Both the position numbers and the translations under genes were made by a program. Shown here piece by piece: positions 1 through 64,000 of a stretch of 64,000 bases of DNA. The first letter of the stretch is position 1. Every line of letters begins with the position of its first letter. Source of the stretch: an uncultured Halieaceae bacterium (GTDB taxonomy: Bacteria; Pseudomonadota; Gammaproteobacteria; Pseudomonadales; Halieaceae); contig CAJXNM010000012.1 of NCBI GenBank assembly GCA_913057135.1, positions 1-64,000 of the forward strand, written 5' to 3'. Under the pieces are notes generated by a model that saw only the letters and a program-made list of their open reading frames with translations, had not been told where the DNA came from and searched no databases.

Positions 1-18
1 AGACACGACGGGATCATC

Positions 19-534
19 ATGCGAGCGCTGCTACAACTAGTTTCATTCACCACGATGCTTTGCGGGCTATCCGCTGGCTCTTTCGCACAGGTGTACATCA
101 CCCAAGCCGAACTCGATGAGCTTGGGGACGACGAGACCATTGTGGTTGGCAGCGAGACACTTCTGGGCCCCGCACCCGAGTCATCACTAGACCAACTGCC
201 CTTCTTTGCCGGCGAGCGCGGAGTCGGTAATACCTTGAGCGCTACGCAGCGCGGTAATGGGAATGCACTAGATGCACTGGTGTCAGGTGCGGGCAACCGC
301 ATGCTGAGCCAACAACTGGGTGACAACATGACAAGCCTGCTCAACGTCCAGGGTTTCGACAATGACGTGTCACAGCGCCAGTCAGGTAGTAACCATTACT
401 CAGAAATCAACGTTGACGGCAGTGGCCACAGCATTGAACATATTCAGAATGGTGTCGGTACAAGTATGATTTTGAATCGCGTTGGGGGTAACGGCGCCGC
501 ACGTCCAATCACCATCATTCAGACAACAAACTAA
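19..534 (+). CDS. curlin-repeat protein, CsgB/CsgA-like amyloid subunit
   Basis: Exported protein of 171 aa with a signal peptide of about 23 residues ending SFA. The mature part has a non-repetitive segment of about 45 residues. It then has imperfect repeats about 22 residues apart with the curlin pattern of Gln, Gly and Asn (for example SATQRGNGN, LSQQLGDNM, SQRQSGSN, IEHIQNG). Such repeats form the cross-beta core of curli fibres outside the cell. csgF and csgG follow at once on the same strand, which supports a curli role. The repeats are degenerate and few, so a minor or nucleator subunit (CsgB) is as likely as the major one. The gene begins 18 bases from the window edge, so csgA, csgE or csgD may lie upstream and cannot be seen. 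Confidence 0.8.
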   Translation: MRALLQLVSFTTMLCGLSAGSFAQVYITQAELDELGDDETIVVGSETLLGPAPESSLDQLPFFAGERGVGNTLSATQRGNGNALDALVSGAGNRMLSQQLGDNMTSLLNVQGFDNDVSQRQSGSNHYSEINVDGSGHSIEHIQNGVGTSMILNRVGGNGAARPITIIQTTN

Positions 535-567
535 GCATTCCTACAGGCAACCTAGCGAGGTCCAAAG

Positions 568-984
568 GTGAGCCACATCGTAAAATTTATCTATGCCGCG
601 GGCTTTGCCCTTCTAGCTCAAACCGTTAACGCCGATTTAGTGTACCAGCCACGCAATCCAACCTTTGGTGGCAACTCTTTCAACGGCACATTTTATCTCT
701 CCACAGCCCAAATTGAGAATCAACATACGCCCACGCGGACAGAGCGCGATGCGGTCGACGATTTCCTCAGCTCACTGGAACGTCGACTCTTATCCGAGTT
801 ATCCCGGGACATTACCGATGCTATTTTCGGTGACAACGCACAAGATGCGGGTTCCTTTGAAGTGGATGGCGTCACCATCGATTTTCTCAACACGGGCGAG
901 AACATTAACATTACGCTAACCGATGAAGACGGCACCACCACGGAGCTCGTGCTGCCCACAGTCCAACCTGTGACCGGGGGCTAA
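568..984 (+). CDS. csgF: curli assembly protein CsgF
   Basis: CsgF caps the CsgG secretion pore at the outer membrane and couples curlin export to nucleation at the cell surface. The 138-aa product has a signal peptide of about 22 residues. The mature N-terminus LVYQPRNPTFGGNSFNG matches the FRNPNFGGN region that in E. coli CsgF binds inside the CsgG channel. The rest is a short Ser/Leu-rich helix and a beta-rich C-terminus, as in the family. The start is GTG, with a GAGG element 7 nt upstream. It lies 33 bp after the curlin-like gene and 3 bp before csgG, so co-transcription is expected. Confidence 0.93.
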   Translation: MSHIVKFIYAAGFALLAQTVNADLVYQPRNPTFGGNSFNGTFYLSTAQIENQHTPTRTERDAVDDFLSSLERRLLSELSRDITDAIFGDNAQDAGSFEVDGVTIDFLNTGENINITLTDEDGTTTELVLPTVQPVTGG

Positions 985-987
985 GAA

Positions 988-1935
988 ATGTTGAGCATAG
1001 CGGTAATGAAAAGTCTCTCTGTTCGGGGCGCGACAAAGACGGTTGCGCTTGGAGCAACCCTGTTGGTGCTGAGTGGCTGCAAAACCCTGAACCTAGACCC
1101 CTACTTCAAAGTGGGTAGCGAGTCACCTCGCATGCCGGCCATTACATCGGCCGAATTAGGCCTGCGTGAATTGCCAGCGCCACTGCGTCAGATTGACGTC
1201 GGCGTATACGGCTACCCAGATCTAACAGGCCAAAACAAACCCAATACCAACTTCGCTGAGTTCTCAAGGGCGGTCACGCAAGGTGGAGTCCATTTCCTCA
1301 TCGATGCACTGATGGCCGCGGGTGATGGCAGCTGGTTCAACGTAGTCGAGCGGACGGGTCTCAATAACCTGCTGCAGGAGCGTCGAATCATTCGTGGTAC
1401 CCGCGAAGAGTTTTCCGATGGCAACCAGCCCGCCATGCCGCCGCTGCGCTTTGCGGGTCTTATGCTCGAGGGCGGCATCGTCGCCTACGATACCAATCTC
1501 ACCACCGGTGGTGCAGGCGCGGCTTGGCTTGGTTTGGGCGCCGATTGGCAGTACCAAAGGGATATGGTGACCGTGTCATTGCGGGCAGTATCAGTGCAAA
1601 GCGGCGAGGTACTTGCGTCTGTGAGTGCCACTAAGACGGTGTACTCGGTGGCGACGCAAGGCATGGTGTTCCGCTATATCGCAGTGGACGAGCTATTGCA
1701 GGCAGAAGCGGGGGTGACTTACAACGAGCCACCGCAGCTCGCGGTTCGCCAGGCGATAGAGCTCGCGGTCTACAATCTCATTCTTGAAGGCCATGCCAAG
1801 AACTTGTGGGACTTCAGCGATGCAGCGAAAGCGGCGCCCGTGGTGGAACGCTATCGACAGCTGCGCAACGGCGGCGTCAGCGAGGATTGGTCCGGCGGCA
1901 CGCTGTTTGAAGAAGTCATCAATGCCGAGGGCTAA
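988..1935 (+). CDS. csgG: curli secretion channel lipoprotein CsgG
   Basis: CsgG is the nonameric outer-membrane lipoprotein pore that exports unfolded curlin subunits. The 315-aa product has a lipobox (VLSGC, Cys about residue 31) and then the CsgG domain, with PDLTGQNKPN, WFNVVERTGLNNLLQERRIIR and LEGGIVAYDTN, all typical of the family. It is somewhat longer than the E. coli protein (277 aa). A second ATG at 1006 (MKSLSVRG) would give a more usual signal peptide and may be the true start. Its end overlaps the next gene by 14 bp. Confidence 0.95.
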   Translation: MLSIAVMKSLSVRGATKTVALGATLLVLSGCKTLNLDPYFKVGSESPRMPAITSAELGLRELPAPLRQIDVGVYGYPDLTGQNKPNTNFAEFSRAVTQGGVHFLIDALMAAGDGSWFNVVERTGLNNLLQERRIIRGTREEFSDGNQPAMPPLRFAGLMLEGGIVAYDTNLTTGGAGAAWLGLGADWQYQRDMVTVSLRAVSVQSGEVLASVSATKTVYSVATQGMVFRYIAVDELLQAEAGVTYNEPPQLAVRQAIELAVYNLILEGHAKNLWDFSDAAKAAPVVERYRQLRNGGVSEDWSGGTLFEEVINAEG

Positions 1936-2572
1936 GCGCCTCCTAAGTGGCTTTATTGTGCAGACCCTATTATTAGCAGGGTCTGTGCAAGCACAAGACC
2001 TGATAGGCGATAGCTTTGTGCAGCGCAAGGTTGGCATTGCTGGGCTGTCCCTGGCCGCCAACTATTTTAGTATTACGGCGCGGTTCCCCAGCGCCATTTA
2101 CCAAGAACAACCTTTTCAGTTTCCCTTTCTATCCCAGGTGGGCGAGCGCATTCCCGCTCGAAACATAAGCCTCTCTGTGGAACGCCGGGGCATGGAAGAA
2201 CAGCAAGCCCAGCGCTATGATTTAAGTAGCGAGGCACTGCTGCTTTCAGGGCAGCACAAAATCGACTTCTCCCTAAGCATGCAGTTCACCGGGGAATACG
2301 AACCGTACCAAATGCAATTGCAGGTGCTTTCACTAGGGGCGCGTTGTAAGCCGCTGTACGAGCAAATCACCCAGGCTATTGGCCAACCCGACAGTGTTAC
2401 CGAAAGCCAGGTGGAATGGAGTTATATTGGCATCGACCAAGAGGAACTGGTCACTGCCCGATGCGTCGATTTCTCGGGCTATGTGGTGACCGTTACCGAT
2501 CCGCAGGTTGTGCCTCGCTTTGAAAAAAGCATTGCTGACCGTGTCGAGTATTTGTTGCAGCGCTATCGTTAA
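1922..2572 (+). CDS. exported protein of unknown function in the curli operon
   Basis: I do not recognise this family. The ORF track starts at 1784 inside csgG. The ATG at 1922 is preferred because it begins directly with a clean signal peptide (MPRAKRLLSGFIVQTLLLAGSVQA) and leaves only a 14-bp overlap with csgG. The 216-aa product has a mature part of about 190 residues with two cysteines (GARCKPLYEQ and TARCVDF), no transmembrane segment after the signal and no curlin repeats. It lacks the short CsgE pattern and is longer than CsgE. The overlap with csgG implies co-translation and suggests a periplasmic role in curli export or assembly. That role is inferred from context only. Confidence 0.75.
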   Translation: MPRAKRLLSGFIVQTLLLAGSVQAQDLIGDSFVQRKVGIAGLSLAANYFSITARFPSAIYQEQPFQFPFLSQVGERIPARNISLSVERRGMEEQQAQRYDLSSEALLLSGQHKIDFSLSMQFTGEYEPYQMQLQVLSLGARCKPLYEQITQAIGQPDSVTESQVEWSYIGIDQEELVTARCVDFSGYVVTVTDPQVVPRFEKSIADRVEYLLQRYR

Positions 2573-2611
2573 GCGCTGCCCCCGCACGACAGCCAGTTAT
2601 AGCGTGTACGT

Positions 2612-4438
2612 TTAATCGTCGACACTGTGCAGCACATCGTAGATGGTCTGCGCCAGTGACGAGCTTATGCCTTCGACTTTACACAACTCCTGAACGCTGG
2701 CGCCGCTGACCCCTGTCACGCTGCCAAAATGTCGAAGTAGCTCTCTGCGACGTTTCGCACCGACCCCGGGAATGCCTTCAAGTGTTGATGATTTGCGCGC
2801 CTTCGAGCGTCGTGCCCGATGCCCCGTGATAGCGAAACGGTGTGCCTCGTCGCGCACCTGCTGAATTAAGTGGAGCGCCGGATTGTCACCTCGCAGTGTC
2901 CGCTCTTGACCCGTTTCGCCGTCAATAAGTGTCTCGAAACCCGCTTTACGGGTTGTACCTTTGGCCACCCCTACGACCTTTACAGCGATGATATCCAACT
3001 CTGCAAGCACTGACATGGCTTGGGCGACCTGCCCTTTGCCACCATCGATTAACAACAAGCTGGGCAGTTGACCCTCTCCTTTGGCCAAACGCTTAAACCG
3101 CCGCTCAAGGGCCTGTTGCATCGCAGCGTAGTCATCACCGGGTGCCACACCGGTGATGTTGAAGGTTCGGTAATCGGCTTTTCGCGCACCGTCGCTATCA
3201 AATACAACACAAGACGCCACGGTAGCCTCTCCACTGCTATGGCTGATGTCGAAGCACTCTATGCGGGTTGGCGCGGCATCAAGATCGAGCTCGCTGCGCA
3301 GTGACTCCAAACGCCCCGCCATCGTTTGCTTGCCGCTTAAGTGCGACGACAAGTTGTTATCGGCGGTTTGCTGGGCCAGCTGTAACCAGCGGGCGCGGGC
3401 ATCGCGCACTTTGCTGCGCAGGCTTACTTTAAGACCAGCTTGCTGACTTAGGGCTTGCTCTAACGCCTCGGCGCTATCGGGTGCCACACCCAGCACGACC
3501 TCTGCTGGTATCGTTTGTCGACCGGACAGATAAAACTGAGGGAGAAATGCCTCAAGAATTTGTGCGGGATCCTCATCCAGCTTTAGGGGCGGATAAAAGG
3601 TACGGCTCCCCAATACTCGCCCCTCGCGAACAAATAAGACCTGCACACAGGCCGCACCGGACTGACAGCTGGCGGCAAAAATATCGAGATCACCACGCGC
3701 ACCCTCGATACCCTGTACAGACTGTACCTGTTGCAATTGCGCCAACTGGTCTCGTCGCTCTGCGGCTTTTTCGTACTCAAGTTCAGCCGCCGCCGCCTCC
3801 ATCTCATCGGCTAGTCGCACCATTAACGCCTGCGACTTACCCTTTAGAAACATGGTCGTTTTATCAACCTGCTCTGCATAGGCTTCATCGGACACTAAAC
3901 CCACGCAGGGCCCGGTACAGCGACCAATTTGGTACTGCAGACAGGGTCGAGAGCGATTGCGAAAGTAGCTATCTTGGCACTGCCTTACCTTCAAGACCTT
4001 TTGCAACAGGTGCAGTGTCGAGCGCACCGCGCCTGCACTGGGGTAAGGGCCAAAATACTCGCCTTTGCGCCGTTTGGGCCCTCTGTGCAGGGCCAACCGA
4101 GGCCAACGATCGTGGCTTGACAGGTAGATATACGGGTATGACTTGTCGTCTTTGAGGTCGATGTTATAAGGCGGGCGATGCTCCTTGATAAGATTGTGTT
4201 CCAGTAACAGGGCATCGACTTCTGTGGTTGTTACCGTGACTTGTATATCGGCAATCTTACTCACCAAAACCAGGGTTTTAGTGCTGAGCCCGCTGCCGCG
4301 AAAATAGCTGCTGACACGGTTTTTCAGGTTCTTCGCCTTGCCAACGTACAACAAGGCCCCAGCCCGGTCATACATCTGGTAAACCCCGGGTCGGGTTGTA
4401 AGGGTTTTCAAAAACCCCTCGTAATCAAAGTGACTCAC
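2612..4438 (-). CDS. uvrC: excinuclease ABC subunit C
   Basis: UvrC makes the two incisions around a DNA lesion in nucleotide excision repair, after loading by UvrA and UvrB. The 608-aa product has the expected order of parts. A GIY-YIG nuclease domain lies near residues 17-46 (GVYQMYDRAGALLYVGKAKN). A UVR motif that binds UvrB lies near residues 210-237. The RNase H-like nuclease core contains ECFDISHSSGE, and a C-terminal helix-hairpin-helix contains LEGIPGVGAKRRREL. The length is normal. It starts 6 nt after the murB stop and is the last gene of the minus-strand envelope operon. The csg operon converges on its 3' end. Confidence 0.97.
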   Translation of the reverse strand: MSHFDYEGFLKTLTTRPGVYQMYDRAGALLYVGKAKNLKNRVSSYFRGSGLSTKTLVLVSKIADIQVTVTTTEVDALLLEHNLIKEHRPPYNIDLKDDKSYPYIYLSSHDRWPRLALHRGPKRRKGEYFGPYPSAGAVRSTLHLLQKVLKVRQCQDSYFRNRSRPCLQYQIGRCTGPCVGLVSDEAYAEQVDKTTMFLKGKSQALMVRLADEMEAAAAELEYEKAAERRDQLAQLQQVQSVQGIEGARGDLDIFAASCQSGAACVQVLFVREGRVLGSRTFYPPLKLDEDPAQILEAFLPQFYLSGRQTIPAEVVLGVAPDSAEALEQALSQQAGLKVSLRSKVRDARARWLQLAQQTADNNLSSHLSGKQTMAGRLESLRSELDLDAAPTRIECFDISHSSGEATVASCVVFDSDGARKADYRTFNITGVAPGDDYAAMQQALERRFKRLAKGEGQLPSLLLIDGGKGQVAQAMSVLAELDIIAVKVVGVAKGTTRKAGFETLIDGETGQERTLRGDNPALHLIQQVRDEAHRFAITGHRARRSKARKSSTLEGIPGVGAKRRRELLRHFGSVTGVSGASVQELCKVEGISSSLAQTIYDVLHSVDD

Positions 4439-4444
4439 GGCCTT

Positions 4445-5533
4445 TTAGCCCACGGTTCCATTGCCATCAGTGGCCATGATAGTGCCACGTTCGGACGGCT
4501 GGGATCCCATTGTCGCCTCTGAGGTGCCCAGGACATCGGGCTCCATCACCAAGCGCACGCCGAATGTGGCTTCGACCGATGCAACAATGGTTTCGACCGC
4601 GGACAGCAAGGCATTGGCGTCAATGGCTGACTGATTGACTAATACCAGAGCATGCTGTGCCGACATCATGACACCGCCTATCGATCGACCACGCCAGCCG
4701 CAGTGCTCGAGTAGCCACGCGGCCGATAACTTAACCCATGTGTCCGCCCCCGGAAATTGGGGCATGTAGGGCCAAGCCTGTATGAGTGACGCGGCCACGT
4801 CCGGACTCACCTGCGGATTCTTAAAAAAACTACCCACGTTCGGCTGCTGCTCCGGATCCGGCAGCTTTTCCCGACGAAGCGCCACCACCGCGTTCAATAC
4901 ATCACGCCCTGTTGCAGACCTACCCGTTAGTGCCTCCACTAAGGGTGGATACTCCACCTGCGGCTGGTCAATTTTTGACAGGACAAAGTCTACCGACAAA
5001 ATAAGGTATCGACCCCGTTCACGGCTTTTGAAAATGCTGTCCCGGTATCTGAAATCGCAGGCTCCATTATCCAGGCGCAGCGGTGCCCCCGACGCCAAAT
5101 CCAGCACGTTGACCGCAGTAATATGGCGACACACCTCCACGCCATAAGCACCGATGTTCTGCACCGGTGCGGCGCCGACGGTGCCCGGAATCAGCGCCAA
5201 ATTTTCAAGACCAAAGTAACCCTTTGTCACACAGGTCATGACCAATTCATGCCAATTTTCACCGGCCGCGACCCTCAGCTCGACCGAGGTGGCTGTTTCT
5301 GACAAAAGGGTCACACCGCGGTTTTTCACGTGCACCACAAGACCCGGCAAGCGCGCTTGTAACACCACATTGCTACCCGAACCGAGGGGCGTTATGGACA
5401 TATGGTGTGAGTTTGCCCAGTGCCACAAGGATTGAGCTTGGCTGTCATCGGTGAGAACACAGTAATACTGGGCTGATGATTGCAGCCCAAGGTAATGATG
5501 TTCAGTCAGGGATACGTCGGCTTCAGGTATCAA
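4445..5533 (-). CDS. murB: UDP-N-acetylenolpyruvoylglucosamine reductase MurB
   Basis: MurB reduces UDP-GlcNAc-enolpyruvate to UDP-MurNAc with NADPH and FAD, the second committed step of peptidoglycan precursor synthesis in the cytoplasm. Visible family motifs are the FAD-binding PLGSGSNV, GLENLALIPGTVGAAPVQNIGAYGVE, NVGSFFKNP with the catalytic Ser, and the late MEPDVLG acid. The ORF track extends to 5668, but the extra N-terminus does not look like MurB and lies inside kdsB. A TTG at 5533 preceded by AAGG at 7 nt gives 362 aa and an 11-bp overlap with kdsB, and is my preferred start. A tail of about 25 residues follows the family end. Confidence 0.93.
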   Translation of the reverse strand: MIPEADVSLTEHHYLGLQSSAQYYCVLTDDSQAQSLWHWANSHHMSITPLGSGSNVVLQARLPGLVVHVKNRGVTLLSETATSVELRVAAGENWHELVMTCVTKGYFGLENLALIPGTVGAAPVQNIGAYGVEVCRHITAVNVLDLASGAPLRLDNGACDFRYRDSIFKSRERGRYLILSVDFVLSKIDQPQVEYPPLVEALTGRSATGRDVLNAVVALRREKLPDPEQQPNVGSFFKNPQVSPDVAASLIQAWPYMPQFPGADTWVKLSAAWLLEHCGWRGRSIGGVMMSAQHALVLVNQSAIDANALLSAVETIVASVEATFGVRLVMEPDVLGTSEATMGSQPSERGTIMATDGNGTVG

Positions 5534-6287
5534 AATACGACCTTGGCAATGCCCTGACACGCGCCAAATCATCAGGTGTATCGACCCCCGCAGGCACCGG
5601 TAACACCGGCTCAGATACCATAATGGTTTCGCCGTAATACAGGGCGCGAAGCTGCTCGAGGCCCTCAAGCTGCTCTATGGGTGCGGGTGTCCAGTGTATG
5701 AACTGACGCAGGAATCCGCTGCGATAGGCATAGAGGCCAATGTGCCGCTTTGCACTAGCCAAGGCATTGTTTGCGGGACTCGCCGGTGCCACACCACGCT
5801 CGGCAGGTATCGATGCTCGAGAAAAATACAGCGCCCTACCGCGATAATCACAGACCACTTTCACCGCAGACTCATCGCTGAACTCGTGGCAATCATTAAT
5901 GGGTGTAGCCAACGTAGCTACCGCGGCGGAGGGGTTATCCTCAAGCAGTTCGGCCACTCTTGAGAGATTACTCGCTGGCATAAGGGGCTCATCCCCCTGT
6001 AAGTTGACGATAATCGTATCGTCAGGCCAGGCCATGGTTTCAGCGACCTCCGCCAGACGATCGGTCCCCGAGGGATGATCAGCACGGGTCATTACCACGT
6101 CTGCCCCCAGTGACGTCATGGCCTGCTCTATACGCTCGTCATCGGTGGCAACAATGACAGAGGCAGCCGCTGCTTGCAGAGCCCTTTGCCATACCCAGTA
6201 GACCATGGGATAGCCGTGGATATCCACCAAGGCCTTGCCAGGCAGTCGCGTCGAATTAAAACGCGCGGGAATAACCACGTGAAACAT
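5523..6287 (-). CDS. kdsB: 3-deoxy-manno-octulosonate cytidylyltransferase
   Basis: KdsB activates KDO as CMP-KDO for transfer to lipid A during LPS core synthesis. The 254-aa product is full length. It has the nucleotidyltransferase signature near the N-terminus (IPARFNSTRLPGKALVDI), then VATDDERI, the NLQGDEP metal and nucleotide motif, and HIGLYAYR. Its ATG overlaps the lpxK stop by one base (TGATG) and its 3' end overlaps murB, so the three are translationally coupled. This links inner-core LPS and peptidoglycan precursor supply. Confidence 0.97.
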   Translation of the reverse strand: MFHVVIPARFNSTRLPGKALVDIHGYPMVYWVWQRALQAAAASVIVATDDERIEQAMTSLGADVVMTRADHPSGTDRLAEVAETMAWPDDTIIVNLQGDEPLMPASNLSRVAELLEDNPSAAVATLATPINDCHEFSDESAVKVVCDYRGRALYFSRASIPAERGVAPASPANNALASAKRHIGLYAYRSGFLRQFIHWTPAPIEQLEGLEQLRALYYGETIMVSEPVLPVPAGVDTPDDLARVRALPRSYFDT

Positions 6288-7318
6288 CAGACCGTGCCTC
6301 CAGTACCCAGCTGCTGCGCAATGGTGTCAATTAAACGTTGCGGTAGCAGTGCTTCTATACGCAGAACCCACAGCCGCGGAGCCACACTACGTTCAGCTAA
6401 CGATGACAACTTCACCGCATCTTTCTCGGTGACCACAATAACCTCCGCGTCGTAGCTCTCAAGGGTCGAGGTATCGAGCTCAGCATGATCCGATACGCTG
6501 TGACGCTGTGGGACCAAACCCAGCCTCTCAAGTACCTCAAAAAACTGTTCAGGCTGCCCTAAACCCGTTGCCGCCAGCACTCTCTTGTTGCGCCAATGCG
6601 CCACCGCTTCCTCTATGGTCAGCGTCGTCTCAGTAGCACAGTGGTAAAACTCGTTGGGACGATAGCGAAAACCGGTATCCGGTTCGTCCCCGTTACGCAC
6701 CAGCAACCAATCCACCTCATCAAGTCGAGACGCGGGCTCGCGCAGCGGCCCCATTGGCAACATCCAGCCGTTACCCAGGCGACGCTTGGCATCGAGTACC
6801 GCTATTTCGAAGTCACGGGCCATGGCATAGTGTTGCAAGCCATCGTCAGACAGGACCACCTGAACGTCAGTATTTTGAGCCAAATGAGCCACCGCTCGAG
6901 CTCGCCGCTGACAAACCACAACCGTGCACCCGGCACGGGCCAACAACAAAGGCTCATCGCCCACCATTTTTGCACTCGATGTGGCCTCGACCATAATAGG
7001 GCTATCTGACACCGCCCCACCGTAGCCACGACTAACAACGCCAACCTTGAGGCCCTGCAGGGTCAATCCCTTGGCGAGCGCCAGCAATACGGGGGTTTTA
7101 CCGGTGCCGCCCACGGTGATGCCACCGACAACAATGACGGGCACAGGGCTAGGTGCGGCTGGGTGACGTAAATGGCGCGAACGCCGCAGAGCCACCACAG
7201 CGCGAAACATTAGGTTCAGGGGTAATAGGCACCAAAGCCAACCCGGGCTTTGGTCGTACCACGCTCGGGTAATCCACGACTCCAGTTGGTATTGCCCGTT
7301 ACTCACTATCGCCGCCAC
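6287..7318 (-). CDS. lpxK: tetraacyldisaccharide 4'-kinase LpxK
   Basis: LpxK phosphorylates the 4' position of the lipid A disaccharide at the inner membrane. The 343-aa product has an N-terminal membrane-associating segment (GWLWCLLPLNLMFR) and the P-loop VGGITVGGTGKTPVL near residue 65. It also has the family sequences GVVSRGYGG and VLSDDGLQHYAMARDFEIAVLD. The start used is a GTG at 7318, inside the end of msbA. A second in-frame GTG at 7306 is possible. It sits between msbA and kdsB, as expected for a lipid A module. Confidence 0.96.
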   Translation of the reverse strand: MAAIVSNGQYQLESWITRAWYDQSPGWLWCLLPLNLMFRAVVALRRSRHLRHPAAPSPVPVIVVGGITVGGTGKTPVLLALAKGLTLQGLKVGVVSRGYGGAVSDSPIMVEATSSAKMVGDEPLLLARAGCTVVVCQRRARAVAHLAQNTDVQVVLSDDGLQHYAMARDFEIAVLDAKRRLGNGWMLPMGPLREPASRLDEVDWLLVRNGDEPDTGFRYRPNEFYHCATETTLTIEEAVAHWRNKRVLAATGLGQPEQFFEVLERLGLVPQRHSVSDHAELDTSTLESYDAEVIVVTEKDAVKLSSLAERSVAPRLWVLRIEALLPQRLIDTIAQQLGTGGTV

Positions 7319-9170
7319 TGACGTCGCCGGTCTCGACTAAATCTCCCCCCTGATAAAGTCGAGCGTAGAGTGCGTTATTGGCCAGTAATTCCCTGTGGGG
7401 GCCCTGCGCAACAATGCGGCCACCATCGAGTACCACCACACGATCAGCGCGCTCAATGGTGGCCAACCGATGGGCAATAATCAGTGTCGTTCGATGACAG
7501 GTAATGGTATCGATAGCGTTTTGGATGTACGCCTCGCTTTCGGTATCGAGGGCTGACGTAGCCTCATCCAAAATGAGCACAGGGGCGTCTTTCAGTAGGG
7601 CCCTGGCGATGGCCAGCCGCTGCCGCTGACCACCTGATAGGCCGCCACCCCCGTCTCCCAATACCGTATCCACGCCGTCGGGCAATGCGTCGATAAACTC
7701 ATCGGCATGGGCATGTTGACAGGCTCGCTGGATGGCATCATCACTGGCATCGGCCAAGCCACCGAAGGCGATGTTGTTGCGAATACTGTCACTGAACATA
7801 TCGATCGATTGGGACACCACGGCAAACTGTCGCCGATAGTCAGCGAGCCGGTAATCGTTAATAGCGGTGTCATCAAGAAAAATCGTGCCCGAGCTGGGCT
7901 GGTGAAAGCGCAACAACAGCTGCACCAGTGTCGATTTACCGCTCCCGGAGCGCCCAACCAGCGCGACCGTCTCTCCTGCCGCTAGGGTCAGCGATATATC
8001 CTGAAGGGCGGTACGTTGAGTACCCGGGTAATGAAAGCCAACCTGCTCTAGACGAATGTCACCGCGACTGCGTGCAAGCGAGAGGCTGCCGCCATCGGGC
8101 TCAGACTGTGCATCGAGCTGATCAAAGACATCTTCCGCCGCCGCTAAACCTCGCTGTATGACACTTTGGATGCCACTCAGCGTGCGAATAGGTTTCCCCA
8201 GTTGAGCAGCAGCGGTAATAAACGCCACCAGAGAGCCCGCCGAAAATCCCGACAAAATAGACGGCTCTAAAGCGAACCAGAACAGCGCACCCAAAGCGAA
8301 TGCCAGCAGCGTTTGTATGACAGGGGTGGATACCGCCTGTACAAAGGCGAGTTTTAGGCTCTGATTGCGATTGAACAGGCTGGCTTCATGGAAACGCTCA
8401 CTCTGCTGCTGTTCCGCGCCGTAAATACGCACCGTGTCAAAAGCACCGAGGGTCTCTCCGCTGACTTGAGTGACGGAACCCATGGAATCCTGGATACGAC
8501 GGCTATAACGGCGAAAGTGGCGGCCCACAACAGACACGACAATACCGATTGCCGGCGCTACGGCGAAAAAAACTAGTGTTAATCGCCAATTGAGGTAGAG
8601 CATATAGCCCACCAACGCGATGACGGTTAATCCCTCTCGCAATAGTATCTTTAGCGCTTCACTGGCCGCGCCAGACACCTGCTCTACGTTAAACGTAATT
8701 TTGCTGATGAGACTGCCGCTGGTGTAGCGATCGTAGTGCGCCTTTGGTACACGCAATAGAGTGTCAAATAAGTCGGTACGAATGGTATGCACCACAGAGC
8801 GCGCCACCACATGCATGAAATAGGAGCCAATAAAAAAGCCAGTGGCACGCCCCAGCGATAACACAACTGCAGCGATTGGTACTGCAATGCGCGCATAATC
8901 AAGGGTGCTGGCATCGCCGGGCGGCCATATCCAATGGGCGGCGCGGGCCACGAGGCCCAGATTTCCCATGGTTGTCTCCCCGAGGGAGTCCAGCAGAAAC
9001 TGGATGAGGTCCGCCAATAAAACGTTACCGGCGGAGTACACCAAAAAACCAAAAATACTGAGGCCAAATACCGCCGTGTGGGGCGCGACATAGCCCAATA
9101 AACGCCTGTACAGGCGGGCGTCAGCCCGGACGCCGCTGTCACTTGCGGTCTCCCTCACAGCGTCACTCAT
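7299..9170 (-). CDS. msbA: lipid A export ABC transporter MsbA
   Basis: MsbA flips lipid A-core from the inner to the outer leaflet of the cytoplasmic membrane using ATP. The 623-aa product fuses a six-helix ABC exporter domain (about residues 25-350) with a nucleotide-binding domain. The latter has Walker A GRSGSGKST near residue 406, LSGGQRQR near 511 and Walker B LILDEAT near 532. The ORF track begins at 9206. The ATG at 9170 (MSDAVRE) is preferred because AAGG lies 8 nt upstream and the overlap with exbD is then only 8 bp. Its place next to lpxK supports the MsbA call over a generic exporter. Confidence 0.94.
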   Translation of the reverse strand: MSDAVRETASDSGVRADARLYRRLLGYVAPHTAVFGLSIFGFLVYSAGNVLLADLIQFLLDSLGETTMGNLGLVARAAHWIWPPGDASTLDYARIAVPIAAVVLSLGRATGFFIGSYFMHVVARSVVHTIRTDLFDTLLRVPKAHYDRYTSGSLISKITFNVEQVSGAASEALKILLREGLTVIALVGYMLYLNWRLTLVFFAVAPAIGIVVSVVGRHFRRYSRRIQDSMGSVTQVSGETLGAFDTVRIYGAEQQQSERFHEASLFNRNQSLKLAFVQAVSTPVIQTLLAFALGALFWFALEPSILSGFSAGSLVAFITAAAQLGKPIRTLSGIQSVIQRGLAAAEDVFDQLDAQSEPDGGSLSLARSRGDIRLEQVGFHYPGTQRTALQDISLTLAAGETVALVGRSGSGKSTLVQLLLRFHQPSSGTIFLDDTAINDYRLADYRRQFAVVSQSIDMFSDSIRNNIAFGGLADASDDAIQRACQHAHADEFIDALPDGVDTVLGDGGGGLSGGQRQRLAIARALLKDAPVLILDEATSALDTESEAYIQNAIDTITCHRTTLIIAHRLATIERADRVVVLDGGRIVAQGPHRELLANNALYARLYQGGDLVETGDVSGGDSE

Positions 9171-9594
9171 TCGCCGAGCCTTTGGTGCCTGGGCTTTGGG
9201 TTGCAATCGTCAGTTGTGCCAGACCCAGCTGAGAGGCCACATCCAGCGCCATGACCACATGCCGGTGTGCCGCTGCGCCATCGGCGGCGACGGTCAAGGG
9301 AATATCCCTACGCTCACCGGCGGCTGCCCGCAGAGCTTTGCGCAGGGCCTGGGGTTCGGCCGCAACCTGCGCACCGTTGAGTTGAAAGACACCCGCCGCA
9401 TCAATGGTTAACTCGAGACGCAAACTATTGCTCGGTGCCGGCTCACCCTCCGCCTCAGGTAGGTCCACCGCCAACTGGGTTTGGGTGGTGAAACTGGTCG
9501 AGACCATGAAGAAAATGAGCAGCAAAAACACCACGTCAATGAGCGGTGTTAAGTTGATGCTCAACTCATCCCGTCGTTGCCGCCGAAATTTCAA
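9163..9594 (-). CDS. exbD: ExbD/TolR family biopolymer transport protein
   Basis: ExbD works with ExbB as a proton-driven motor in the inner membrane that energises an outer-membrane or envelope process, classically through TonB. The 143-aa product has a short cytoplasmic N-terminus and one membrane helix holding the essential Asp (LTPLIDVVFLLLIFFMVSTSF). The periplasmic domain is of normal size. Its ATG overlaps the exbB stop by 4 bp. No tonB is present here, so the partner is unknown. The pair's place before msbA and lpxK raises the possibility of a role near LPS export, but this is inference. Confidence 0.93.
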   Translation of the reverse strand: MKFRRQRRDELSINLTPLIDVVFLLLIFFMVSTSFTTQTQLAVDLPEAEGEPAPSNSLRLELTIDAAGVFQLNGAQVAAEPQALRKALRAAAGERRDIPLTVAADGAAAHRHVVMALDVASQLGLAQLTIATQSPGTKGSANE

Positions 9595-10217
9595 ACGTCA
9601 TATTCCGTTTTTTGTTTACCACTGTGTAGCGCATCGACCAATTTGATGGTCTCTTGCTCGAGACCCACCACGATCGTGTCAATCTTGCCCGTGAAGTAGC
9701 GGTGCATAACCAGCGCGGGGATGGCTACCGCCAGACCGGTGGCGGTGGTAATGAGTGCTTCTGAAATTCCCCCCGCCAGCGCATTGGCATTTCCGGTGCC
9801 CTGGACGGTAATTTCGGTGAATACACGAATCATACCCACCACCGTACCGAGGAGGCCCAGCAGTGGTGCCACTGCGGCCACTGTGCCCAAGGTATTGAGG
9901 TATTTCTCGAGGTCGTGCACGACGTGGCTGGCAGCCTCCTGAATACTCTCTTTCATCACTTCCCGGCCCTGGCGACGATTGGCGAGCCCCGCCGCCAAAA
10001 TGGCTCCCAGGGGCGATCCCTGACGCAGCTGTTTCATTCGCTGGGCATCGAGTTCACCGGCTTTTAGCTGTTTCCAGACCGATGCGAGTAAATGCGGCGG
10101 CGCAATACGCGTTTGATTGAGGGCAATCCAACGCTCAATCGAGATAGCAAGCGCCAATACGGAACACAACACGATGAGGGGCATCACCCAGCCCCCGGCG
10201 GCGAGTAGTTCAATCAC
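9591..10217 (-). CDS. exbB: ExbB/TolQ/MotA family proton channel protein
   Basis: Partner of ExbD in an inner-membrane proton-driven motor. The 208-aa product has three membrane segments: GGWVMPLIVLCSVLALAISI at the N-terminus, then the family block LNTLGTVAAVAPLLGLLGTVVGMI, then ALITTATGLAVAIPALVMHRYF. These are the conserved MotA/ExbB pore helices. It starts 56 bp after the comEC stop, and exbD follows with a 4-bp overlap. Length and motifs are ordinary for ExbB. TolQ is excluded by the absence of neighbouring tol genes. Confidence 0.93.
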   Translation of the reverse strand: MIELLAAGGWVMPLIVLCSVLALAISIERWIALNQTRIAPPHLLASVWKQLKAGELDAQRMKQLRQGSPLGAILAAGLANRRQGREVMKESIQEAASHVVHDLEKYLNTLGTVAAVAPLLGLLGTVVGMIRVFTEITVQGTGNANALAGGISEALITTATGLAVAIPALVMHRYFTGKIDTIVVGLEQETIKLVDALHSGKQKTEYDV

Positions 10218-10273
10218 ACCAAGCTCCTTTTTGAGGCGCCCAGTATACCGTCACGGTTGGCGCACCCCAATCA

Positions 10274-12598
10274 TTACAACTGCAACCAAAAAGGCAACCA
10301 AGGTCCACGCGCCCTGTTAAGTGCAATGGCTCCGGTGTCGAATATGGACAGGGTCACAGTACCCGACTGGGCACTGTTCTCCACGTGCGCACCCAGGGCG
10401 GCAAAGCGTTTAAGCACCTCGGGGTCCGGATGCCCGAAACGGCTGGCTCTTGCGGCCGATACCAAGACATAGCGAGGCTGAACCCATTTCAGTAGCGTCC
10501 AGGTACTTGAGGTGTCACTGCCGTGATGAGCGGCGACCAGAATATCGGCGTTTAGCTGCTCTCGCCAAAAGCGGACCATGGCCAGCTCTCGGGTGCGTGT
10601 CACATCGCCGGTTAGCAGCAAGGTCACACCGCGATGACGAATGCGAATAACACAACTGGCGGTATTGCTACTTACCCCTTGGCCCCCATAACCGTCGCCA
10701 TTGAGAACGGTGATGACAGTGCCATCGGGCCAGCGCTCCTGCAACCCCGTCCGGCACGGCTGTCCACCATAGCCCCAATGACGATGAATAGGGGTTTTGT
10801 CTCGAAGAGCACCCAGACCACCACTGTGATCGTTGTCGCTATGGCTGACAACGAGTAAATCTACCCCAGCGATACCCCGTGCCCCAAAATACGGTAAAAC
10901 AATCTTGTCGACCTGACTGAAACCACCGTCGACACCTGCCCCCGTATCAAAGAGCAAGGTTCGCTCCCCAGACTGCCAGACCAACGCCAATCCCTGCCCC
11001 ACATCGAGCATCACCAAGCGCCCGCTGATCTTCGTCTCTTGAGGGCTGCTTCGAGCCAACATCAAGGCCGCAGCTATGACTGCCAACCCCTTGAGGCTCA
11101 CTATGCCCCGCCATTCGTCAATGTAAACTCGGTAGACCAGCCACGACATCGCCAGAACCGCCATAGCCACGCCCAGGGTTTTAGCCAGGGACCAGTGGCC
11201 ACCTTGTAGCGCGACGCCGCGACTTAATTGGTAGAGATAATCAAGAGCGCCCAGCCACAACGTGATGACATCGGCCGCCACCCCCCACACCAAGACAGCG
11301 GTGCTGCCGCTTACCCCTATAAGTACCGCCCCGATTAATAACAAAGGCACAACGACGAGGGTCAGGGGGGGCACCAGCAGCAAATTAGCGACGACGCCCA
11401 TAACGCTAGCTGTGCCATACCAAAATAGCGACAACGGTAGCGTTCCCAGTGCCACTACCCCTTGCAGTAACACGAGCTGTCCGATAGCCCCCAGATGATC
11501 TCGAGGCCAGGACCATTGTGTATAGCCAAGCAGAATGGCGGTGGCACCGACACTCAGCCAAAACCCCGACGATAACCAAGCCATTGGGTCGAGTATCAAC
11601 ACCAGTAATACCGCCGCCAAAAGGACACGTAGGGGCTCAGAACGCCAACCCAGTAATCGTGGTAAACCGGCAACGATCAACATAAACAGCGCACGCTGAG
11701 TCGGCAATGAAAACCCCGCAAGAGCGGCGTACATGGCGGCGGCACCCAGTGGTAGCAGCAATGTGAGCTGCTCCGCGGCCGGCAATGGCCACGGCAGCAC
11801 ACCTTGGCAACGACGAATAAGCCACCAACCCATGAGGAAAACCAGGCCCACGTGTAGACCGCTGATAACCATTACATGGGACAATCCCAGAGAGCGCACC
11901 CGCTGCCAGTCGTCAGTACCGACGGCACCTCCCCGCCCTATCAGGAGGGCATTTAAGACATTGCGGCTGCGGGGCGAGGTATCAATAGCCGCCAATGACC
12001 GTGACAAATACTGCCGTGCCACAGCCAACGGCGATCTCGCCGCTTCAACCCGTATCACCTGTTTCACGGTACCTCGGGCAGAGACCCCTTGGCTGGCATT
12101 ACGCGCCTGATCGGGAATACTACCTGGGCTCAGCTGAGTCGGTGGCGGCCTTAGCTGAACCGCCAGCGTCACCCGTTGCCCCAGCGATAACAGTGGATTT
12201 AGCTGCCAATAGCTAAGCCGAATGCGCTCAATGACAGCGCAGTGAGGGGGTTCGAGGTGATGAACCCGTAACTCGAAACGTTGACCCTGTGTGTCTCGGT
12301 CAAATTGTTGCTCCTCGGGGAAGTCGCTAATGACACCCGTGACAATGGCGTCACCACGCCAGCAGCTCTCAGGTAACTGCTGTGCCATCCAACTATCGCC
12401 CCTGTGAATCGACAACAGCATGCCGACAAACACTATTCCCAGGGTCGAGAGCGTCTTTGGCCGCGGCCGAAAACATCCCATCGCCCAGGCTATAAAACCA
12501 AGGATGGCCGCTGACAGCGCCACACTAGAGGCTGCCATCGATATCGGTAGCAGACTGGGTAAGCACAGTCCCAGTAATAAAGTCACAGGACGCGACAT
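10274..12598 (-). CDS. comEC: ComEC/Rec2 family DNA uptake channel
   Basis: ComEC forms the inner-membrane channel for single-stranded DNA during natural transformation. The product has an N-terminal hydrophobic domain with an OB-like segment and a multi-spanning competence domain (from LSHVMVISGLHVGLVF). It ends in a metallo-beta-lactamase domain with VVSHSDNDHSGGLGAL and a later HHGSDTSS. The track ORF starts at 12766, but its first 56 residues are not hydrophobic and look non-coding. The ATG at 12598 (MSRPVTLLLGLCLPS) gives 774 aa, close to E. coli ComEC. No strong ribosome site is visible, so the start is uncertain. It is first in the minus-strand envelope operon. Confidence 0.93.
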   Translation of the reverse strand: MSRPVTLLLGLCLPSLLPISMAASSVALSAAILGFIAWAMGCFRPRPKTLSTLGIVFVGMLLSIHRGDSWMAQQLPESCWRGDAIVTGVISDFPEEQQFDRDTQGQRFELRVHHLEPPHCAVIERIRLSYWQLNPLLSLGQRVTLAVQLRPPPTQLSPGSIPDQARNASQGVSARGTVKQVIRVEAARSPLAVARQYLSRSLAAIDTSPRSRNVLNALLIGRGGAVGTDDWQRVRSLGLSHVMVISGLHVGLVFLMGWWLIRRCQGVLPWPLPAAEQLTLLLPLGAAAMYAALAGFSLPTQRALFMLIVAGLPRLLGWRSEPLRVLLAAVLLVLILDPMAWLSSGFWLSVGATAILLGYTQWSWPRDHLGAIGQLVLLQGVVALGTLPLSLFWYGTASVMGVVANLLLVPPLTLVVVPLLLIGAVLIGVSGSTAVLVWGVAADVITLWLGALDYLYQLSRGVALQGGHWSLAKTLGVAMAVLAMSWLVYRVYIDEWRGIVSLKGLAVIAAALMLARSSPQETKISGRLVMLDVGQGLALVWQSGERTLLFDTGAGVDGGFSQVDKIVLPYFGARGIAGVDLLVVSHSDNDHSGGLGALRDKTPIHRHWGYGGQPCRTGLQERWPDGTVITVLNGDGYGGQGVSSNTASCVIRIRHRGVTLLLTGDVTRTRELAMVRFWREQLNADILVAAHHGSDTSSTWTLLKWVQPRYVLVSAARASRFGHPDPEVLKRFAALGAHVENSAQSGTVTLSIFDTGAIALNRARGPWLPFWLQL

Positions 12599-12831
12599 CG
12601 GTGAAGCTAGCTGGACCGCCCTTTCATCGGCATAATATGAGGCCTTGTTAAGACTGACTCGGATTACAGCGAGCATTCGCCCATTGGGGAACATCAGCGG
12701 GTGATAGCGATGGCAAACGACTGTTGAACGCCATCGAGGCACCCACGGCCATTTGGGTGTCTGCAAGCCAAGAGTAGCGACCCATCTGTGGCCGCTTACT
12801 ATCCGTGGCAGTACTCGGATCTTCAGTAAAC

Positions 12832-13359
12832 ATGCCCAAAAAACTGTTTCGCAGACTAGCCCTGTCCCCCGAAAAACTTCGGGAAATACGGTCTTTGCGA
12901 CCTCTGGGCGATTGGATCTACGAACCGAATCTCTGGCACATCAATCGAGCGTCAACCGCCAATGCCTTTGCTATCGGTCTTTTCTGCGCCATGGTGCCGG
13001 CGCCCGGGCAGATGTTCGTGGCCGCTTTTTTTGCCGTCAGACTCCGGGCCAACCTGCCTTTAAGCGTGAGCCTGATTTTTGTCACCAACCCACTGACCAT
13101 GCCCGTCATCTATTTTGCCGCCTATAAGTTGGGCGCTCTGCTATTGGGCACGGAGGTGCGCGACGTCGAATTTGCCGTCAGCTGGAGTTGGCTCAGCGGC
13201 AGTTTGGGACATATCTGGGAACCGTTTTTACTCGGCTGCCTGGTCATGGGTGTCGTGGCGTCTGGGCTGGGCTGGTTTTTCGTCAACCAATTGTGGCGCT
13301 GGCGAGTGGCACGGGATTGGCGTAAACGGCAGCGCCGGCGCATCCGCTTGCGAAAATAA
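12832..13359 (+). CDS. DUF2062 family membrane protein
   Basis: The 175-aa product has the DUF2062 pattern: a basic N-terminus, then WHINRASTANAFAIGLFCAMVPAPGQM, a central hydrophobic pair containing VTNPLTMPVIYFAAYKLG, a late helix and a very basic C-terminus (RKRQRRRIRLRK). Function is not established for the family. It is a small inner-membrane protein. The ATG at 12832 is preferred over the track's 12805 because the family begins at about MPKKLFRR. It is divergent from comEC and converges on lolE, as a single-gene unit. Confidence 0.85.
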   Translation: MPKKLFRRLALSPEKLREIRSLRPLGDWIYEPNLWHINRASTANAFAIGLFCAMVPAPGQMFVAAFFAVRLRANLPLSVSLIFVTNPLTMPVIYFAAYKLGALLLGTEVRDVEFAVSWSWLSGSLGHIWEPFLLGCLVMGVVASGLGWFFVNQLWRWRVARDWRKRQRRRIRLRK

Positions 13360-13380
13360 TAGCCCGAGTCAATTAAGCCT

Positions 13381-14607
13381 CTAGCGGCTCGCCGCCGCCA
13401 TAATCTGGGCCACAGGCACTTTCGCTGCGCGCTGGGCAGGTATCAAGGCAGCCAGTAAACACAGGCCCACCGACACTATCCATAGAACCACGCCATCGCG
13501 GACACGGATATCAACCGGCAGGAACGATAGCGGATAAATATCGGTATTCAGTAGTTGCAAACCCAACAGCCACTCCAGCGTCCCCGCCAAGGTCGGTGCC
13601 GCCAGCGCAAGCCCATAACCCATGAGTAGTCCGACGGTTGCACCTAAAATACCAATAGCTGCCCCATGCAGTAGAAATATCCACACAATATCCCGGGGTG
13701 TGGCACCCAAGGTTCTCAGCATGGCAATACCCATGCGTCGATCATTCACCACTAGCACCAGGGACGACACCACATTAAAGGCAGCGACTGCGATAATCGA
13801 TAACAGCAACAGGGTTACCAGGTCCCGTGACAGCTGAATAGCTGCATAGAGATTTCCCTGGGTAGCCGTCCAATCGGTGACATAGAAGTGACCGGGCAAG
13901 ATACGACCGATGGCCTGGCGCATAGCCGACGCCAGAAACAGATCGTTCAGCTGCAACCCTATGCCTGTGGCCGTAGCTGTGGCGCCGGTCATCTCGGCTA
14001 CGGCAATAAAGTCGGCGAGCACCAGGCCCTCATCGAATTCGGTGCCAGAAACCAATGTTGCGACCACCCGCAAGGTCACCGGTCGCGCTCGAGCCTGGGG
14101 TTCACGTGGTGCGGCGGGTAAAATTAGACGGAGGTTATCCCCGGGTGCCACGCCCAAGCGTTGCGCTAGCGCACGACCCAGCACCACGCCCCTATCGGAT
14201 ACAGGGGCAACTTGATCGCGAAAAAGCGGCTGCCAGCGCCCGAGAGTGTCAGGACTTACACCCAAGACCTGGGCCGGAAACACACGATTACCCTGCACCG
14301 CCAGCCCATCACGCTCGTAAAACAACTCGGCAAAGCGCACCTCGGGGAGCGCCAGCACCGTATCTCGCTGGTTCTGCCACTGCTCGAGCTCAGTGTAGCC
14401 GCGAATACTAACGTGGGGCACCATTGCCAGGATCCGCTCGCGCATTTCGCGCTCGAAGCCATTCATGACCGACAGCACAGCCAGCAGTACGGCAACCGCC
14501 AGTATCAGTCCCAACATCGACAGCTTTGACAAGAACCCCGACAAGCCGCGACCTGAGCCCGCGGTTTGACGTAGGGCAAATTGCCAGCGCGCCGACCAGG
14601 GCATCAT
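13381..14607 (-). CDS. lolE: lipoprotein-releasing ABC transporter permease LolE
   Basis: LolE and LolC form the membrane part of LolCDE, which extracts outer-membrane lipoproteins from the inner membrane and passes them to LolA. The 408-aa product has one N-terminal helix ([27 protein letters not shown]), a large periplasmic domain and three C-terminal helices of the FtsX type. Its ATG overlaps lolD by 4 bp. It is the second permease gene of the set and so is called LolE. The LolC/LolE assignment rests on gene order. Confidence 0.92.
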
Positions 14608-15284
14608 TGCAGCGGCACCAAGTATCCGTCGCGTAATTCCAACTGCCGATCCATCCGTCGTGCAATACCGGGATCATGGGTCACCACAATAAACCCGGTA
14701 TCGTCCCGCTCAAGCTCGGCCATTAAATCGAGCACTCGCTCAGCGGCCTGTGGATCTAAATTCCCGGTGGGCTCATCCATTAGGACACATGAGGGGCGAT
14801 TGATCAGCGCCCGAGCGATAGCTACACGCTGGCGTTCACCCCCGGAAAGCATGGCCGGGAGGTGTGACAATCGATCTCCCAAGCCAACACTGGTAAGCAA
14901 CTCGGTTGCACGCTGAAACGCCGATTCGCGGGGCATCCCTCCAATACGGGCCGGCATCGCCACCGCCTCGAGGGCGCTAAATTCGGGTAGTAAATGATGA
15001 AACTGAAACACAAAACCCAACGATCGATTACGCCATGCACACCGGTCCTGTTCAGAGAGTGCGCTTAAGTTCTGCCCAGACACCCACACAGAGCCAGCGC
15101 TAGGTTCATCGAGCCCGCCCAAAACATTCAACAGGGTCGATTTTCCCGAGCCGGATTGACCGACAATGGCAATGCGCTCACCCGCAGCCAAACTCAATTC
15201 CAGCCGATTGAGCACATCAATCCGTCGGTCACCATCGACAAAAGATTTGCTCAACTGGCGGCAAGCTAGTACCGGATCAGCCAT
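14604..15284 (-). CDS. lolD: lipoprotein-releasing ABC transporter ATPase LolD
   Basis: Cytoplasmic ATPase of LolCDE, 226 aa. It has Walker [12 protein letters not shown] near residue 39, the signature [15 protein letters not shown] and Walker [12 protein letters not shown], in the arrangement of MacB/LolD-type ATPases. It overlaps lolC by 8 bp and lolE by 4 bp, so the three are produced together. Length is normal and nothing is unusual. Confidence 0.96.
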
Positions 15285-16545
15285 CGTTCAAAGCCTCCAC
15301 AGGCTGTATCTGGGCGGCGCGCCAGGCCGGATAAAGCGTGGCTAACACGCTCAAGATCAGGGCAGCCACAACCGTCAGAGCAACGTCTTGCCAGACTAGC
15401 TCAGAGGGTAGCCGTCCTATGTAATAAACCCGTGGATCAAACAGTGACACACCCAGTAGTTGCTCGATAAAGGCGGCCAGGCTGCTAATTTGAGTGGCCA
15501 GGGTGATGCCGAGCAAGGCACCCAGACCAATACCCAACCCCCCCAGCAATAAACCGTGTCCAAGAAACACCAACATAATAGCGCTGGCGGGCAGACCGAG
15601 TACTCGAAGCAAGGCGATATCGCGCTGTTTGTCGGTTACTGACATCGTTAGTGTCGACACAATATTAAAAGCAGCCACCGCAATGACCGCCAACAAAAGG
15701 ATAGCGACGGTCACCTTCTCCATTGCCACCGCCGCCACCAGCGACCCACGACCTTCTCGCCAGTCGGTGACCCTGTAAACGGGCATCAGTTGCGTCTTGA
15801 GTGTCTCAGAGGATCTGTCGAGTCGCTCAGGGTCACTGAGCTCGACCTGAAGGTAATCGACCCCGGTACGGGCGAATAGTCGCGTTGCCGTATCAAGGCT
15901 AACCCACACTTGCTGTGCATCAAGATCCGCGCCTACTTCGAATAAGGCCACCACTGTGAGCGTAGCCGATCGCGGAAAAACCCCGAGGGGCGTGACGCTC
16001 AGCGTGGGCAGTGTTACCTGTAGCTTGTCGCCCACACCAACGCCCAACAGCCGCGACAGGGTACTGCCAATAGCCACTGAAAAACGCTGGCTTTCTAGCT
16101 CAGCAACGTCACCCGATACGATTTGTTGATGCAAGTCACTCACCGAGCGCTGAGCCGACAGGTCAATACCGGTAACCCGAGCAGGCCGCTGTCGGCCCCA
16201 CGCCTCCAGTAATACCGTATCGCTAATGGCCGGAGCCACACCAATGATGGCGGTATCGCTAGCTTGAATATCCGCCGCTAACGCGCGCCAGTCGGTTATT
16301 TGGCCGCGGGTATCATGGACTTCTAAGTGAGGTACTAGGGCTAGCAGCCGTCCGTAAAGCTCGCCGGCAAAGCCGTTCATGATCGACATGACCGTTATCA
16401 GACTGGTCACGCCCAGTACCATGCCAAGCATGGAGGCGCGCGCTACCAAGCGACTGAAGCCAGCACGGCGACCACGAAGACTGTAGCGAACCACAATATC
16501 GAACAGTAACGACAGCCTAGGCATGCGACCTAGTCTCTGGGTCAT
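15277..16545 (-). CDS. lolC: lipoprotein-releasing ABC transporter permease LolC
   Basis: First permease of the LolCDE lipoprotein exporter. The product has an N-terminal helix ([27 protein letters not shown]), a periplasmic domain and an FtsX-type three-helix C-terminus ([29 protein letters not shown]). The track start at 16548 is TTG. The ATG at 16545 is used here, giving 422 aa and a one-base TGATG overlap with the nqrM stop. That overlap ties the Lol genes translationally to the end of the nqr run. Confidence 0.92.
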
Positions 16546-16769
16546 CAAGCGCGGGGATCGAAGGTACCCACACCTGGGTTATTGGGGGTCGTTGAACTCT
16601 GGGACTCACAGCGATTCGGATCGTCACCGCAGATTTCGCATTTTTGCTCGATGCCAAGCCGCCCTATACCGCCGCAAGAGCCAGCGATAGGTGCGCGGCC
16701 GGCCATCACACCAATGGCCATGGCCGCCATAATGACGCCAAAGGCGAGAAACGTTACAAGAAAAATCAC
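16545..16769 (-). CDS. nqrM: Na+-NQR maturation protein NqrM
   Basis: NqrM (DUF539) is a small membrane-anchored protein needed to deliver iron to the Cys-ligated Fe site between NqrD and NqrE. The 74-aa product has one N-terminal helix (FLVTFLAFGVIMAAMAIGVM) and then the conserved block GSCGGIGRLG. Further cysteines follow in EQKCEICGDDPNRC. It lies 58 bp after apbE, in the same strand order as the nqr operon, and its stop is fused to the lolC start. Confidence 0.93.
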   Translation of the reverse strand: MIFLVTFLAFGVIMAAMAIGVMAGRAPIAGSCGGIGRLGIEQKCEICGDDPNRCESQSSTTPNNPGVGTFDPRA

Positions 16770-16827
16770 GCTATTACCCTGGGGATCTCGCGATCCCTGT
16801 TACCTACACACGCCACCGCTGCGGCAA

Positions 16828-17886
16828 TTATTGGACCATTGGCGCCTTGGAAAGGAACGGGGCAAAACCACTGCTCCAACGCTCAACCAGCTCATCCCCT
16901 ACTCGGCTCACAACATACACCGCCAGACCCCGTTCTTCAGCCACGGCCAACGCGTCTTCCGTGCCCATAATACACAAGGCTGTGGCCCATGCATCGGCAA
17001 TACCGGTAGAAGGATGCACGACGGTCGCAGCCACTAAATCATGCTCGATGGGGTAGCCCGTTCGAGGATCCACCAAATGGGAGTAACGTTTCCCCTCCCG
17101 CTCGAAATAATTACGATAGTCACCCGAGGTTGCCACTCCAATATCCGTCAACGAAATGGCCGCCTGCACACCCCCACCTACCTGGGGACGTTCAATCGCG
17201 ATGCGCCAGGCGTCACCTCTTGGGCTCTGCCCGCGCAGCTGCATTTCGCCACCGACTTCTAACATAAAGTGCTCAATACCAAGCTCATCGAGAGCATCGG
17301 CACCCAGGTCAACGCCGTAGCCCTTAGCGATGGATGAAAAATCAAGTGATGCGCCGTCAACCAATTTAGTCAGGGTGCGTGTGCGGGGCTGCCAATCGAA
17401 GTGCTCGAAGCCGACTTCGCTCATCGCCTGCTGCAGCGCCTCAGGTGTGGGAAAGGTGGTGGGTCCGTTGGGACCAAATCCCCACAGTGCCAGTAGCGGT
17501 GCTACTGTGACGTCGTACGCGCCATCGCTCCATGCGGTAATGCGCCTTGCCTCATTGAACACATAGGTAAAGTCCCAATCCACCTCCATCGGCTCACCCG
17601 CCGATAACTGATTAAAACGGCTAATCGTGGCACTGGGATCATAGGTGTTCATGCTGGCATTCACCGTATCAAAGGCTGCCAGTAGGGCTGCTCGTACCTC
17701 TCCCGGCGTTGGACCTTCATCGATGGGCATGTAAGTCAAAGACCAACCGGTGCCAAATACCGACCCCTGCAGACGAACCGGCTGGGGCGCCCGCTCACAG
17801 CCGGCCAACAACACCAAAAACAAAACGACCAGCGCTACGGCTGGTCGTCGATCGGCGATGATGCGCAGTTTAGCCACCAAAATCAT
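16828..17886 (-). CDS. apbE: FAD:protein FMN transferase ApbE
   Basis: ApbE attaches FMN to threonines in NqrB and NqrC and is required for an active Na+-NQR. The product is a lipoprotein ([10 protein letters not shown] lipobox near residue 30) facing the periplasm. It has the family sequences [47 protein letters not shown] and [12 protein letters not shown]. The ATG at 17886 gives 352 aa and overlaps nqrF by 17 bp. A GTG at 17877 is an alternative, and neither has a clear ribosome site. The track start at 17946 has no signal-like N-terminus and is rejected. Confidence 0.94.
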
Positions 17887-19093
17887 CCAGCAAGATGTTT
17901 TCCCGCTCCACACCCAAATCGAGCAGCATCTTGATAACCGCGGCATTCATCATTGGCGGCCCGCACATGTAGTACTCGCAATCTTCGGGGGCGGGGTGAT
18001 CCTTCAAATACTGCTCGTACAGCACGTTGTGGATAAACCCGGTCAGACCATCCCAATTATCCTCGGGCTGAGGATCGGACAAGGCCACGTGCCAGTCAAA
18101 ATTGTCATTCTCCGCTGCGAGACCATCGTAATCTTCCACGTAAAACATCTCGCGCAAAGAGCGGGCACCGTACCAGAAGCTGATCTTACGCTTAGAGTTA
18201 AGACGCTTAAGTTGATCGAAAATATGGGATCGCATGGGCGCCATACCCGCGCCACCGCCAATGAATACCATCTCGGCGTCGGTGTCTTTAGCGAAGAACT
18301 CACCAAAGGGCCCGTAGACGGTCACTTTATCGCCCGGTTTCAGGCTGAACACCCAGCTCGACATCACACCCGCAGGTATACCCTCGCTGCCCGGGGGTGG
18401 CGTGGCAATTCGGATGTTGAATTTCACAACCCCTTTTTCCTCGGGGTAGTTGGCCATCGAGTAGGCGCGAATGGTGGTGTCTGCACATTGTGATTCAATG
18501 TTAAAGAACCCAAAGCGCTCCCAGTCACCCCGGTATTCTTCACCAATATCGAAGTCGCTGTACTTCACATGGTGCGGGGGACACTCCAACTGTACGTAGC
18601 CACCTGCGCGGAAATCAACGTTTTCACCCTCGGGTAACTTGAGCACCAGTTCTTTAATGAACGTGGCGACGTTATCGTTGGACTCGACGGTGCATTCCCA
18701 CTGCTTGACCCCGAACACCTCTTCGGGGATCTGAATATCCATGTCCTGCTTCACTGGCGTTTGGCAAGACAGGCGCCAGCCAGCGGTCGCTTCCCGACGG
18801 TTAAAGTGGGATTCTTCTGTCGGCAACATGGCGCCGCCACCGTCGTTGACGATGCATTTGCACTGGGCACAGGTACCACCACCACCGCAGGCGCTGGCCA
18901 AAAACAAATTAGCGTCGGCCAAGGTATTCAGTAACTTGCCACCCGCCGGTACCTCAATGGTGCGCTCACCATTAATGGTGATCTGCACGTTACCACTGCT
19001 CACAAGCCGCGATCGCGCAAAAAGAATCACCATTACCAGCGCCACCACAATGGTAGTAAACATACCGACGCCGTAAACAATCGTCATATCCAT
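17870..19093 (-). CDS. nqrF: Na+-NQR subunit F, NADH dehydrogenase subunit
   Basis: NqrF takes electrons from NADH and feeds them through FAD and a 2Fe-2S centre into the sodium pump. The 407-aa product has one N-terminal helix and a ferredoxin domain with the cluster motif [13 protein letters not shown] near residues 70-82. A ferredoxin-reductase domain follows, with RAYSMANYP for [16 protein letters not shown] for NADH and the terminal [10 protein letters not shown]. It is preceded by a 56-bp spacer from nqrE, longer than the other nqr junctions, that contains an 8-bp perfect hairpin. Confidence 0.98.
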
Positions 19094-19117
19094 GATCTAT
19101 TCACCCTTAGGTCATCC

Positions 19118-19140
19118 GGGTCGCCACCTAGGGGCGACCC
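19118..19140 (-). promoter_or_regulatory. hairpin in the nqrE-nqrF spacer
   Basis: A perfect 8-bp inverted repeat (GGGTCGCC / GGCGACCC) with a 7-nt loop fills the only sizeable gap inside nqrABCDEF. It has no following T tract, so it does not look like an intrinsic terminator. It could be an mRNA stability or processing element that sets nqrF and apbE output relative to the upstream subunits. The structure is seen directly; the role is inference. Confidence 0.5.
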
Positions 19141-19149
19141 CTTCGTGAT

Positions 19150-19758
19150 TCAGATATCGATACCGCCAAACGACATAAAGCCCAGCGACATCAAACCGAC
19201 GGTGATGAACGTGATGCCCAAGCCCTGCAAACCAGCAGGTACGTCGCTGTACTTCAGTTTTTCGCGGATTCCCGCAAGGGCCACGATGGCCAGAGCCCAC
19301 CCAAAGCCCGCCCCGGCGCCAAATACGACGCTCTCACCGAAGTCATAACTGCGCTCAACCATGAACAACGAAGCACCCATAATGGCGCAGTTCACTGTGA
19401 TGAGCGGCAGGAATACCCCCAGCGCCGCGTACAGAGCAGGAACATATCGATCGAGGAACATCTCTAGAATTTGCACCAGCGCAGCAATCACACCAATGTA
19501 ACTCAACAGACCGAGGAAGCTCAGATCAACATCGGGTAATCCAGCCCAGGCAAGAGCACCGTCAGCCAACAAGTACTGATAAATCAAATTGTTAACCGGT
19601 ACAGTGATGGTGAGTACAACAATAACCGCCACGCCCAAGCCAATGGCGGCTTGGATTTTCTTTGACACCGCTAAGAAGGTGCACATACCCAAGAAGAACG
19701 ACAGTGCCATGTTCTCGATGAACACGGCCCGCACAAATAAACTCAAATAGTGTTCCAT
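19150..19758 (-). CDS. nqrE: Na+-NQR subunit E
   Basis: Integral membrane subunit, 202 aa with about six helices, related to RnfA. It begins [26 protein letters not shown], the conserved NqrE N-terminus. It also has [11 protein letters not shown], where the Cys belongs to the membrane metal site shared with NqrD. The start overlaps the nqrD stop by one base (TGATG). Length and sequence are typical. Confidence 0.98.
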
Positions 19759-20417
19759 CAGGCACTCTCCTCCACCGGCGTGTGCTTAGCAATGGTGAAT
19801 TCAGGCTCCTCTACCTGCTCGGTCTGCCAGCTACGGATAGCCCATATGAGCAGCCCAATGAGGAAGAACGCACTTGGGGGTAACAACAGCAGGCCATTGG
19901 GGGTGTACCAGCCACCCTCTGTAACAAGCGGCAAAATCTCAATACCAAATAGCTTGCCAGAGCCCAAGAGCTCTCGGATGGTACCGACCACCAGCAGGAC
20001 AAAAGAGTAACCCAAGCCATTCCCAATACCGTCTAAGAAACTGGGAATGGGTGGATTCTTCATGGCATAGGCTTCTGCTCTGCCCATGACGATACAGTTG
20101 GTAATGATCAAACCCACAAAGACAGACAGCTGCTTGGATATTTCATAAGCAACCGCCTTGAGAATTTGATCTACCACGATGACCAATGACGCGATGATAG
20201 TCATCTGTACGATGATGCGGATACTCGAGGGAATGAACATCCGAATACTCGAGATAAAAAAGCTCGAGAAAGCAGTCACCAACGTCAGGGCAATGCACAT
20301 GACGACGGTAACCTGCAGCGACGACGTCACCGCCAATGCCGAGCAAATACCCAGAATTTGAAGAGCAATAGGATTGTTCTTGAAGACCGGCCTAAAGAGG
20401 GTGTCTTTGATATCCAT
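19758..20417 (-). CDS. nqrD: Na+-NQR subunit D
   Basis: Integral membrane subunit of the sodium pump, 219 aa, related to RnfE. It shows [26 protein letters not shown] at the N-terminus and the conserved [14 protein letters not shown] segment. The Cys residues in both halves fit the NqrD/NqrE metal site. Its start overlaps the nqrC stop by one base and its stop overlaps nqrE by one base, so subunits C, D and E are tightly coupled in translation. Confidence 0.98.
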
Positions 20418-21193
20418 TAGGCATTTCCTTTTCGCAAGTTGGCGAGATAAGGGGCAAAGCCGTGCTCACCCAACCAGAACTGAACCAGGTTATGAACCCC
20501 TTTGCTGGTTAGGGTGGCCCCTGAAAGACCATCGACCTGCCAGTCGGCGTTGGGGCTGTTGCTATTGACAGTACCCTTAATGACGCTGATGGCCACATCG
20601 CCATCCCGGTAGGCCTGCTTGCCGGGCCACTGGGCCTTCCACCGGGGGTTATCAACCTCTCCCCCAAGCCCGGGTGTTTCACCGTGCTCATAAAAACCAA
20701 GGCCGGCGATGGTATTGGCATCGGCTTCCAAAGCGACAAAGCCATACAGCGTCGACCAAAGGCCATAGCCGTGGATCGGCAAAATAACTTTGTCGAGCTG
20801 ACCTTGTTCGTCATCGACCAAGTACACCAGGGCGTAACGGGACTGACGCATGATTTTGGCGATATCGGTATCGCCGTCGAGACGCACTGACAGGGCCGGA
20901 TCTTTCGCCGCAGCCCGCTGGTCAAAGCTGGCCGGGTCGATATCGTTGACGTAGGTGCCCGTCTCGACATCAATCACTTTCGTCGTCACCCGTTCAAACT
21001 GCTGCTCGACAGTAAGGTTGGGGTCATAAAGACCGGCGGCTTGCAGAATATTGCGCTTCAAATCACGGGTTTTGTTGGCTTCCTGCTCGGGCTTTAAGAT
21101 GACAGCCGCAGTCGATACGACGACCGAACACACCACACACAATGCCAGCGCTACACCGAGAACGCGCCCCAAACCTTCGCTTTTACTGGACAC
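20417..21193 (-). CDS. nqrC: Na+-NQR subunit C, covalent FMN subunit
   Basis: NqrC carries FMN linked to a threonine and passes electrons to NqrB. The product has one N-terminal helix ([21 protein letters not shown]) and a periplasmic FMN-binding domain with [13 protein letters not shown], whose Thr is the expected attachment point made by ApbE. The track starts at 21262, and an ATG lies at 21214. A GTG at 21193 has AAGGAGA 7 nt upstream, gives 258 aa (close to the Vibrio protein) and overlaps nqrB by only 11 bp, so it is chosen. Confidence 0.95.
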
Positions 21194-22382
21194 GGGCAAG
21201 TCTCCTTTTGACATTGGCTTGCACCACAAAATGGTCAAACAACGGGGCAAACAGGTTGGCAAACAAGATGGCCAGCATCATGCCTTCGGGAAATGCCGGG
21301 TTAACGACCCGAATCAGCACACACATAACGCCGATCAGAATGCCGTAAGCCCAACGGCCCTTATTAGTCATAGCCGCAGAGACCGGGTCGGTGGCCATAA
21401 AGAACGCCCCAAACGCAAAGCTCCCAACAACCATGTGCCAGTACCAGGGCATGGCAAAGGCCGGATTAGAATCGGAGCCCACGGTGTTGAGCAGGGTTGA
21501 GAAGGCAATCATACCCACGAAGCAACCCGCCACAACGCGCCAGGATGCGATGCGTGTGAGCAACAAGACAGCACCGCCAATCATCACCATAAGAGTTGAT
21601 GTTTCACCGATAGAGCCGGGGATAGTACCCATGAAGGCATCCCACCAGCTGTACATTTGGGTGACACCGGCCATGCCCTCGCTGGCAACCACACCCAGGG
21701 GTGTCGCCATCGTGGCGCCATCGATAGCCGTCCAGACAGTATCCCCTGACAACTGGGCGGGATATGCAAAATACAAGAACGCGCGTCCGGTGAGGGCTGG
21801 GTTGAGGAAGTTCTTACCGGTACCGCCGAACACTTCCTTGCCAATCACCACCCCAAAGCTAATACCCAGCGCCGCCTGCCAGAGGGGCAAGTCTGGGGGA
21901 AGCGTCAGTGCAAACAGTACCGACGTGACAAAGAAGCCTTCATTGACTTCGTGGCCACGCTTCATGGCGAACAGCACTTCCCAGAAACCACCGACAACAA
22001 AGGTCACTATATAAAGGGGCAAGAAGTGGAGTGCACCAAATAGGAAGCAATGCCACACGCTATTGACGTCGTAACCACCTAGAGCACCGATCACACCACC
22101 ACGCCAACCATCGAGTTGGCCACCGGTAGCGGCGAGCACCTCATTGGCCTGGAAACCCAAATTCCACATGCCGTAAAACATGGCAGGGAAAGTGGCAAAC
22201 CAGACGGTGATCATAATGCGCTTAAGATCAACACCGTCGCGGACGTGGGCCGACGATCGGGTCACGTGATTGGGTGAATAAAAAATGGTATCGACCGCTT
22301 CGTAAAGGGCGTACCAACTCTCGTAGCGGCCACCGGGCTTAAAGTGCGGCTCGAGATTATCGAGTGTGCTGCGCAAACCCAT
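21183..22382 (-). CDS. nqrB: Na+-NQR subunit B, covalent FMN and riboflavin subunit
   Basis: NqrB is the large membrane subunit that forms the sodium path and carries covalent FMN and a riboflavin. The 399-aa product has about ten helices. It begins with the soluble segment [21 protein letters not shown] and includes [19 protein letters not shown]. The segment [12 protein letters not shown] contains the threonine expected to bear FMN. The start is 3 nt after nqrA. Nothing is truncated. Confidence 0.98.
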
Positions 22383-22385
22383 GAA

Positions 22386-23732
22386 TTAACCCTCCTTCTC
22401 GATGCGCGTAAGGTTGTCGCGGAGCACCGGCCCGTACTCGTACTTACCGGGACAGACATAGGTGCACAACGCGAGATCTTCCTCGTCTAACTCCAGACAG
22501 CCCAACTGCTGTGCCGTTTGGGTATCTCCCACCAACAGCGCGCGCAACAGTTGCGTAGGCAGCACATCGAGGGGCATAACCCGCTCGTAGTTGCCAACGG
22601 GCACCATGGCGCGCTCCGAACCATTGGTGTTGGTGGTCATATCAACGGGCTTTAGTCCGAACCAACTGGATAGATAGATACCCATGACCGAGTGCTTCTT
22701 GGCACCGGGGGATAACCAACCCATGAAATCACGGTAGCGCCCTTCCGCCAGAGCAGTCACCTGCAGGTCGTATCGACCCAAATACGCCGTATCGCTTTGT
22801 ACCGCCCTGCCGCCCAAGACCGACCCCGATAACACGCGGGTTTCGCCGCCCCTGAGCTCACCGGCAGTCAATGCCTGAAGATCGGCACCCAGGCGCGCTC
22901 TAAGCAATCGCGGTTTCTCTACCTGAGGACCGGCCAAGGCAATCACCCGCGGGGTGTACAAAACACCGTCAAGGAACAGTCGGCCAATGGCAATAACATC
23001 CTGATAACCAATGTGCCAAGCCACTTTTTGCGTCGAAGCGCCCATCAGATGATGGATGTGGGTGCCGGGGAGTCCCGCAGGATGGGGACCTGCAAAGGTC
23101 TCATGCTGCAATCGTGGATGACTGCCCACAGGCAGCTGGGCATTGGGCGCTGAGCAGACATAAACGGGGCAGTTGGCCATCGCCGCAAGCACATCTTGCC
23201 CGAGGGCAAAGGCATCCCCCTGCTCTGCGATAATGAGCGCAGGGTCGGCGGCCAAAGGGCGAGTATCGATAGCGGTAATAAACAGACCCGCAGGATCGGT
23301 GCTGGGGCTGGGGACCTTGCTGTAGGGACGGGTTCGCAGGGCAGTCCACAGCCCACTGTTCACAATCTGCTCGCGGATGGCCGCCGCATCAAGTGCGCGC
23401 GCCTCCGCCGCGCTATGCTGCTTGAAGCTCACCGGCTCAATACTGTCATCGACTTCTATGACCAGCGATTGAAATACGCGTCGGGCGCCGCGATTGATAG
23501 CGACCACTTTGCCACTTGCCGGCGCTGTGTACACCACGCCATCGGTTTTTTTGTCGGTAAAGACTCGTTGACCACACTGGACAATATCGCCCTCGACCAC
23601 TTCCATGGTGGGTTTCATGCCAACGTAATCGGGACCGACCAGGGCGACTGTGCGAGTAGCCGCTGGTGTGTCGATCGTTTGCTCGGGCGCTCCCGAAATA
23701 GGGATGTCCATGCCGCGTCGAATTTTGATCAT
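22386..23732 (-). CDS. nqrA: Na+-NQR subunit A
   Basis: Peripheral cytoplasmic subunit of the sodium-translocating NADH:quinone reductase. The 448-aa product begins [14 protein letters not shown], as in Vibrio NqrA, with [36 protein letters not shown] and the late [12 protein letters not shown]. The ATG at 23732 has GGAAGAG just upstream and is chosen over the track's 23744. It is the first gene of the nqr run and is preceded by a long untranslated leader. Confidence 0.97.
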
Positions 23733-23947
23733 GTGCTCTTCCACATAGTGACAGTTCTGCGCTGATCAACCGGACACGGATTACCGCAACCGGATGACAC
23801 AACCGTTTGGGGGAGCAAGGAGACGTTTCATGGGCGCGTGTGGTCTACGAGATTCCCCCAAACCTCGCGGGCCGTGCACGATGCACAGGCCTAACCAACG
23901 TCAACCGGAGGCAATAGCCAGAGCGTCTAGGGCGCTCTTCGCCGGTC
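23733..23947 (-). promoter_or_regulatory. long structured 5' leader of the nqr operon, candidate cis-regulatory RNA
   Basis: From the putative start point to the nqrA ATG there are about 215 untranslated bases. In transcript order they hold a stem-loop at 23891-23870 (GGCC and GTGCA paired with TGCAC and GGCC, one bulge). A perfect 10-bp stem follows (GTTTGGGGGA / TCCCCCAAAC, 23863-23805) enclosing about 39 nt. The octamer TCCGGTTG occurs three times (23902-23909, 23787-23794, 23767-23774), and a hexamer version lies at 23800-23805. I see no coding potential. It does not match a riboswitch class that I recognise. The structure is seen directly; the regulatory role is inferred. Confidence 0.5.
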
Positions 23948-23953
23948 GGCGGA

Positions 23954-23982
23954 ATTGTAGCGGACCGGCGTGTTTGTGACTA
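23954..23982 (-). promoter_or_regulatory. putative sigma70 promoter of the nqr operon
   Basis: On the minus strand TAGTCA (23982-23977) and TACAAT (23959-23954) are separated by 17 bp, with 4/6 and 5/6 matches to the -35 and -10 consensus. An 8-bp GC-rich inverted repeat (23940-23947 with 23963-23970) overlaps the element. It could be the end of the gap transcript or an operator. Position relative to nqrA predicts a long leader. Confidence 0.4.
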
Positions 23983-23987
23983 CCTGA

Positions 23988-25472
23988 TCAGAGCGGGCCC
24001 GTATGGTCTTTAGGGTAGGTCAAGTAGTTAATACCCGCCATTTGCTCAAGAATTCGATAGACCTGACAGCTATAACCAAATTCGTTGTCGTACCAAAGGT
24101 ACAGGACAGCCTGCTGTCCATTGACAATAGTGGCTTTGGCATCGAAGACACAGGCCGAGCGGGACCCAACGAAGTCTGAGGAGACCACTTCGGGGGATGC
24201 GGAATAATCAATTTGCTTGCGCATGTCTGAATGCAGGGCGACGTTGCGCATGAACTCGTTGAGTTCTTCTTTTGTAGTGGCTTTCGTTAAGTTTAAGTTA
24301 AGGATAGCCATGGAGACATTCGGTGTCGGTACACGAATGGCATTCCCGGTAAGTTTACCCTCTAGCTGCGGCAACACCTTCGCTACCGCCTTTGCTGCCC
24401 CTGTTTCGGTCAACACCATGTTCAAAGGTGCCGAGCGACCGCGGCGCTCTGCCTTGTGGTAATTGTCAATCAGATTCTGATCGTTGGTGTAGGCATGCAC
24501 CGTTTCCACATGACCCGTCACAATGCCGAACTCATCATCAACCGCCTTGAGCGGTGGCACGATCGCATTTGTTGTACAGGATGCCGCCGAAATAATTTGG
24601 TCGTCATCGCCAATAATATCGCTGTTAATACCGGCAACCACGTTCTTGAGGTCGCCCTTACCGGGTGCGGTAAGGATCACCTTGCGCACACCTTTCGCCT
24701 TCAAGTGACGAGACAGTCCATCTCGGTCACGCCAGACGCCGGTGTTGTCAACAACAATACAATCGTCGATGCCGTAAGCGGTGTAATCGATCTCCTCGGG
24801 TGAATTGGCATAGATCACCTTCACCTCGTTGCCGTTCGCCACGAAGGATTGGCGCTCTTCATCGACCCTGATTGTGCCCTGGAAGGCGCCGTGAACCGAG
24901 TCGCGACGCAACAGGCTAGCCCGCTTCACCAAATCATCGGGGGCACCACCTTTGCGTACGACCACGGCACGCAGCCGTAAACTGGCGCCACCGTCGGTTT
25001 TAGCAATGAGAATTCGAGCCATCAGGCGACCGATGCGTCCGAAACCGTACAACACCACATCCACCGGCTTCTCAACGGGCGGGGTGGTATTGTTCACCAA
25101 AAAGCCCAGCTGCTGCTCGACATACTGCTCAAGGGACAGACCCTGGCCCTGGGCCTTGTCGAAATATTCCACCGCCAGACGGCCAACATCAACGTGGCCG
25201 GGGCCCAAATTCATCGCCACCATTTTTTGAATGACGGGTGCGGTCTCAAACTCTGACAGCTCATTTTGCTCAACCTGGCGCACGTAGCGATGGTTTTTCA
25301 TGATGTCGAGGACAGATTGGTTCACCAGTGAGCGGCCATAGATATAGCACTTGAGGTTGCGCTCTCGGGCCAGGCCACCCACCATCGGGATCATGGCTTC
25401 AGCCAACGCCTCGCGCTGCTTCCAGTCGGCGAAGTAATCGTCGGGCCGTTCACGTTTTCTCTGCTCGGTCAT
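23988..25472 (-). CDS. gap: long-form glyceraldehyde-3-phosphate dehydrogenase
   Basis: Catalyses reversible oxidation of glyceraldehyde-3-phosphate to 1,3-bisphosphoglycerate with NAD(P). The GAPDH core starts near residue 136, with the nucleotide loop YGFGRIGRLMAR. The catalytic Cys is about residue 299 (AASCTTNAIVPP) and the partner His about 326 (VETVHAYTNDQNL). About 130 extra N-terminal residues, largely helical and charged, precede the core. This extended form (near 490 aa) is known in Pseudomonas and other gammaproteobacteria next to mfd, as here. Many such proteins are thought to act in gluconeogenesis, but cofactor use cannot be read from the sequence. It is divergent from mfd. Confidence 0.93.
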   Translation of the reverse strand: MTEQRKRERPDDYFADWKQREALAEAMIPMVGGLARERNLKCYIYGRSLVNQSVLDIMKNHRYVRQVEQNELSEFETAPVIQKMVAMNLGPGHVDVGRLAVEYFDKAQGQGLSLEQYVEQQLGFLVNNTTPPVEKPVDVVLYGFGRIGRLMARILIAKTDGGASLRLRAVVVRKGGAPDDLVKRASLLRRDSVHGAFQGTIRVDEERQSFVANGNEVKVIYANSPEEIDYTAYGIDDCIVVDNTGVWRDRDGLSRHLKAKGVRKVILTAPGKGDLKNVVAGINSDIIGDDDQIISAASCTTNAIVPPLKAVDDEFGIVTGHVETVHAYTNDQNLIDNYHKAERRGRSAPLNMVLTETGAAKAVAKVLPQLEGKLTGNAIRVPTPNVSMAILNLNLTKATTKEELNEFMRNVALHSDMRKQIDYSASPEVVSSDFVGSRSACVFDAKATIVNGQQAVLYLWYDNEFGYSCQVYRILEQMAGINYLTYPKDHTGPL

Positions 25473-25499
25473 GCCATCTCCTGTCCTAGGGTCATCTAT

Positions 25500-25523
25500 T
25501 AGGTCGTTGTCGTAGGTCGTTGT
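25500..25523. repeat. tandem 11-bp direct repeat between gap and mfd
   Basis: TAGGTCGTTGT occurs twice with a 2-bp spacer (13-bp period) about 30 bp upstream of the gap start codon. The remainder of the 219-bp divergent region shows no other clear element to me. A tandem repeat in this position could be a regulator site for gap; this is a guess from position. Confidence 0.4.
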
Positions 25524-25691
25524 GGCTATTTGTCAACCGTTGTTGAGTGTGCGGCTGTCAGCCAATCAATCGGGTGCCATCGACGGTGGGGCCATTATCG
25601 GTAACGGCAGAGAGGCAGGCAAGCCATGGCTTTTGCTGGAGCCACGCCCTCTGGGACCGTAAACTAGACGCCTTTCCCTCCTGGATTTCTC

Positions 25692-28600
25692 ATGTTTAGC
25701 GAACTTGTATCGTCGTTACCCTGGCCACACAAGCCCGGCACTCGCAGCTCTGTGGGCCCCTGTCCTGGCTCCGCAGCCACCCTGGCCGTCGCGGAACTGG
25801 CACAACAGGGCCGGCTATTAGTCGTGGTCACACCCAGCAGCGCCACGGCTCTTACCATTGAGCGAGAATTGCCCTTATTTCTGGAAAATCCCTTAGAAAT
25901 ACTGGTTTTGCCCGATTGGGAGACTCTGCCCTACGATAATTTCTCGCCCCACCAAGACATTGTTTCAGAGCGCCTAAACGCCTTTCACCGCCTGCCCTCC
26001 CTCGATGAGGGTGTGCTTATTGTGCCTATCACCACGCTCATGCACCGCACCCCTCCGACCCACTATGTGGCGGGTAACTCGCTAGTGCTGGCGATCGGCC
26101 AGGAGTTGGACACTGCAAGCTTCGCGCGCAATCTGAGCCTCAATGGTTACCGCGCGGTGGATACCGTTTATGAGCATGGTGAATATGCCATCCGTGGCTC
26201 GCTACTCGATATTTTCCCGATGGGCAGCCCGGTCCCCTACCGTATTGACCTGTTCGATGCAGAAATAGAGACCCTGCGCACGTTTGATCCTGAGACCCAG
26301 CGCACGGTCACCAAAGTGGACTCTGTCCGTTTACTACCTGCGCGGGAATTCCCGTTAAATGACGATGCCATTCATCGCTTTCAAATGAATTGGTATCGCC
26401 AGTTCGATGGCGACGCCGAGCTCTGCCCAACCTTCACCGAGATTAGCCAGGGTCGGGTGCCGGGCGGCGCAGAGTACTACCTACCCTTGTTTTTTGAGCA
26501 GTGCGGTAAAGTTTTCGATTACCTGCCCAATAACGCTGCCATTGTGACCTTAGGTGACCACTACCGAGCGGCTCAGCGATTCTGGGGTGAAATCAATGCC
26601 CGCCACGAAGAATATGGCATCGATCCACGACGCCCATTGCTGCCACCAGCGTCGGGCTTCGTACCGGTGGAGGAACTGTTTGCCGACCTCGGACGCTATT
26701 CAGTTCTGGAGCTGCGTGAAGAACCGAACGCGCCCGTTCATGCCCGAACAGCACTGCAATCCCCGCCTACACTGCAAAACGCGGTGGCTGGGGAGACAGC
26801 CATCCAACGGCTCGAGCATTTCATCAAAGACCACAAAGGGCCTATTTTACTCTGCGCTGAGAGTGCGGGGCGTCGAGAAATTCTGCTGGAGAGTCTCGCA
26901 AACCATCAGTTGGTTCCCACGCCAGTGGACAATTGGCATGATTTCGTCACCGGCAGCGCCGGTCTCGCCATCACCGTGGCGCCCGTCGATCGAGGCATCT
27001 ACGCGGGGCCAGGCCAGGCTACGCTCATCGTTGAAAACCAACTCTTTGGCGAGCGGGTCGCACAGCGGCGACGCCGGCGTCGAACCGAAGAGGAGACCAA
27101 TAGTGAAGCCATTATTCGCGACCTTACCGAGTTGCGCCCGGGGGTGCCGGTTGTTCATACAGAGCATGGGGTGGGTCGCTATTTAGGCTTACAGAGTCTC
27201 GAGATCGAGGGGGATCAAGCGGAATTCCTCGTCCTCGAGTACGCCGCCACAGACAAACTGTACGTGCCGGTCAGCTCGCTCCATCTGATATCCCGTTACA
27301 CCGGTGCCGATCCCGATTCCGCCCCCCTGCACCGCTTGGGCTCCGAACAGTGGGATAAAGCCCGACGCAGTGCCAGCAAGCGCGCCTCGGATGTGGCGGC
27401 GCAGCTGCTCGAAGTGTACGCGCGACGTGAAGCCCGACAGGGGTTTCAGTGCACCCTAGACCTTGAACGCTGGGAGCAGTTCGCCGAGGGTTTCCCCTTC
27501 GAGGAGACACCCGATCAGCTAGCCGCTATTGAAGCGGTGCGAGAGGACATGTGCTCGCCGCGGGTGATGGACCGTTTGGTGTGTGGCGATGTGGGTTTTG
27601 GCAAAACCGAAGTCGCCATGCGCGCGGCGTTTATCGCCGTGGAAAATGGCAAGCAAGTGGCGGTTTTGGTACCCACCACCCTATTGGCCCAACAGCACTA
27701 CAACAGCTTCCGCGACCGATTTGCCAATTGGCAGGTAAAAGTCGATGTAGTGTCACGGTTCAAAACCGCCAAAGACGTCAGTCAGGTCGCAGAGCGGGTA
27801 GCGTCCGGCCAGGTCGACATACTCGTGGGCACGCACAAATTGCTGCAGAGCGACTTCGCCTTTGAGGATCTAGGCTTACTCATTATCGATGAAGAGCACC
27901 GCTTTGGGGTTAAACAAAAGGACGCTATCAAAGCGCTGCGGGCTGAAGTCGACATCATGACCATGACCGCAACACCGATTCCCCGCACCCTGAATATGGC
28001 CCTGGGCGGATTGCGCGACCTGTCGATCATTGCAACACCCCCTGCACGGCGCCTGTCGATCAAGACCTTCATTCGGGAGCATTCTATCGCCCTCGTCAAA
28101 GAGGCCATCCTGCGAGAGACCCTGCGCGGAGGACAGGTTTACTACCTGCACAACGAAGTCAAAACCATCAACGAAACAGCGCGGAAGTTAGGGGAGCTGG
28201 TGCCGGAGCTCTCAATTGCTGTGGCCCACGGACAGATGCGGGAAACCGAACTGGAGCGCATCATGTCCGACTTTTACCACCAGCGTCACCATATATTGGT
28301 GTGCAGCACCATTATTGAAACCGGCATCGATGTGCCTAACGCCAATACCATCATCATCGACCGGGCCGACAAATTTGGCCTTGCGCAGTTGCATCAGCTT
28401 CGAGGACGTGTCGGTCGATCCCATCACCAGGCTTACGCCTACCTGCTGTGCCCACCCCGCTCATCACTCACCACCGATGCAGAAAAGCGCCTTGAGGCCA
28501 TTGAGGCCGCCGGGGAATTGGGTGCTGGCTACATGCTAGCTACCCACGATCTGGAAATACGCGGCGCAGGCGAGCTACTCGGTGACGAGCAATCGGGACA

Positions 28601-29159
28601 GATCCACAGTGTTGGCTTCAGCCTGTATCTGGACATGCTCCATAACGCGGTGGCAGCGCTGCGACGGGGTGAGATTCCCGATATCGACGCACCACTGGAC
28701 AAGGGCACGGAAGTCAAACTCCATGTGCCGGCCTTGATACCGGAGGACTACCTGCCCGATATCACCACGCGACTGGTGCTGTATAAGCGCATAGCAGCAG
28801 CGCAAACCCAAGACGGGTTGCGGGAAATACAGGTGGAGATGATCGATCGCTTTGGTCTACTGCCCGACCCCATCAAACACTTATTCACCCAGGCGAGTAT
28901 TCGTGTTCAAGCACAGCGTTTGGGAATCGCAGAAATTGAGGCCACCGCCAGCGGTGGTAGTATCGAGTTCACCGACAAAACACGGGTAAACCCCTTGAGC
29001 ATTGTCAAACTGATTCAGTCCGACCCGAGCAGTTACAGCCTGGCAGGCGCTAGCCGATTACGCTTTAAACGCGAACTGCCCGATTTGGCCGCCCGCAACA
29101 CCTTCCTGGAATCGCTGCTGGAATCATTCAAGCGCGATGCGGAAATGGCGACCCCATGA
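25692..29159 (+). CDS. mfd: transcription-repair coupling factor Mfd
   Basis: Mfd removes RNA polymerase stalled at DNA damage and recruits UvrA. The 1155-aa product has the UvrB-like N-terminal module and the RNA polymerase-interacting domain (PVVHTEHGVGRYLGLQSLEI, about residues 480-560). The helicase lobes have Walker A DVGFGKTEVAMRAAF and the DEEH box (LLIIDEEHRFGVKQK), then GRVGRSHHQAYAYLL, and the C-terminal TRCF domain follows. Length matches E. coli Mfd. The csiV start overlaps its stop by 4 bp. Confidence 0.98.
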   Translation: MFSELVSSLPWPHKPGTRSSVGPCPGSAATLAVAELAQQGRLLVVVTPSSATALTIERELPLFLENPLEILVLPDWETLPYDNFSPHQDIVSERLNAFHRLPSLDEGVLIVPITTLMHRTPPTHYVAGNSLVLAIGQELDTASFARNLSLNGYRAVDTVYEHGEYAIRGSLLDIFPMGSPVPYRIDLFDAEIETLRTFDPETQRTVTKVDSVRLLPAREFPLNDDAIHRFQMNWYRQFDGDAELCPTFTEISQGRVPGGAEYYLPLFFEQCGKVFDYLPNNAAIVTLGDHYRAAQRFWGEINARHEEYGIDPRRPLLPPASGFVPVEELFADLGRYSVLELREEPNAPVHARTALQSPPTLQNAVAGETAIQRLEHFIKDHKGPILLCAESAGRREILLESLANHQLVPTPVDNWHDFVTGSAGLAITVAPVDRGIYAGPGQATLIVENQLFGERVAQRRRRRRTEEETNSEAIIRDLTELRPGVPVVHTEHGVGRYLGLQSLEIEGDQAEFLVLEYAATDKLYVPVSSLHLISRYTGADPDSAPLHRLGSEQWDKARRSASKRASDVAAQLLEVYARREARQGFQCTLDLERWEQFAEGFPFEETPDQLAAIEAVREDMCSPRVMDRLVCGDVGFGKTEVAMRAAFIAVENGKQVAVLVPTTLLAQQHYNSFRDRFANWQVKVDVVSRFKTAKDVSQVAERVASGQVDILVGTHKLLQSDFAFEDLGLLIIDEEHRFGVKQKDAIKALRAEVDIMTMTATPIPRTLNMALGGLRDLSIIATPPARRLSIKTFIREHSIALVKEAILRETLRGGQVYYLHNEVKTINETARKLGELVPELSIAVAHGQMRETELERIMSDFYHQRHHILVCSTIIETGIDVPNANTIIIDRADKFGLAQLHQLRGRVGRSHHQAYAYLLCPPRSSLTTDAEKRLEAIEAAGELGAGYMLATHDLEIRGAGELLGDEQSGQIHSVGFSLYLDMLHNAVAALRRGEIPDIDAPLDKGTEVKLHVPALIPEDYLPDITTRLVLYKRIAAAQTQDGLREIQVEMIDRFGLLPDPIKHLFTQASIRVQAQRLGIAEIEATASGGSIEFTDKTRVNPLSIVKLIQSDPSSYSLAGASRLRFKRELPDLAARNTFLESLLESFKRDAEMATP

Positions 29160-30544
29160 CGGACAGGCAATGCACCTTCAGCCTCACGTGGGTCCCGCGA
29201 CGGTGTTTTGCATACTGGCGTGGGCTTGGTCTCGTCATGGCCATGACCTTCGCGCCAAACCTGCTGGCGCAATCACCTGCCGAGGGTCAAGATCAGGACC
29301 TGAACGAACCCTCGGGTTGGCTACAACTGGAACTTGCGGTACTCACAGATACCCGTCCGCAAACACTCGAGTCGGAATTTTGGCCACCCTACCCCGAGGT
29401 CAGCTACCCCGGTCGCTTCCGTTGGCTAGAGAATTTATCGGTGCTGGATGCGCTCAAAAGAGAATGGCCTGACGCCAGTATCGAGCACAGCGATATGGGC
29501 GCCATTACCCTTCGATTACCCGACCCCGACCAAGTCATCACCGAAGCGGTCAATGCGCAACTGGCGGCACAGGCTGCGGAAGCTGCGGACGCAATCGACG
29601 CATCAACCGATGCAGAGGGCATTGACCTCGATCCCCTCGCCATCGATGACCCCTCGCTCTCGGGTCCAGCTATCGATGATGTGGCCCTGTACACCGAGAC
29701 TCCACATACCGTGTCCACTGATATTGACGGCACCGACCCGGTACAAGAGCCCGCAACCGAAGCGTCAACCCCTGAGCCTGTAGCGCCGCCGCCACTGCCC
29801 ACCCCCTTCCGGTGGCGACAACCGGAACAACTCGCAGAGGGCCTGAATACTTACCTGAGAGCTACGCCCGATAGGTTGCGCCATCAAGCCGCTTGGCTGC
29901 AGCCGCCGCAAGCGGCCAACGTACCGATACTGCTCGATCTTAACGACGACAATGGCTGGCCTGAGTTACAGGGCTTTGTGCAGCTTAGACGGGGTCAAAC
30001 CCTGCGCTTGGGTATTAATCTCTGGCTCAACACCCTGGCCAACTACTACCCCCAGAGCTTTTCCATGGCGCCGCCGCCCCCGGCGCCAACAGCTGTTAGC
30101 TGGCGCGCGGCAGAGGATGACCGGTTGCTGACCGAGGGGGAAGCAAGGCAACGCCAACAGCGACTTGTTCGCTTTCACAGTGCAATCGACGCCGGCGTTA
30201 CCCCTATGAGTTTTGTCGATCAACGCCCCTACACTGACCCCGATCCATTACCAGAAGGCGCTAACGGCCCCGACCCTACATTGAATAACCCTTGGCCCTG
30301 GCGGCACGTTATTCACGTGGCAGACACGCGCACCCTGCCCGAGAACGCCGTTCGCTACTTCGACCACCCGGTTATTAAAGTGATTGCAACCTGGCGCGAA
30401 TTAAACTGGGGCGAGCTTTACGCGCTGGGAGAAGCAGAGCGGGTAGCGGCTTGCGAGGCATCGACGGCGACCGAGCCCAAGTCTGTGGGCTCCACCCCCT
30501 CCCAATGCAATGTCCGGGTTGGGAATGCCACTTCTGCCCCGTGA
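29156..30544 (+). CDS. csiV: CsiV family peptidoglycan-binding protein
   Basis: CsiV was described in Vibrio as a periplasmic, peptidoglycan-binding protein that acts through LpoA on PBP1A. It is encoded next to mfd there, as here. The 462-aa product has a signal peptide (to about residue 38), the family opening WLQLELAVLTDTRPQTLESEFWP and a Pro/Asp/Glu-rich linker. The second conserved part runs from PILLDLNDDNGWPELQGFVQLRRGQTL to HVADTRTLPENAVRYFDHPVIKVIATWRE. About 40 C-terminal residues after WGELYALGE lie opposite the 3' end of mscS and look like an added tail. The start overlaps mfd by 4 bp. Confidence 0.85.
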   Translation: MTDRQCTFSLTWVPRRCFAYWRGLGLVMAMTFAPNLLAQSPAEGQDQDLNEPSGWLQLELAVLTDTRPQTLESEFWPPYPEVSYPGRFRWLENLSVLDALKREWPDASIEHSDMGAITLRLPDPDQVITEAVNAQLAAQAAEAADAIDASTDAEGIDLDPLAIDDPSLSGPAIDDVALYTETPHTVSTDIDGTDPVQEPATEASTPEPVAPPPLPTPFRWRQPEQLAEGLNTYLRATPDRLRHQAAWLQPPQAANVPILLDLNDDNGWPELQGFVQLRRGQTLRLGINLWLNTLANYYPQSFSMAPPPPAPTAVSWRAAEDDRLLTEGEARQRQQRLVRFHSAIDAGVTPMSFVDQRPYTDPDPLPEGANGPDPTLNNPWPWRHVIHVADTRTLPENAVRYFDHPVIKVIATWRELNWGELYALGEAERVAACEASTATEPKSVGSTPSQCNVRVGNATSAP

Positions 30545-31578
30545 TCATCGATGATGGCCAAAATACGCAGCAACACATCCTCTTTGATGGCGTGGTATGC
30601 GACCCAATCGGTGGTTTTAGTGAAGGTGTACACGAAAAAATCCAGGCTTGAAGGCCCGCAACTGACAAAATTGACGATCAGGGTTCGATTGAGATCAATG
30701 GCCTCGTGTTGCCGTAACATCGCCCTTACCGCTTCCACGATCGATGCCATCTGCCCCGCATCGCTGTAGCGGATGCCGAAGGTCTCATAAATACGGCGAT
30801 TATTCATACGTGACGGATTTTCGAGGGCCACGGTTGAGAACACCGCGTTAGGCACATACAGAGGGCGCTGGTCAAAGGTGCGTATTCGTGTCATGCGCCA
30901 GCCAATGTGTTCGACGGTACCCTCAATTTCACGATCGGGGGAGCGAATCCAGTCACCCACGGTAAACGGTCGATCCAGATAAATACTGAGACCCCCTAAA
31001 AAATTGGCGAGGACATCTTTGGCTGCAAAGCCGACAGCGATGCCACCAATGCCACCGAAGGCCAGCAAACCCGAGATCGACACCCCAGCCGACTGCATAA
31101 TCATGATGGCAATGACCAGCCACAAGACAATACGCACCAAGCGTGCAGTGGCGGCAATGGTGGCCCGGTCATCGGAGTCCCGGGGGCCGCGATGCTCGGC
31201 AAGGAGTTCCGCCTCGACCTGCTCCGACAATCGATGCAAGATCCAGCCGACCAGCAATACTAATCCGGTATCCGCTAGCTGCCGCAAACCACTGCGCAGC
31301 GCCTCACTGCTGCCGGTGACACCCAAGGCCGCATACAGCAAGACAATCCACAGGGCGTACTGACTGGGTTTCGCCAGGGCCTGCGCCACAACATTATCCC
31401 AGGGACTTGCACTGGCGGCGGCTGAGCGTTGAAAGCGGTTTAACAACCGCTGAATGACAAAATGCCCCACGACCCCTACCAGACCCAGTACGAGCCAGGT
31501 TAACCACTGGGCATCAATGCCCGTGTGATCCGCAAGCGTATACAGATAGGCAAAGACAATGTCGGTATCGGTTTCCAC
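30418..31578 (-). CDS. small-conductance mechanosensitive channel, MscS family
   Basis: Inner-membrane channel that opens under membrane tension and releases solutes during hypo-osmotic shock. The 386-aa product has about four helices before the pore. The pore helix GLLAFGGIGGIAVGFAAKDVLANFLGGLSIYLDRPF is diagnostic, followed by VGDWI, the beta domain (EGTVEHIGWRMTRIRTFDQRPLYVPNAVF) and the C-terminal vestibule domain ending near FPTRTLHWEG. The last 25 or so residues are an Ala/Ser-rich tail that overlaps the 3' end of csiV on the other strand (127 bp). Confidence 0.94.
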   Translation of the reverse strand: METDTDIVFAYLYTLADHTGIDAQWLTWLVLGLVGVVGHFVIQRLLNRFQRSAAASASPWDNVVAQALAKPSQYALWIVLLYAALGVTGSSEALRSGLRQLADTGLVLLVGWILHRLSEQVEAELLAEHRGPRDSDDRATIAATARLVRIVLWLVIAIMIMQSAGVSISGLLAFGGIGGIAVGFAAKDVLANFLGGLSIYLDRPFTVGDWIRSPDREIEGTVEHIGWRMTRIRTFDQRPLYVPNAVFSTVALENPSRMNNRRIYETFGIRYSDAGQMASIVEAVRAMLRQHEAIDLNRTLIVNFVSCGPSSLDFFVYTFTKTTDWVAYHAIKEDVLLRILAIIDDHGAEVAFPTRTLHWEGVEPTDLGSVAVDASQAATRSASPSA

Positions 31579-31669
31579 GGTCAGTCCTCGGTTAGGTCGA
31601 CCGGGATGCTACCCCAGAGCAACCTTTTAAGGCTATGTCGTCCCCTTCCGGTTGAGACCCCGGAAACAA

Positions 31670-31702
31670 CTGTATAGACTTACAGCCTGTATAGATCAAC
31701 AG
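31670..31702 (+). promoter_or_regulatory. two tandem LexA (SOS) boxes upstream of lexA
   Basis: Two perfect CTGT-N8-ACAG sites lie at 31670-31685 and 31687-31702, 17 bp apart, and end 14 bp before the lexA start. Both match the gammaproteobacterial LexA operator. Tandem boxes at lexA give cooperative autorepression in E. coli, and the same is expected here. Confidence 0.92.
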
Positions 31703-31716
31703 CAAAAGGGCTGCCA

Positions 31717-32325
31717 ATGATTAAGCTGACGGCACGGCAACAACAGGTGTTAGACGTTATCAAACACTGTATCGACGCCACGGGCTACCCACCAACCCGA
31801 GCTGATATTGCGCGGGAGCTGTCCTTCAAAAGCGCCAACGCCGCCGAAGAGCACCTGAAAGCGCTGGCGCGCAAAGGCGCCATCGAAATGATTCCCGGCG
31901 CGTCCCGAGGTATTCGGCTGGTTCAGGACACCCCTGCTCTCGGCTTGCCGATTGTGGGGCGGGTTGCAGCGGGTTCACCGGTGTTAGCCGAAGAGCACAT
32001 TGAAGACCACTGCGAGCTACCACCTGGGTTTTTCTCACCCTCGGCCGACTATTTATTGCGCGTCACCGGCGACAGCATGATTAACGTTGGCATCTACGAC
32101 AACGACCTGCTTGCAGTACATCGCACACCCGTGGCATCGGAGCGGCAAATTGTGGTGGCACGCATCGACGACGAGGTCACTGTTAAGCGGCTTCACCGGC
32201 CTGACAAGCATCGCGTTCTGTTGCTGGCGGAAAACGATGCTTATGCCCCCATCGAAGTCGACTTAAGCCAGCAGTCCTTCGCTATCGAGGGTATTAGCGT
32301 GGGTGTGATTCGACAGCAACTGTAG
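31717..32325 (+). CDS. lexA: SOS response repressor LexA
   Basis: LexA represses DNA-damage genes and cleaves itself when RecA is activated. The 202-aa product has an N-terminal winged helix ([29 protein letters not shown]) and a self-cleavage site Ala85-Gly86 (VAAGSP). The catalytic pair is Ser120 (VTGDSM) and Lys157 (VTVKRL), equivalent to E. coli positions 119 and 156. Two tandem SOS boxes lie upstream. No sulA-like gene follows, in contrast with Pseudomonas. It converges on the small gene at 32349. Confidence 0.98.
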
Positions 32326-32348
32326 GCCCACACCCGAACGCGCTTCGT

Positions 32349-32609
32349 TTAATGCAGGGTACGCCCCGTGGGTACACCCTTTTGTTCTACGTCCACTTCG
32401 ACTTTGGCCATTTCGGCAAGCTGCGCCGCCGCCTGAATACCGGCCTGAATCATGGCCTTGGCCACCTCTAGGTTATGTTCCATGAGGTAGGCGCTGGTTT
32501 CTTCTGAAAACTGGATGCTGACTAGAGGTTCACCGTCGTCGTCATCGGCGCGCTGGAGCACGATCTCTCCGTCACCCAGGTCGACTATTTCCAATAAAGC
32601 GGTGGACAT
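32349..32609 (-). CDS. small conserved protein of unknown function
   Basis: An 86-aa acidic protein (MSTALLEIVDLGDGEIVLQRADDDDGEPL...) with no membrane segment or signal peptide. A beta-rich N-terminal half is followed by a helix (LEVAKAMIQAGIQAAAQLAEMAKVEV). I recall similar small proteins encoded between lexA and topA in Pseudomonas, which supports it being real, but no function is known to me. It lies 79 bp downstream of the DUF6586-like gene on the same strand. Confidence 0.75.
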   Translation of the reverse strand: MSTALLEIVDLGDGEIVLQRADDDDGEPLVSIQFSEETSAYLMEHNLEVAKAMIQAGIQAAAQLAEMAKVEVDVEQKGVPTGRTLH

Positions 32610-32688
32610 GCGGTCTCCTCGCGTTTGATGCCTGTGGTTTCACTGTAACAGGGGGGGCATTGAGGTGCCAGTCAAATGCCCTTTGGGG

Positions 32689-33153
32689 TCAATATTCGTC
32701 CAGAGAATCACCCATACGATCGAACAAGCGTTCAAAGGTATCGGCCCACTCCTGATAATCCGTGATATTGGGATAAACCCCAGCGGATGCAAGTACAGGG
32801 CCTTTAGGTCGCTTCGGTAGGCCCTGGGGTAGTGGTGCTTGTAACCGAGCCAGCCAGCCGTTGGCTTCAAGACCCTCGTACTCGAGAACTTCCCCCGGCA
32901 CCGCAATACCCGGACCGGCCTTGGGCAGGTCGGCGACTCGGTGTGGGGGCTGCTCGGGCAGCTGGGTGACACGCATCATAGCGAGCAGGAACCAGCCGTA
33001 GGCATCCAGCAAGTGCCCCCTGACGGCGGGTGCAAAGGCCGCATCGATAGCGCCAGTGACACAATCCTTACGCCCTAGATCCCGCTGCCACGCCTCGAGC
33101 AGCAGGCGCGCCATGTACAAGGCGTGGTTAGCCAAGCCACGCGCGTTAGTCAT
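32689..33153 (-). CDS. DUF6586-like conserved hypothetical protein
   Basis: Soluble 154-aa protein without signal or membrane segments. The N-terminal part is helical and rich in Leu, Arg and Trp ([35 protein letters not shown]). The C-terminus carries a Trp/Phe-containing helix ([15 protein letters not shown]). It resembles the family encoded beside topA in Pseudomonas. Its start overlaps topA by 8 bp, so it is co-translated with topoisomerase I, although no role in supercoiling has been shown to my knowledge. Confidence 0.75.
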
Positions 33154-35878
33154 CAGCGGTCTTCGATCGCGCTTTGGCTTTAGCCTTGGCGGGTGCCTTC
33201 TTACGAGCCGGCGCTTTTTTCTTGGCGGCGGGCTTTTTAGCTTGGGCCTTGGCGCTGCCAGAACTCACCCAAGCACCGCCGTCAAAGAAGCTTCGCCAAC
33301 CGGTGGCTTTGCCATCGACTTCGGTCATCACGTACTGCTCTTTGGTCTTTCGGCTGTAGCGAATTTGACTCCGATTACCCGCGTCATCGACCGTCGGTGC
33401 GTCGAATAAAAAGTGGTATTTAGGATCAATTTCCCCCTGGTGAGGCAGCAACTCGTCAACAAAAGGCGGTCGCGTCTCCCGGTTTTTGGGGAACTGACTG
33501 GCGGCCAAGAACAGACCGGAGGCGCCATCTCGCAATACGTAATGGTCATCAACTTTAGCGCATGGCAACTCGGGCATGGGTACCGGGTCCATTTTCGGTG
33601 GCGCGGCTTCACCGTTACGCAACAGTTTGCGGGTGTTTTTGCACTCGCTATTGCTGCAGCCGAAATATTTACCGAAACGACCGGACTTCAGTTGCATGTC
33701 GGCGCCACATTTGTCGCACTCGATAACCGGTCCGTCGTACCCCTTTATGCGGAACTGCCCCTGTTCCACTTCATAGCCAGCGCAGTCAGGATTGTTGCCG
33801 CAAACGTGGAGCTTACGTGACTCATCGATAAGATAGCTGTCCATGGCGGCGTTACACAGACCACAACGTCGCTTCGACAACAGCAACCGGGACTCGGCTT
33901 CATCGTCGGCGTCGGCACTGATTGCCTCGTCACCTGGAATCAGATTGACCGTCTGCTTGCAGCGTTCTTTAGGCGGTAGGCTATAGCCCGAGCAACCCAA
34001 AAAGACGCCGGTGCTGGCGGTACGAATTTGCATAGGGCGACCACATTGGTCACAGGGAATACCGGTGGGTGTTGGATCGTTTGCCTGCATGCCCACCGGC
34101 TCGGGCTGTTCCGCCGCATCGAGCTTATCGCGAAACTCGCTGTAGAAACGGTTTAATAGCGCCTTCCAATCAAGGGCGCCCTCGGCCACCTGATCCAGAT
34201 GCTGCTCCATATCAGCCGTAAACCCGTAGTCCAATAGGTCGCTAAAGGTTTTTTGTAATCGCTGGGTAACAATGTCACCCATTTTTTCAGCGTAGAAGCG
34301 TCGATTCTCGAGCCGGACATAGCCCCGATCCTGGATAGTGGAAATAATGGCGGCATAGGTAGATGGCCGCCCAATGCCACGTTTTTCCAGCTCCCTGACC
34401 AAACTGGCCTCACCGTAGCGCGAAGGTGGTTTGGTGAAGTGTTGGCGCGGATCAAGCGCCTTCAATGTCAGTGCCTGCCCCTCCTGCAGGGGGGGTAGCT
34501 CGGCATCATCGCCCTTGCGGGCCACTGGCGACTGTATGCGTGTAAAACCATCAAACTCGACGACCCGCCCGCGGGCAGTCATCTCGTAACCCGCTGCCGT
34601 CACCGTCACGGTGGTCGATAAATAGCGAGCCGGGGTCATTTGGCAGGCGACAAACTGTCGCCAAATAAGCTCGTACAAGCGCTCAGCGTCACGCTCCATA
34701 CCCGAGAGCTGTTGCTGGGAAATGTTGACGTCCGAGGGTCTGATAGCCTCATGTGCTTCCTGCGCCCCCTCCTTCGATGAATAGCGCACCGGCTCCGACG
34801 GTAAATAGGCCGGCGGCAAATGTTTGCCGATGTATTGTCGGCAAGCCTGAATAGCGTCCTCACTCAAGTTGGTTGAGTCGGTCCGCATGTAGGTGATGTA
34901 ACCGGCCTCATAAAGGCGTTGGGCCATCGTCATGGTTTTCTTCACACTGAAGCCCAAGCGGGTACTGGCGGCCTGCTGCAAAGTGGAGGTAATAAACGGT
35001 GCACTGGGCTTCGATGAGGTCTTTCGGGCTTCTAAGCCGGTGACCGTGTAACTGGCAGGTTCAAGGGCAGCTACCGCCGCCTGAGCCTGTGCCTGGGTGG
35101 TCGGCTCAAATTTTTCACCGTTAAAACGTTTTACTTCAAAGTTGATGGGATCGGCGGCTTGGGGTTGCAGCGACGCGTGCACTTCCCAATATTCCTCCGG
35201 CACGAACGCCCTGATCTCTCGCTCACGCTCGACAATCAGTCGCACGGCCACGGACTGCACGCGACCGGCTGACAAACCGCGAGCGATTTTTGCCCACAGC
35301 AGCGGTGACACTTCGAAACCCACCACCCGATCGAGGAAGCGACGGGCCTGCTGTGCGTTAACGCGATTAGTATCCAGGTGGGATGGCTGCTGAAACGCCG
35401 CTTGGATGGCCTTTTTCGTGATCTCATTAAACACCACCCGCTGATAGCGAGCATCATCGCCACCGATGGCCTCTTTCAAATGCCAAGCAATGGCCTCACC
35501 CTCGCGGTCAAGGTCGGTTGCCAGATAGATGGCGTCTGACTTCTCGGCCAATTTACGCAGCTCTGCGACCACCTTTTCTTTACCCGGCAGAATCTCATAG
35601 CGGGCTTGCCAGTCGTGATCGGGATCGACACCCATGCGCCGCACCAATTGCTCCCGTTTCTTGCGGGCCTGGTAGCGCTGTTTCTCGTCGGGGGCCATCT
35701 TTCGCGTAATCGCGGCCTGCGCTGCGCGCTCTTTAGGATCGGTCGCCGTACTGCCACCGGACGTTGGCAAGTCGCGAATATGCCCAACACTCGACTTCAC
35801 AATAAAATCGTTGCCGAGATACTTATTGATCGTCTTCGCCTTCGCCGGCGACTCGACAATGACCAGAGATTTACCCAT
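33146..35878 (-). CDS. topA: DNA topoisomerase I
   Basis: Type IA topoisomerase that relaxes negative supercoils. The 910-aa product has the TOPRIM domain ([20 protein letters not shown] and [17 protein letters not shown]) and the catalytic Tyr about residue 330 ([13 protein letters not shown]). Three C-terminal four-Cys zinc motifs follow ([22 protein letters not shown] and [11 protein letters not shown] starts). The tail is a Lys/Ala-rich segment ([20 protein letters not shown]) likely to bind DNA or RNA polymerase. The ATG at 35878 is used in place of 35890 because the family starts [15 protein letters not shown]. Confidence 0.97.
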
Positions 35879-35986
35879 AGAGACAGCCAAACTCGTGAAT
35901 TGGAAACGTGAAAGGGCGCCATGTATACGGGGTTGGCGCCCCTTGGGTCAAGCCGTTGTCGATGACACGTCTGGTCAGAGCGATGT

Positions 35987-36454
35987 TTACGACGGCTTCC
36001 CTTGAGCGCAAATGTGCGGGTCGGGATGCATAAGTCGCAGGCAGTTAATCACCTTATCGGTGGCTGATATACCGCCCCGCTCATCCCAATAAACCCGAAT
36101 ATCGTCCCAGCCGGCCACAACCACCTCGGCACCCTCAGGCAGGCTCAGAAGCGTCTGTGGTGACGGCTTACCACTGGCGCTCAACCAGCCGTTGCGGGTG
36201 CGTACCCAGGTGTCTCTCTGCCACTCGCGGGCCTCACGAGGGGCAACGCGCAGGCCATAACAAACCAGTGGGTTGTCAGTTATTCGCATAAGCCGGGGGG
36301 GTATTTGAGTGGGTTCGCGCAGGGTTACCACCACGCCTGCCTCGGCGGCGCGATCTCGGGCGCTGGCCAACGCCCTTTGTCGCTTGCTGGGCACAACAGC
36401 CATTAGCGGTCCGACCACGGCGGCAATGGCCAGCAAAATCACAAAATACGCCAT
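35987..36454 (-). CDS. membrane-anchored hypothetical protein
   Basis: A 155-aa protein with one N-terminal helix (AYFVILLAIAAVVGPLMAVV) followed by a basic stretch (PSKRQRALASARDRAAEAG) and a soluble domain of about 110 residues with several Trp and two Cys near the end. The Arg-rich segment after the helix suggests the soluble part is cytoplasmic. I do not recognise a family. It is transcribed toward topA with a 108-bp gap and is divergent from the universal stress gene. The ATG at 36454 is chosen so that the helix is at the N-terminus. Confidence 0.7.
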   Translation of the reverse strand: MAYFVILLAIAAVVGPLMAVVPSKRQRALASARDRAAEAGVVVTLREPTQIPPRLMRITDNPLVCYGLRVAPREAREWQRDTWVRTRNGWLSASGKPSPQTLLSLPEGAEVVVAGWDDIRVYWDERGGISATDKVINCLRLMHPDPHICAQGKPS

Positions 36455-36532
36455 GGGGGCAAACTCCAAGAACTATTGGTCAGCAGCCAAAGCTCAGGCT
36501 AAGCTGCATAAAAAACCATGGGAGACAGCGAC

Positions 36533-36970
36533 ATGCCCTATAACACGCTACTGGTGGCCGTTGATCTGGGTACCACTTCACCGGAGGTCCTAGCTAAAGC
36601 TCATCAACTGGCCAACGCCTCCGCCGCAAGACTACACGTGATGCACGCGGTTGAGCCACTCAGTATTACCTATGGCGGCGATATTCCAATGGACTTCTCA
36701 TCCATTCAAGACGAGATTTATCAACAAGCCACGGAGCAGCTGAACCACTTTTGCGCGGCTCACAATATACCGGACGAGCAACGGCATCTGGTCATCGGCA
36801 GGCCCGAATCGGAAATTCCGGCCAAGGCGGCTGAACTGAACGCCGATGTCATTGTGATAGGTAGCCATGCCCGCTTTGGCCTAGCCGTGTTATTGGGCTC
36901 AACCACCGACGGGGTTGTTCACAGCGCTCCCTGTGACGTGTTGGCAGTGAAAGTGGCTCGCCCTAGCTGA
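36533..36970 (+). CDS. universal stress protein UspA family
   Basis: Single-domain 145-aa UspA-type protein. The N-terminal strand is YNTLLVAVDLG, and the ATP-binding type motif near the C-terminus is VIGSHARFGLAVLLGSTTDGVVHSAPCDVLAVK. That is close to the G-2x-G-9x-G(S/T) pattern but with Ser-His-Ala in place of the first Gly region. The ATG at 36533 has GGGAG 7-8 nt upstream and is preferred over 36518. Such proteins respond to starvation or stress; a specific role cannot be given. Confidence 0.92.
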   Translation: MPYNTLLVAVDLGTTSPEVLAKAHQLANASAARLHVMHAVEPLSITYGGDIPMDFSSIQDEIYQQATEQLNHFCAAHNIPDEQRHLVIGRPESEIPAKAAELNADVIVIGSHARFGLAVLLGSTTDGVVHSAPCDVLAVKVARPS

Positions 36971-37015
36971 CCTTCCCCTACCACACAATAACAGAGTGGC
37001 TGGTAGGTACCTCGG

Positions 37016-37267
37016 CTAGCCATCGGCCAACCAAGCTCGCAAAGCCGTACCGTCGAAGGGCCAGCCCAATTCAGCGCCAGAAGCCTTTGCGACAACGGGA
37101 ATACGGATTCCATAGCGCTGAATAAGCGAGGGATCCGCTTCAATATCGATGGCGGTAAAGTCACAGCCGGCCTCAAGAAGGATGGCCTCAGCGTGCTCAC
37201 ACAAATGGCAACCCGCGGTAGTGTAAAATTGCAAGCATTCGTTCTCTTCCAAGGTATCAGTCGCCAT
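37016..37267 (-). CDS. glutaredoxin-like protein (DUF836 type)
   Basis: Small thioredoxin-fold protein of 83 aa with the redox motif CHLC near the N-terminus (LQFYTTAGCHLCEHAEAILLEAG) and the cis-Pro segment RYGIRIPVVAK. It lacks the length of classical glutaredoxins and fits the DUF836/glutaredoxin 2-like group. The substrate is unknown. The ATG at 37267 has GGAGG at a good distance, so 37279 is rejected. It is head to head with the methyltransferase gene, with only one base between start codons. Confidence 0.85.
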   Translation of the reverse strand: MATDTLEENECLQFYTTAGCHLCEHAEAILLEAGCDFTAIDIEADPSLIQRYGIRIPVVAKASGAELGWPFDGTALRAWLADG

Positions 37268-37268
37268 C

Positions 37269-38054
37269 GTGTCCTCCATTAATTCTGTGCGTGCTCACTC
37301 GTTTCAGCGCGACAAAACCCTCACTATTTATGGTCGCAAGGCGGTGTTAGAAGCACTGCAGACAGCCGCGCTGCCCTGCCAATCGCTGCACTGGGCCAGC
37401 ACGAATAAGCCCACAGGTGTTGCGGCAGATATCCTTGCTTGGGCCGAGCGGCGCCAAATCGAGATTCGCGAACACAGCCGGGAATCCCTGTCCCGCATTT
37501 CCAAAAACGGCAAGCAAGATCAGGGTGTCGCATTAGACATTGCCTGTCCACAATTCGGCAGTCTCGAAACCCTGGCGTCAACGGCACCCCAACCCAACAA
37601 GCGTTACCTGGCGCTGGACGGTATCACCAATCCACAGAATGTCGGCATGATCATACGCTCGGCGGTGGCTGGCGGTATCGATGGCATCCTCTATCCCAAA
37701 CGGGGGGTTGCCGCACTGGGGCCGCTGGTCATCAAGGCATCGGTTGGCACGGTATTTCGAGCTCCGCTGATCCACTGCGAGCAACTCCCAAACGCCCTAA
37801 CCACCCTGCAAACCGCAGGCTTTGCGATAGCCAGTCTCGAGGGTGGCGCTTCCTTGTCGGTGTTCGATTATGTTGCCCACGCCGCTACGGTGTTCGTATT
37901 GGGTGGGGAAACCGACGGCGTATCATCAGCGGTCTCAGGCTTGGCGGACTACCGAATGGCGATACCCATGGCTGGGGGTGTTGAATCCCTCAATGTGGCC
38001 GTGGCAGCGTCACTTATCGCCTACGCCGGTCGCATGGCCCCAAAGGCAGGCTGA
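37269..38054 (+). CDS. TrmH/SpoU family RNA 2'-O-methyltransferase
   Basis: SPOUT-class methyltransferase that methylates a ribose 2'-OH in tRNA or rRNA with SAM. The 261-aa product has an N-terminal substrate-binding domain (IYGRKAVLEALQTA) and a catalytic domain with the three family motifs: NPQNVGMIIRSAVAGG, VLGGETDGVSSA and IPMAGGVESLNVAVAASL. The last forms the knot. The layout resembles RlmB, but the target RNA is not readable. The GTG at 37269 lacks a ribosome site, and a GTG at 37287 is an alternative. Confidence 0.88.
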   Translation: MSSINSVRAHSFQRDKTLTIYGRKAVLEALQTAALPCQSLHWASTNKPTGVAADILAWAERRQIEIREHSRESLSRISKNGKQDQGVALDIACPQFGSLETLASTAPQPNKRYLALDGITNPQNVGMIIRSAVAGGIDGILYPKRGVAALGPLVIKASVGTVFRAPLIHCEQLPNALTTLQTAGFAIASLEGGASLSVFDYVAHAATVFVLGGETDGVSSAVSGLADYRMAIPMAGGVESLNVAVAASLIAYAGRMAPKAG

Positions 38055-38125
38055 GTCGCGCAACCCCTACCCCCATCCAACGCTCACCTAGCTGCTTGTC
38101 TCCCGGCGTCGGTCAGCCAGAGCCA

Positions 38126-39301
38126 CTACTTCGACAGAAAACTCATGCCCGCTTCAAGGCCATCGAGGGTCAACGGGTACATATGGCCCGCCATCAACTG
38201 CTGAGTGATGCCTACCGACTGGGTGTACTGCCACTCGTCTTTGGGTAAGGGGTTAATCCAAATACACTTCTCATAGGTTTCCCGAAGACGACGCAGCCAG
38301 ATCTCACCCGCTTCATCGTTCCAGTGCTCAACGGAGCCCCCCGGCTGAACAATTTCATAGGGGGACATCGCCGCATCACCGACAATCACCACCTTGTAAT
38401 CGGCGCTGTACTTGTGCAGCACATCGAGGGTAGCTGTGCGCTCGTTGTGACGGCGAATGTTGTTCTTCCAGACGCTCTCGTACAAAAAATTGTGGAAATA
38501 AAAATACTCGAGGTGTTTGAACTCGGTGCGCGCGGCCGAAAACAACTCTTCACATACGCGTACATGGGGGTCCATTGAGCCACCCACATCGAGGAACAGC
38601 AGCACCTTCACTGCATTATGACGCTCGGGCACCATTTTAATGTCGAGCAAGCCGGCGTTTCGGGCCGTGGAGCCAATGGTGTCATCAAGATCGAGCTCAT
38701 CCGCTGCACCGGTGCGAGCAAACTTGCGCAGACGACGCAGCGCCACCTTGATATTTCGGGTGCCCAACTCGACGTCATCGTCGTAGTTCTTAAACTCGCG
38801 CTTATCCCACACTTTTACAGCACGCTTATTCTTACTCTCCCCACCAACCCGAATACCCTCCGGGTGATAACCGTCGTTACCAAAGGGTGAAGTGCCACCA
38901 GTGCCGACCCATTTATTGCCACCCTGATGCCGCTTTTGCTGCTCTTCAAGGCGCTTCTTGAATTCCTCAATCAGCTTTTCTAAACCGCCGAGGGATTCAA
39001 TTTTGGCCTTTTCTTCCTCGCTTAAATGCTTGGTGAACTCACTGCGCAACCAGTCGTCGGGAATCAGCGCCTCGATAACATCATCGAGACTTTCGAGATC
39101 GCGAAAATGCAGGCCAAAAGCACGGTCAAACCGGTCGTAATACTTTTCATCTTTAACCATCACCGCACGGCTTAGATGATAGAACTCATCCATGTTGGCA
39201 AACGCCAGGTGCTGCTCTAGGCCCTTTAGGAGATCAAGGAGCTCCCGAGTAGTGACCGGCACACCGGCGTCGCGCAAGCCCTGGAAAAAATTGACCAGCA
39301 T
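38126..39301 (-). CDS. VWA domain protein, CoxE-like
   Basis: A 391-aa protein with a helical and charged N-terminal half (EEEKAKIESLGGLEKLIEEFKKRLEEQQKRH) and a C-terminal von Willebrand A-like domain. The metal-binding motif is FLDVGGSMDPH (DxGxS). Proteins of this type work with MoxR ATPases as chaperone pairs that insert metals or remodel protein complexes. The moxR gene directly upstream (9-bp gap) supports this. No client enzyme gene is adjacent, so the target is unknown. Confidence 0.85.
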   Translation of the reverse strand: MLVNFFQGLRDAGVPVTTRELLDLLKGLEQHLAFANMDEFYHLSRAVMVKDEKYYDRFDRAFGLHFRDLESLDDVIEALIPDDWLRSEFTKHLSEEEKAKIESLGGLEKLIEEFKKRLEEQQKRHQGGNKWVGTGGTSPFGNDGYHPEGIRVGGESKNKRAVKVWDKREFKNYDDDVELGTRNIKVALRRLRKFARTGAADELDLDDTIGSTARNAGLLDIKMVPERHNAVKVLLFLDVGGSMDPHVRVCEELFSAARTEFKHLEYFYFHNFLYESVWKNNIRRHNERTATLDVLHKYSADYKVVIVGDAAMSPYEIVQPGGSVEHWNDEAGEIWLRRLRETYEKCIWINPLPKDEWQYTQSVGITQQLMAGHMYPLTLDGLEAGMSFLSK

Positions 39302-39310
39302 AACGGGACC

Positions 39311-40156
39311 CTAGCGACGCTCGCGGCGATGCATAAAGGCCAAGCGCTCGAGCAACTGCACGTCTTGCTCGTTCTTCAGCAGGGCGCCGTACAACGGGGG
39401 AATCGCCTTGGACGGGTCGCGGTTTTTCAAAATTTCATCGGGGATATTGTCAGCCATCAGCAGTTTCAGCCAATCGATCAGCTCTGAGGTGGACGGACGC
39501 TTTTTCAGGCCCGGAATGGCGCGCAACTCGAAGAACACCTCGAGGGCCTCGGCCACCAAACTCTCCGCGATATTCGGGTGATGCACATCGACGATACGGC
39601 GCATCGTGTCCCGGTCGGGGAAGTTAATGAAGTGAAAGAAGCAGCGGCGCAAAAAGGCATCGGGCAGCTCTTTTTCATTGTTCGACGTGATGATGATGAT
39701 GGGGCGATGCTTGGCCTTGATGGTCTCTCCAGTTTCGTAGACATAAAACTCCATGCGGTCGAGCTCTACCAACAAGTCGTTGGGAAACTCAATATCTGCC
39801 TTGTCCACTTCGTCGATGAGCAATACCACCTGCTCATCGGCGGCAAACGCCTCCCACAGCTTGCCCCGTTTGATGTAGTTGGCAATGTCGTGCACCTTTT
39901 CATCGCCCAGCTGGGAGTCTCTCAGTCGCGATACGGCGTCGTACTCGTACAGGCCTTGTTGAGCTTTGGTCGTGGACTTGATGTGCCACTGGATCAGCGG
40001 CTTACCCAAGCCAGCGGCTACCTCTTCGGCCAACAAGGTTTTGCCGGTGCCTGGCTCACCTTTAATCAGTAGGGGGCGCTGCAGAGCAACGGCGGCGTTA
40101 ACCGCCATACTTAAATCGTCGGTGGCTACGTAACGCTCGGTTCCGGTAAAAGTCAT
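39311..40156 (-). CDS. MoxR family AAA+ ATPase
   Basis: A 281-aa AAA+ ATPase with Walker A LIKGEPGTGKTLLAEE near residue 34, Walker B VVLLIDEVDKADIEF near 110, sensor-1 region IIITSNNEKELPDAFLRRC and the arginine finger in FLRR. The C-terminal lid is present. It forms a two-gene unit with the VWA gene and probably acts as a chaperone for assembly of a metal enzyme or envelope complex. The partner is unknown. It starts 94 bp after the previous gene in the strand direction. Confidence 0.9.
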   Translation of the reverse strand: MTFTGTERYVATDDLSMAVNAAVALQRPLLIKGEPGTGKTLLAEEVAAGLGKPLIQWHIKSTTKAQQGLYEYDAVSRLRDSQLGDEKVHDIANYIKRGKLWEAFAADEQVVLLIDEVDKADIEFPNDLLVELDRMEFYVYETGETIKAKHRPIIIITSNNEKELPDAFLRRCFFHFINFPDRDTMRRIVDVHHPNIAESLVAEALEVFFELRAIPGLKKRPSTSELIDWLKLLMADNIPDEILKNRDPSKAIPPLYGALLKNEQDVQLLERLAFMHRRERR

Positions 40157-40250
40157 GAATCACATCTCACTTGGGCTAACACATAGGGACACATACGTGG
40201 CACTTGGGGGTTAAGACCATTGCTCAACAAATCGCTGGCAAGGTGGCTGA

Positions 40251-40610
40251 CTAGGTATTGCGCGGCGTCGCTGCCGGGGCAGTACGGGCGCGGCGTCGAG
40301 GCATAAAAAAGACCACGAGCGTTGCCACAACCCACGCCGCTATCAAGGCAAACCCGGGGCCTTTAGCAGCCTCCCAGCCACCCGCAAACGCCATATTGAA
40401 CAGGAAAGTTACCAGCGCTGGGGCTAGGGTACTAGCCTCTGGGCTTGGCAATGCCGGCGTCAGCAGTAAAGCGGCGAGCCATGCGGTTATTAGGCCGCGC
40501 CAGGGTGATCGCACCCCAGCCAACCAATATCGGTGGATGAGCACACTGCCAATTAGGGCGGCCAGCGCGTAACAGGATAAGCCTATCCAGTAAGACTCCG
40601 TGGTCAGCAT
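40251..40610 (-). CDS. small integral membrane protein of unknown function
   Basis: A 119-aa hydrophobic protein with about four helices (YWIGLSCYALAALIGSVLI, LITAWLAALLLTPALP, ALVTFLFNMAFAGG, FALIAAWVVATLVVFFM) and a basic C-terminus (PRRRARTAPAATPRNT). I recognise no family. Its ATG overlaps the ycgL stop by 7 bp, so it is co-translated with the rnd-ycgL pair. Confidence 0.75.
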   Translation of the reverse strand: MLTTESYWIGLSCYALAALIGSVLIHRYWLAGVRSPWRGLITAWLAALLLTPALPSPEASTLAPALVTFLFNMAFAGGWEAAKGPGFALIAAWVVATLVVFFMPRRRARTAPAATPRNT

Positions 40611-40930
40611 GACTCGTCGCCTCGGCCGGCTTCCTGGGCTGACAAGCCCCGAGCCGCCAAATCTGCGTAATCGGGTCCCGCCACGTCGGCGACCTCGTCA
40701 ACCGGCGGAAGTTGTAGGAAATAACCTTGGGTATCCAATGCACCCAATACCTGCGCCCCACTGTAACGTGCCAGAGAGCGCTCCGGGGTTAAAGTCAACG
40801 AGAGTGCCAATTCAGCCCCCTCAAACAGCTCACGTAGGCCCTCGGGTAGGCCATCGAAGCCTTTGCCCCGCTCCAAATAAAGATACGCACCGGGTTTGCG
40901 CGATGTTTTAAAGACTTCAACCAATCTCAC
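40604..40930 (-). CDS. ycgL: YcgL domain protein
   Basis: Small cytoplasmic protein of 108 aa with the YcgL fold pattern: VEVFKTSRKPGAYLYLERGKGFDGLPEGL, then LDTQGYFLQLPP. The track ORF starts at 41011 inside rnd. The GTG at 40930 matches the family N-terminus and overlaps the rnd stop by exactly 4 bp, so it is preferred. The biochemical role is not settled. In other gammaproteobacteria it is also encoded next to rnd. Confidence 0.87.
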   Translation of the reverse strand: MRLVEVFKTSRKPGAYLYLERGKGFDGLPEGLRELFEGAELALSLTLTPERSLARYSGAQVLGALDTQGYFLQLPPVDEVADVAGPDYADLAARGLSAQEAGRGDESC

Positions 40931-42039
40931 GTGGCGGCTCCCTGTTTCAGCTGTTGTAGCGCCCGACGCTGTAGTGGCGCAATGACAGTGTCTTTCCGCC
41001 AGCCCTGCCAATGGCTGGGCTCGGGGGTAGGCTGGCCCATGGCTTGCTGCGCCAACAGCTCCAACTCTCTGCTGGGTAGCAAAATCTCGGGATTGGCCCC
41101 AAGGTCTTCAGCAATCGTTGTCAGCTCCCCGGCGAGGGTTTTTGCCAGTCGCTTCACCGCGGCACTGGCAGGCTTCGCTAGCGCCTCGACCGGAGCGCTA
41201 CTGGCGGTGGCATCGGCGATAAGCGATAGCAATGCTTTTCCTTGGCGCCGCAGCAGTCCCTGGTGCAGGCCGTCAATGGCCGCCAGTTGGGGCAAGGATG
41301 AAGGACATTTCTGCGCTACATCGCTGAGGGTTCGATCAGACAAAATCCAGCTTCTAGGCTTATCTCGCGAGCGTGCCTCCGCTTCGCGCCATTCAACCAG
41401 GGCGCGCAAAACCGCCTGCTGTTTGGGCTGCAGTTTCCAGGCATTTTTAAACTTTGCCAATGGGCCGCGGCCGCCGGTACTCATATGGCTACCCTCTTCC
41501 AGTACCCATGCAAAACGCCCGCGAGCATGACATTCGCCCGCCAGGGTCGGCCAGCACGCAATCAGCAGGGTGACGTCAAGGGCCGCATACTCGCATTGGG
41601 CAGCTGACAAGGGCCGAGCCAGCCAATCGGACTGGGTTTCATCTTTGGCAAGCTCGGTACCCAAAAGCTGCTGCACCAGCGCTCGGTAGCTAAGACCAAA
41701 CCCGCGATTCAACAGAGCGGCGGCCCGCTGGGTATCAAACAGGGGCGACGGCAACACCCCCAGCCAATGCTCGAATACCTCGAGGTCTTCGCTTGCGCTG
41801 TGCAATACTTTGACGACCGAGGGATCGAGCAGCAGGGCCTTTAGAGGACCTGTGTCACTCAAGGTAAGGGGATCTATAAGCCAGCAATGATCGGGGGTTG
41901 CCACCTGAACCAGTGCCACCTGGGGGAAGAAGGTATCGCGCCGGCGAAACTCGGTATCGACCGCCACCGCCTCGTAGCCGCGGGCCTGCTCTATCGCCTC
42001 CCGTAGCGCCACATCACTGGTGACCCATTGCCAACTCAT
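40927..42039 (-). CDS. rnd: ribonuclease D
   Basis: 3'-to-5' exonuclease for tRNA and small RNA 3' maturation. The 370-aa product has the DEDD nuclease domain: [23 protein letters not shown] with the first Asp and Glu, [15 protein letters not shown], and [11 protein letters not shown]. It is followed by an HRDC domain ([31 protein letters not shown]). Its start overlaps the recR stop by 4 bp. Confidence 0.95.
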
Positions 42040-42644
42040 TGCCGATCCACTGCCGTTCGACCTGACAAGGCATGGGCCAAGGTAGAGGTATCGATATATT
42101 CAAGCTCACCACCCAAGGGTACCCCGTGGGCAATCCGCGTGACCTTGAGACCCGCACTGTGGGCACGCTGAGAGATGTAATAAGCCGTCGCTTCACCCTC
42201 TACGGTGGGATTCGTTGCCAAAATCACCTCGGCCAGAGGCTCTTTCGCAAAACGCGCTTCCAAGAGGTCAAGGCCAATGTCCTCGGGCCCGATACCATCG
42301 ATCGGTGACAAATGCCCCATGAGCACGTGATAACGACCGCGGAACGAGGCGGTTTGCTCAAGGGCCATGACATCACCGGGGGTTTCGACAACGCAGAGGG
42401 TGGCGGGATCGCGTCTGGGGTCGATACACAGCTCACATTCATCGAGCTCGGTAAAGTTCCGGCAGGTACGGCATCGCCCCACCTTATCGAGGGCCACTTG
42501 TAGTGCCTCGGCGAGGGCCGATGCCCCTTGCCGATCCCGCTCGAGCAGGTGCAAGGTCATGCGCTGTGCCGACTTGGGGCCCACACCGGGCAGACAACGG
42601 AGGGCCTCGATGAGACCCTGTATAGAAGGACTTAAACTCTTCAT
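42036..42644 (-). CDS. recR: recombination mediator RecR
   Basis: RecR acts with RecO and RecF to load RecA at single-stranded gaps. The product is about 202 aa. It has an HhH region ([15 protein letters not shown]), a four-Cys zinc motif ([16 protein letters not shown]) and a TOPRIM domain ([14 protein letters not shown]). It ends with the Walker-like segment near [16 protein letters not shown]. The ATG at 42644 matches the family N-terminus. No clear ribosome site precedes it, and the ybaB stop is 10 bp upstream, so coupling is likely. Confidence 0.96.
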
Positions 42645-42654
42645 TATCAATAAT

Positions 42655-42972
42655 TTAGAATGGCATCTTAAAGCCTTCTGGAAGGCTCATGCCGGCGGTG
42701 AGTCCGGCCATTTTTTCCTGTGCCGCCGACTGGGCTTTACGGACCGCGTCATTAACAGCCGCAGCCAGTAAATCCTCGAGCACCTCTTTGTCTTCGCTCA
42801 GGACATCGGGGTCTATGGTGACCCGCTGCACTTCCATGACACCGGACATCTGAATCTGAACCAAGCCGGCACCGGCCTCGCCGGTTACCGAAATGTGTTT
42901 TACCTCTTCCTGTGCCTTGGCAAGCCCCTCTTGCATCTGTTGGGCCTGCTTCATCAAATTACCCAGTTTCAT
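42655..42972 (-). CDS. ybaB: YbaB/EbfC nucleoid-associated protein
   Basis: Small DNA-binding protein of 105 aa that dimerises through its helices. It begins [24 protein letters not shown] and contains the conserved [27 protein letters not shown]. The track ORF runs back into dnaX to 43134, but the ATG at 42972 is the family start and lies 13 bp after the dnaX stop. The dnaX-ybaB-recR order is widely conserved. Confidence 0.96.
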
Positions 42973-42985
42973 AAGTCCTCTATGG

Positions 42986-44578
42986 TCATTGGGGGGGACG
43001 GATACTGCCGTCAATGAGCCGGCCATCAAATTCCGCCAGCAGTTGTGCCAATATCGGGTCATCGGCCAGCGCCTGCTCGGCGGCTGACTGGCGAGCAGCC
43101 ATCTGCGCCTGACGGTAGTGATAGGGTGTGGCATCCCCTACCTTACCCACGGTCACCTCGACCTCGACTGGCGCCTCGGCCCACTGACTAAAGGCCAACT
43201 CAAGGGCTTTCGCCTGACGCGGCTGGTAGAGGGTTGCGTTGTTCTCGTCGAGTACAAAGCGGAGCCGACGCCCCTCAACCGCCACCAGTTCACAGTGTAG
43301 GGCGATTGTCTGGGTGATGCCCACTAAGCCCACATTTTCAAACAAGGCGGGCCATGACTGGGGACTTGGAAGGTCCTCGTCCGCTGCCACCACCGGCAGC
43401 ACCGGTGGCTCAGGCTTTTTTGGGCTCGGCTCTCCCTGGGGTGACGCATCTTTGGGCCGCTGATGGCTCTGACCATTATCCGTATCGATGATCGCCGCAG
43501 GGCGAAAAGCCACCATCCGCAGCAGGGTCATCTCTAGCGCTATACGCGGATCATGGGCCTGCATGAGATCGCGCCGACCATTCACTGCAAACTGATAAAA
43601 CAACTGGATGTCATCGAGGTGACTGCGCTGTGCTAACTCGAGGACCCGGGCCTGATCCTGCCAATCGTCAGCGATTGCACCCGGCACCATCTGCGCAATC
43701 GTCATCTGGTGCAACACTGACACCATTTCATCAAGGGTGGCTGTGTAATCGGGGGCATGCTCGGCGATGCGAGCAACCACCGCCAGAATTTGCTCGGGGT
43801 TGTCATCGAGTACCGCCGCCACCAAGTCGAGCACACGACCCCGATCGACGGTACCCAGCATGGCCTGCACATCACTGCTCTGAAGACTACCCGAACCGTA
43901 GCCAATGGCCTGATCGGTGAGGCTCAGCGCGTCGCGCATAGAGCCCGCGGCAGCCCGCGCCAGCAGTCCCAGGGCTTCACGGTCAAAGCCGATGCTCTCT
44001 TGGGTCAGGATGTGTTCAAGGTGCTCGACAATTTGGTCGGGCACCATATTTTTTAGGTTGAACTGCAAACAGCGAGATAGCACCGTTGCGGGCAGCTTCT
44101 GGGGATCGGTGGTTGCCAGCAAAAATTTGGCGTGGGGTGGCGGCTCTTCCAGGGTCTTCAACAAGGCATTGAAACTATGCCCCGATAGCATGTGCACCTC
44201 ATCGATGAGGTAGATTTTGTAGCGAGAGCGGGTCGGTGCATATTGCACGTTATCCAGCAGCTCTCGGGTATCTTCAACTTTGGTGCGCGATGCGGCATCG
44301 ACTTCGATGAGATCAACCGAGCGGTTTTCGGCAATTTCCCGGCAGGTATCGCATTGACCACAAGGCTCCGAACTCACGCCCGTCTCACAATTAAGACAGC
44401 GGGCTAAAATGCGTGCAACGGTGGTCTTACCGACCCCGCGAGTGCCGGTGAACAGATACGCGTGATGCAGTCTGTCATGATCGAGAGCGTTGATGAGCGC
44501 GCGCAGCACGTGCTGCTGCCCGACCATCTCTCGGAAGCTGCCGGGGCGCCATTTGCGCGCAAGAACCTGATAAGTCAT
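42986..44578 (-). CDS. dnaX: DNA polymerase III tau/gamma subunit DnaX
   Basis: Clamp-loader ATPase and replisome organiser. The 530-aa product has Walker [15 protein letters not shown] near residue 45, a zinc module ([19 protein letters not shown]), the DEVH box ([12 protein letters not shown]), sensor [18 protein letters not shown], clamp-loader domain III, a Pro-rich linker and a C-terminal tau part shorter than in E. coli (643 aa). At codons 386-388 a slippery A AAA AAG is followed by a stop in the -1 frame, so a 389-aa gamma form is predicted in addition to tau. The SRP RNA gene lies just upstream. Confidence 0.97.
43390..43437 (-). promoter_or_regulatory. programmed -1 frameshift site in dnaX
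   Basis: Three elements stand in the arrangement known from E. coli dnaX. A Shine-Dalgarno-like AGGGAG (43437-43432) lies exactly 10 nt before the heptamer AAAAAAG (43421-43415), which is in the phase A AAA AAG. After a 6-nt spacer there is a perfect 7-bp hairpin, CCACCGG-N5-CCGGTGG (43408-43390). In the -1 frame the next codons are GCC and TGA, so slippage ends the protein at once to give gamma. The elements are seen directly; frameshifting itself is inferred. Confidence 0.85.
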
Positions 44579-44620
44579 GTCCGTGCCTACCCGATTCGGC
44601 CTCCGAGCGAAGAATAGGGA

Positions 44621-44730
44621 GGCGACTCGAGCAGCCGCACCCCGGCACCCGAATCAGTAACTACCGTTGCTCCCTTCCGGGCCTGGCGGGGTTCGCTACC
44701 TATCGCTGCGAGGGGACCACCCGAGTCACC
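44621..44730 (-). ncRNA. ffs: signal recognition particle 4.5S RNA
   Basis: The minus strand carries the conserved SRP domain IV core, GCCAGGCCCGGAAGGGAGCA, close to the E. coli CAGGUCCGGAAGGAAGCAGC tetraloop and internal-loop region. Flanking sequences pair as an elongated hairpin: GGTGACTCG at the 5' side pairs with CGAGTCGCC at the 3' side (9 bp with one G-U), and CCCC with GGGG further in. Ends are set by this outer stem, so each may be a few bases off. It binds Ffh to target membrane proteins. It sits directly upstream of dnaX, as in Pseudomonas. Confidence 0.92.
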
Positions 44731-44850
44731 ACGATGCCCACCAGCGGTGGGGCCGCGTAGTGTCCCTGAATCGAGCCTCCACCGCAACTTCCCCCCAATA
44801 AAAGGACGCCACAGTCCTGCAGAAATATCGAAAAAAGGTAACACCCAGCC

Positions 44851-44871
44851 AATGTTAATCCTGTTAACATT
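44851..44871. promoter_or_regulatory. palindromic operator candidate for the efflux operon
   Basis: AATGTTAA-TCCTG-TTAACATT is a perfect inverted repeat with 8-bp arms and a 5-bp centre, 74 bp upstream of the adaptor gene. The operon ends in a TetR-family gene, and such repressors commonly bind a palindrome of this size at their own operon's promoter. Binding by this regulator is inferred. Confidence 0.6.
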
Positions 44872-44945
44872 GCGCCGTTCACTGCACAGGCGGCCACTCC
44901 TCTCCGTCGCCACAGCCCTTTGCCGCCAACAGCCAGGACACTCCC

Positions 44946-46109
44946 ATGCCCCCTATTAAGTTCATCCGCCGCCAGTCACTGATAGCCGTCCTGATCGCCA
45001 TCGGCTCCTCCGTGGTGGCTACACGACTTATCTACGCCGGTGCCACCACCGAAGGGGCTCAGCAACAACCGCCCCTCCCCGTTCAGGTCATGGCGTTTAG
45101 CTACGTTGAAGGCTATGAACGCACAGCGGAATTTGTGGGGCTGGTAAGGGCTGACAACGAGAGCGCCCTGGGCTTTGAGGTGGGCGGCACCATCGATGAT
45201 GTACGGGTACGGGAAGGCGCAGTGGTCGTGAAGGGTGACGAACTGGCTTACCTCAACACCGACCGTCGACAGGCTCAGCTAGCCGCCGCTCGCGCCGACG
45301 TGAAGCGACTAGACGCACAACTCGAGCTTGCGGGCTTGCAGCGACGTCGGACGGCTGACCTTACCGCCGAAGGTCTGGCCTCAGCGCAGGCACTTGATGA
45401 CGCCAGGCTGAATGAGGCGGCGCTACAAGCAGCTCGCGAGGCGAGCCAAGCCGCCGTGCATGTCGCGGAATTAGAGCTCACCAAAAGTCGCCTGACAGCA
45501 CCCTATAATGGCGTCGTGGCAGCGCGGCTCGCTGAACGGGGCAGCGTTGTGAATCCGGGTACGCCGGTATTGCGGCTGATCGCCAGCGACAGCTTCGAGG
45601 CCATTGTCGGGGTGCCGCTGGATCACAGTGACCAACTGCGCATCGGAGCCAGCTATCCGCTAAAAACCCGCTCGGGGACGATTGACGGCACACTGACCGG
45701 GTTACGGGCAGACCTAGATGCCAGCACCCTGACCGTTGGTGCGGTCTTTAGTATCGATGCACGCAGCTCGACACGCCCGGGGGAAACCGTGCTACTGCAA
45801 CAGGCCGAGTGGGTTGCCACCCGTGGCGGATGGCTCCCCCTCAGCGCACTGCTCGAGGGTGATAGGGGCTTATGGAATGTGTTGACCTTGAGCGGCGATG
45901 CGGCGACTGGCTACACCGCGCAGCGAGAAGCCGTCGAGGTGCTCTACACAGGTGCCGACCGGGTTTTCGTCAGAGGCACCCTCAAGAACGGCAGCCCGGT
46001 CATTACCACCGGGGTGCACCGCTTATCACCGGGATCGCAAGTGGCCCCCGCTAACGATGGGACCGGCGTTGCCCGTTTGCCCACCAAAACAGGGGCACCC
46101 GCACTGTGA
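44946..46109 (+). CDS. RND efflux periplasmic adaptor subunit
   Basis: Membrane-fusion (HlyD-like) subunit that links an RND pump to an outer-membrane channel. The 387-aa product has an N-terminal helix or signal (SLIAVLIAIGSSVVATRLIYA) and a lipoyl half-motif (GFEVGGTIDDVRVREGAVVVKGDELAYLN). A coiled-coil hairpin (about residues 110-175, QAQLAAARADVKRLDAQLELAGL) and the second lipoyl half (TAPYNGVVAARLAERGSVVNPG) follow, then beta-barrel and membrane-proximal domains. Its stop overlaps the pump gene by 4 bp. No outer-membrane factor gene is present, so an unlinked TolC is needed. Confidence 0.93.
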   Translation: MPPIKFIRRQSLIAVLIAIGSSVVATRLIYAGATTEGAQQQPPLPVQVMAFSYVEGYERTAEFVGLVRADNESALGFEVGGTIDDVRVREGAVVVKGDELAYLNTDRRQAQLAAARADVKRLDAQLELAGLQRRRTADLTAEGLASAQALDDARLNEAALQAAREASQAAVHVAELELTKSRLTAPYNGVVAARLAERGSVVNPGTPVLRLIASDSFEAIVGVPLDHSDQLRIGASYPLKTRSGTIDGTLTGLRADLDASTLTVGAVFSIDARSSTRPGETVLLQQAEWVATRGGWLPLSALLEGDRGLWNVLTLSGDAATGYTAQREAVEVLYTGADRVFVRGTLKNGSPVITTGVHRLSPGSQVAPANDGTGVARLPTKTGAPAL

Positions 46110-49100
46110 TTGCCCAGCTGTTCTACACCCATAGTCGCTACTTCGCCCTCGCCCTTCTGGCCATCATCGCGGTGGGCTACACCTCGTTTAGCTCCCTGGG
46201 GCGGCAGGAAGACCCAACGATCACACCCTTCATCGCGAAGATCCAAACGTTTTTCCCAGGCGCAAGCCCTGCCCGGGTTGAGGCCCTGGTCACAAAACCG
46301 CTGGAGGATGCTATTCGCGAGGTTCCGGAGGTTGATGAAATTCGATCGACATCGACCAACGGTGTATCGGTGATCTCGATCGAGGTGGATTATCGTCTTT
46401 CACAAACCGATATCGCACGGGTTTGGTCCGAGTTACGGGACATTATTGGCCGCGAGGCAGCCAGCTTCCCGCCTGGGGTACAGGCACCTGATCTCGATGA
46501 CGATGTCATTACCGCCTTCGTCAAAATTATTTCACTCAGTCGGCGGGATAGTGAGCAACCTTTGCCATCCATACTCGCAAGGGAGGCGGAACTGTTCGCC
46601 GACGCCGCCCGGCAAGTGCCCCTGACCAAGCGGGTCATGTTATTCGGACTGCCCGATGAAGAGGTGCGCCTAGCCTTGGACCACGCCCGCATGGCCACAC
46701 TGGGTATCAGTGTCGACGAGGTTACCCGGGCCCTAGCCAACGCCGATGTACGCACCCCTGCAGGGAGATTGAGCGGTTCAGGCAGCGCCATTACCGTAGA
46801 GCTCTCTGGAGAATTCCAGTCTCTGGAGACCATTCGCAATGTTCAAGTGCGCGCTCTACCCAATGGCCGGGCATTGCGTATTGAGGACATCGCTCGGGTC
46901 GAGAAAGCAGAGCAACACCCGCTACAACGCTATGCGTTATCCAACGGCAAGCGCTCTGTGCTAATCGCTGTTGAAATGAATTTGGGTTATCAGGTCGATG
47001 CCTACAGCAAGCGCTTTGATGCCTTCCTCGACAGCTACCGACAACAACTCCCGGCCAGCCTACAGCTGGATATTAGCTACGATCAAAGCGGCTACACCGA
47101 AGATCGTCTAGCCAGTGTGGCGCAGAATCTCTTTGTGGGTATTGGATTGGTACTCATCGTACTGTTGGTGACCTTGGGTTGGCGAGCGGCGCTGGTCGTG
47201 GCCGTTATCCTACCCCTGTGCACTTTGCTTTCAATGGTGGCGCTGCTTTATCTCAGTGTGCCCATTCATCAGATGTCCCTCACAGGCTTGGTGGTGGCTC
47301 TGGGCTTACTGGTAGACGGCTCCATTGTGATGGCCGATGAAGTGCGCAAGCGACTACTCGAGGGCCTTAAGCCCCTCGACGCCATGACCGGGGCGGTGTC
47401 GCGCCTTCGGGTGCCACTGATTGCCTCGACCGTGACGACGGTACTGGCCTTTTTACCCATGGCCATCCTCGAGGGACCCGCAGGGGATTTCCTAGGCTCG
47501 ATTGCCATATCGGTCATTGTCATGCTGCTGTCGTCGATGCTGTTGGCACTCACCGTCACACCAGTACTTGCGGCCCGATTGCTGCCAAGCGGCATCGGCG
47601 CCAGCCCGCGCTGGTGGCAAACCGGTGCATCCATGCCAAGGGTCAGCGCCCTGTTCCAGCGAAGTCTCGACTGGTCCTTAAGGAATCCAACGGGATCCAT
47701 TGCGCTAGCGCTGGCCTTACCCATTACCGGTTTTGCTGCCGCGGGGTCACTCACCAATCAATTTTTCCCCGGCACTGACCGGGATCAGTTTTACTTGCAA
47801 GTCACCCTGCCCGCGAATGCCGCCATTGACGACACCCTGAGTCTGGCCCAAGACATAGACCAGCAACTGCGCAAAGAACCTTTGATACGCCGGGTTGACT
47901 GGAGCATTGGCGAGAGCGCGCCGGCCTTTTACTACAACATGCGCTCAAATAAGCAGGGCATACCGGGCTGGGCCGAGGCATTGGTACTGACCACCGATGA
48001 AAACCAAACCGACGACTTGATTCGCCGCTTACAGCAGACACTGGATAAGGATTTTCCCTCGGCGCAAATCATCGTGCGGGGCATCGATCAAGGGCCACCG
48101 GTGGCAGCGCCACTAGAGGTCACCATTACCGGGCCGCAGGTAGCCACCCTGAAACGGCTCGGGGAGCAATTTCGTCAGCAGCTGGAGAACCTCGACAGCG
48201 TTACCCACACCCAGGTCAGTATGACCGCAGGCTCGCCAAAGCTGATATTCGAGCTCGATGAGGAAAAACTGCGCCGTGTTGGGCTTGAGCGGGTGGCAGT
48301 TGCCCATGCGATAGATGCCGCGCTTCGGGGTAGAACCGGAGGGGAGCTACTGGAAGACACAGAACGCCTGCCCGTTCGCGCCCAGCTCGACCCCGGACAG
48401 TGGGCCTACCCCGATGATCTCCGCAATCTTCAAATTCCCATTGCTGGCGCTAACGGCAGTACCACCGCGGTCCCCCTAAGCAGCCTTGGCCGACCGCGGG
48501 TTATACCCGACGACAGTCCCATTACCCGAGAGGAAGGCCAACGGGTTAATCGGGTACAGGGCTTTCTCACCCGCGGCATCCTACCGGAGGAGGCTTTGCA
48601 ACAGCTGCAACGCCGACTCGAGAGCAACCCCATTGCCATGCCCCACGGCTACAGCTATTCCTTTGGCGGAGATTCTGGCGAGCGTGCGCAGGTGGTCAAC
48701 GATCTCATGGCACCTTTGGGTTTAATTTTGTCGGGGCTCGTTGCCACCATCTTGCTCACCTTTAATGCATGGCGATTAACGGCACTGTCCCTACTAGTCT
48801 GTGTGTGCTCCTTTGGTCTGAGCTTTTTGGCCCTTGCGGTGTTCCGCTACCCGGTGGGTATTCAGGCACTGATCGGGGTTATTGGCTCCATCGGTGTGTC
48901 GATTAACGCAGCTATTATTATTCTCACCGCCCTGCAGCAAGACACCGGCGCGGCGCGGGGTGAGCGCCCCGCTATACGGGACGTTGTCATCGACTCTAGC
49001 CGGCACATTGTGTCCACCACGGTCACTACCTTCGGTGGCTTTCTTCCGCTTATTCTCGAGGGCAGCCAGTTTTGGCCACCCTTCGCCATGGCCATTGCGG

Positions 49101-49219
49101 GGGGTGTGCTGCTCTCGACCATCATTTCGTTTTATTTGGTGCCGCCGCTCTATTTGGTCACCCTGCGCCGATCGGCCCGTTCCCATCAGCCCCGGGCCCT
49201 ACCAGAGGCCGCCCTGTGA
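46106..49219 (+). CDS. RND efflux transporter, AcrB/HAE1-like family
   Basis: Inner-membrane proton-driven exporter of 1037 aa, with the twelve-helix RND layout and two large periplasmic loops. Visible landmarks are LGRQEDPTITPFIAKIQTFFPGASPARVEALVTKPLE, the proton-relay helix SLTGLVVALGLLVDGSIVMADEV, and late helices (IGSIGVSINAAIIILTALQQ). It starts at a GTG overlapping the adaptor stop and its own stop overlaps tetR by 4 bp. Its sequence is nearer to the environmental HAE1-like pumps than to E. coli AcrB. The substrate is unknown. Confidence 0.94.
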   Translation: MIAQLFYTHSRYFALALLAIIAVGYTSFSSLGRQEDPTITPFIAKIQTFFPGASPARVEALVTKPLEDAIREVPEVDEIRSTSTNGVSVISIEVDYRLSQTDIARVWSELRDIIGREAASFPPGVQAPDLDDDVITAFVKIISLSRRDSEQPLPSILAREAELFADAARQVPLTKRVMLFGLPDEEVRLALDHARMATLGISVDEVTRALANADVRTPAGRLSGSGSAITVELSGEFQSLETIRNVQVRALPNGRALRIEDIARVEKAEQHPLQRYALSNGKRSVLIAVEMNLGYQVDAYSKRFDAFLDSYRQQLPASLQLDISYDQSGYTEDRLASVAQNLFVGIGLVLIVLLVTLGWRAALVVAVILPLCTLLSMVALLYLSVPIHQMSLTGLVVALGLLVDGSIVMADEVRKRLLEGLKPLDAMTGAVSRLRVPLIASTVTTVLAFLPMAILEGPAGDFLGSIAISVIVMLLSSMLLALTVTPVLAARLLPSGIGASPRWWQTGASMPRVSALFQRSLDWSLRNPTGSIALALALPITGFAAAGSLTNQFFPGTDRDQFYLQVTLPANAAIDDTLSLAQDIDQQLRKEPLIRRVDWSIGESAPAFYYNMRSNKQGIPGWAEALVLTTDENQTDDLIRRLQQTLDKDFPSAQIIVRGIDQGPPVAAPLEVTITGPQVATLKRLGEQFRQQLENLDSVTHTQVSMTAGSPKLIFELDEEKLRRVGLERVAVAHAIDAALRGRTGGELLEDTERLPVRAQLDPGQWAYPDDLRNLQIPIAGANGSTTAVPLSSLGRPRVIPDDSPITREEGQRVNRVQGFLTRGILPEEALQQLQRRLESNPIAMPHGYSYSFGGDSGERAQVVNDLMAPLGLILSGLVATILLTFNAWRLTALSLLVCVCSFGLSFLALAVFRYPVGIQALIGVIGSIGVSINAAIIILTALQQDTGAARGERPAIRDVVIDSSRHIVSTTVTTFGGFLPLILEGSQFWPPFAMAIAGGVLLSTIISFYLVPPLYLVTLRRSARSHQPRALPEAAL

Positions 49220-49830
49220 CGGCCGCGGCCAAGAGCTACCATCACGGTAACTTGCGAGATGCGCTAATTCTTGCGGCCGCTGCGCTCATTGAGCAGCAGG
49301 GCTCCCTGGAGTTCAGCATTACCGATGCCGCGCGATATGCGGGTGTCAGCAGCGCGGCGCCCTATCGTCATTTCAAGGACAAAGAGGATTTGTTGCGCGC
49401 GGTACGTGACTTGGCCTTCATGGGTTTAAACGCGCGCTCACTGGCCACTCAACACGCCCACCGTCACAGCGACAGCATCGACCGGATTATTGCCCTGGGC
49501 CACACCTACCTGGATTACGCGCGAGAAAAACACAGTTTTTTTAGCCTTATGTGGGAGGATCGGGGCGATATGGCCGAGCGCAAGCAGAACGTCGCCTTGA
49601 AACCTTCGGGTTTCGCGGTGCTCGAGACGGCGGTTGCCCAGTACCTAGCCGAATGCCCCCACACATCAATGGAAGTCGTTGATTTAGCGACCCAGTTATG
49701 GGCCACTAGCCACGGTATTGCCACACTAGAAGCCAATCGAATGCTCGACCACTTTGACCCCGCCGCCGGCGCCAGACAGCTGCTGACCTCCAGCATTCGG
49801 GCCTTACTCAACGGGATAAGACTTGGGTGA
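49216..49830 (+). CDS. TetR family transcriptional regulator
   Basis: A 204-aa repressor with an N-terminal helix-turn-helix (ITDAARYAGVSSAAPYRHFKDKEDLLRAV) and a C-terminal ligand domain with the WHG-type pattern (HSFFSLMWEDRGDMAER). The track ORF begins at 49072 inside the pump gene. The GTG at 49216 overlaps the pump stop as GTGA and is the better start. It probably controls its own efflux operon through the palindrome at 44851-44871. The inducer is unknown. Confidence 0.92.
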   Translation: MTAAAKSYHHGNLRDALILAAAALIEQQGSLEFSITDAARYAGVSSAAPYRHFKDKEDLLRAVRDLAFMGLNARSLATQHAHRHSDSIDRIIALGHTYLDYAREKHSFFSLMWEDRGDMAERKQNVALKPSGFAVLETAVAQYLAECPHTSMEVVDLATQLWATSHGIATLEANRMLDHFDPAAGARQLLTSSIRALLNGIRLG

Positions 49831-49851
49831 CTGTGCCGACAGTGGCATACT
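49823..49851 (+). promoter_or_regulatory. putative tRNA-Arg promoter
   Basis: TTGGGT and CATACT are 17 bp apart, followed by the GC-rich discriminator GCGCCCG typical of stable RNA promoters. The -35 overlaps the last codons of tetR. The predicted start point is only a few bases before the tRNA 5' end, so the leader would be very short. Confidence 0.45.
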
Positions 49852-49860
49852 GCGCCCGCT

Positions 49861-49937
49861 CCGCTCGTAGCACAATTGGATAGTGCATCAGCCTTCTAAG
49901 CTGGCGGTTGCAGGTTCGAGTCCTGCCGGGCGGGCCA
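49861..49937 (+). tRNA. tRNA-Arg (UCU)
   Basis: A 77-nt cloverleaf. The acceptor CCGCTCG pairs with CGGGCGG (one U-G), and the D stem is GCAC/GTGC. The anticodon arm TCAGC-CTTCTAA-GCTGG has anticodon TCT, and the T arm is GCAGG-TTCGAGT-CCTGC. The discriminator is G and the CCA is encoded. It reads AGA codons. The 3' end is intact and borders the accessory-looking stretch. Confidence 0.95.
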
Positions 49938-49996
49938 AATGCTCTATAAGTTTTAACGTAGAGAATCCTCCGTTGTATTTCTGAGGCTATCCTTGA

Positions 49997-50809
49997 ATGC
50001 GGTCAGTCATTGCCCATTACCACACCTACAAAAACAGCGGTACGTCGTTCGATACTATTTTGAGCGACAACTATGGTAACAGCCACCTGTCATTTGATGG
50101 CCCGTTCCCGTTCATGACCATCGGCCAGCGAGAACTCCAGAAAGTCATTCACAACCACCCTCATCATGTCGCATTTTCGTCTCATCAGATCCGACTTCCA
50201 GCGCCGGCTGATGCCCAAGTAAGAGTTATACCCGCAGCATTCATTCGCCACCCCTACCTGCGTATCAAGTCCGTATATGAGTTCGCTCAGAAACATAGTA
50301 ATGGGAATGCTGCGGATGAGTGGGCGGCAAATTATGATCTAAATGGCTGGCTACATAAGCATCGCGAAAATCGCCGCATGGTTAATATCAACAACAGCCA
50401 AGTGGAAATTTATGGTGGACGTTATGAGGGTCCCGCTCACATGATCGCCAGCGGCAATGCCGAGCTGGGGTTTTATGCAACAGGTGATGTGGTTCAAGCT
50501 AAACGCAATCTTGCAGCAACACCTTTGCTGGCTAGGACCGAGCACTTTGATGCTGACGTTTCACAGTTTCCAGGCATCCTTGCCCAGTACGATATACCTT
50601 TCAATTTCAGCTCCGGCGTTGCTAGTAACGTCACCGATAGCAATCACAATCTACCCATCGATGAGCGTATCAAAGGGGTGACTGAGTTATTAGACCTCAG
50701 CAACCAACGGTGGTTAGCCGCTGCGAACGCCCATGATATCGAGCTGTATGAATTTGCAGGTGAACTCATAAACTTTCGAGAGAAAAACCCTAGGCTTGCG
50801 TTGCTCTAA
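49997..50809 (+). CDS. sulfotransferase-like protein
   Basis: A 270-aa protein with an N-terminal motif like the 5'-phosphosulfate loop of PAPS-dependent sulfotransferases (HYHTYKNSGTSFD, residues 7-19). A 3'-phosphate motif follows (FIRHPYLRIKSVYEF, residues 82-96). It would move sulfate from PAPS to a carbohydrate or other acceptor, but the acceptor is unknown. There is no signal peptide or membrane helix. Base composition is visibly more AT-rich than the neighbours, and it lies 59 bp after tRNA-Arg, both fitting recent acquisition. GAGG lies about 10 nt before the ATG. Family assignment rests on two motifs only. Confidence 0.7.
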   Translation: MRSVIAHYHTYKNSGTSFDTILSDNYGNSHLSFDGPFPFMTIGQRELQKVIHNHPHHVAFSSHQIRLPAPADAQVRVIPAAFIRHPYLRIKSVYEFAQKHSNGNAADEWAANYDLNGWLHKHRENRRMVNINNSQVEIYGGRYEGPAHMIASGNAELGFYATGDVVQAKRNLAATPLLARTEHFDADVSQFPGILAQYDIPFNFSSGVASNVTDSNHNLPIDERIKGVTELLDLSNQRWLAAANAHDIELYEFAGELINFREKNPRLALL

Positions 50810-50871
50810 AGCCAGTGCTCATCCGTTTTGTAACTGCCAAAGCACGTTGTATCGGTACTGACTCCTCAGTC

Positions 50872-51726
50872 TCAGTCACCGAAAATCGCATTGACGACCT
50901 GCTTGGCAATATCGCTAACCTTCGCGTTTCGCAAGCGATCGCCGATCGCGGCAAGTCGGGGAAGGATATGCGCGGGGAAGATCCTATAGCGCACTGAGTC
51001 GAATAAGGTTAATTCGGTGTCAACCCGCAGTGTATTGTGGGGTTGGGCTATGGTCACTAGACGACGATGCATTTGGTGTTTGGCCAATTCACTGATCGAG
51101 GCGCAACCATAGCGCTCGGCTATCCCCCTCAGGCGATGCTCCATGGACTTTGGGGTGGTCTGATACTGCTCCGCCAGCTCTTTGATGGTCTTGGTTTTAC
51201 AGTAATCCAACAGCAGATCGAGCTCGCTGCGGGTAATGTGATTACCCAAACTGCCCCGAAGGTTATCTCCGTCGATCCAGGCGGTGAGTGCAATTGATCC
51301 ATCGGAGGTCGTGAGCGGATCGACGACATTAATCCACAGAGCGAAAGTCCGATCGGCGGAGCGCCACAACACATTAATGTTTCCACGGTACAGCATTTGG
51401 CTCCGAGTTAAGATATTCACTTCCCGCCCCGTTGAGCCATTCTTAACAGCATCCTTCAGAATATTCTCAAACAAACTCACTTGCTGTGTGGCGTGTATCC
51501 AAGGCACCCAGGGCCAGTTTGGACGAGTAATTAACAGCTCGACCAAATTGGCACCGATTAAATCTTTCACTGTGGTGTCGAGCATGCGCGCCGCCATCGC
51601 GGTGGCACTGAGAATATTCATTGACTCATCAAAAATAATGCCGCCAATCCACTCACCCAGCATTTGCTCTACCGCCACGCCCTGCTGGTTATTGAGATAA
51701 GCCTCGGCCCATTCGTTCTTTACCAC
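50872..51726 (-). CDS. PAS-like sensor with LuxR-type helix-turn-helix
   Basis: A 284-aa regulator. The N-terminal 130 residues resemble a PAS domain (GGIIFDESMNILSATAMAARMLDTTVKDLIGANLVELL). Residues about 163-217 match a LuxR/GerE helix-turn-helix (ITRSELDLLLDYCKTKTIKELAEQYQTTPKSMEHRLRGI). Unusually, about 67 residues follow it, ending RNAKVSDIAKQVVNAIFGD, whereas this HTH type normally closes the protein. There is no receiver or AHL domain. It is divergent from the SLOG-like gene and convergent with the sulfotransferase gene. The ligand and targets are unknown. Confidence 0.75.
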   Translation of the reverse strand: MVKNEWAEAYLNNQQGVAVEQMLGEWIGGIIFDESMNILSATAMAARMLDTTVKDLIGANLVELLITRPNWPWVPWIHATQQVSLFENILKDAVKNGSTGREVNILTRSQMLYRGNINVLWRSADRTFALWINVVDPLTTSDGSIALTAWIDGDNLRGSLGNHITRSELDLLLDYCKTKTIKELAEQYQTTPKSMEHRLRGIAERYGCASISELAKHQMHRRLVTIAQPHNTLRVDTELTLFDSVRYRIFPAHILPRLAAIGDRLRNAKVSDIAKQVVNAIFGD

Positions 51727-51839
51727 CGCTCATACCCTGCGCCTGAAACGATAGCTGGGAGAATAACAGGAAGTGGCGCGGGGATTTTCCCATTCGCTCG
51801 GGCAATGCCCGAAAATCGCGCTTTAACGCCCTGTTCACC

Positions 51840-51869
51840 AAACGTCAAACTCATTAGTGTTTGGCGTTT
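51840..51869. repeat. 30-bp inverted repeat upstream of the SLOG-like gene
   Basis: AAACGTCAAAC and GTTTGGCGTTT form 11-bp arms with one mismatch around an 8-bp centre. The repeat abuts a TATAGA -10-like hexamer (51869-51874) that has no good -35, as at activator-dependent promoters. It is a plausible site for the divergent LuxR-type regulator. A smaller hairpin (TCGGGC-AAT-GCCCGA) lies at 51798-51812. Confidence 0.55.
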
Positions 51870-51915
51870 ATAGATGGGTCTCACCATTTTTCTACCCAAC
51901 CAGTTGGCAGTAGTA

Positions 51916-52314
51916 ATGGCGAAAGCGAACGAATTTCGATTGATTATTGCCTCAAGCGCCAGCTACACCAGCGAATACCCCACGTACCTCAGCATCACCG
52001 ATGTCGAGCAGCGAATTATTGAGCAACAAAAGCGGCTGCGTGTAGATACGCAACTAGCACTGGTGTCGGGCACCCATATGGGTATCGAGCCACAAGCGGC
52101 TCTGCTCGCCGATCGGCTAGCACTGCCCTACTACCGATTTACGCAACCGGCCATACGGCCCATGATTGCCGCCGACTTTGCGTGCAACGAGCGTATGGCT
52201 GCGTTTTCCCACGCGATCGTAGCCCTGTGGGATGGGGAAGACAGCTTAGTGAAACACCTGATGGGAGCGGCCCACTACCACAAACTGCAGATAGTGAACC
52301 TTGAGGGCCAATGA
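51916..52314 (+). CDS. SLOG/DUF2493-like nucleotide-binding protein
   Basis: A 132-aa Rossmann-like protein. It starts FRLIIASSASYTSEYPTYLSITDVE and continues LALVSGTHMGIEPQAALLADRLALPYYRF, with CNERMAAFSHAIVALWDGEDSLVKHLMGAAHYHKLQIVNL at the end. This order follows the DUF2493 (YspA, SLOG superfamily) pattern, but the usual GTA-RGAD loop is altered to SGTHMGIEPQA. SLOG proteins bind nucleotide-derived ligands, and a role here is unknown. The ATG at 51916 is chosen because the family strand starts just after it and the -10 element would lie inside the longer ORF. 51874 is the alternative. Confidence 0.65.
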   Translation: MAKANEFRLIIASSASYTSEYPTYLSITDVEQRIIEQQKRLRVDTQLALVSGTHMGIEPQAALLADRLALPYYRFTQPAIRPMIAADFACNERMAAFSHAIVALWDGEDSLVKHLMGAAHYHKLQIVNLEGQ

Positions 52315-52372
52315 CAGCGCCTTAGCAGTACCGAACCGGCGGCACTAACCCGGCAGCACTGACGAAGCCTTA

Positions 52373-52855
52373 TTAGTGGTGGTGACCACCGGGACCATGG
52401 GCATGGCCGTGACTGAGTTCCTCGGCCGAGGCATCTCGCACATCCTTAACGGTGACATCAAAATGCAGCGTCTGGCCCGCCAGGGCGTGGTTGCCATCGA
52501 CGGTTACGGTGTCGGCGGTGGCTTCGCGAACCGTTACCACCTGCACACCCTGGGGCGTCTGCGCCTGAAACTGCATGCCGGGCTCGATGGTATCGATGCC
52601 TTGAAACATCTGACGTGGTACCTGCTCCACCAAATTGGCGTCGTACTCACCGTAAGCATCGGCAGGTGCAATACTGGCTTCAACCCGGTCGCCGGCTGCC
52701 TTACCCAGCAGAGCTGCTTCCAAGCCCGAAATTAAATTGTTATGTCCGTGGAGATACGACAGTGGCGACTCTGGGGCCGACTGATCGAGGATATCGCCAT
52801 CGTCGTTGCGTAGTACATAGTCGATGCTGACGACTTTATCGGAGGCTATGGTCAT
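52373..52855 (-). CDS. slyD: FKBP-type peptidyl-prolyl isomerase SlyD
   Basis: Cytoplasmic proline isomerase and chaperone. The 160-aa product has the FKBP halves (VVSIDYVLRNDDGDILDQS and EVTVKDVRDAS-like end) around the insert-in-flap domain (AYGEYDANLVEQVPRQMF). The tail is His-rich (HGHAHGPGGHHH) and should bind nickel or zinc, as in E. coli SlyD, though it is shorter and lacks Cys. It is transcribed alone, converging on the SLOG-like gene. Confidence 0.94.
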   Translation of the reverse strand: MTIASDKVVSIDYVLRNDDGDILDQSAPESPLSYLHGHNNLISGLEAALLGKAAGDRVEASIAPADAYGEYDANLVEQVPRQMFQGIDTIEPGMQFQAQTPQGVQVVTVREATADTVTVDGNHALAGQTLHFDVTVKDVRDASAEELSHGHAHGPGGHHH

Positions 52856-52972
52856 AAAATAACTCGCTGTTGGTTTGAATGAGCCGCTAGCCTACGCGTT
52901 TGAGTAGCGCATCTCTACGCAATAGGAACAATTTGATGCAATAGGAACACGTTGCAGACAACAGAGGGGAGA

Positions 52973-53049
52973 TGGGGTGGCTGACGGGGATCGAACCCGC
53001 GACAACAGGAGTCACAATCCTGTGCTCTACCAACTGAGCTACAGCCACC
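52973..53049 (-). tRNA. tRNA-His (GUG)
   Basis: Minus-strand cloverleaf with acceptor GTGGCTG/CAGCCAC, D arm AGCTCAGTTGGTAGAGC and anticodon arm CAGGA-TTGTGAC-TCCTG (anticodon GTG). The T loop is TTCGATC, and the CCA is encoded. The extra G at position -1 and discriminator C typical of tRNA-His are present. It is 6 bp downstream of tRNA-Pro and is probably cut from the same transcript. Confidence 0.96.
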
Positions 53050-53055
53050 ATTGAA

Positions 53056-53132
53056 TGGTCGGGGAGGAGGGATTCGAACCCCCGACATCCTGCTCCCAAA
53101 GCAGGCGCGCTACCAGACTGCGCTACACCCCG
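53056..53132 (-). tRNA. tRNA-Pro (UGG)
   Basis: Minus-strand cloverleaf starting CGGGGTGTAGCGCAG, with anticodon arm CCTGC-TTTGGGA-GCAGG (anticodon TGG), T loop TTCGAAT and encoded CCA. The acceptor CGGGGTG pairs with CTCCCCG at six of seven positions; position 6 is opposed by T (T6-T67 mismatch). It is first in a two-tRNA unit with tRNA-His. Confidence 0.95.
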
Positions 53133-53205
53133 ACGAACTCCCGAAGACCAGAAACAGGCGTGATGGCGCACTGGGTGCACACGAGCCCTTGGCTGGGAGG
53201 CGCGA

Positions 53206-53234
53206 AGTCTACTGATTCATGGCACAGGGGTCAA
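53206..53234 (-). promoter_or_regulatory. promoter of the tRNA-Pro/tRNA-His unit
   Basis: On the minus strand TTGACC (53234-53229) and TAGACT (53211-53206) are separated by exactly 17 bp. They are followed by the GC-rich discriminator TCGCGCC, a hallmark of stringently controlled stable RNA promoters. The start point would be near 53199, about 67 nt before tRNA-Pro. Confidence 0.65.
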
Positions 53235-53310
53235 TTGCGCGTAATAGTCTTTCCACAGCTGCCGGTATCTGGAACACTACGCCCAGTAATAAAAAGGATG
53301 TTTCAACACC

Positions 53311-54156
53311 ATGAGCGCGCTAATTCTCGACGGCAAACACGTTGCACAACTCACCGAAACCGAACTCAGCCAGCGTGTCGCTGCTCTTAAGGAGCGCTCA
53401 GGCGGTCGCACACCGGTGCTGGCCACACTGCTGGTAGGCGACGATCCAGCATCTGCCACCTACGTCAAAATGAAAGGCAACGCCTGCCGCCGCATTGGCA
53501 TGGAATCGCTCGCCATTGAACTACCTGGCACATTGCGCACCAATGACTTACTGCGCGAGATTGAGCAGCTCAATGGGAACCCCGATGTGCACGGCATTCT
53601 GTTGCAGCACCCAGTGCCCTCCCAAATTGATGAGCGCGCCTGCTTTGACATGATTGCCCTTGAAAAGGACGTCGATGGCGTCACCTGCCTGGGGTTTGGT
53701 CGTATGTCTATGGGCGAACCTGCCTATGGTTGCGCTACGCCTCAGGGCATCATGCGACTGCTACAGCACTACGATATTGAACTGTCGGGTATGCATGCGG
53801 TGGTCGTCGGCCGAAGCCCCATACTGGGCAAGCCTATGGCTATGATGATGCTGCAGGCCAATGCCACGGTGACCATCTGCCACTCCAGAACCCAGGATCT
53901 ACGCCGCCATATTGAGCAGGCCGATATCGTGGTTGGCGCCGTTGGTCGACCCGAGTTTATTCGTGCTGACTGGATCAAAGACGGCGCAGTGGTGGTCGAT
54001 GCGGGCTATCACCCAGGGGGGGTTGGTGATATTGAATTAGGGCCGCTCGCCGAGCGAGCCCGAGCCATTACCCCAGTACCGGGTGGCGTGGGACCCATGA
54101 CCATCAATACGCTCATACAGCAAACCGTGCTGTCCGGTGAGAAAGCCTTGGGCTAG
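53311..54156 (+). CDS. folD: bifunctional methylene-tetrahydrofolate dehydrogenase/cyclohydrolase
   Basis: FolD interconverts 5,10-methylene-THF and 10-formyl-THF for one-carbon metabolism in the cytoplasm. The 281-aa product has the catalytic Lys segment ([17 protein letters not shown]), [20 protein letters not shown]-type [15 protein letters not shown], the NADP loop [17 protein letters not shown] and the C-terminal [18 protein letters not shown]. Length is normal. Its stop overlaps the convergent cysS stop by 4 bp. Confidence 0.98.
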
Positions 54157-55526
54157 GCCCGCTTCCAGCTGGTCCCAGCGGGGCCGTCCTCCAGCAACAC
54201 ACCAGCTGCCGTGAGCTCATCGCGAATCGCGTCAGCCCGAGCGAAATCCCTACTCTGTTTTGCGGCTGCGCGTTCAGCGATAAGGCTCTCGATTACCGAA
54301 GCGGTTAAATCCCCGGCCCCACCCGCCGTGAACCAGGCGTCGGGATCGGTGTTCAACAAACCCAGCACAGCACCGCTTGCTAGCAACTGCCCCTTAGCGT
54401 CAGCAACCTCATCGGGATCGGCTTTGTTCAGGGCTTTAGCTGCCGCATGCAGCGCCGCAATGGCCTCGGGGGTATTGAGATCATCGAGCAGAGCCTTAAA
54501 GGCTTGGGTAGTGCTCGGTTCCACAAGGCTTGCCGTCACCTCTGTATGGGGACGCAAGGCAGCGTAAAAGCTGTCGAGTGCCCCGCGTGCACTTTCAAGC
54601 AGTTCTGCCGAGAAATTCAAGGGCGACCGGTAGTGGGCCGAGAGCAAGGCAAAACGAAGCACTTCTCCGGGGTAATGAACCAGTAATTCGCGTACCGTTC
54701 GCACATTCCCCAAGGACTTCGACATTTTCTCGCCGTCCATGTCGATATAGGCGTTATGCATCCAGTAGCGGACAAAATCGCCCCCATAGGCACAGCAACT
54801 TTGTGCGCGCTCATTTTCATGGTGGGGAAAAATGAGATCGCGACCACCGCCGTGAATATCAATGCTGTCTCCGAGGTGCGCACGAATCATCGCAGAGCAC
54901 TCTAGGTGCCAACCCGGACGACCGCGTCCCCAGGGACTGTCCCAGCCCGGCTCATCCGATGAAGACGGTTTCCACAACACAAAATCCCCCGGATGGCGTT
55001 TGTAATCGGCAACATCTACCCTCGCCCCCGCCAGCATGTCCTCAAGTTTGCGGCCACTGAGTGCGCCATAACCGGCCATGGATTCAACCGCAAACAGGGC
55101 GTGCCCGTCGGCGACATAGGCGTTACCGTTGGCGATGAGCCGCTCAACCAAATCAATCATGGGCGTGATGTTGTCGGTAGCATGGGGTTCCAGCGTGGGG
55201 GTTAAGGTATTGAGCTGGGCCATGTCTTCGCGGTATTTGAGGGTGAACTCGTCACTTACCGCATCGATGCCAACACCGCGCGCCGTGGCGGCGGCAATGA
55301 TCTTATCGTCGATATCCGTAATGTTGCGCGCGTAGATAACCTGGGGGTACAGGGCGCGCAGCACCCGGTACAGGGTATCGAAGACGACAACCGGTCGTGC
55401 GTTACCGATATGCGCTAAGTTGTAGACCGTTGGGCCGCACACATACATGGTGACGCAGTTTGGGTCTGCGGGCTTAAAAGGCTCTTTCTGTCCACTTAGT
55501 GTGTTGTGTAAGGTGAGCTCAGCCAT
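54153..55526 (-). CDS. cysS: cysteinyl-tRNA synthetase
   Basis: Class I synthetase that charges tRNA-Cys. The 457-aa product has the HIGH-type signature ([17 protein letters not shown]), the zinc ligands [11 protein letters not shown] and HHENERAQ, and KMSKSLGN near residue 270. The C-terminal anticodon-binding helices are present. It overlaps glnS by 8 bp on the same strand, so the two synthetases are co-translated. This pair and its folD, ppiB and lpxH neighbours match the order I recall in Pseudomonas. Confidence 0.98.
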
Positions 55527-57180
55527 CTTGCGCGCTCCAGGTATCCCGCAGTCCTATGGTCAGGTTGAATACGGGGGCATCGGGGCGATGATCGAAACGA
55601 TCGGCCACAAAATAACCCTCGCGCTCAAACTGAAATACCGTTTCGGGCGCCGCTTCGGCGGCTGCCGCCTCAATGACCGCAGTGTCGAGCTGACGCAAGG
55701 ACATGGGATTGACCACTGCCATGACATCCTCGGCTTTACCCGGATTAGCCTCGGTAAACAATCGATCGTACAAGCGAACAGTAGCGGTTTTTCCCGTTGC
55801 ACAGGAAACCCAATGGATAACGCCTTTGGGTTTGACACCATCGGCAGGATCCTCGCCCAAGGTCCCCTCGATGAGGCGTGCATAAACAACGTCGATGCGC
55901 CCATCGGGGCCTTTGTCACAAGCATCGGCCTCGATGACATAGGCACCGCGCAAGCGCACCCGTTTACCGATCACTAAACGCTTGTACTTTTTGTTGGCCT
56001 CCTCCCGAAAATCGTCCCGATCAATCCACAGCTCGGCACCAAACTCGACGCTGCGGCTGCCTAGGCTGTCATCACTAGGATGATTAGCCAGGGTCAACTG
56101 CTCCGATGCGTCGACATTGGTGATTACCAAGCGCAGTGGATCGAGTACACACATGGCCCGTGCCGCATGTTGGTTCAAATGGTTGCGCACGGCACTTTCT
56201 AACATCGCCACATCGACAACGCTGTCCGAGCGCGATGTGCCCACCTCTTCGCAAAAATGCCTAATAGCCGCTGCCGGGTAGCCGCGCCTGCGCAAACCGG
56301 CAATGGTCGGCATACGGGGATCATCCCAGCCAGCCACCGCTCCCTCGTCCACCAGGGCTTTCAATTTTCGTTTGCTAGTGACCGTGTAACTGGTGTTAAG
56401 CCGTGCAAATTCAAACTGCCGGGGCTTTGAGGGCACCGGCAAGTTTGCAATGAACCAATCGTACAGGGGCCGATGATCCTCAAACTCCAGGGTGCAGATG
56501 GAGTGGCTGATGCCCTCGATGGCATCCTCCTGACCGTGGGCGTAATCGTAAGTTGGGTATATGGGCCAGGCGTTACCCGTCTGATGGTGCTCGGCCTTTC
56601 GAATGCGGTACAAAATCGGGTCGCGCAGGTTAATGTTGGGGGACGCCATATCAATTTTGGCGCGTAATACTTTCGAGCCATCGGCAAAAGCGCCGGCGCG
56701 CATTTGCTCAAACAAGGCGCGGTTTTCCTCGATCGTACGATTGCGGTAAGGGCTGTCTTTACCGGGTTCTGTGAGGGAGCCCCGGTACTCGCGGGCCTGC
56801 TCTGCACTCAGATCACAGACGTAGGCCAGACCTTGATCGATGAGATAGAGCGCCCACTGATATAGCTGCTCGAAGTAGCTTGAGGCATAGCGAACCTCGC
56901 CAGACCAGGTATAGCCCAGCCAGCGCACGTCCTCTTGGATCGAGTCAATGAACTCCTGGCTCTCTTTTTCGGGGTTGGTATCGTCAAAACGCAGATGGCA
57001 ACGGCCACCAAATTGCTCGGCTAACCCGAAATTCACAGTGATCGACTTTGCATGCCCAATGTGCAAATACCCATTGGGCTCAGGGGGAAACCGAGTCACT
57101 ACATCGGTGACGACCCCCTGATCGAGATCGGACTGAATCTGGGTACGGAGAAAGTTACTGCGGGGTTCGTTGCTTGACAT
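55519..57180 (-). CDS. glnS: glutaminyl-tRNA synthetase
   Basis: Charges tRNA-Gln directly, so the organism does not rely only on the amidotransferase route. The 553-aa product has [19 protein letters not shown] with the HIGH motif, [30 protein letters not shown] and the KMSKS equivalent [12 protein letters not shown]. coli has VMSKRKL, so Met is replaced by Thr here. The two beta-barrel anticodon domains follow. Length matches E. coli (554 aa). Confidence 0.98.
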
Positions 57181-57349
57181 AAGGGCGCCCTAATTGCGAG
57201 GCGCGTAATATATCAGGGTATCGCGATGCTTCGCAGGCTTGTCTCAACAACGGCCAAATCAGCCATTTGTAGCCAAAACCCCGTGGCACTTAAGCGCCAA
57301 AAGCTGTAGTCTCCGCGCTCCCATTATTTGTCTGATACAGGTGTTTTAC

Positions 57350-57859
57350 ATGTCTTTGTCTCGCGTCCAAATGACCACTACTTTCGGCAATCTCATTATT
57401 GAGCTGGATGGTGAAAAAGCACCCAAAACCGTCGCCAACTTTCTGAGCTACGTGGCCGATGGCTTCTACGACGGCACCATTTTCCACCGGGTGATCGACA
57501 ACTTCATGGTACAAGGGGGTGGCTTTGACACCGATATGCGCCAGAAGCCCACGAAAGAGCCCATCGAGAACGAAGCGGATAACGGCTTAGAAAATGCCCG
57601 TGGCACCATTGCCATGGCCCGCACCATGGATCCCCACTCAGCCACCGCTCAGTTTTTCATCAATGTGAAAGACAACGATTTTCTGAATCACTCGGGCAAG
57701 AATATGCAGGGCTGGGGCTACACGGTATTCGGCCGCGTGGTCGAAGGTGACAACGTTCTGGACCGCATTCGGGTGGTTGCCACGGGTAACAGCGCGGGTC
57801 ATCAAGACGTACCTGTTGAACCCATCGTCATTGAGTCAGTCACCCTGCTAGACGCGTAA
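57350..57859 (+). CDS. ppiB: cyclophilin-type peptidyl-prolyl isomerase B
   Basis: Cytoplasmic cyclophilin of 169 aa. Motifs are [39 protein letters not shown] and [17 protein letters not shown]. There is no signal peptide in the chosen reading. The track ORF begins at 57239, but the region before 57350 is non-coding in character. The ATG at 57350 has AGGTG 8 nt upstream; a second ATG at 57371 is also possible. lpxH begins 6 nt after the stop. Confidence 0.95.
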
Positions 57860-57865
57860 TGGCTT

Positions 57866-58588
57866 ATGGCGATTACGCTCTTCATTAGCGACTTGCATTT
57901 AAGTGACAGCACGACTGCAACCGAATCAGCGTTAATCGCCCTGCTTGAAGACTACTCTGAACTCGATGCCCTCTATATTTTGGGTGATTTCTTCGAGTAC
58001 TGGGTAGGTGACGACGATGACTCGGCGCAAATACGCCGGGTCTGTCAAACCCTAGCCGCACGGGCCGAGCGCGGCACAGACATCTATCTCATGCGCGGCA
58101 ACCGGGATTTTGCCTTGGGTGAAGCTTTTGCCCAACGCGCCAAGGCCACCTTATTGGCCGATGATGAGCATGTCATCGACCTCTATGGAACACCCACCGC
58201 CCTACTCCACGGTGACACCTTGTGCACCGATGACCACGACTATCAGGCCATCCGAGCAGTAATCCGAGACCCAGCATGGCTTTCGGATATGCTGTCAAAA
58301 CCCCTTCAAGAACGACGTGCTTTTGCGCAGGCCATGCGCCAAGCGAGCAAAGCGAAAGCCGAGAACGATCCCGATAATATTGTTGATGTTAACGACAATG
58401 CGGTGGAGGAAACGTTCCAGCGCTTGGGGGTGACCCAACTTATCCATGGCCATACCCACCGCCCTCAAATGCACAGGCATCAAGGGGGACAACGCTGGGT
58501 ATTGGGGGATTGGACACCCGAGCACGGGGCGGTCATTGGTGTTGCCACACCTGAGGCGTTTCGCCTGCAAACACTGAGCCTTGCCTAG
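57866..58588 (+). CDS. lpxH: UDP-2,3-diacylglucosamine diphosphatase LpxH
   Basis: LpxH cleaves UDP-2,3-diacylglucosamine to lipid X in lipid A synthesis. The 240-aa product is a calcineurin-like metallophosphatase with FISDLHLSD, LYILGDFFEYWVGDDD, MRGNRDFALG, LLHGDTLCTDD and VTQLIHGHTHRPQMH, covering all metal ligands. The start is 6 nt after ppiB. It converges on miaE. Confidence 0.97.
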   Translation: MAITLFISDLHLSDSTTATESALIALLEDYSELDALYILGDFFEYWVGDDDDSAQIRRVCQTLAARAERGTDIYLMRGNRDFALGEAFAQRAKATLLADDEHVIDLYGTPTALLHGDTLCTDDHDYQAIRAVIRDPAWLSDMLSKPLQERRAFAQAMRQASKAKAENDPDNIVDVNDNAVEETFQRLGVTQLIHGHTHRPQMHRHQGGQRWVLGDWTPEHGAVIGVATPEAFRLQTLSLA

Positions 58589-58595
58589 GGAAAGC

Positions 58596-59213
58596 TCAAG
58601 CGGCGGCCGGGACCCCAGAGTGGAAGCGGAACTCCGTATCGGGCTCGCAGATCAAGCGCGCTTCTACCTGTTTTAAGTGCATCAATCGATGCTCAATGCT
58701 GGTAGCGTCGGTCAGACTAGCTGCAATAGCCAAGTAGTCTTGGAAGTGGCGCGCTTCACTTTTCAACAACGATGTATAAAAACCCGCTAATTCCTCGTCG
58801 AGATGGGGGATTAATGCGGCGAACCGTTCGCAAGAACGGGCCTCGATAAGCGCACCGACCAATAAGGTATCGATGAGCCGCTCTGGCTCATTACTGCGCA
58901 CCTCTGCGCGCAGGGCGCTGGCATAGCGCGACGCGGATACAGCGCTGTAGGCAATTCCCCGACGCTGCATAATGGCGAATACCTGCTCGAAATGACGCAG
59001 CTCTTCCCGCGCAAGGCGCGACATTTTATGCAGCAAGCTGCTGTGCTCGGTGTAGCGATACATCAGATTGAGTGCGGTAGAGGCCGCTTTCTTTTCACAA
59101 TTAGCATGGTCGATCAGCAGCAACTCGGGGTTTGCCAGAGCGGCACTGACCCAAGCATCGGGGGTGGCGCAGGGCAAGAACGCGCGCACCGGTGATAGAT
59201 CGATAACGGTCAC
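58596..59213 (-). CDS. miaE: tRNA-(ms2io6A37) hydroxylase MiaE
   Basis: Di-iron monooxygenase that hydroxylates the isopentenyl group of ms2i6A37 in tRNA, an oxygen-dependent step. The 205-aa product is a ferritin-like four-helix bundle. Metal ligands are in LLIDHANCEKKAAS, REELRHFEQVFAIM, IEARSCERFAAL and KSEARHFQDYLAIA. It overlaps the DUF1289 gene by 4 bp. Confidence 0.94.
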   Translation of the reverse strand: MTVIDLSPVRAFLPCATPDAWVSAALANPELLLIDHANCEKKAASTALNLMYRYTEHSSLLHKMSRLAREELRHFEQVFAIMQRRGIAYSAVSASRYASALRAEVRSNEPERLIDTLLVGALIEARSCERFAALIPHLDEELAGFYTSLLKSEARHFQDYLAIAASLTDATSIEHRLMHLKQVEARLICEPDTEFRFHSGVPAAA

Positions 59214-59746
59214 GATTGGCGGTCGTTAAACAGATCTGGGGTAGCCAAATAGCGTTCGTAATGAGCTACCGACAACTCCCACCACGCCTTATCGACCTGC
59301 TCTCGCAACTCGACCAGGGTATCGGACTGGCGAGCACCCTGAATACGAAAGCCATATTTGGCGGGATCTTTAATTTGAGTAGCGCCGGCTTTTAACAACG
59401 AAAACAACCAGCAATATGGATCGTGTTTGGGATTGAAGCGCACTTGCTGAACGTCAAGCTGCCAGCGCAAAAGATCTGGGTCTTCAACAACAAACTTTTG
59501 CTGCATACAGGTGCTAAGAAAATCGGCCAGACGACTATCGACGATACGTTTTTCCGCCTCATTGTAGGCATTCCAGTCGATGATCTCGTGGCTAAAACGC
59601 TTACAGCCGCGACACACGCTATCGCCTATACCGGTAGAACAGACGCCGATGCAGGGGGTGCGAACCCGCTCCACAGGTGAAAGAGCCCCCGACAGGGACC
59701 CAAATGCAGAGCCTGTAACGGCGTTGTTGCGTAGCGCTTCAGTCAT
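59210..59746 (-). CDS. DUF1289 domain protein
   Basis: A 178-aa protein with a DUF1289 segment near residues 29-80. It has four cysteines in TPCIGVCSTGIGDSVCRGCKRF and then WNAYNEAEKRIVDSRL. The motif looks like a small metal or Fe-S site. The C-terminal half is a further soluble region (QVRFNPKHDPYCWLFSLLKAGATQ). The family's role is not known. The 4-bp overlap with miaE suggests a connection to tRNA modification or iron, which is inference. Confidence 0.85.
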   Translation of the reverse strand: MTEALRNNAVTGSAFGSLSGALSPVERVRTPCIGVCSTGIGDSVCRGCKRFSHEIIDWNAYNEAEKRIVDSRLADFLSTCMQQKFVVEDPDLLRWQLDVQQVRFNPKHDPYCWLFSLLKAGATQIKDPAKYGFRIQGARQSDTLVELREQVDKAWWELSVAHYERYLATPDLFNDRQS

Positions 59747-59970
59747 AGGCCAAGTGTAGAGTATGGGTCCATTGAATGCACGGCATCACCGCACAATGGG
59801 TGCGGTAGAAGCCGGACGCGAGCTATACTACGACACCGTAAAGCGCCGTCAACGCTCAAAGGTAACCACCTGCCTACAGCCATAGCGCCAATCAGCAATG
59901 GCAGAGTGCACAGGACACCCGCGCCGCGACGACGATCCAACAGTCATGCCATCATCCAAGGAGTAGCACT

Positions 59971-62583
59971 GTGCTTGAAGCCTACCGCGCCCACGTCGCT
60001 GAACGCGCCGAACAAAACATCCCTCCAAAGCCGCTTAATGCCGAGCAAGTGGCCGGGCTAGTCGAGCTTTTGAAGGCGCCACCGTCGGGTGAAGAGTCCA
60101 CCTTGCTTGATCTGATTACCCACCGTGTACCGCCAGGTGTTGACGAGGCAGCCTACGTCAAAGCGGCTTTTTTATCGGCTGTCGCTAAAGGCGAAAGCCA
60201 GTGCCCCCTGATTGACCCCGAGCACGCGGTTAAATTGCTGGGCAATATGCACGGCGGCTACAACATTGAAACCCTGGTGAATCTCCTCGATGACGACCGC
60301 CTGGGTGCGCTTGCGGCCGAGGAATTGAAGCATACGCTGCTAATGTTCGATGCCTTCCACGACGTGGAAGAGCGCGCCAAAAATGGCTGTGCCAATGCTC
60401 AGGCCGTGATGAACAGCTGGGCCGAGGGCGAGTGGTTCACCCAGCGCAACAAGGTGGCCGAATCCATCAAAATGGTGGTCTTTAAGGTCACGGGCGAAAC
60501 CAATACCGATGATCTTTCCCCCGCTCCCGATGCATGGTCAAGGCCTGATATCCCCTTGCACGCCCTGGCGATGTACAAAATGGAGCGTGATGGCCTGAAC
60601 CCTGATCAACCCGGTAGCGTCGGCCCCATGGCGCAAATCGACGAGATTAAAGGCAAGGGCTTGCCCGTTGCCTTTGTGGGCGATGTGGTCGGCACCGGTT
60701 CTTCCCGTAAATCGGCCACCAACTCGGTGCTTTGGTTCTTCGGTGATGAACTGCCTGGCGTTCCCAACAAGCGCGGCGGCGGTGTTTGCATCGGCGGTAA
60801 AGTCGCGCCGATTTTCTACAACACCATGGAAGACGCCGGTGCGCTCGTGTTTGAGGCCCCGGTTGACGATTTGAACATGGGCGATGTGATCGAGATTCGC
60901 CCCTACGACGGCAAAATTCTGGACGAAGCGGGCAACGTTATCTCTGAGTTTGCACTGAAATCGCAGGTGCTACTCGATGAGGTCCAAGCGGGTGGCCGTA
61001 TTAACCTCATCATTGGCCGCGGACTCACTAGTAAAGCGCGAGAATCCCTGGGCCTTGGTGAAAGTGCGTTATTCCGCAAGCCCGATCAGCCCGCCGATAC
61101 CGGCAAAGGCTATACGCTGGCGCAAAAAATGGTGGGGCGTGCCTGTGGCGTGGACGGCGTTCGACCCGGCACGTACTGCGAGCCGCGCATGACCACGGTC
61201 GGCTCCCAAGATACCACCGGGCCAATGACCCGTGACGAGCTGAAGGACTTGGCCTGCCTTGGTTTCTCAGCAGACCTGACCATGCAATCGTTCTGTCATA
61301 CCGCGGCCTATCCTAAGCCGGTCGATATCGACACCCAGCACACGCTACCCGACTTCATCATGACCCGCGGCGGCGTATCGCTGCGCGCGGGCGACGGAAT
61401 CATCCACAGCTGGCTCAACCGCATGCTTCTGCCCGACACGGTCGGTACCGGTGGCGATTCTCACACGCGCTTCCCCATGGGTATTTCATTCCCAGCAGGC
61501 TCGGGCCTGGTTGCCTTTGCGGCCGCTACAGGTGTGATGCCACTCGACATGCCCGAGTCAGTTTTGGTCCGTTTCAAAGGCAGCATGCAACCGGGTATTA
61601 CCCTGCGCGATCTCGTGCATGCTATTCCCTACTACGCCATCCAAGAAGGACTGCTCACCGTCGAGAAAAAGGGCAAGAAAAATATCTTCTCAGGCCGCAT
61701 CTTGGAGATTGAAGGTCTCGACAACCTGACGGTGGAGCAAGCGTTCGAACTGTCCGATGCCTCCGCCGAGCGCTCTGCCGCTGGCTGTACCATTAAACTC
61801 GGTGAGGACACCATTGCCGAATATTTACGCTCTAATATTGTGCTGCTGCGCTCTATGATCGCTGAAGGTTATGGCGATCCGCGCACCCTTGAGCGTCGTG
61901 CTCGTAAAATGGAGGAGTGGCTCGCTAACCCATCGCTGATGACAGCCGATGCCGATGCGGAATACGCCGCCGTTATTGAGATCGACTTGGCGGATATTCA
62001 AGAGCCTATTGTCTGTGCGCCCAACGATCCCGATGACGCGCGTAAACTCTCTGATGTCGCCGGCGATAATGTTGATGAGGTCTTTATCGGCAGCTGCATG
62101 ACCAACATTGGCCACTTCCGCGCGGCGGGTAAATTGCTGGAATCCCATAGCCAACCGGTTAGCACCAAAATGTGGATCTGCCCCCCTACCCGCATGGACG
62201 AGCACCAACTCATGGAAGAAGGCTATTACAGCATCTTCGGTAAAGCGGGTGCGCGTACTGAAATGCCCGGGTGCTCCCTGTGTATGGGTAACCAAGCTCG
62301 AGTGGCAGCGAAGTCTACCGTGCTGTCCACATCGACCCGCAACTTCCCCAACCGACTCGGGGATGGCGCCAACGTTTACCTGACATCGGCGGAACTAGCT
62401 GCCGTGGGCGCCCTACTCGGCCGCCTGCCAACTCCAGCCGAGTACTTGGAATTCGCCAGCAAAATCAACAGCATGGCAGCGGACATATACCGCTACATGA
62501 ACTTCGATCAAGTGGTTGAATTCCAAGCCCGTGCCGAAGAAGGTAAGCGTATTGCCGCTGTCCAAATTGACCAGGTAGCCTAA
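59971..62583 (+). CDS. acnB: bifunctional aconitate hydratase 2 / 2-methylisocitrate dehydratase
   Basis: TCA-cycle aconitase B, which can also act on 2-methylisocitrate and regulate mRNA when it loses iron. The 870-aa product begins [21 protein letters not shown], with the HEAT-like N-terminal domain. The swivel domain ([24 protein letters not shown]) comes before the catalytic domains, as in AcnB. Cluster ligands lie in [15 protein letters not shown] and [13 protein letters not shown]. The GTG start has AAGGAG 7 nt upstream. A TATACT hexamer at 59824-59829 may be its -10, leaving a 5' UTR of over 130 nt. Confidence 0.98.
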
Positions 62584-62623
62584 GCTACCTCGGTCCCCAG
62601 GCCTCAGATAACCATGTCTGGGG

Positions 62624-63388
62624 TCATGAGGTCTGGAGACACTGCGGTGTCTCTAGGCTTCCTCCCCTGCTCTCATCCATCTGGTTAAGACTGTCTAGCA
62701 CCCACTGAAAACTTTGTTCAGGCTGCGCCGTCAGTGACACCCTAAGGCCGCTTAGCGGGTGATCAAAGGCCAAACCAACCGACGCCAACAACAGCCGGCG
62801 GCAAGCAAAGTGTTGCCGAAAAAATCGGTTGTGAGTCCCTTTGCCGTAACGGGTATCGCCAATGATGGGGTGAGCAATGTGCTTAAGGTGACGCCTCAAC
62901 TGGCGGTAACGCCCCGTGCGGGGCTGAAGTTCCACCAGAGAATAGCGAGCCTCTGGATAGCGATCGACGGCTATGGGTATTACCCATGATCTCAAACACC
63001 GCAGATGGGTCTGAGCTTCACGGTATTTGCCTTGATCACAGACCCGTCCCCGGTGATCAATCTCGTCCTTAAGCGGATGATCAATATCGATGGCCATCGG
63101 TGCATGGCCTCGGACAACAGCCCAGTAACGCTTGCTAACCGTTCGCCACTCAAACTGTTGTGCCACCGCGGCCGCCACGTCAGGTTCAAAGGCAAACAAC
63201 AATAGCCCCGAGGTGGGTTTATCAAGACGATGCACCGGATAGACCCAGCGCCCCAACTGATCGCGCAGCTGCTGCACGGCAAATTGTGTCTCGTGACGAT
63301 CGATCGGCGAGCGATGGACGAGCAAACCGGCCGGCTTATTAATGGCAACCAAAATATCGTCTTGCCAAACAATGGCGAGTGGCTTCAA
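62624..63388 (-). CDS. truC: tRNA pseudouridine(65) synthase TruC
   Basis: RluA-family enzyme forming pseudouridine at tRNA position 65. The catalytic motif is VYPVHRLDKPTSGLLLFA with the active Asp. Other matches are INKPAGLLVHRSPIDRHE, KRYWAVVRGHAP, RYSLVELQPRTGRYRQLRRHLKHIAHPIIGDTRYG and the absence of an S4 domain, all as in E. coli TruC. The track starts at 63511. A TTG at 63388 with AGGAAGGG upstream gives 254 aa beginning LKPLAIVWQDDILVAINKP, the expected family start. A run of eight T lies between the ribosome site and the start codon. Confidence 0.9.
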   Translation of the reverse strand: MKPLAIVWQDDILVAINKPAGLLVHRSPIDRHETQFAVQQLRDQLGRWVYPVHRLDKPTSGLLLFAFEPDVAAAVAQQFEWRTVSKRYWAVVRGHAPMAIDIDHPLKDEIDHRGRVCDQGKYREAQTHLRCLRSWVIPIAVDRYPEARYSLVELQPRTGRYRQLRRHLKHIAHPIIGDTRYGKGTHNRFFRQHFACRRLLLASVGLAFDHPLSGLRVSLTAQPEQSFQWVLDSLNQMDESRGGSLETPQCLQTS

Positions 63389-63741
63389 AAAAAAGACCCT
63401 TCCTGTGACTCCCCATCTACGGTAGCGGCGAGCCCACTCTTTGTCACTGGGCATGGCACCGAGGGCTCCACAATACGCCGTTTTAGCTGGTGTCATGAGC
63501 GGCGGCGTCATGAGAGGTGGCGCGAGGCACGGTAGCGGGCACCGAAGAGATCAGACCGGAACGCATGATAGAGAGCACGGTAGCAAGCAACGCAGAAAGC
63601 GCGTTACGAAGCACAGTAGGGAGCGCGATTAAATAAAAAAGCCGCCTATAACAGGCGGCTTGAGGATAAGTGGATCGTGAGTGGCTCACCACCGACGTGG
63701 TTCACGGCTCACTGACGCACCCTTCACTGATGAGAAAGGCT
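63389..63741. other. 353-bp non-coding stretch between truC and the acidic-tail gene
   Basis: The part up to 63511 is open in the truC frame but is unlike TruC. The rest contains three related 10-mers (GCACGGTAGC near 63527 and 63577, GCACAGTAGG near 63611) that look like degenerate direct repeats, and the terminator at 63634-63660. I see no convincing gene. Confidence 0.5.
63634..63660 (-). terminator. intrinsic terminator after the acidic-tail gene
   Basis: On the minus strand AGCCGCCT-GTTAT-AGGCGGCT forms an 8-bp GC-rich stem with a 5-nt loop, followed directly by six T (TTTTTTATTT). It lies about 80 bp beyond the stop of the gene at 63742 and should end its transcript before truC. Confidence 0.9.
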
Positions 63742-64000
63742 TTAGTCGTCTTCGTCCTCGTCTTCGTCTTCGTCTTCATCGTCGTCCTCAGCATAATCGT
63801 CATCATCGTCACGCTCAGATCGACGGCGCTTGCGCTTCTCCTCCGCCCTCGCAGCACGTCGTTCGGCCCGAGCGGCACGTCGCTCAGCACGCGCAGCTGC
63901 TCGCTCTGCCCGACGCTCGGCGCGGGCTGCCTCTCGCTCCGCCCGTCGCTCCGCGCGCGTCGCCTCGGCATCGTCTTGTTCATCTGCTTGCACGAGCTGT
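63742..64000 (-). CDS. partial gene for an Arg/Ala/Glu-repeat protein with acidic tail
   Basis: The frame is open to the window edge, so the N-terminus is missing (the track's GTG at 63993 need not be the start). The visible 86 codons encode a helical basic repeat of about seven residues (ARAERRA repeated several times), then KRKRRRSERD, then a run of Asp and Glu (DDDEDEDEDEDEDD) to the stop. I do not recognise the protein. The part seen is low-complexity and polyampholytic. The matching terminator downstream supports expression. The alternative frame 63702-63983 has no better features and is rejected. Confidence 0.6.
   Translation of the reverse strand, partial: QLVQADEQDDAEATRAERRAEREAARAERRAERAAARAERRAARAERRAARAEEKRKRRRSERDDDDDYAEDDDEDEDEDEDEDD

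Follow-up and report, generated by a model that had tools for sequence, protein, structure and literature searches.

The window analysed here, a stretch of 64,000 nucleotides, is part of a Luminiphilus (Halieaceae) genome, as judged by its nearest named nqrA loci, which belong to Luminiphilus MAGs, and its relatives are distant ones, the closest NqrA being 79% identical. The region of interest lies between gap and nqrA on the minus strand, with 255 nt from the gap stop to the nqrA start:

23988–25472, minus strand: gap, glyceraldehyde-3-phosphate dehydrogenase (NF006139 type), lying next to nqrA on its upstream side and on its strand
23954–23982, minus strand: sigma-70-like promoter TAGTCA-17 nt-TACAAT, read from sequence, with a likely start near 23947–23949
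22389–23732, minus strand: nqrA, Na+-translocating NADH:quinone reductase subunit A (NCBIfam NF003759, 681 bits against a cutoff of 505)

The nqrA ATG at 23732 is consistent with the MIKI start of its relatives, and nqrA is the first gene of its operon, followed by nqrB, nqrC and nqrD. The gap-nqrA order is kept in all 30 genus loci of the first comparison set, with a spacing of 225–279 nt, and gap precedes nqrA in nearly all loci of a wider set that takes in other Halieaceae and extends as far as Halomonas and Pseudomonas. Distant NqrA matches of about 28–30% identity, in frames of about 525–550 residues, were seen in seven genus genomes, G002, G014, G021, G023, G054, G058 and G062; these may be RnfC, and in G014 such a match is the sole one to NqrA. 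Elsewhere in the window, genes for a small SRP RNA and for three tRNAs lie at 44626–44722, 49861–49934 and 52976–53132. Among the papers searched, none dealt with nqr in Luminiphilus.

The original prediction had placed a plausible promoter ahead of an untranslated region of about 215 nt, and both agree with the sequence. TAGTCA and TACAAT, 17 nt apart, occupy 23982–23954. In 47 genus leaders a −10-like hexamer, of which the window's TACAAT is one form while others include TAGAAT, TAAAAT and the like, stands in the corresponding position, 150–235 nt ahead of the ATG; a 48th leader (L047) is truncated by the end of its contig. In the window the leader would run from a likely start near 23949 to the ATG (about 217 nt). 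With the start set 12 nt beyond the first base of the hexamer, leader lengths would span 176–216 nt across the 47 genus leaders.

An 11-nt inverted repeat, a GC-rich hairpin at 23940–23970, overlaps the −10 box and so would not fall entirely inside the leader. Since the repeat sits 18–48 nt past the gap stop, it could be read as a terminator-like 3′ end of the gap transcript, with nqrA promoted elsewhere. We consider this very improbable: a search for terminator-like sites followed by a T run found none, and the repeat overlaps a −10-like hexamer whose position is conserved.

For comparison, the genus leaders were sorted by eye into clades A (n = 13, including the window), B (n = 19) and C (n = 15), which are groups by leader similarity and not a tree. 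The elements of the window's leader, from the 5′ end onwards, are as follows:

23902–23948, minus strand: three-way junction, predicted fold of a 50-nt piece, z −2.99
23942–23948 with 23902–23908, minus strand: helix P1, pair probability 0.99
23933–23938 with 23920–23925, minus strand: helix P2, predicted fold
23917–23919 with 23910–23912, minus strand: helix P3, predicted fold
23870–23891, minus strand: predicted hairpin GGCC-UGUGCAUCGUGCAC-GGCC, near the place of P4 in ten clade-A relatives
23847–23868, minus strand: predicted hairpin GCGAGGUU-UGGGGG-AAUCUCGU, whose loop holds the G-tract, shuffled-flank p 0.018 (window)
23805–23814, minus strand: C-tract UCCCCCAAAC, 10-bp complement of 23854–23863, p 0.001 (window)
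23765–23800, minus strand: predicted hairpin with octamer copies 2 and 3 as its arms, z −4.18, 0 of 200 shuffles
23733–23744, minus strand: ribosome-binding region GUGGAAGAGCAC before the AUG, read from sequence, predicted about half unpaired

Taken whole, these leaders are not unusually stable: the window's leader from its inferred start has an unexceptional folding energy (z −1.43), and mean z values are −0.67, −0.61 and −0.91 in clades A, B and C. Locally, the window's energy is exceptional in the 50 nt at the 5′ end and in the 36-nt hairpin formed by octamer copies 2 and 3. The junction topology is predicted at the same place in the window, in L008 and L018, in 14 of the 19 clade-B leaders and in 4 of the 15 clade-C leaders, as against about 1.6% of shuffles; it is not predicted in 10 of the 13 clade-A leaders. 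A junction model built solely from clade B picks out the corresponding position in L018 (E 4.6e-4 in 65 kb). Applied to the window, neither clade-B model gives a significant result: the best match of the 47-position model in the intergenic region (23903–23949, E 0.081 for 255 nt) is weak and suggestive only, and the 97-position model does not find the window. P1 pairing scored alone in clade A was not significant (Fisher combined p 0.098), and P1 counted on the combined alignment was too invariant to inform.

Covariation is clear in clade C, where, on a sequence-only alignment from which the structure was also derived, both partners had changed in 7 of the 38 pairs and 97.4% of cells were paired, neither value being reached in 500 shuffles. 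Covariation in clade B did not rise above shuffles on the sequence alignment; it is clear for clade B plus L018 on a model-fitted alignment, a kind of alignment that leans towards the structure. Support also exists for hairpin P4 of clade A, with a loop GCAA(A/G) in which GCAA is invariant, found 53–88 nt into the leader at ten clade-A loci (L009–L017 and L019). Across nine distinct clade-A relatives, aligned without gaps, 90.7% of cells are paired and the covariation score is 0.500 (0 of 500 shuffles), and the count of pairs changed on both sides does not exceed shuffles. The window, L008 and L018 are without the GCAA(A/G) loop, P4 being lost or altered there, and the loop of the window's own mid-leader hairpin differs.

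The originally proposed structured leader is borne out by features that recur in relatives, namely its position and length, the G-tract described below and, for some of the genus, the 5′-terminal junction, and by covariation in clade C and at P4 and, on the model-fitted alignment only, in clade B. A structure conserved ahead of a gene of coherent function, as riboswitches in general have, is seen in clades B and C and for P4, and extends to the window by topology and position only. The window's own case rests on its predicted fold, its position and the topology it shares. The clade-B model gives one match per genome, directly upstream of nqrA, in 20 genomes.

A G-tract at least five G long occurs in 47 of 47 genus leaders versus 6 of 88 other leaders (13 expected); such a tract would itself be expected in 29–40% of shuffles of the genus leaders. 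Its position is 64–75 nt into the leader in clade C, 67–70 nt in clade B and mostly 83–99 nt in clade A. The weight of the G-tract therefore lies in its constancy of place and presence, to which relatedness contributes. In 12 of the 13 clade-A leaders the tract is predicted in a hairpin loop. The shuffled-flank p is mostly near 0.018 for clade A (Fisher 1e-7 over ten leaders, ignoring relatedness), and the energy of the window's hairpin folded alone is unremarkable (z −0.61). Because the clade-A stems vary in sequence and register, no single column alignment could be used for this hairpin, and a column-by-column count of pairs is impossible.

A possible alternative partner for the G-tract lies downstream. 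The perfect 10-bp stem around 39 nt that had been noted originally, 23805–23814 with 23854–23863, is present and corresponds to the G-tract paired with the C-tract. CCC or longer occurs 36–53 nt downstream of the G-tract in all 13 clade-A leaders. Taken one leader at a time, the helix between the two tracts reaches significance in just two of them, the window (p 0.001) and L017 (p 0.042); in clade B the G-tract pairs with a nearby CCCC. No C-tract was found in the clade-C leaders listed, so a switch between the G-tract and the C-tract cannot be general.

The octamer that first drew attention to the leader, TCCGGTTG, does occur in three exact copies on the leader strand, at 23902–23909 (copy 1), 23787–23794 (copy 2) and 23767–23774 (copy 3). 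It had been called far above chance, which was not confirmed: although only 9 of 5000 dinucleotide shuffles of the 255-nt region contain a tripled 8-mer, so do 6 of 750 segments of 255 nt from the same 64 kb, and some are thus to be expected when scanning a sequence of this length. Comparison with 29 relatives found not one copy in any of them. In the predicted fold, copy 1 supplies the 3′ strand of P1, and copies 2 and 3 are the two arms of one hairpin, which they can form because CCGG is self-complementary; pairing copy 2 or copy 3 with the 5′ end instead of copy 1 gives a much less stable helix, and this alternative was rejected. No consistent energy signal was seen among relatives at the position of the copies-2/3 hairpin, nearest the start codon. 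The octamer is, on this comparison and on the predicted structure, species-specific, not conserved and largely accounted for by the fold. Between gap and nqrA of Halomonas sp. 25-S5 and H. alimentaria (L131 and L135) we observed 7–8 copies of an 8-mer, probably a tandem repeat.

A protein or small RNA might bind the octamer repeats or the G-tract, a reading to which we give little credence. The threefold presence of the octamer and the exposure of the G-tract in a predicted loop speak for such a site. The repeat-binding regulator site suggested by the original prediction already has the evidence against it, the octamer being species-specific, missing as an operator from all 29 relatives and buried in predicted helices; the G-tract could yet be such a site.

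As to how such a leader might act, no clear expression platform emerged: a terminator-like site was not found, and the ribosome site is predicted to be 50–64% unpaired on average in clades A, B and C, and is not consistently sequestered. Short reading frames are present, and none is alike among relatives by eye, so a leader peptide was set aside. With no platform, terminator or shared leader peptide seen, and with the clade-B model matching only at nqrA, the element would be a cis-acting leader RNA, one that might also sense a signal. In many Halieaceae other than Luminiphilus (L056, L063, L145, L149, L160 and others), a CTGTTCAAAATCAAA-like sequence occurs upstream of TATAATGCG, and the same nqrA upstream regions carry a CTGTAGGCAGATCGT-like sequence just ahead of the ATG.

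Two leader motifs upstream of nqrA have been published as riboswitch candidates: nqrA-II, a leader with four stem-loops directly upstream of nqrA in Pasteurellaceae, and a second motif in Marinomonas that is described as unrelated to nqrA-II (PMC11109978). The Luminiphilus leader resembles nqrA-II in being structured and just upstream of nqrA; it differs in that the nqrA-II model (RF04310) matched none of 57 genus genomes at E up to 1, a search in which the control genomes were silent too. The Marinomonas motif, compared by its published description alone, is likewise a leader upstream of nqrA, and Rfam gave no match to the Luminiphilus leaders. The Na+ riboswitch (DUF1646 motif) senses Na+ and controls sodium genes; its architecture is founded on a pair of extended helices, P1 and P2, and the paper that describes it makes no mention of nqr (PMC9337991); its family is in Rfam, yet it does not match the Luminiphilus leaders (the window and 12 loci). 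More broadly, none of 4227 Rfam families reached threshold in the leader of the window, and at the 12 nqrA loci, up to E 10, the three matches belonged to unrelated families and none lay inside a leader. The original remark that no known class was recognised agrees with this search.

These precedents raise the possibility that the leader is a riboswitch responding to Na+ or some other ligand, which would add one more class of nqrA leader to the two already published (PMC11109978). The element is structured, occurs in single copy upstream of nqrA and has helices that covary (clade C and P4), as a riboswitch might; no pocket is conserved across the clades, however, and a clear expression platform was not found, and we regard this reading as doubtful. 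Equally speculative is the proposal of an independent third nqrA leader RNA class through which marine Luminiphilus would sense Na+ or the redox state and adjust its sodium pump.

A passive 5′ untranslated region, with hairpins that guard the 5′ end and set the half-life of the mRNA without any signal being sensed, is a more serious contender, though one we think unlikely. In clades B and C, as in the window, L008 and L018, P1 starts at the likely 5′ end; predictions do not hide the ribosome site in a consistent way, and the leader architecture differs among the clades, a drift that is hard to square with a ligand pocket. What exceeds the needs of stability is the G-tract in 47 of 47 leaders and the GCAA(A/G) loop of P4 in ten clade-A leaders.

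We therefore favour, with some confidence, the reading of the region as an untranslated 5′ leader on the nqr mRNA, transcribed from a conserved promoter immediately past gap and forming a genus-specific, cis-acting structured RNA of Luminiphilus that is a candidate control element. The position and length of the leader, the G-tract and the helices that still pair in relatives are supported by comparison. Against this reading stand the shift in architecture from clade to clade and the ordinary folding energy of the leaders as wholes. Such a leader would act on nqr expression after the start of transcription, with mRNA stability or translation as the likeliest point of control. The 5′-terminal junction would hide the 5′ end, and the G-tract would lie either in its hairpin loop or paired with the downstream C-tract, as a pseudoknot or an alternative long helix. 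A change of partner would refold the RNA that precedes the ribosome site, and the balance between these states might be tipped by an ion, a metabolite, a protein, a small RNA or nothing at all.

Since dozens of genomes each carry a single such leader, both pairing and function are directly testable. A third motif in Luminiphilus, if it proves true, would suggest that control of the sodium pump by leader RNAs has arisen repeatedly.
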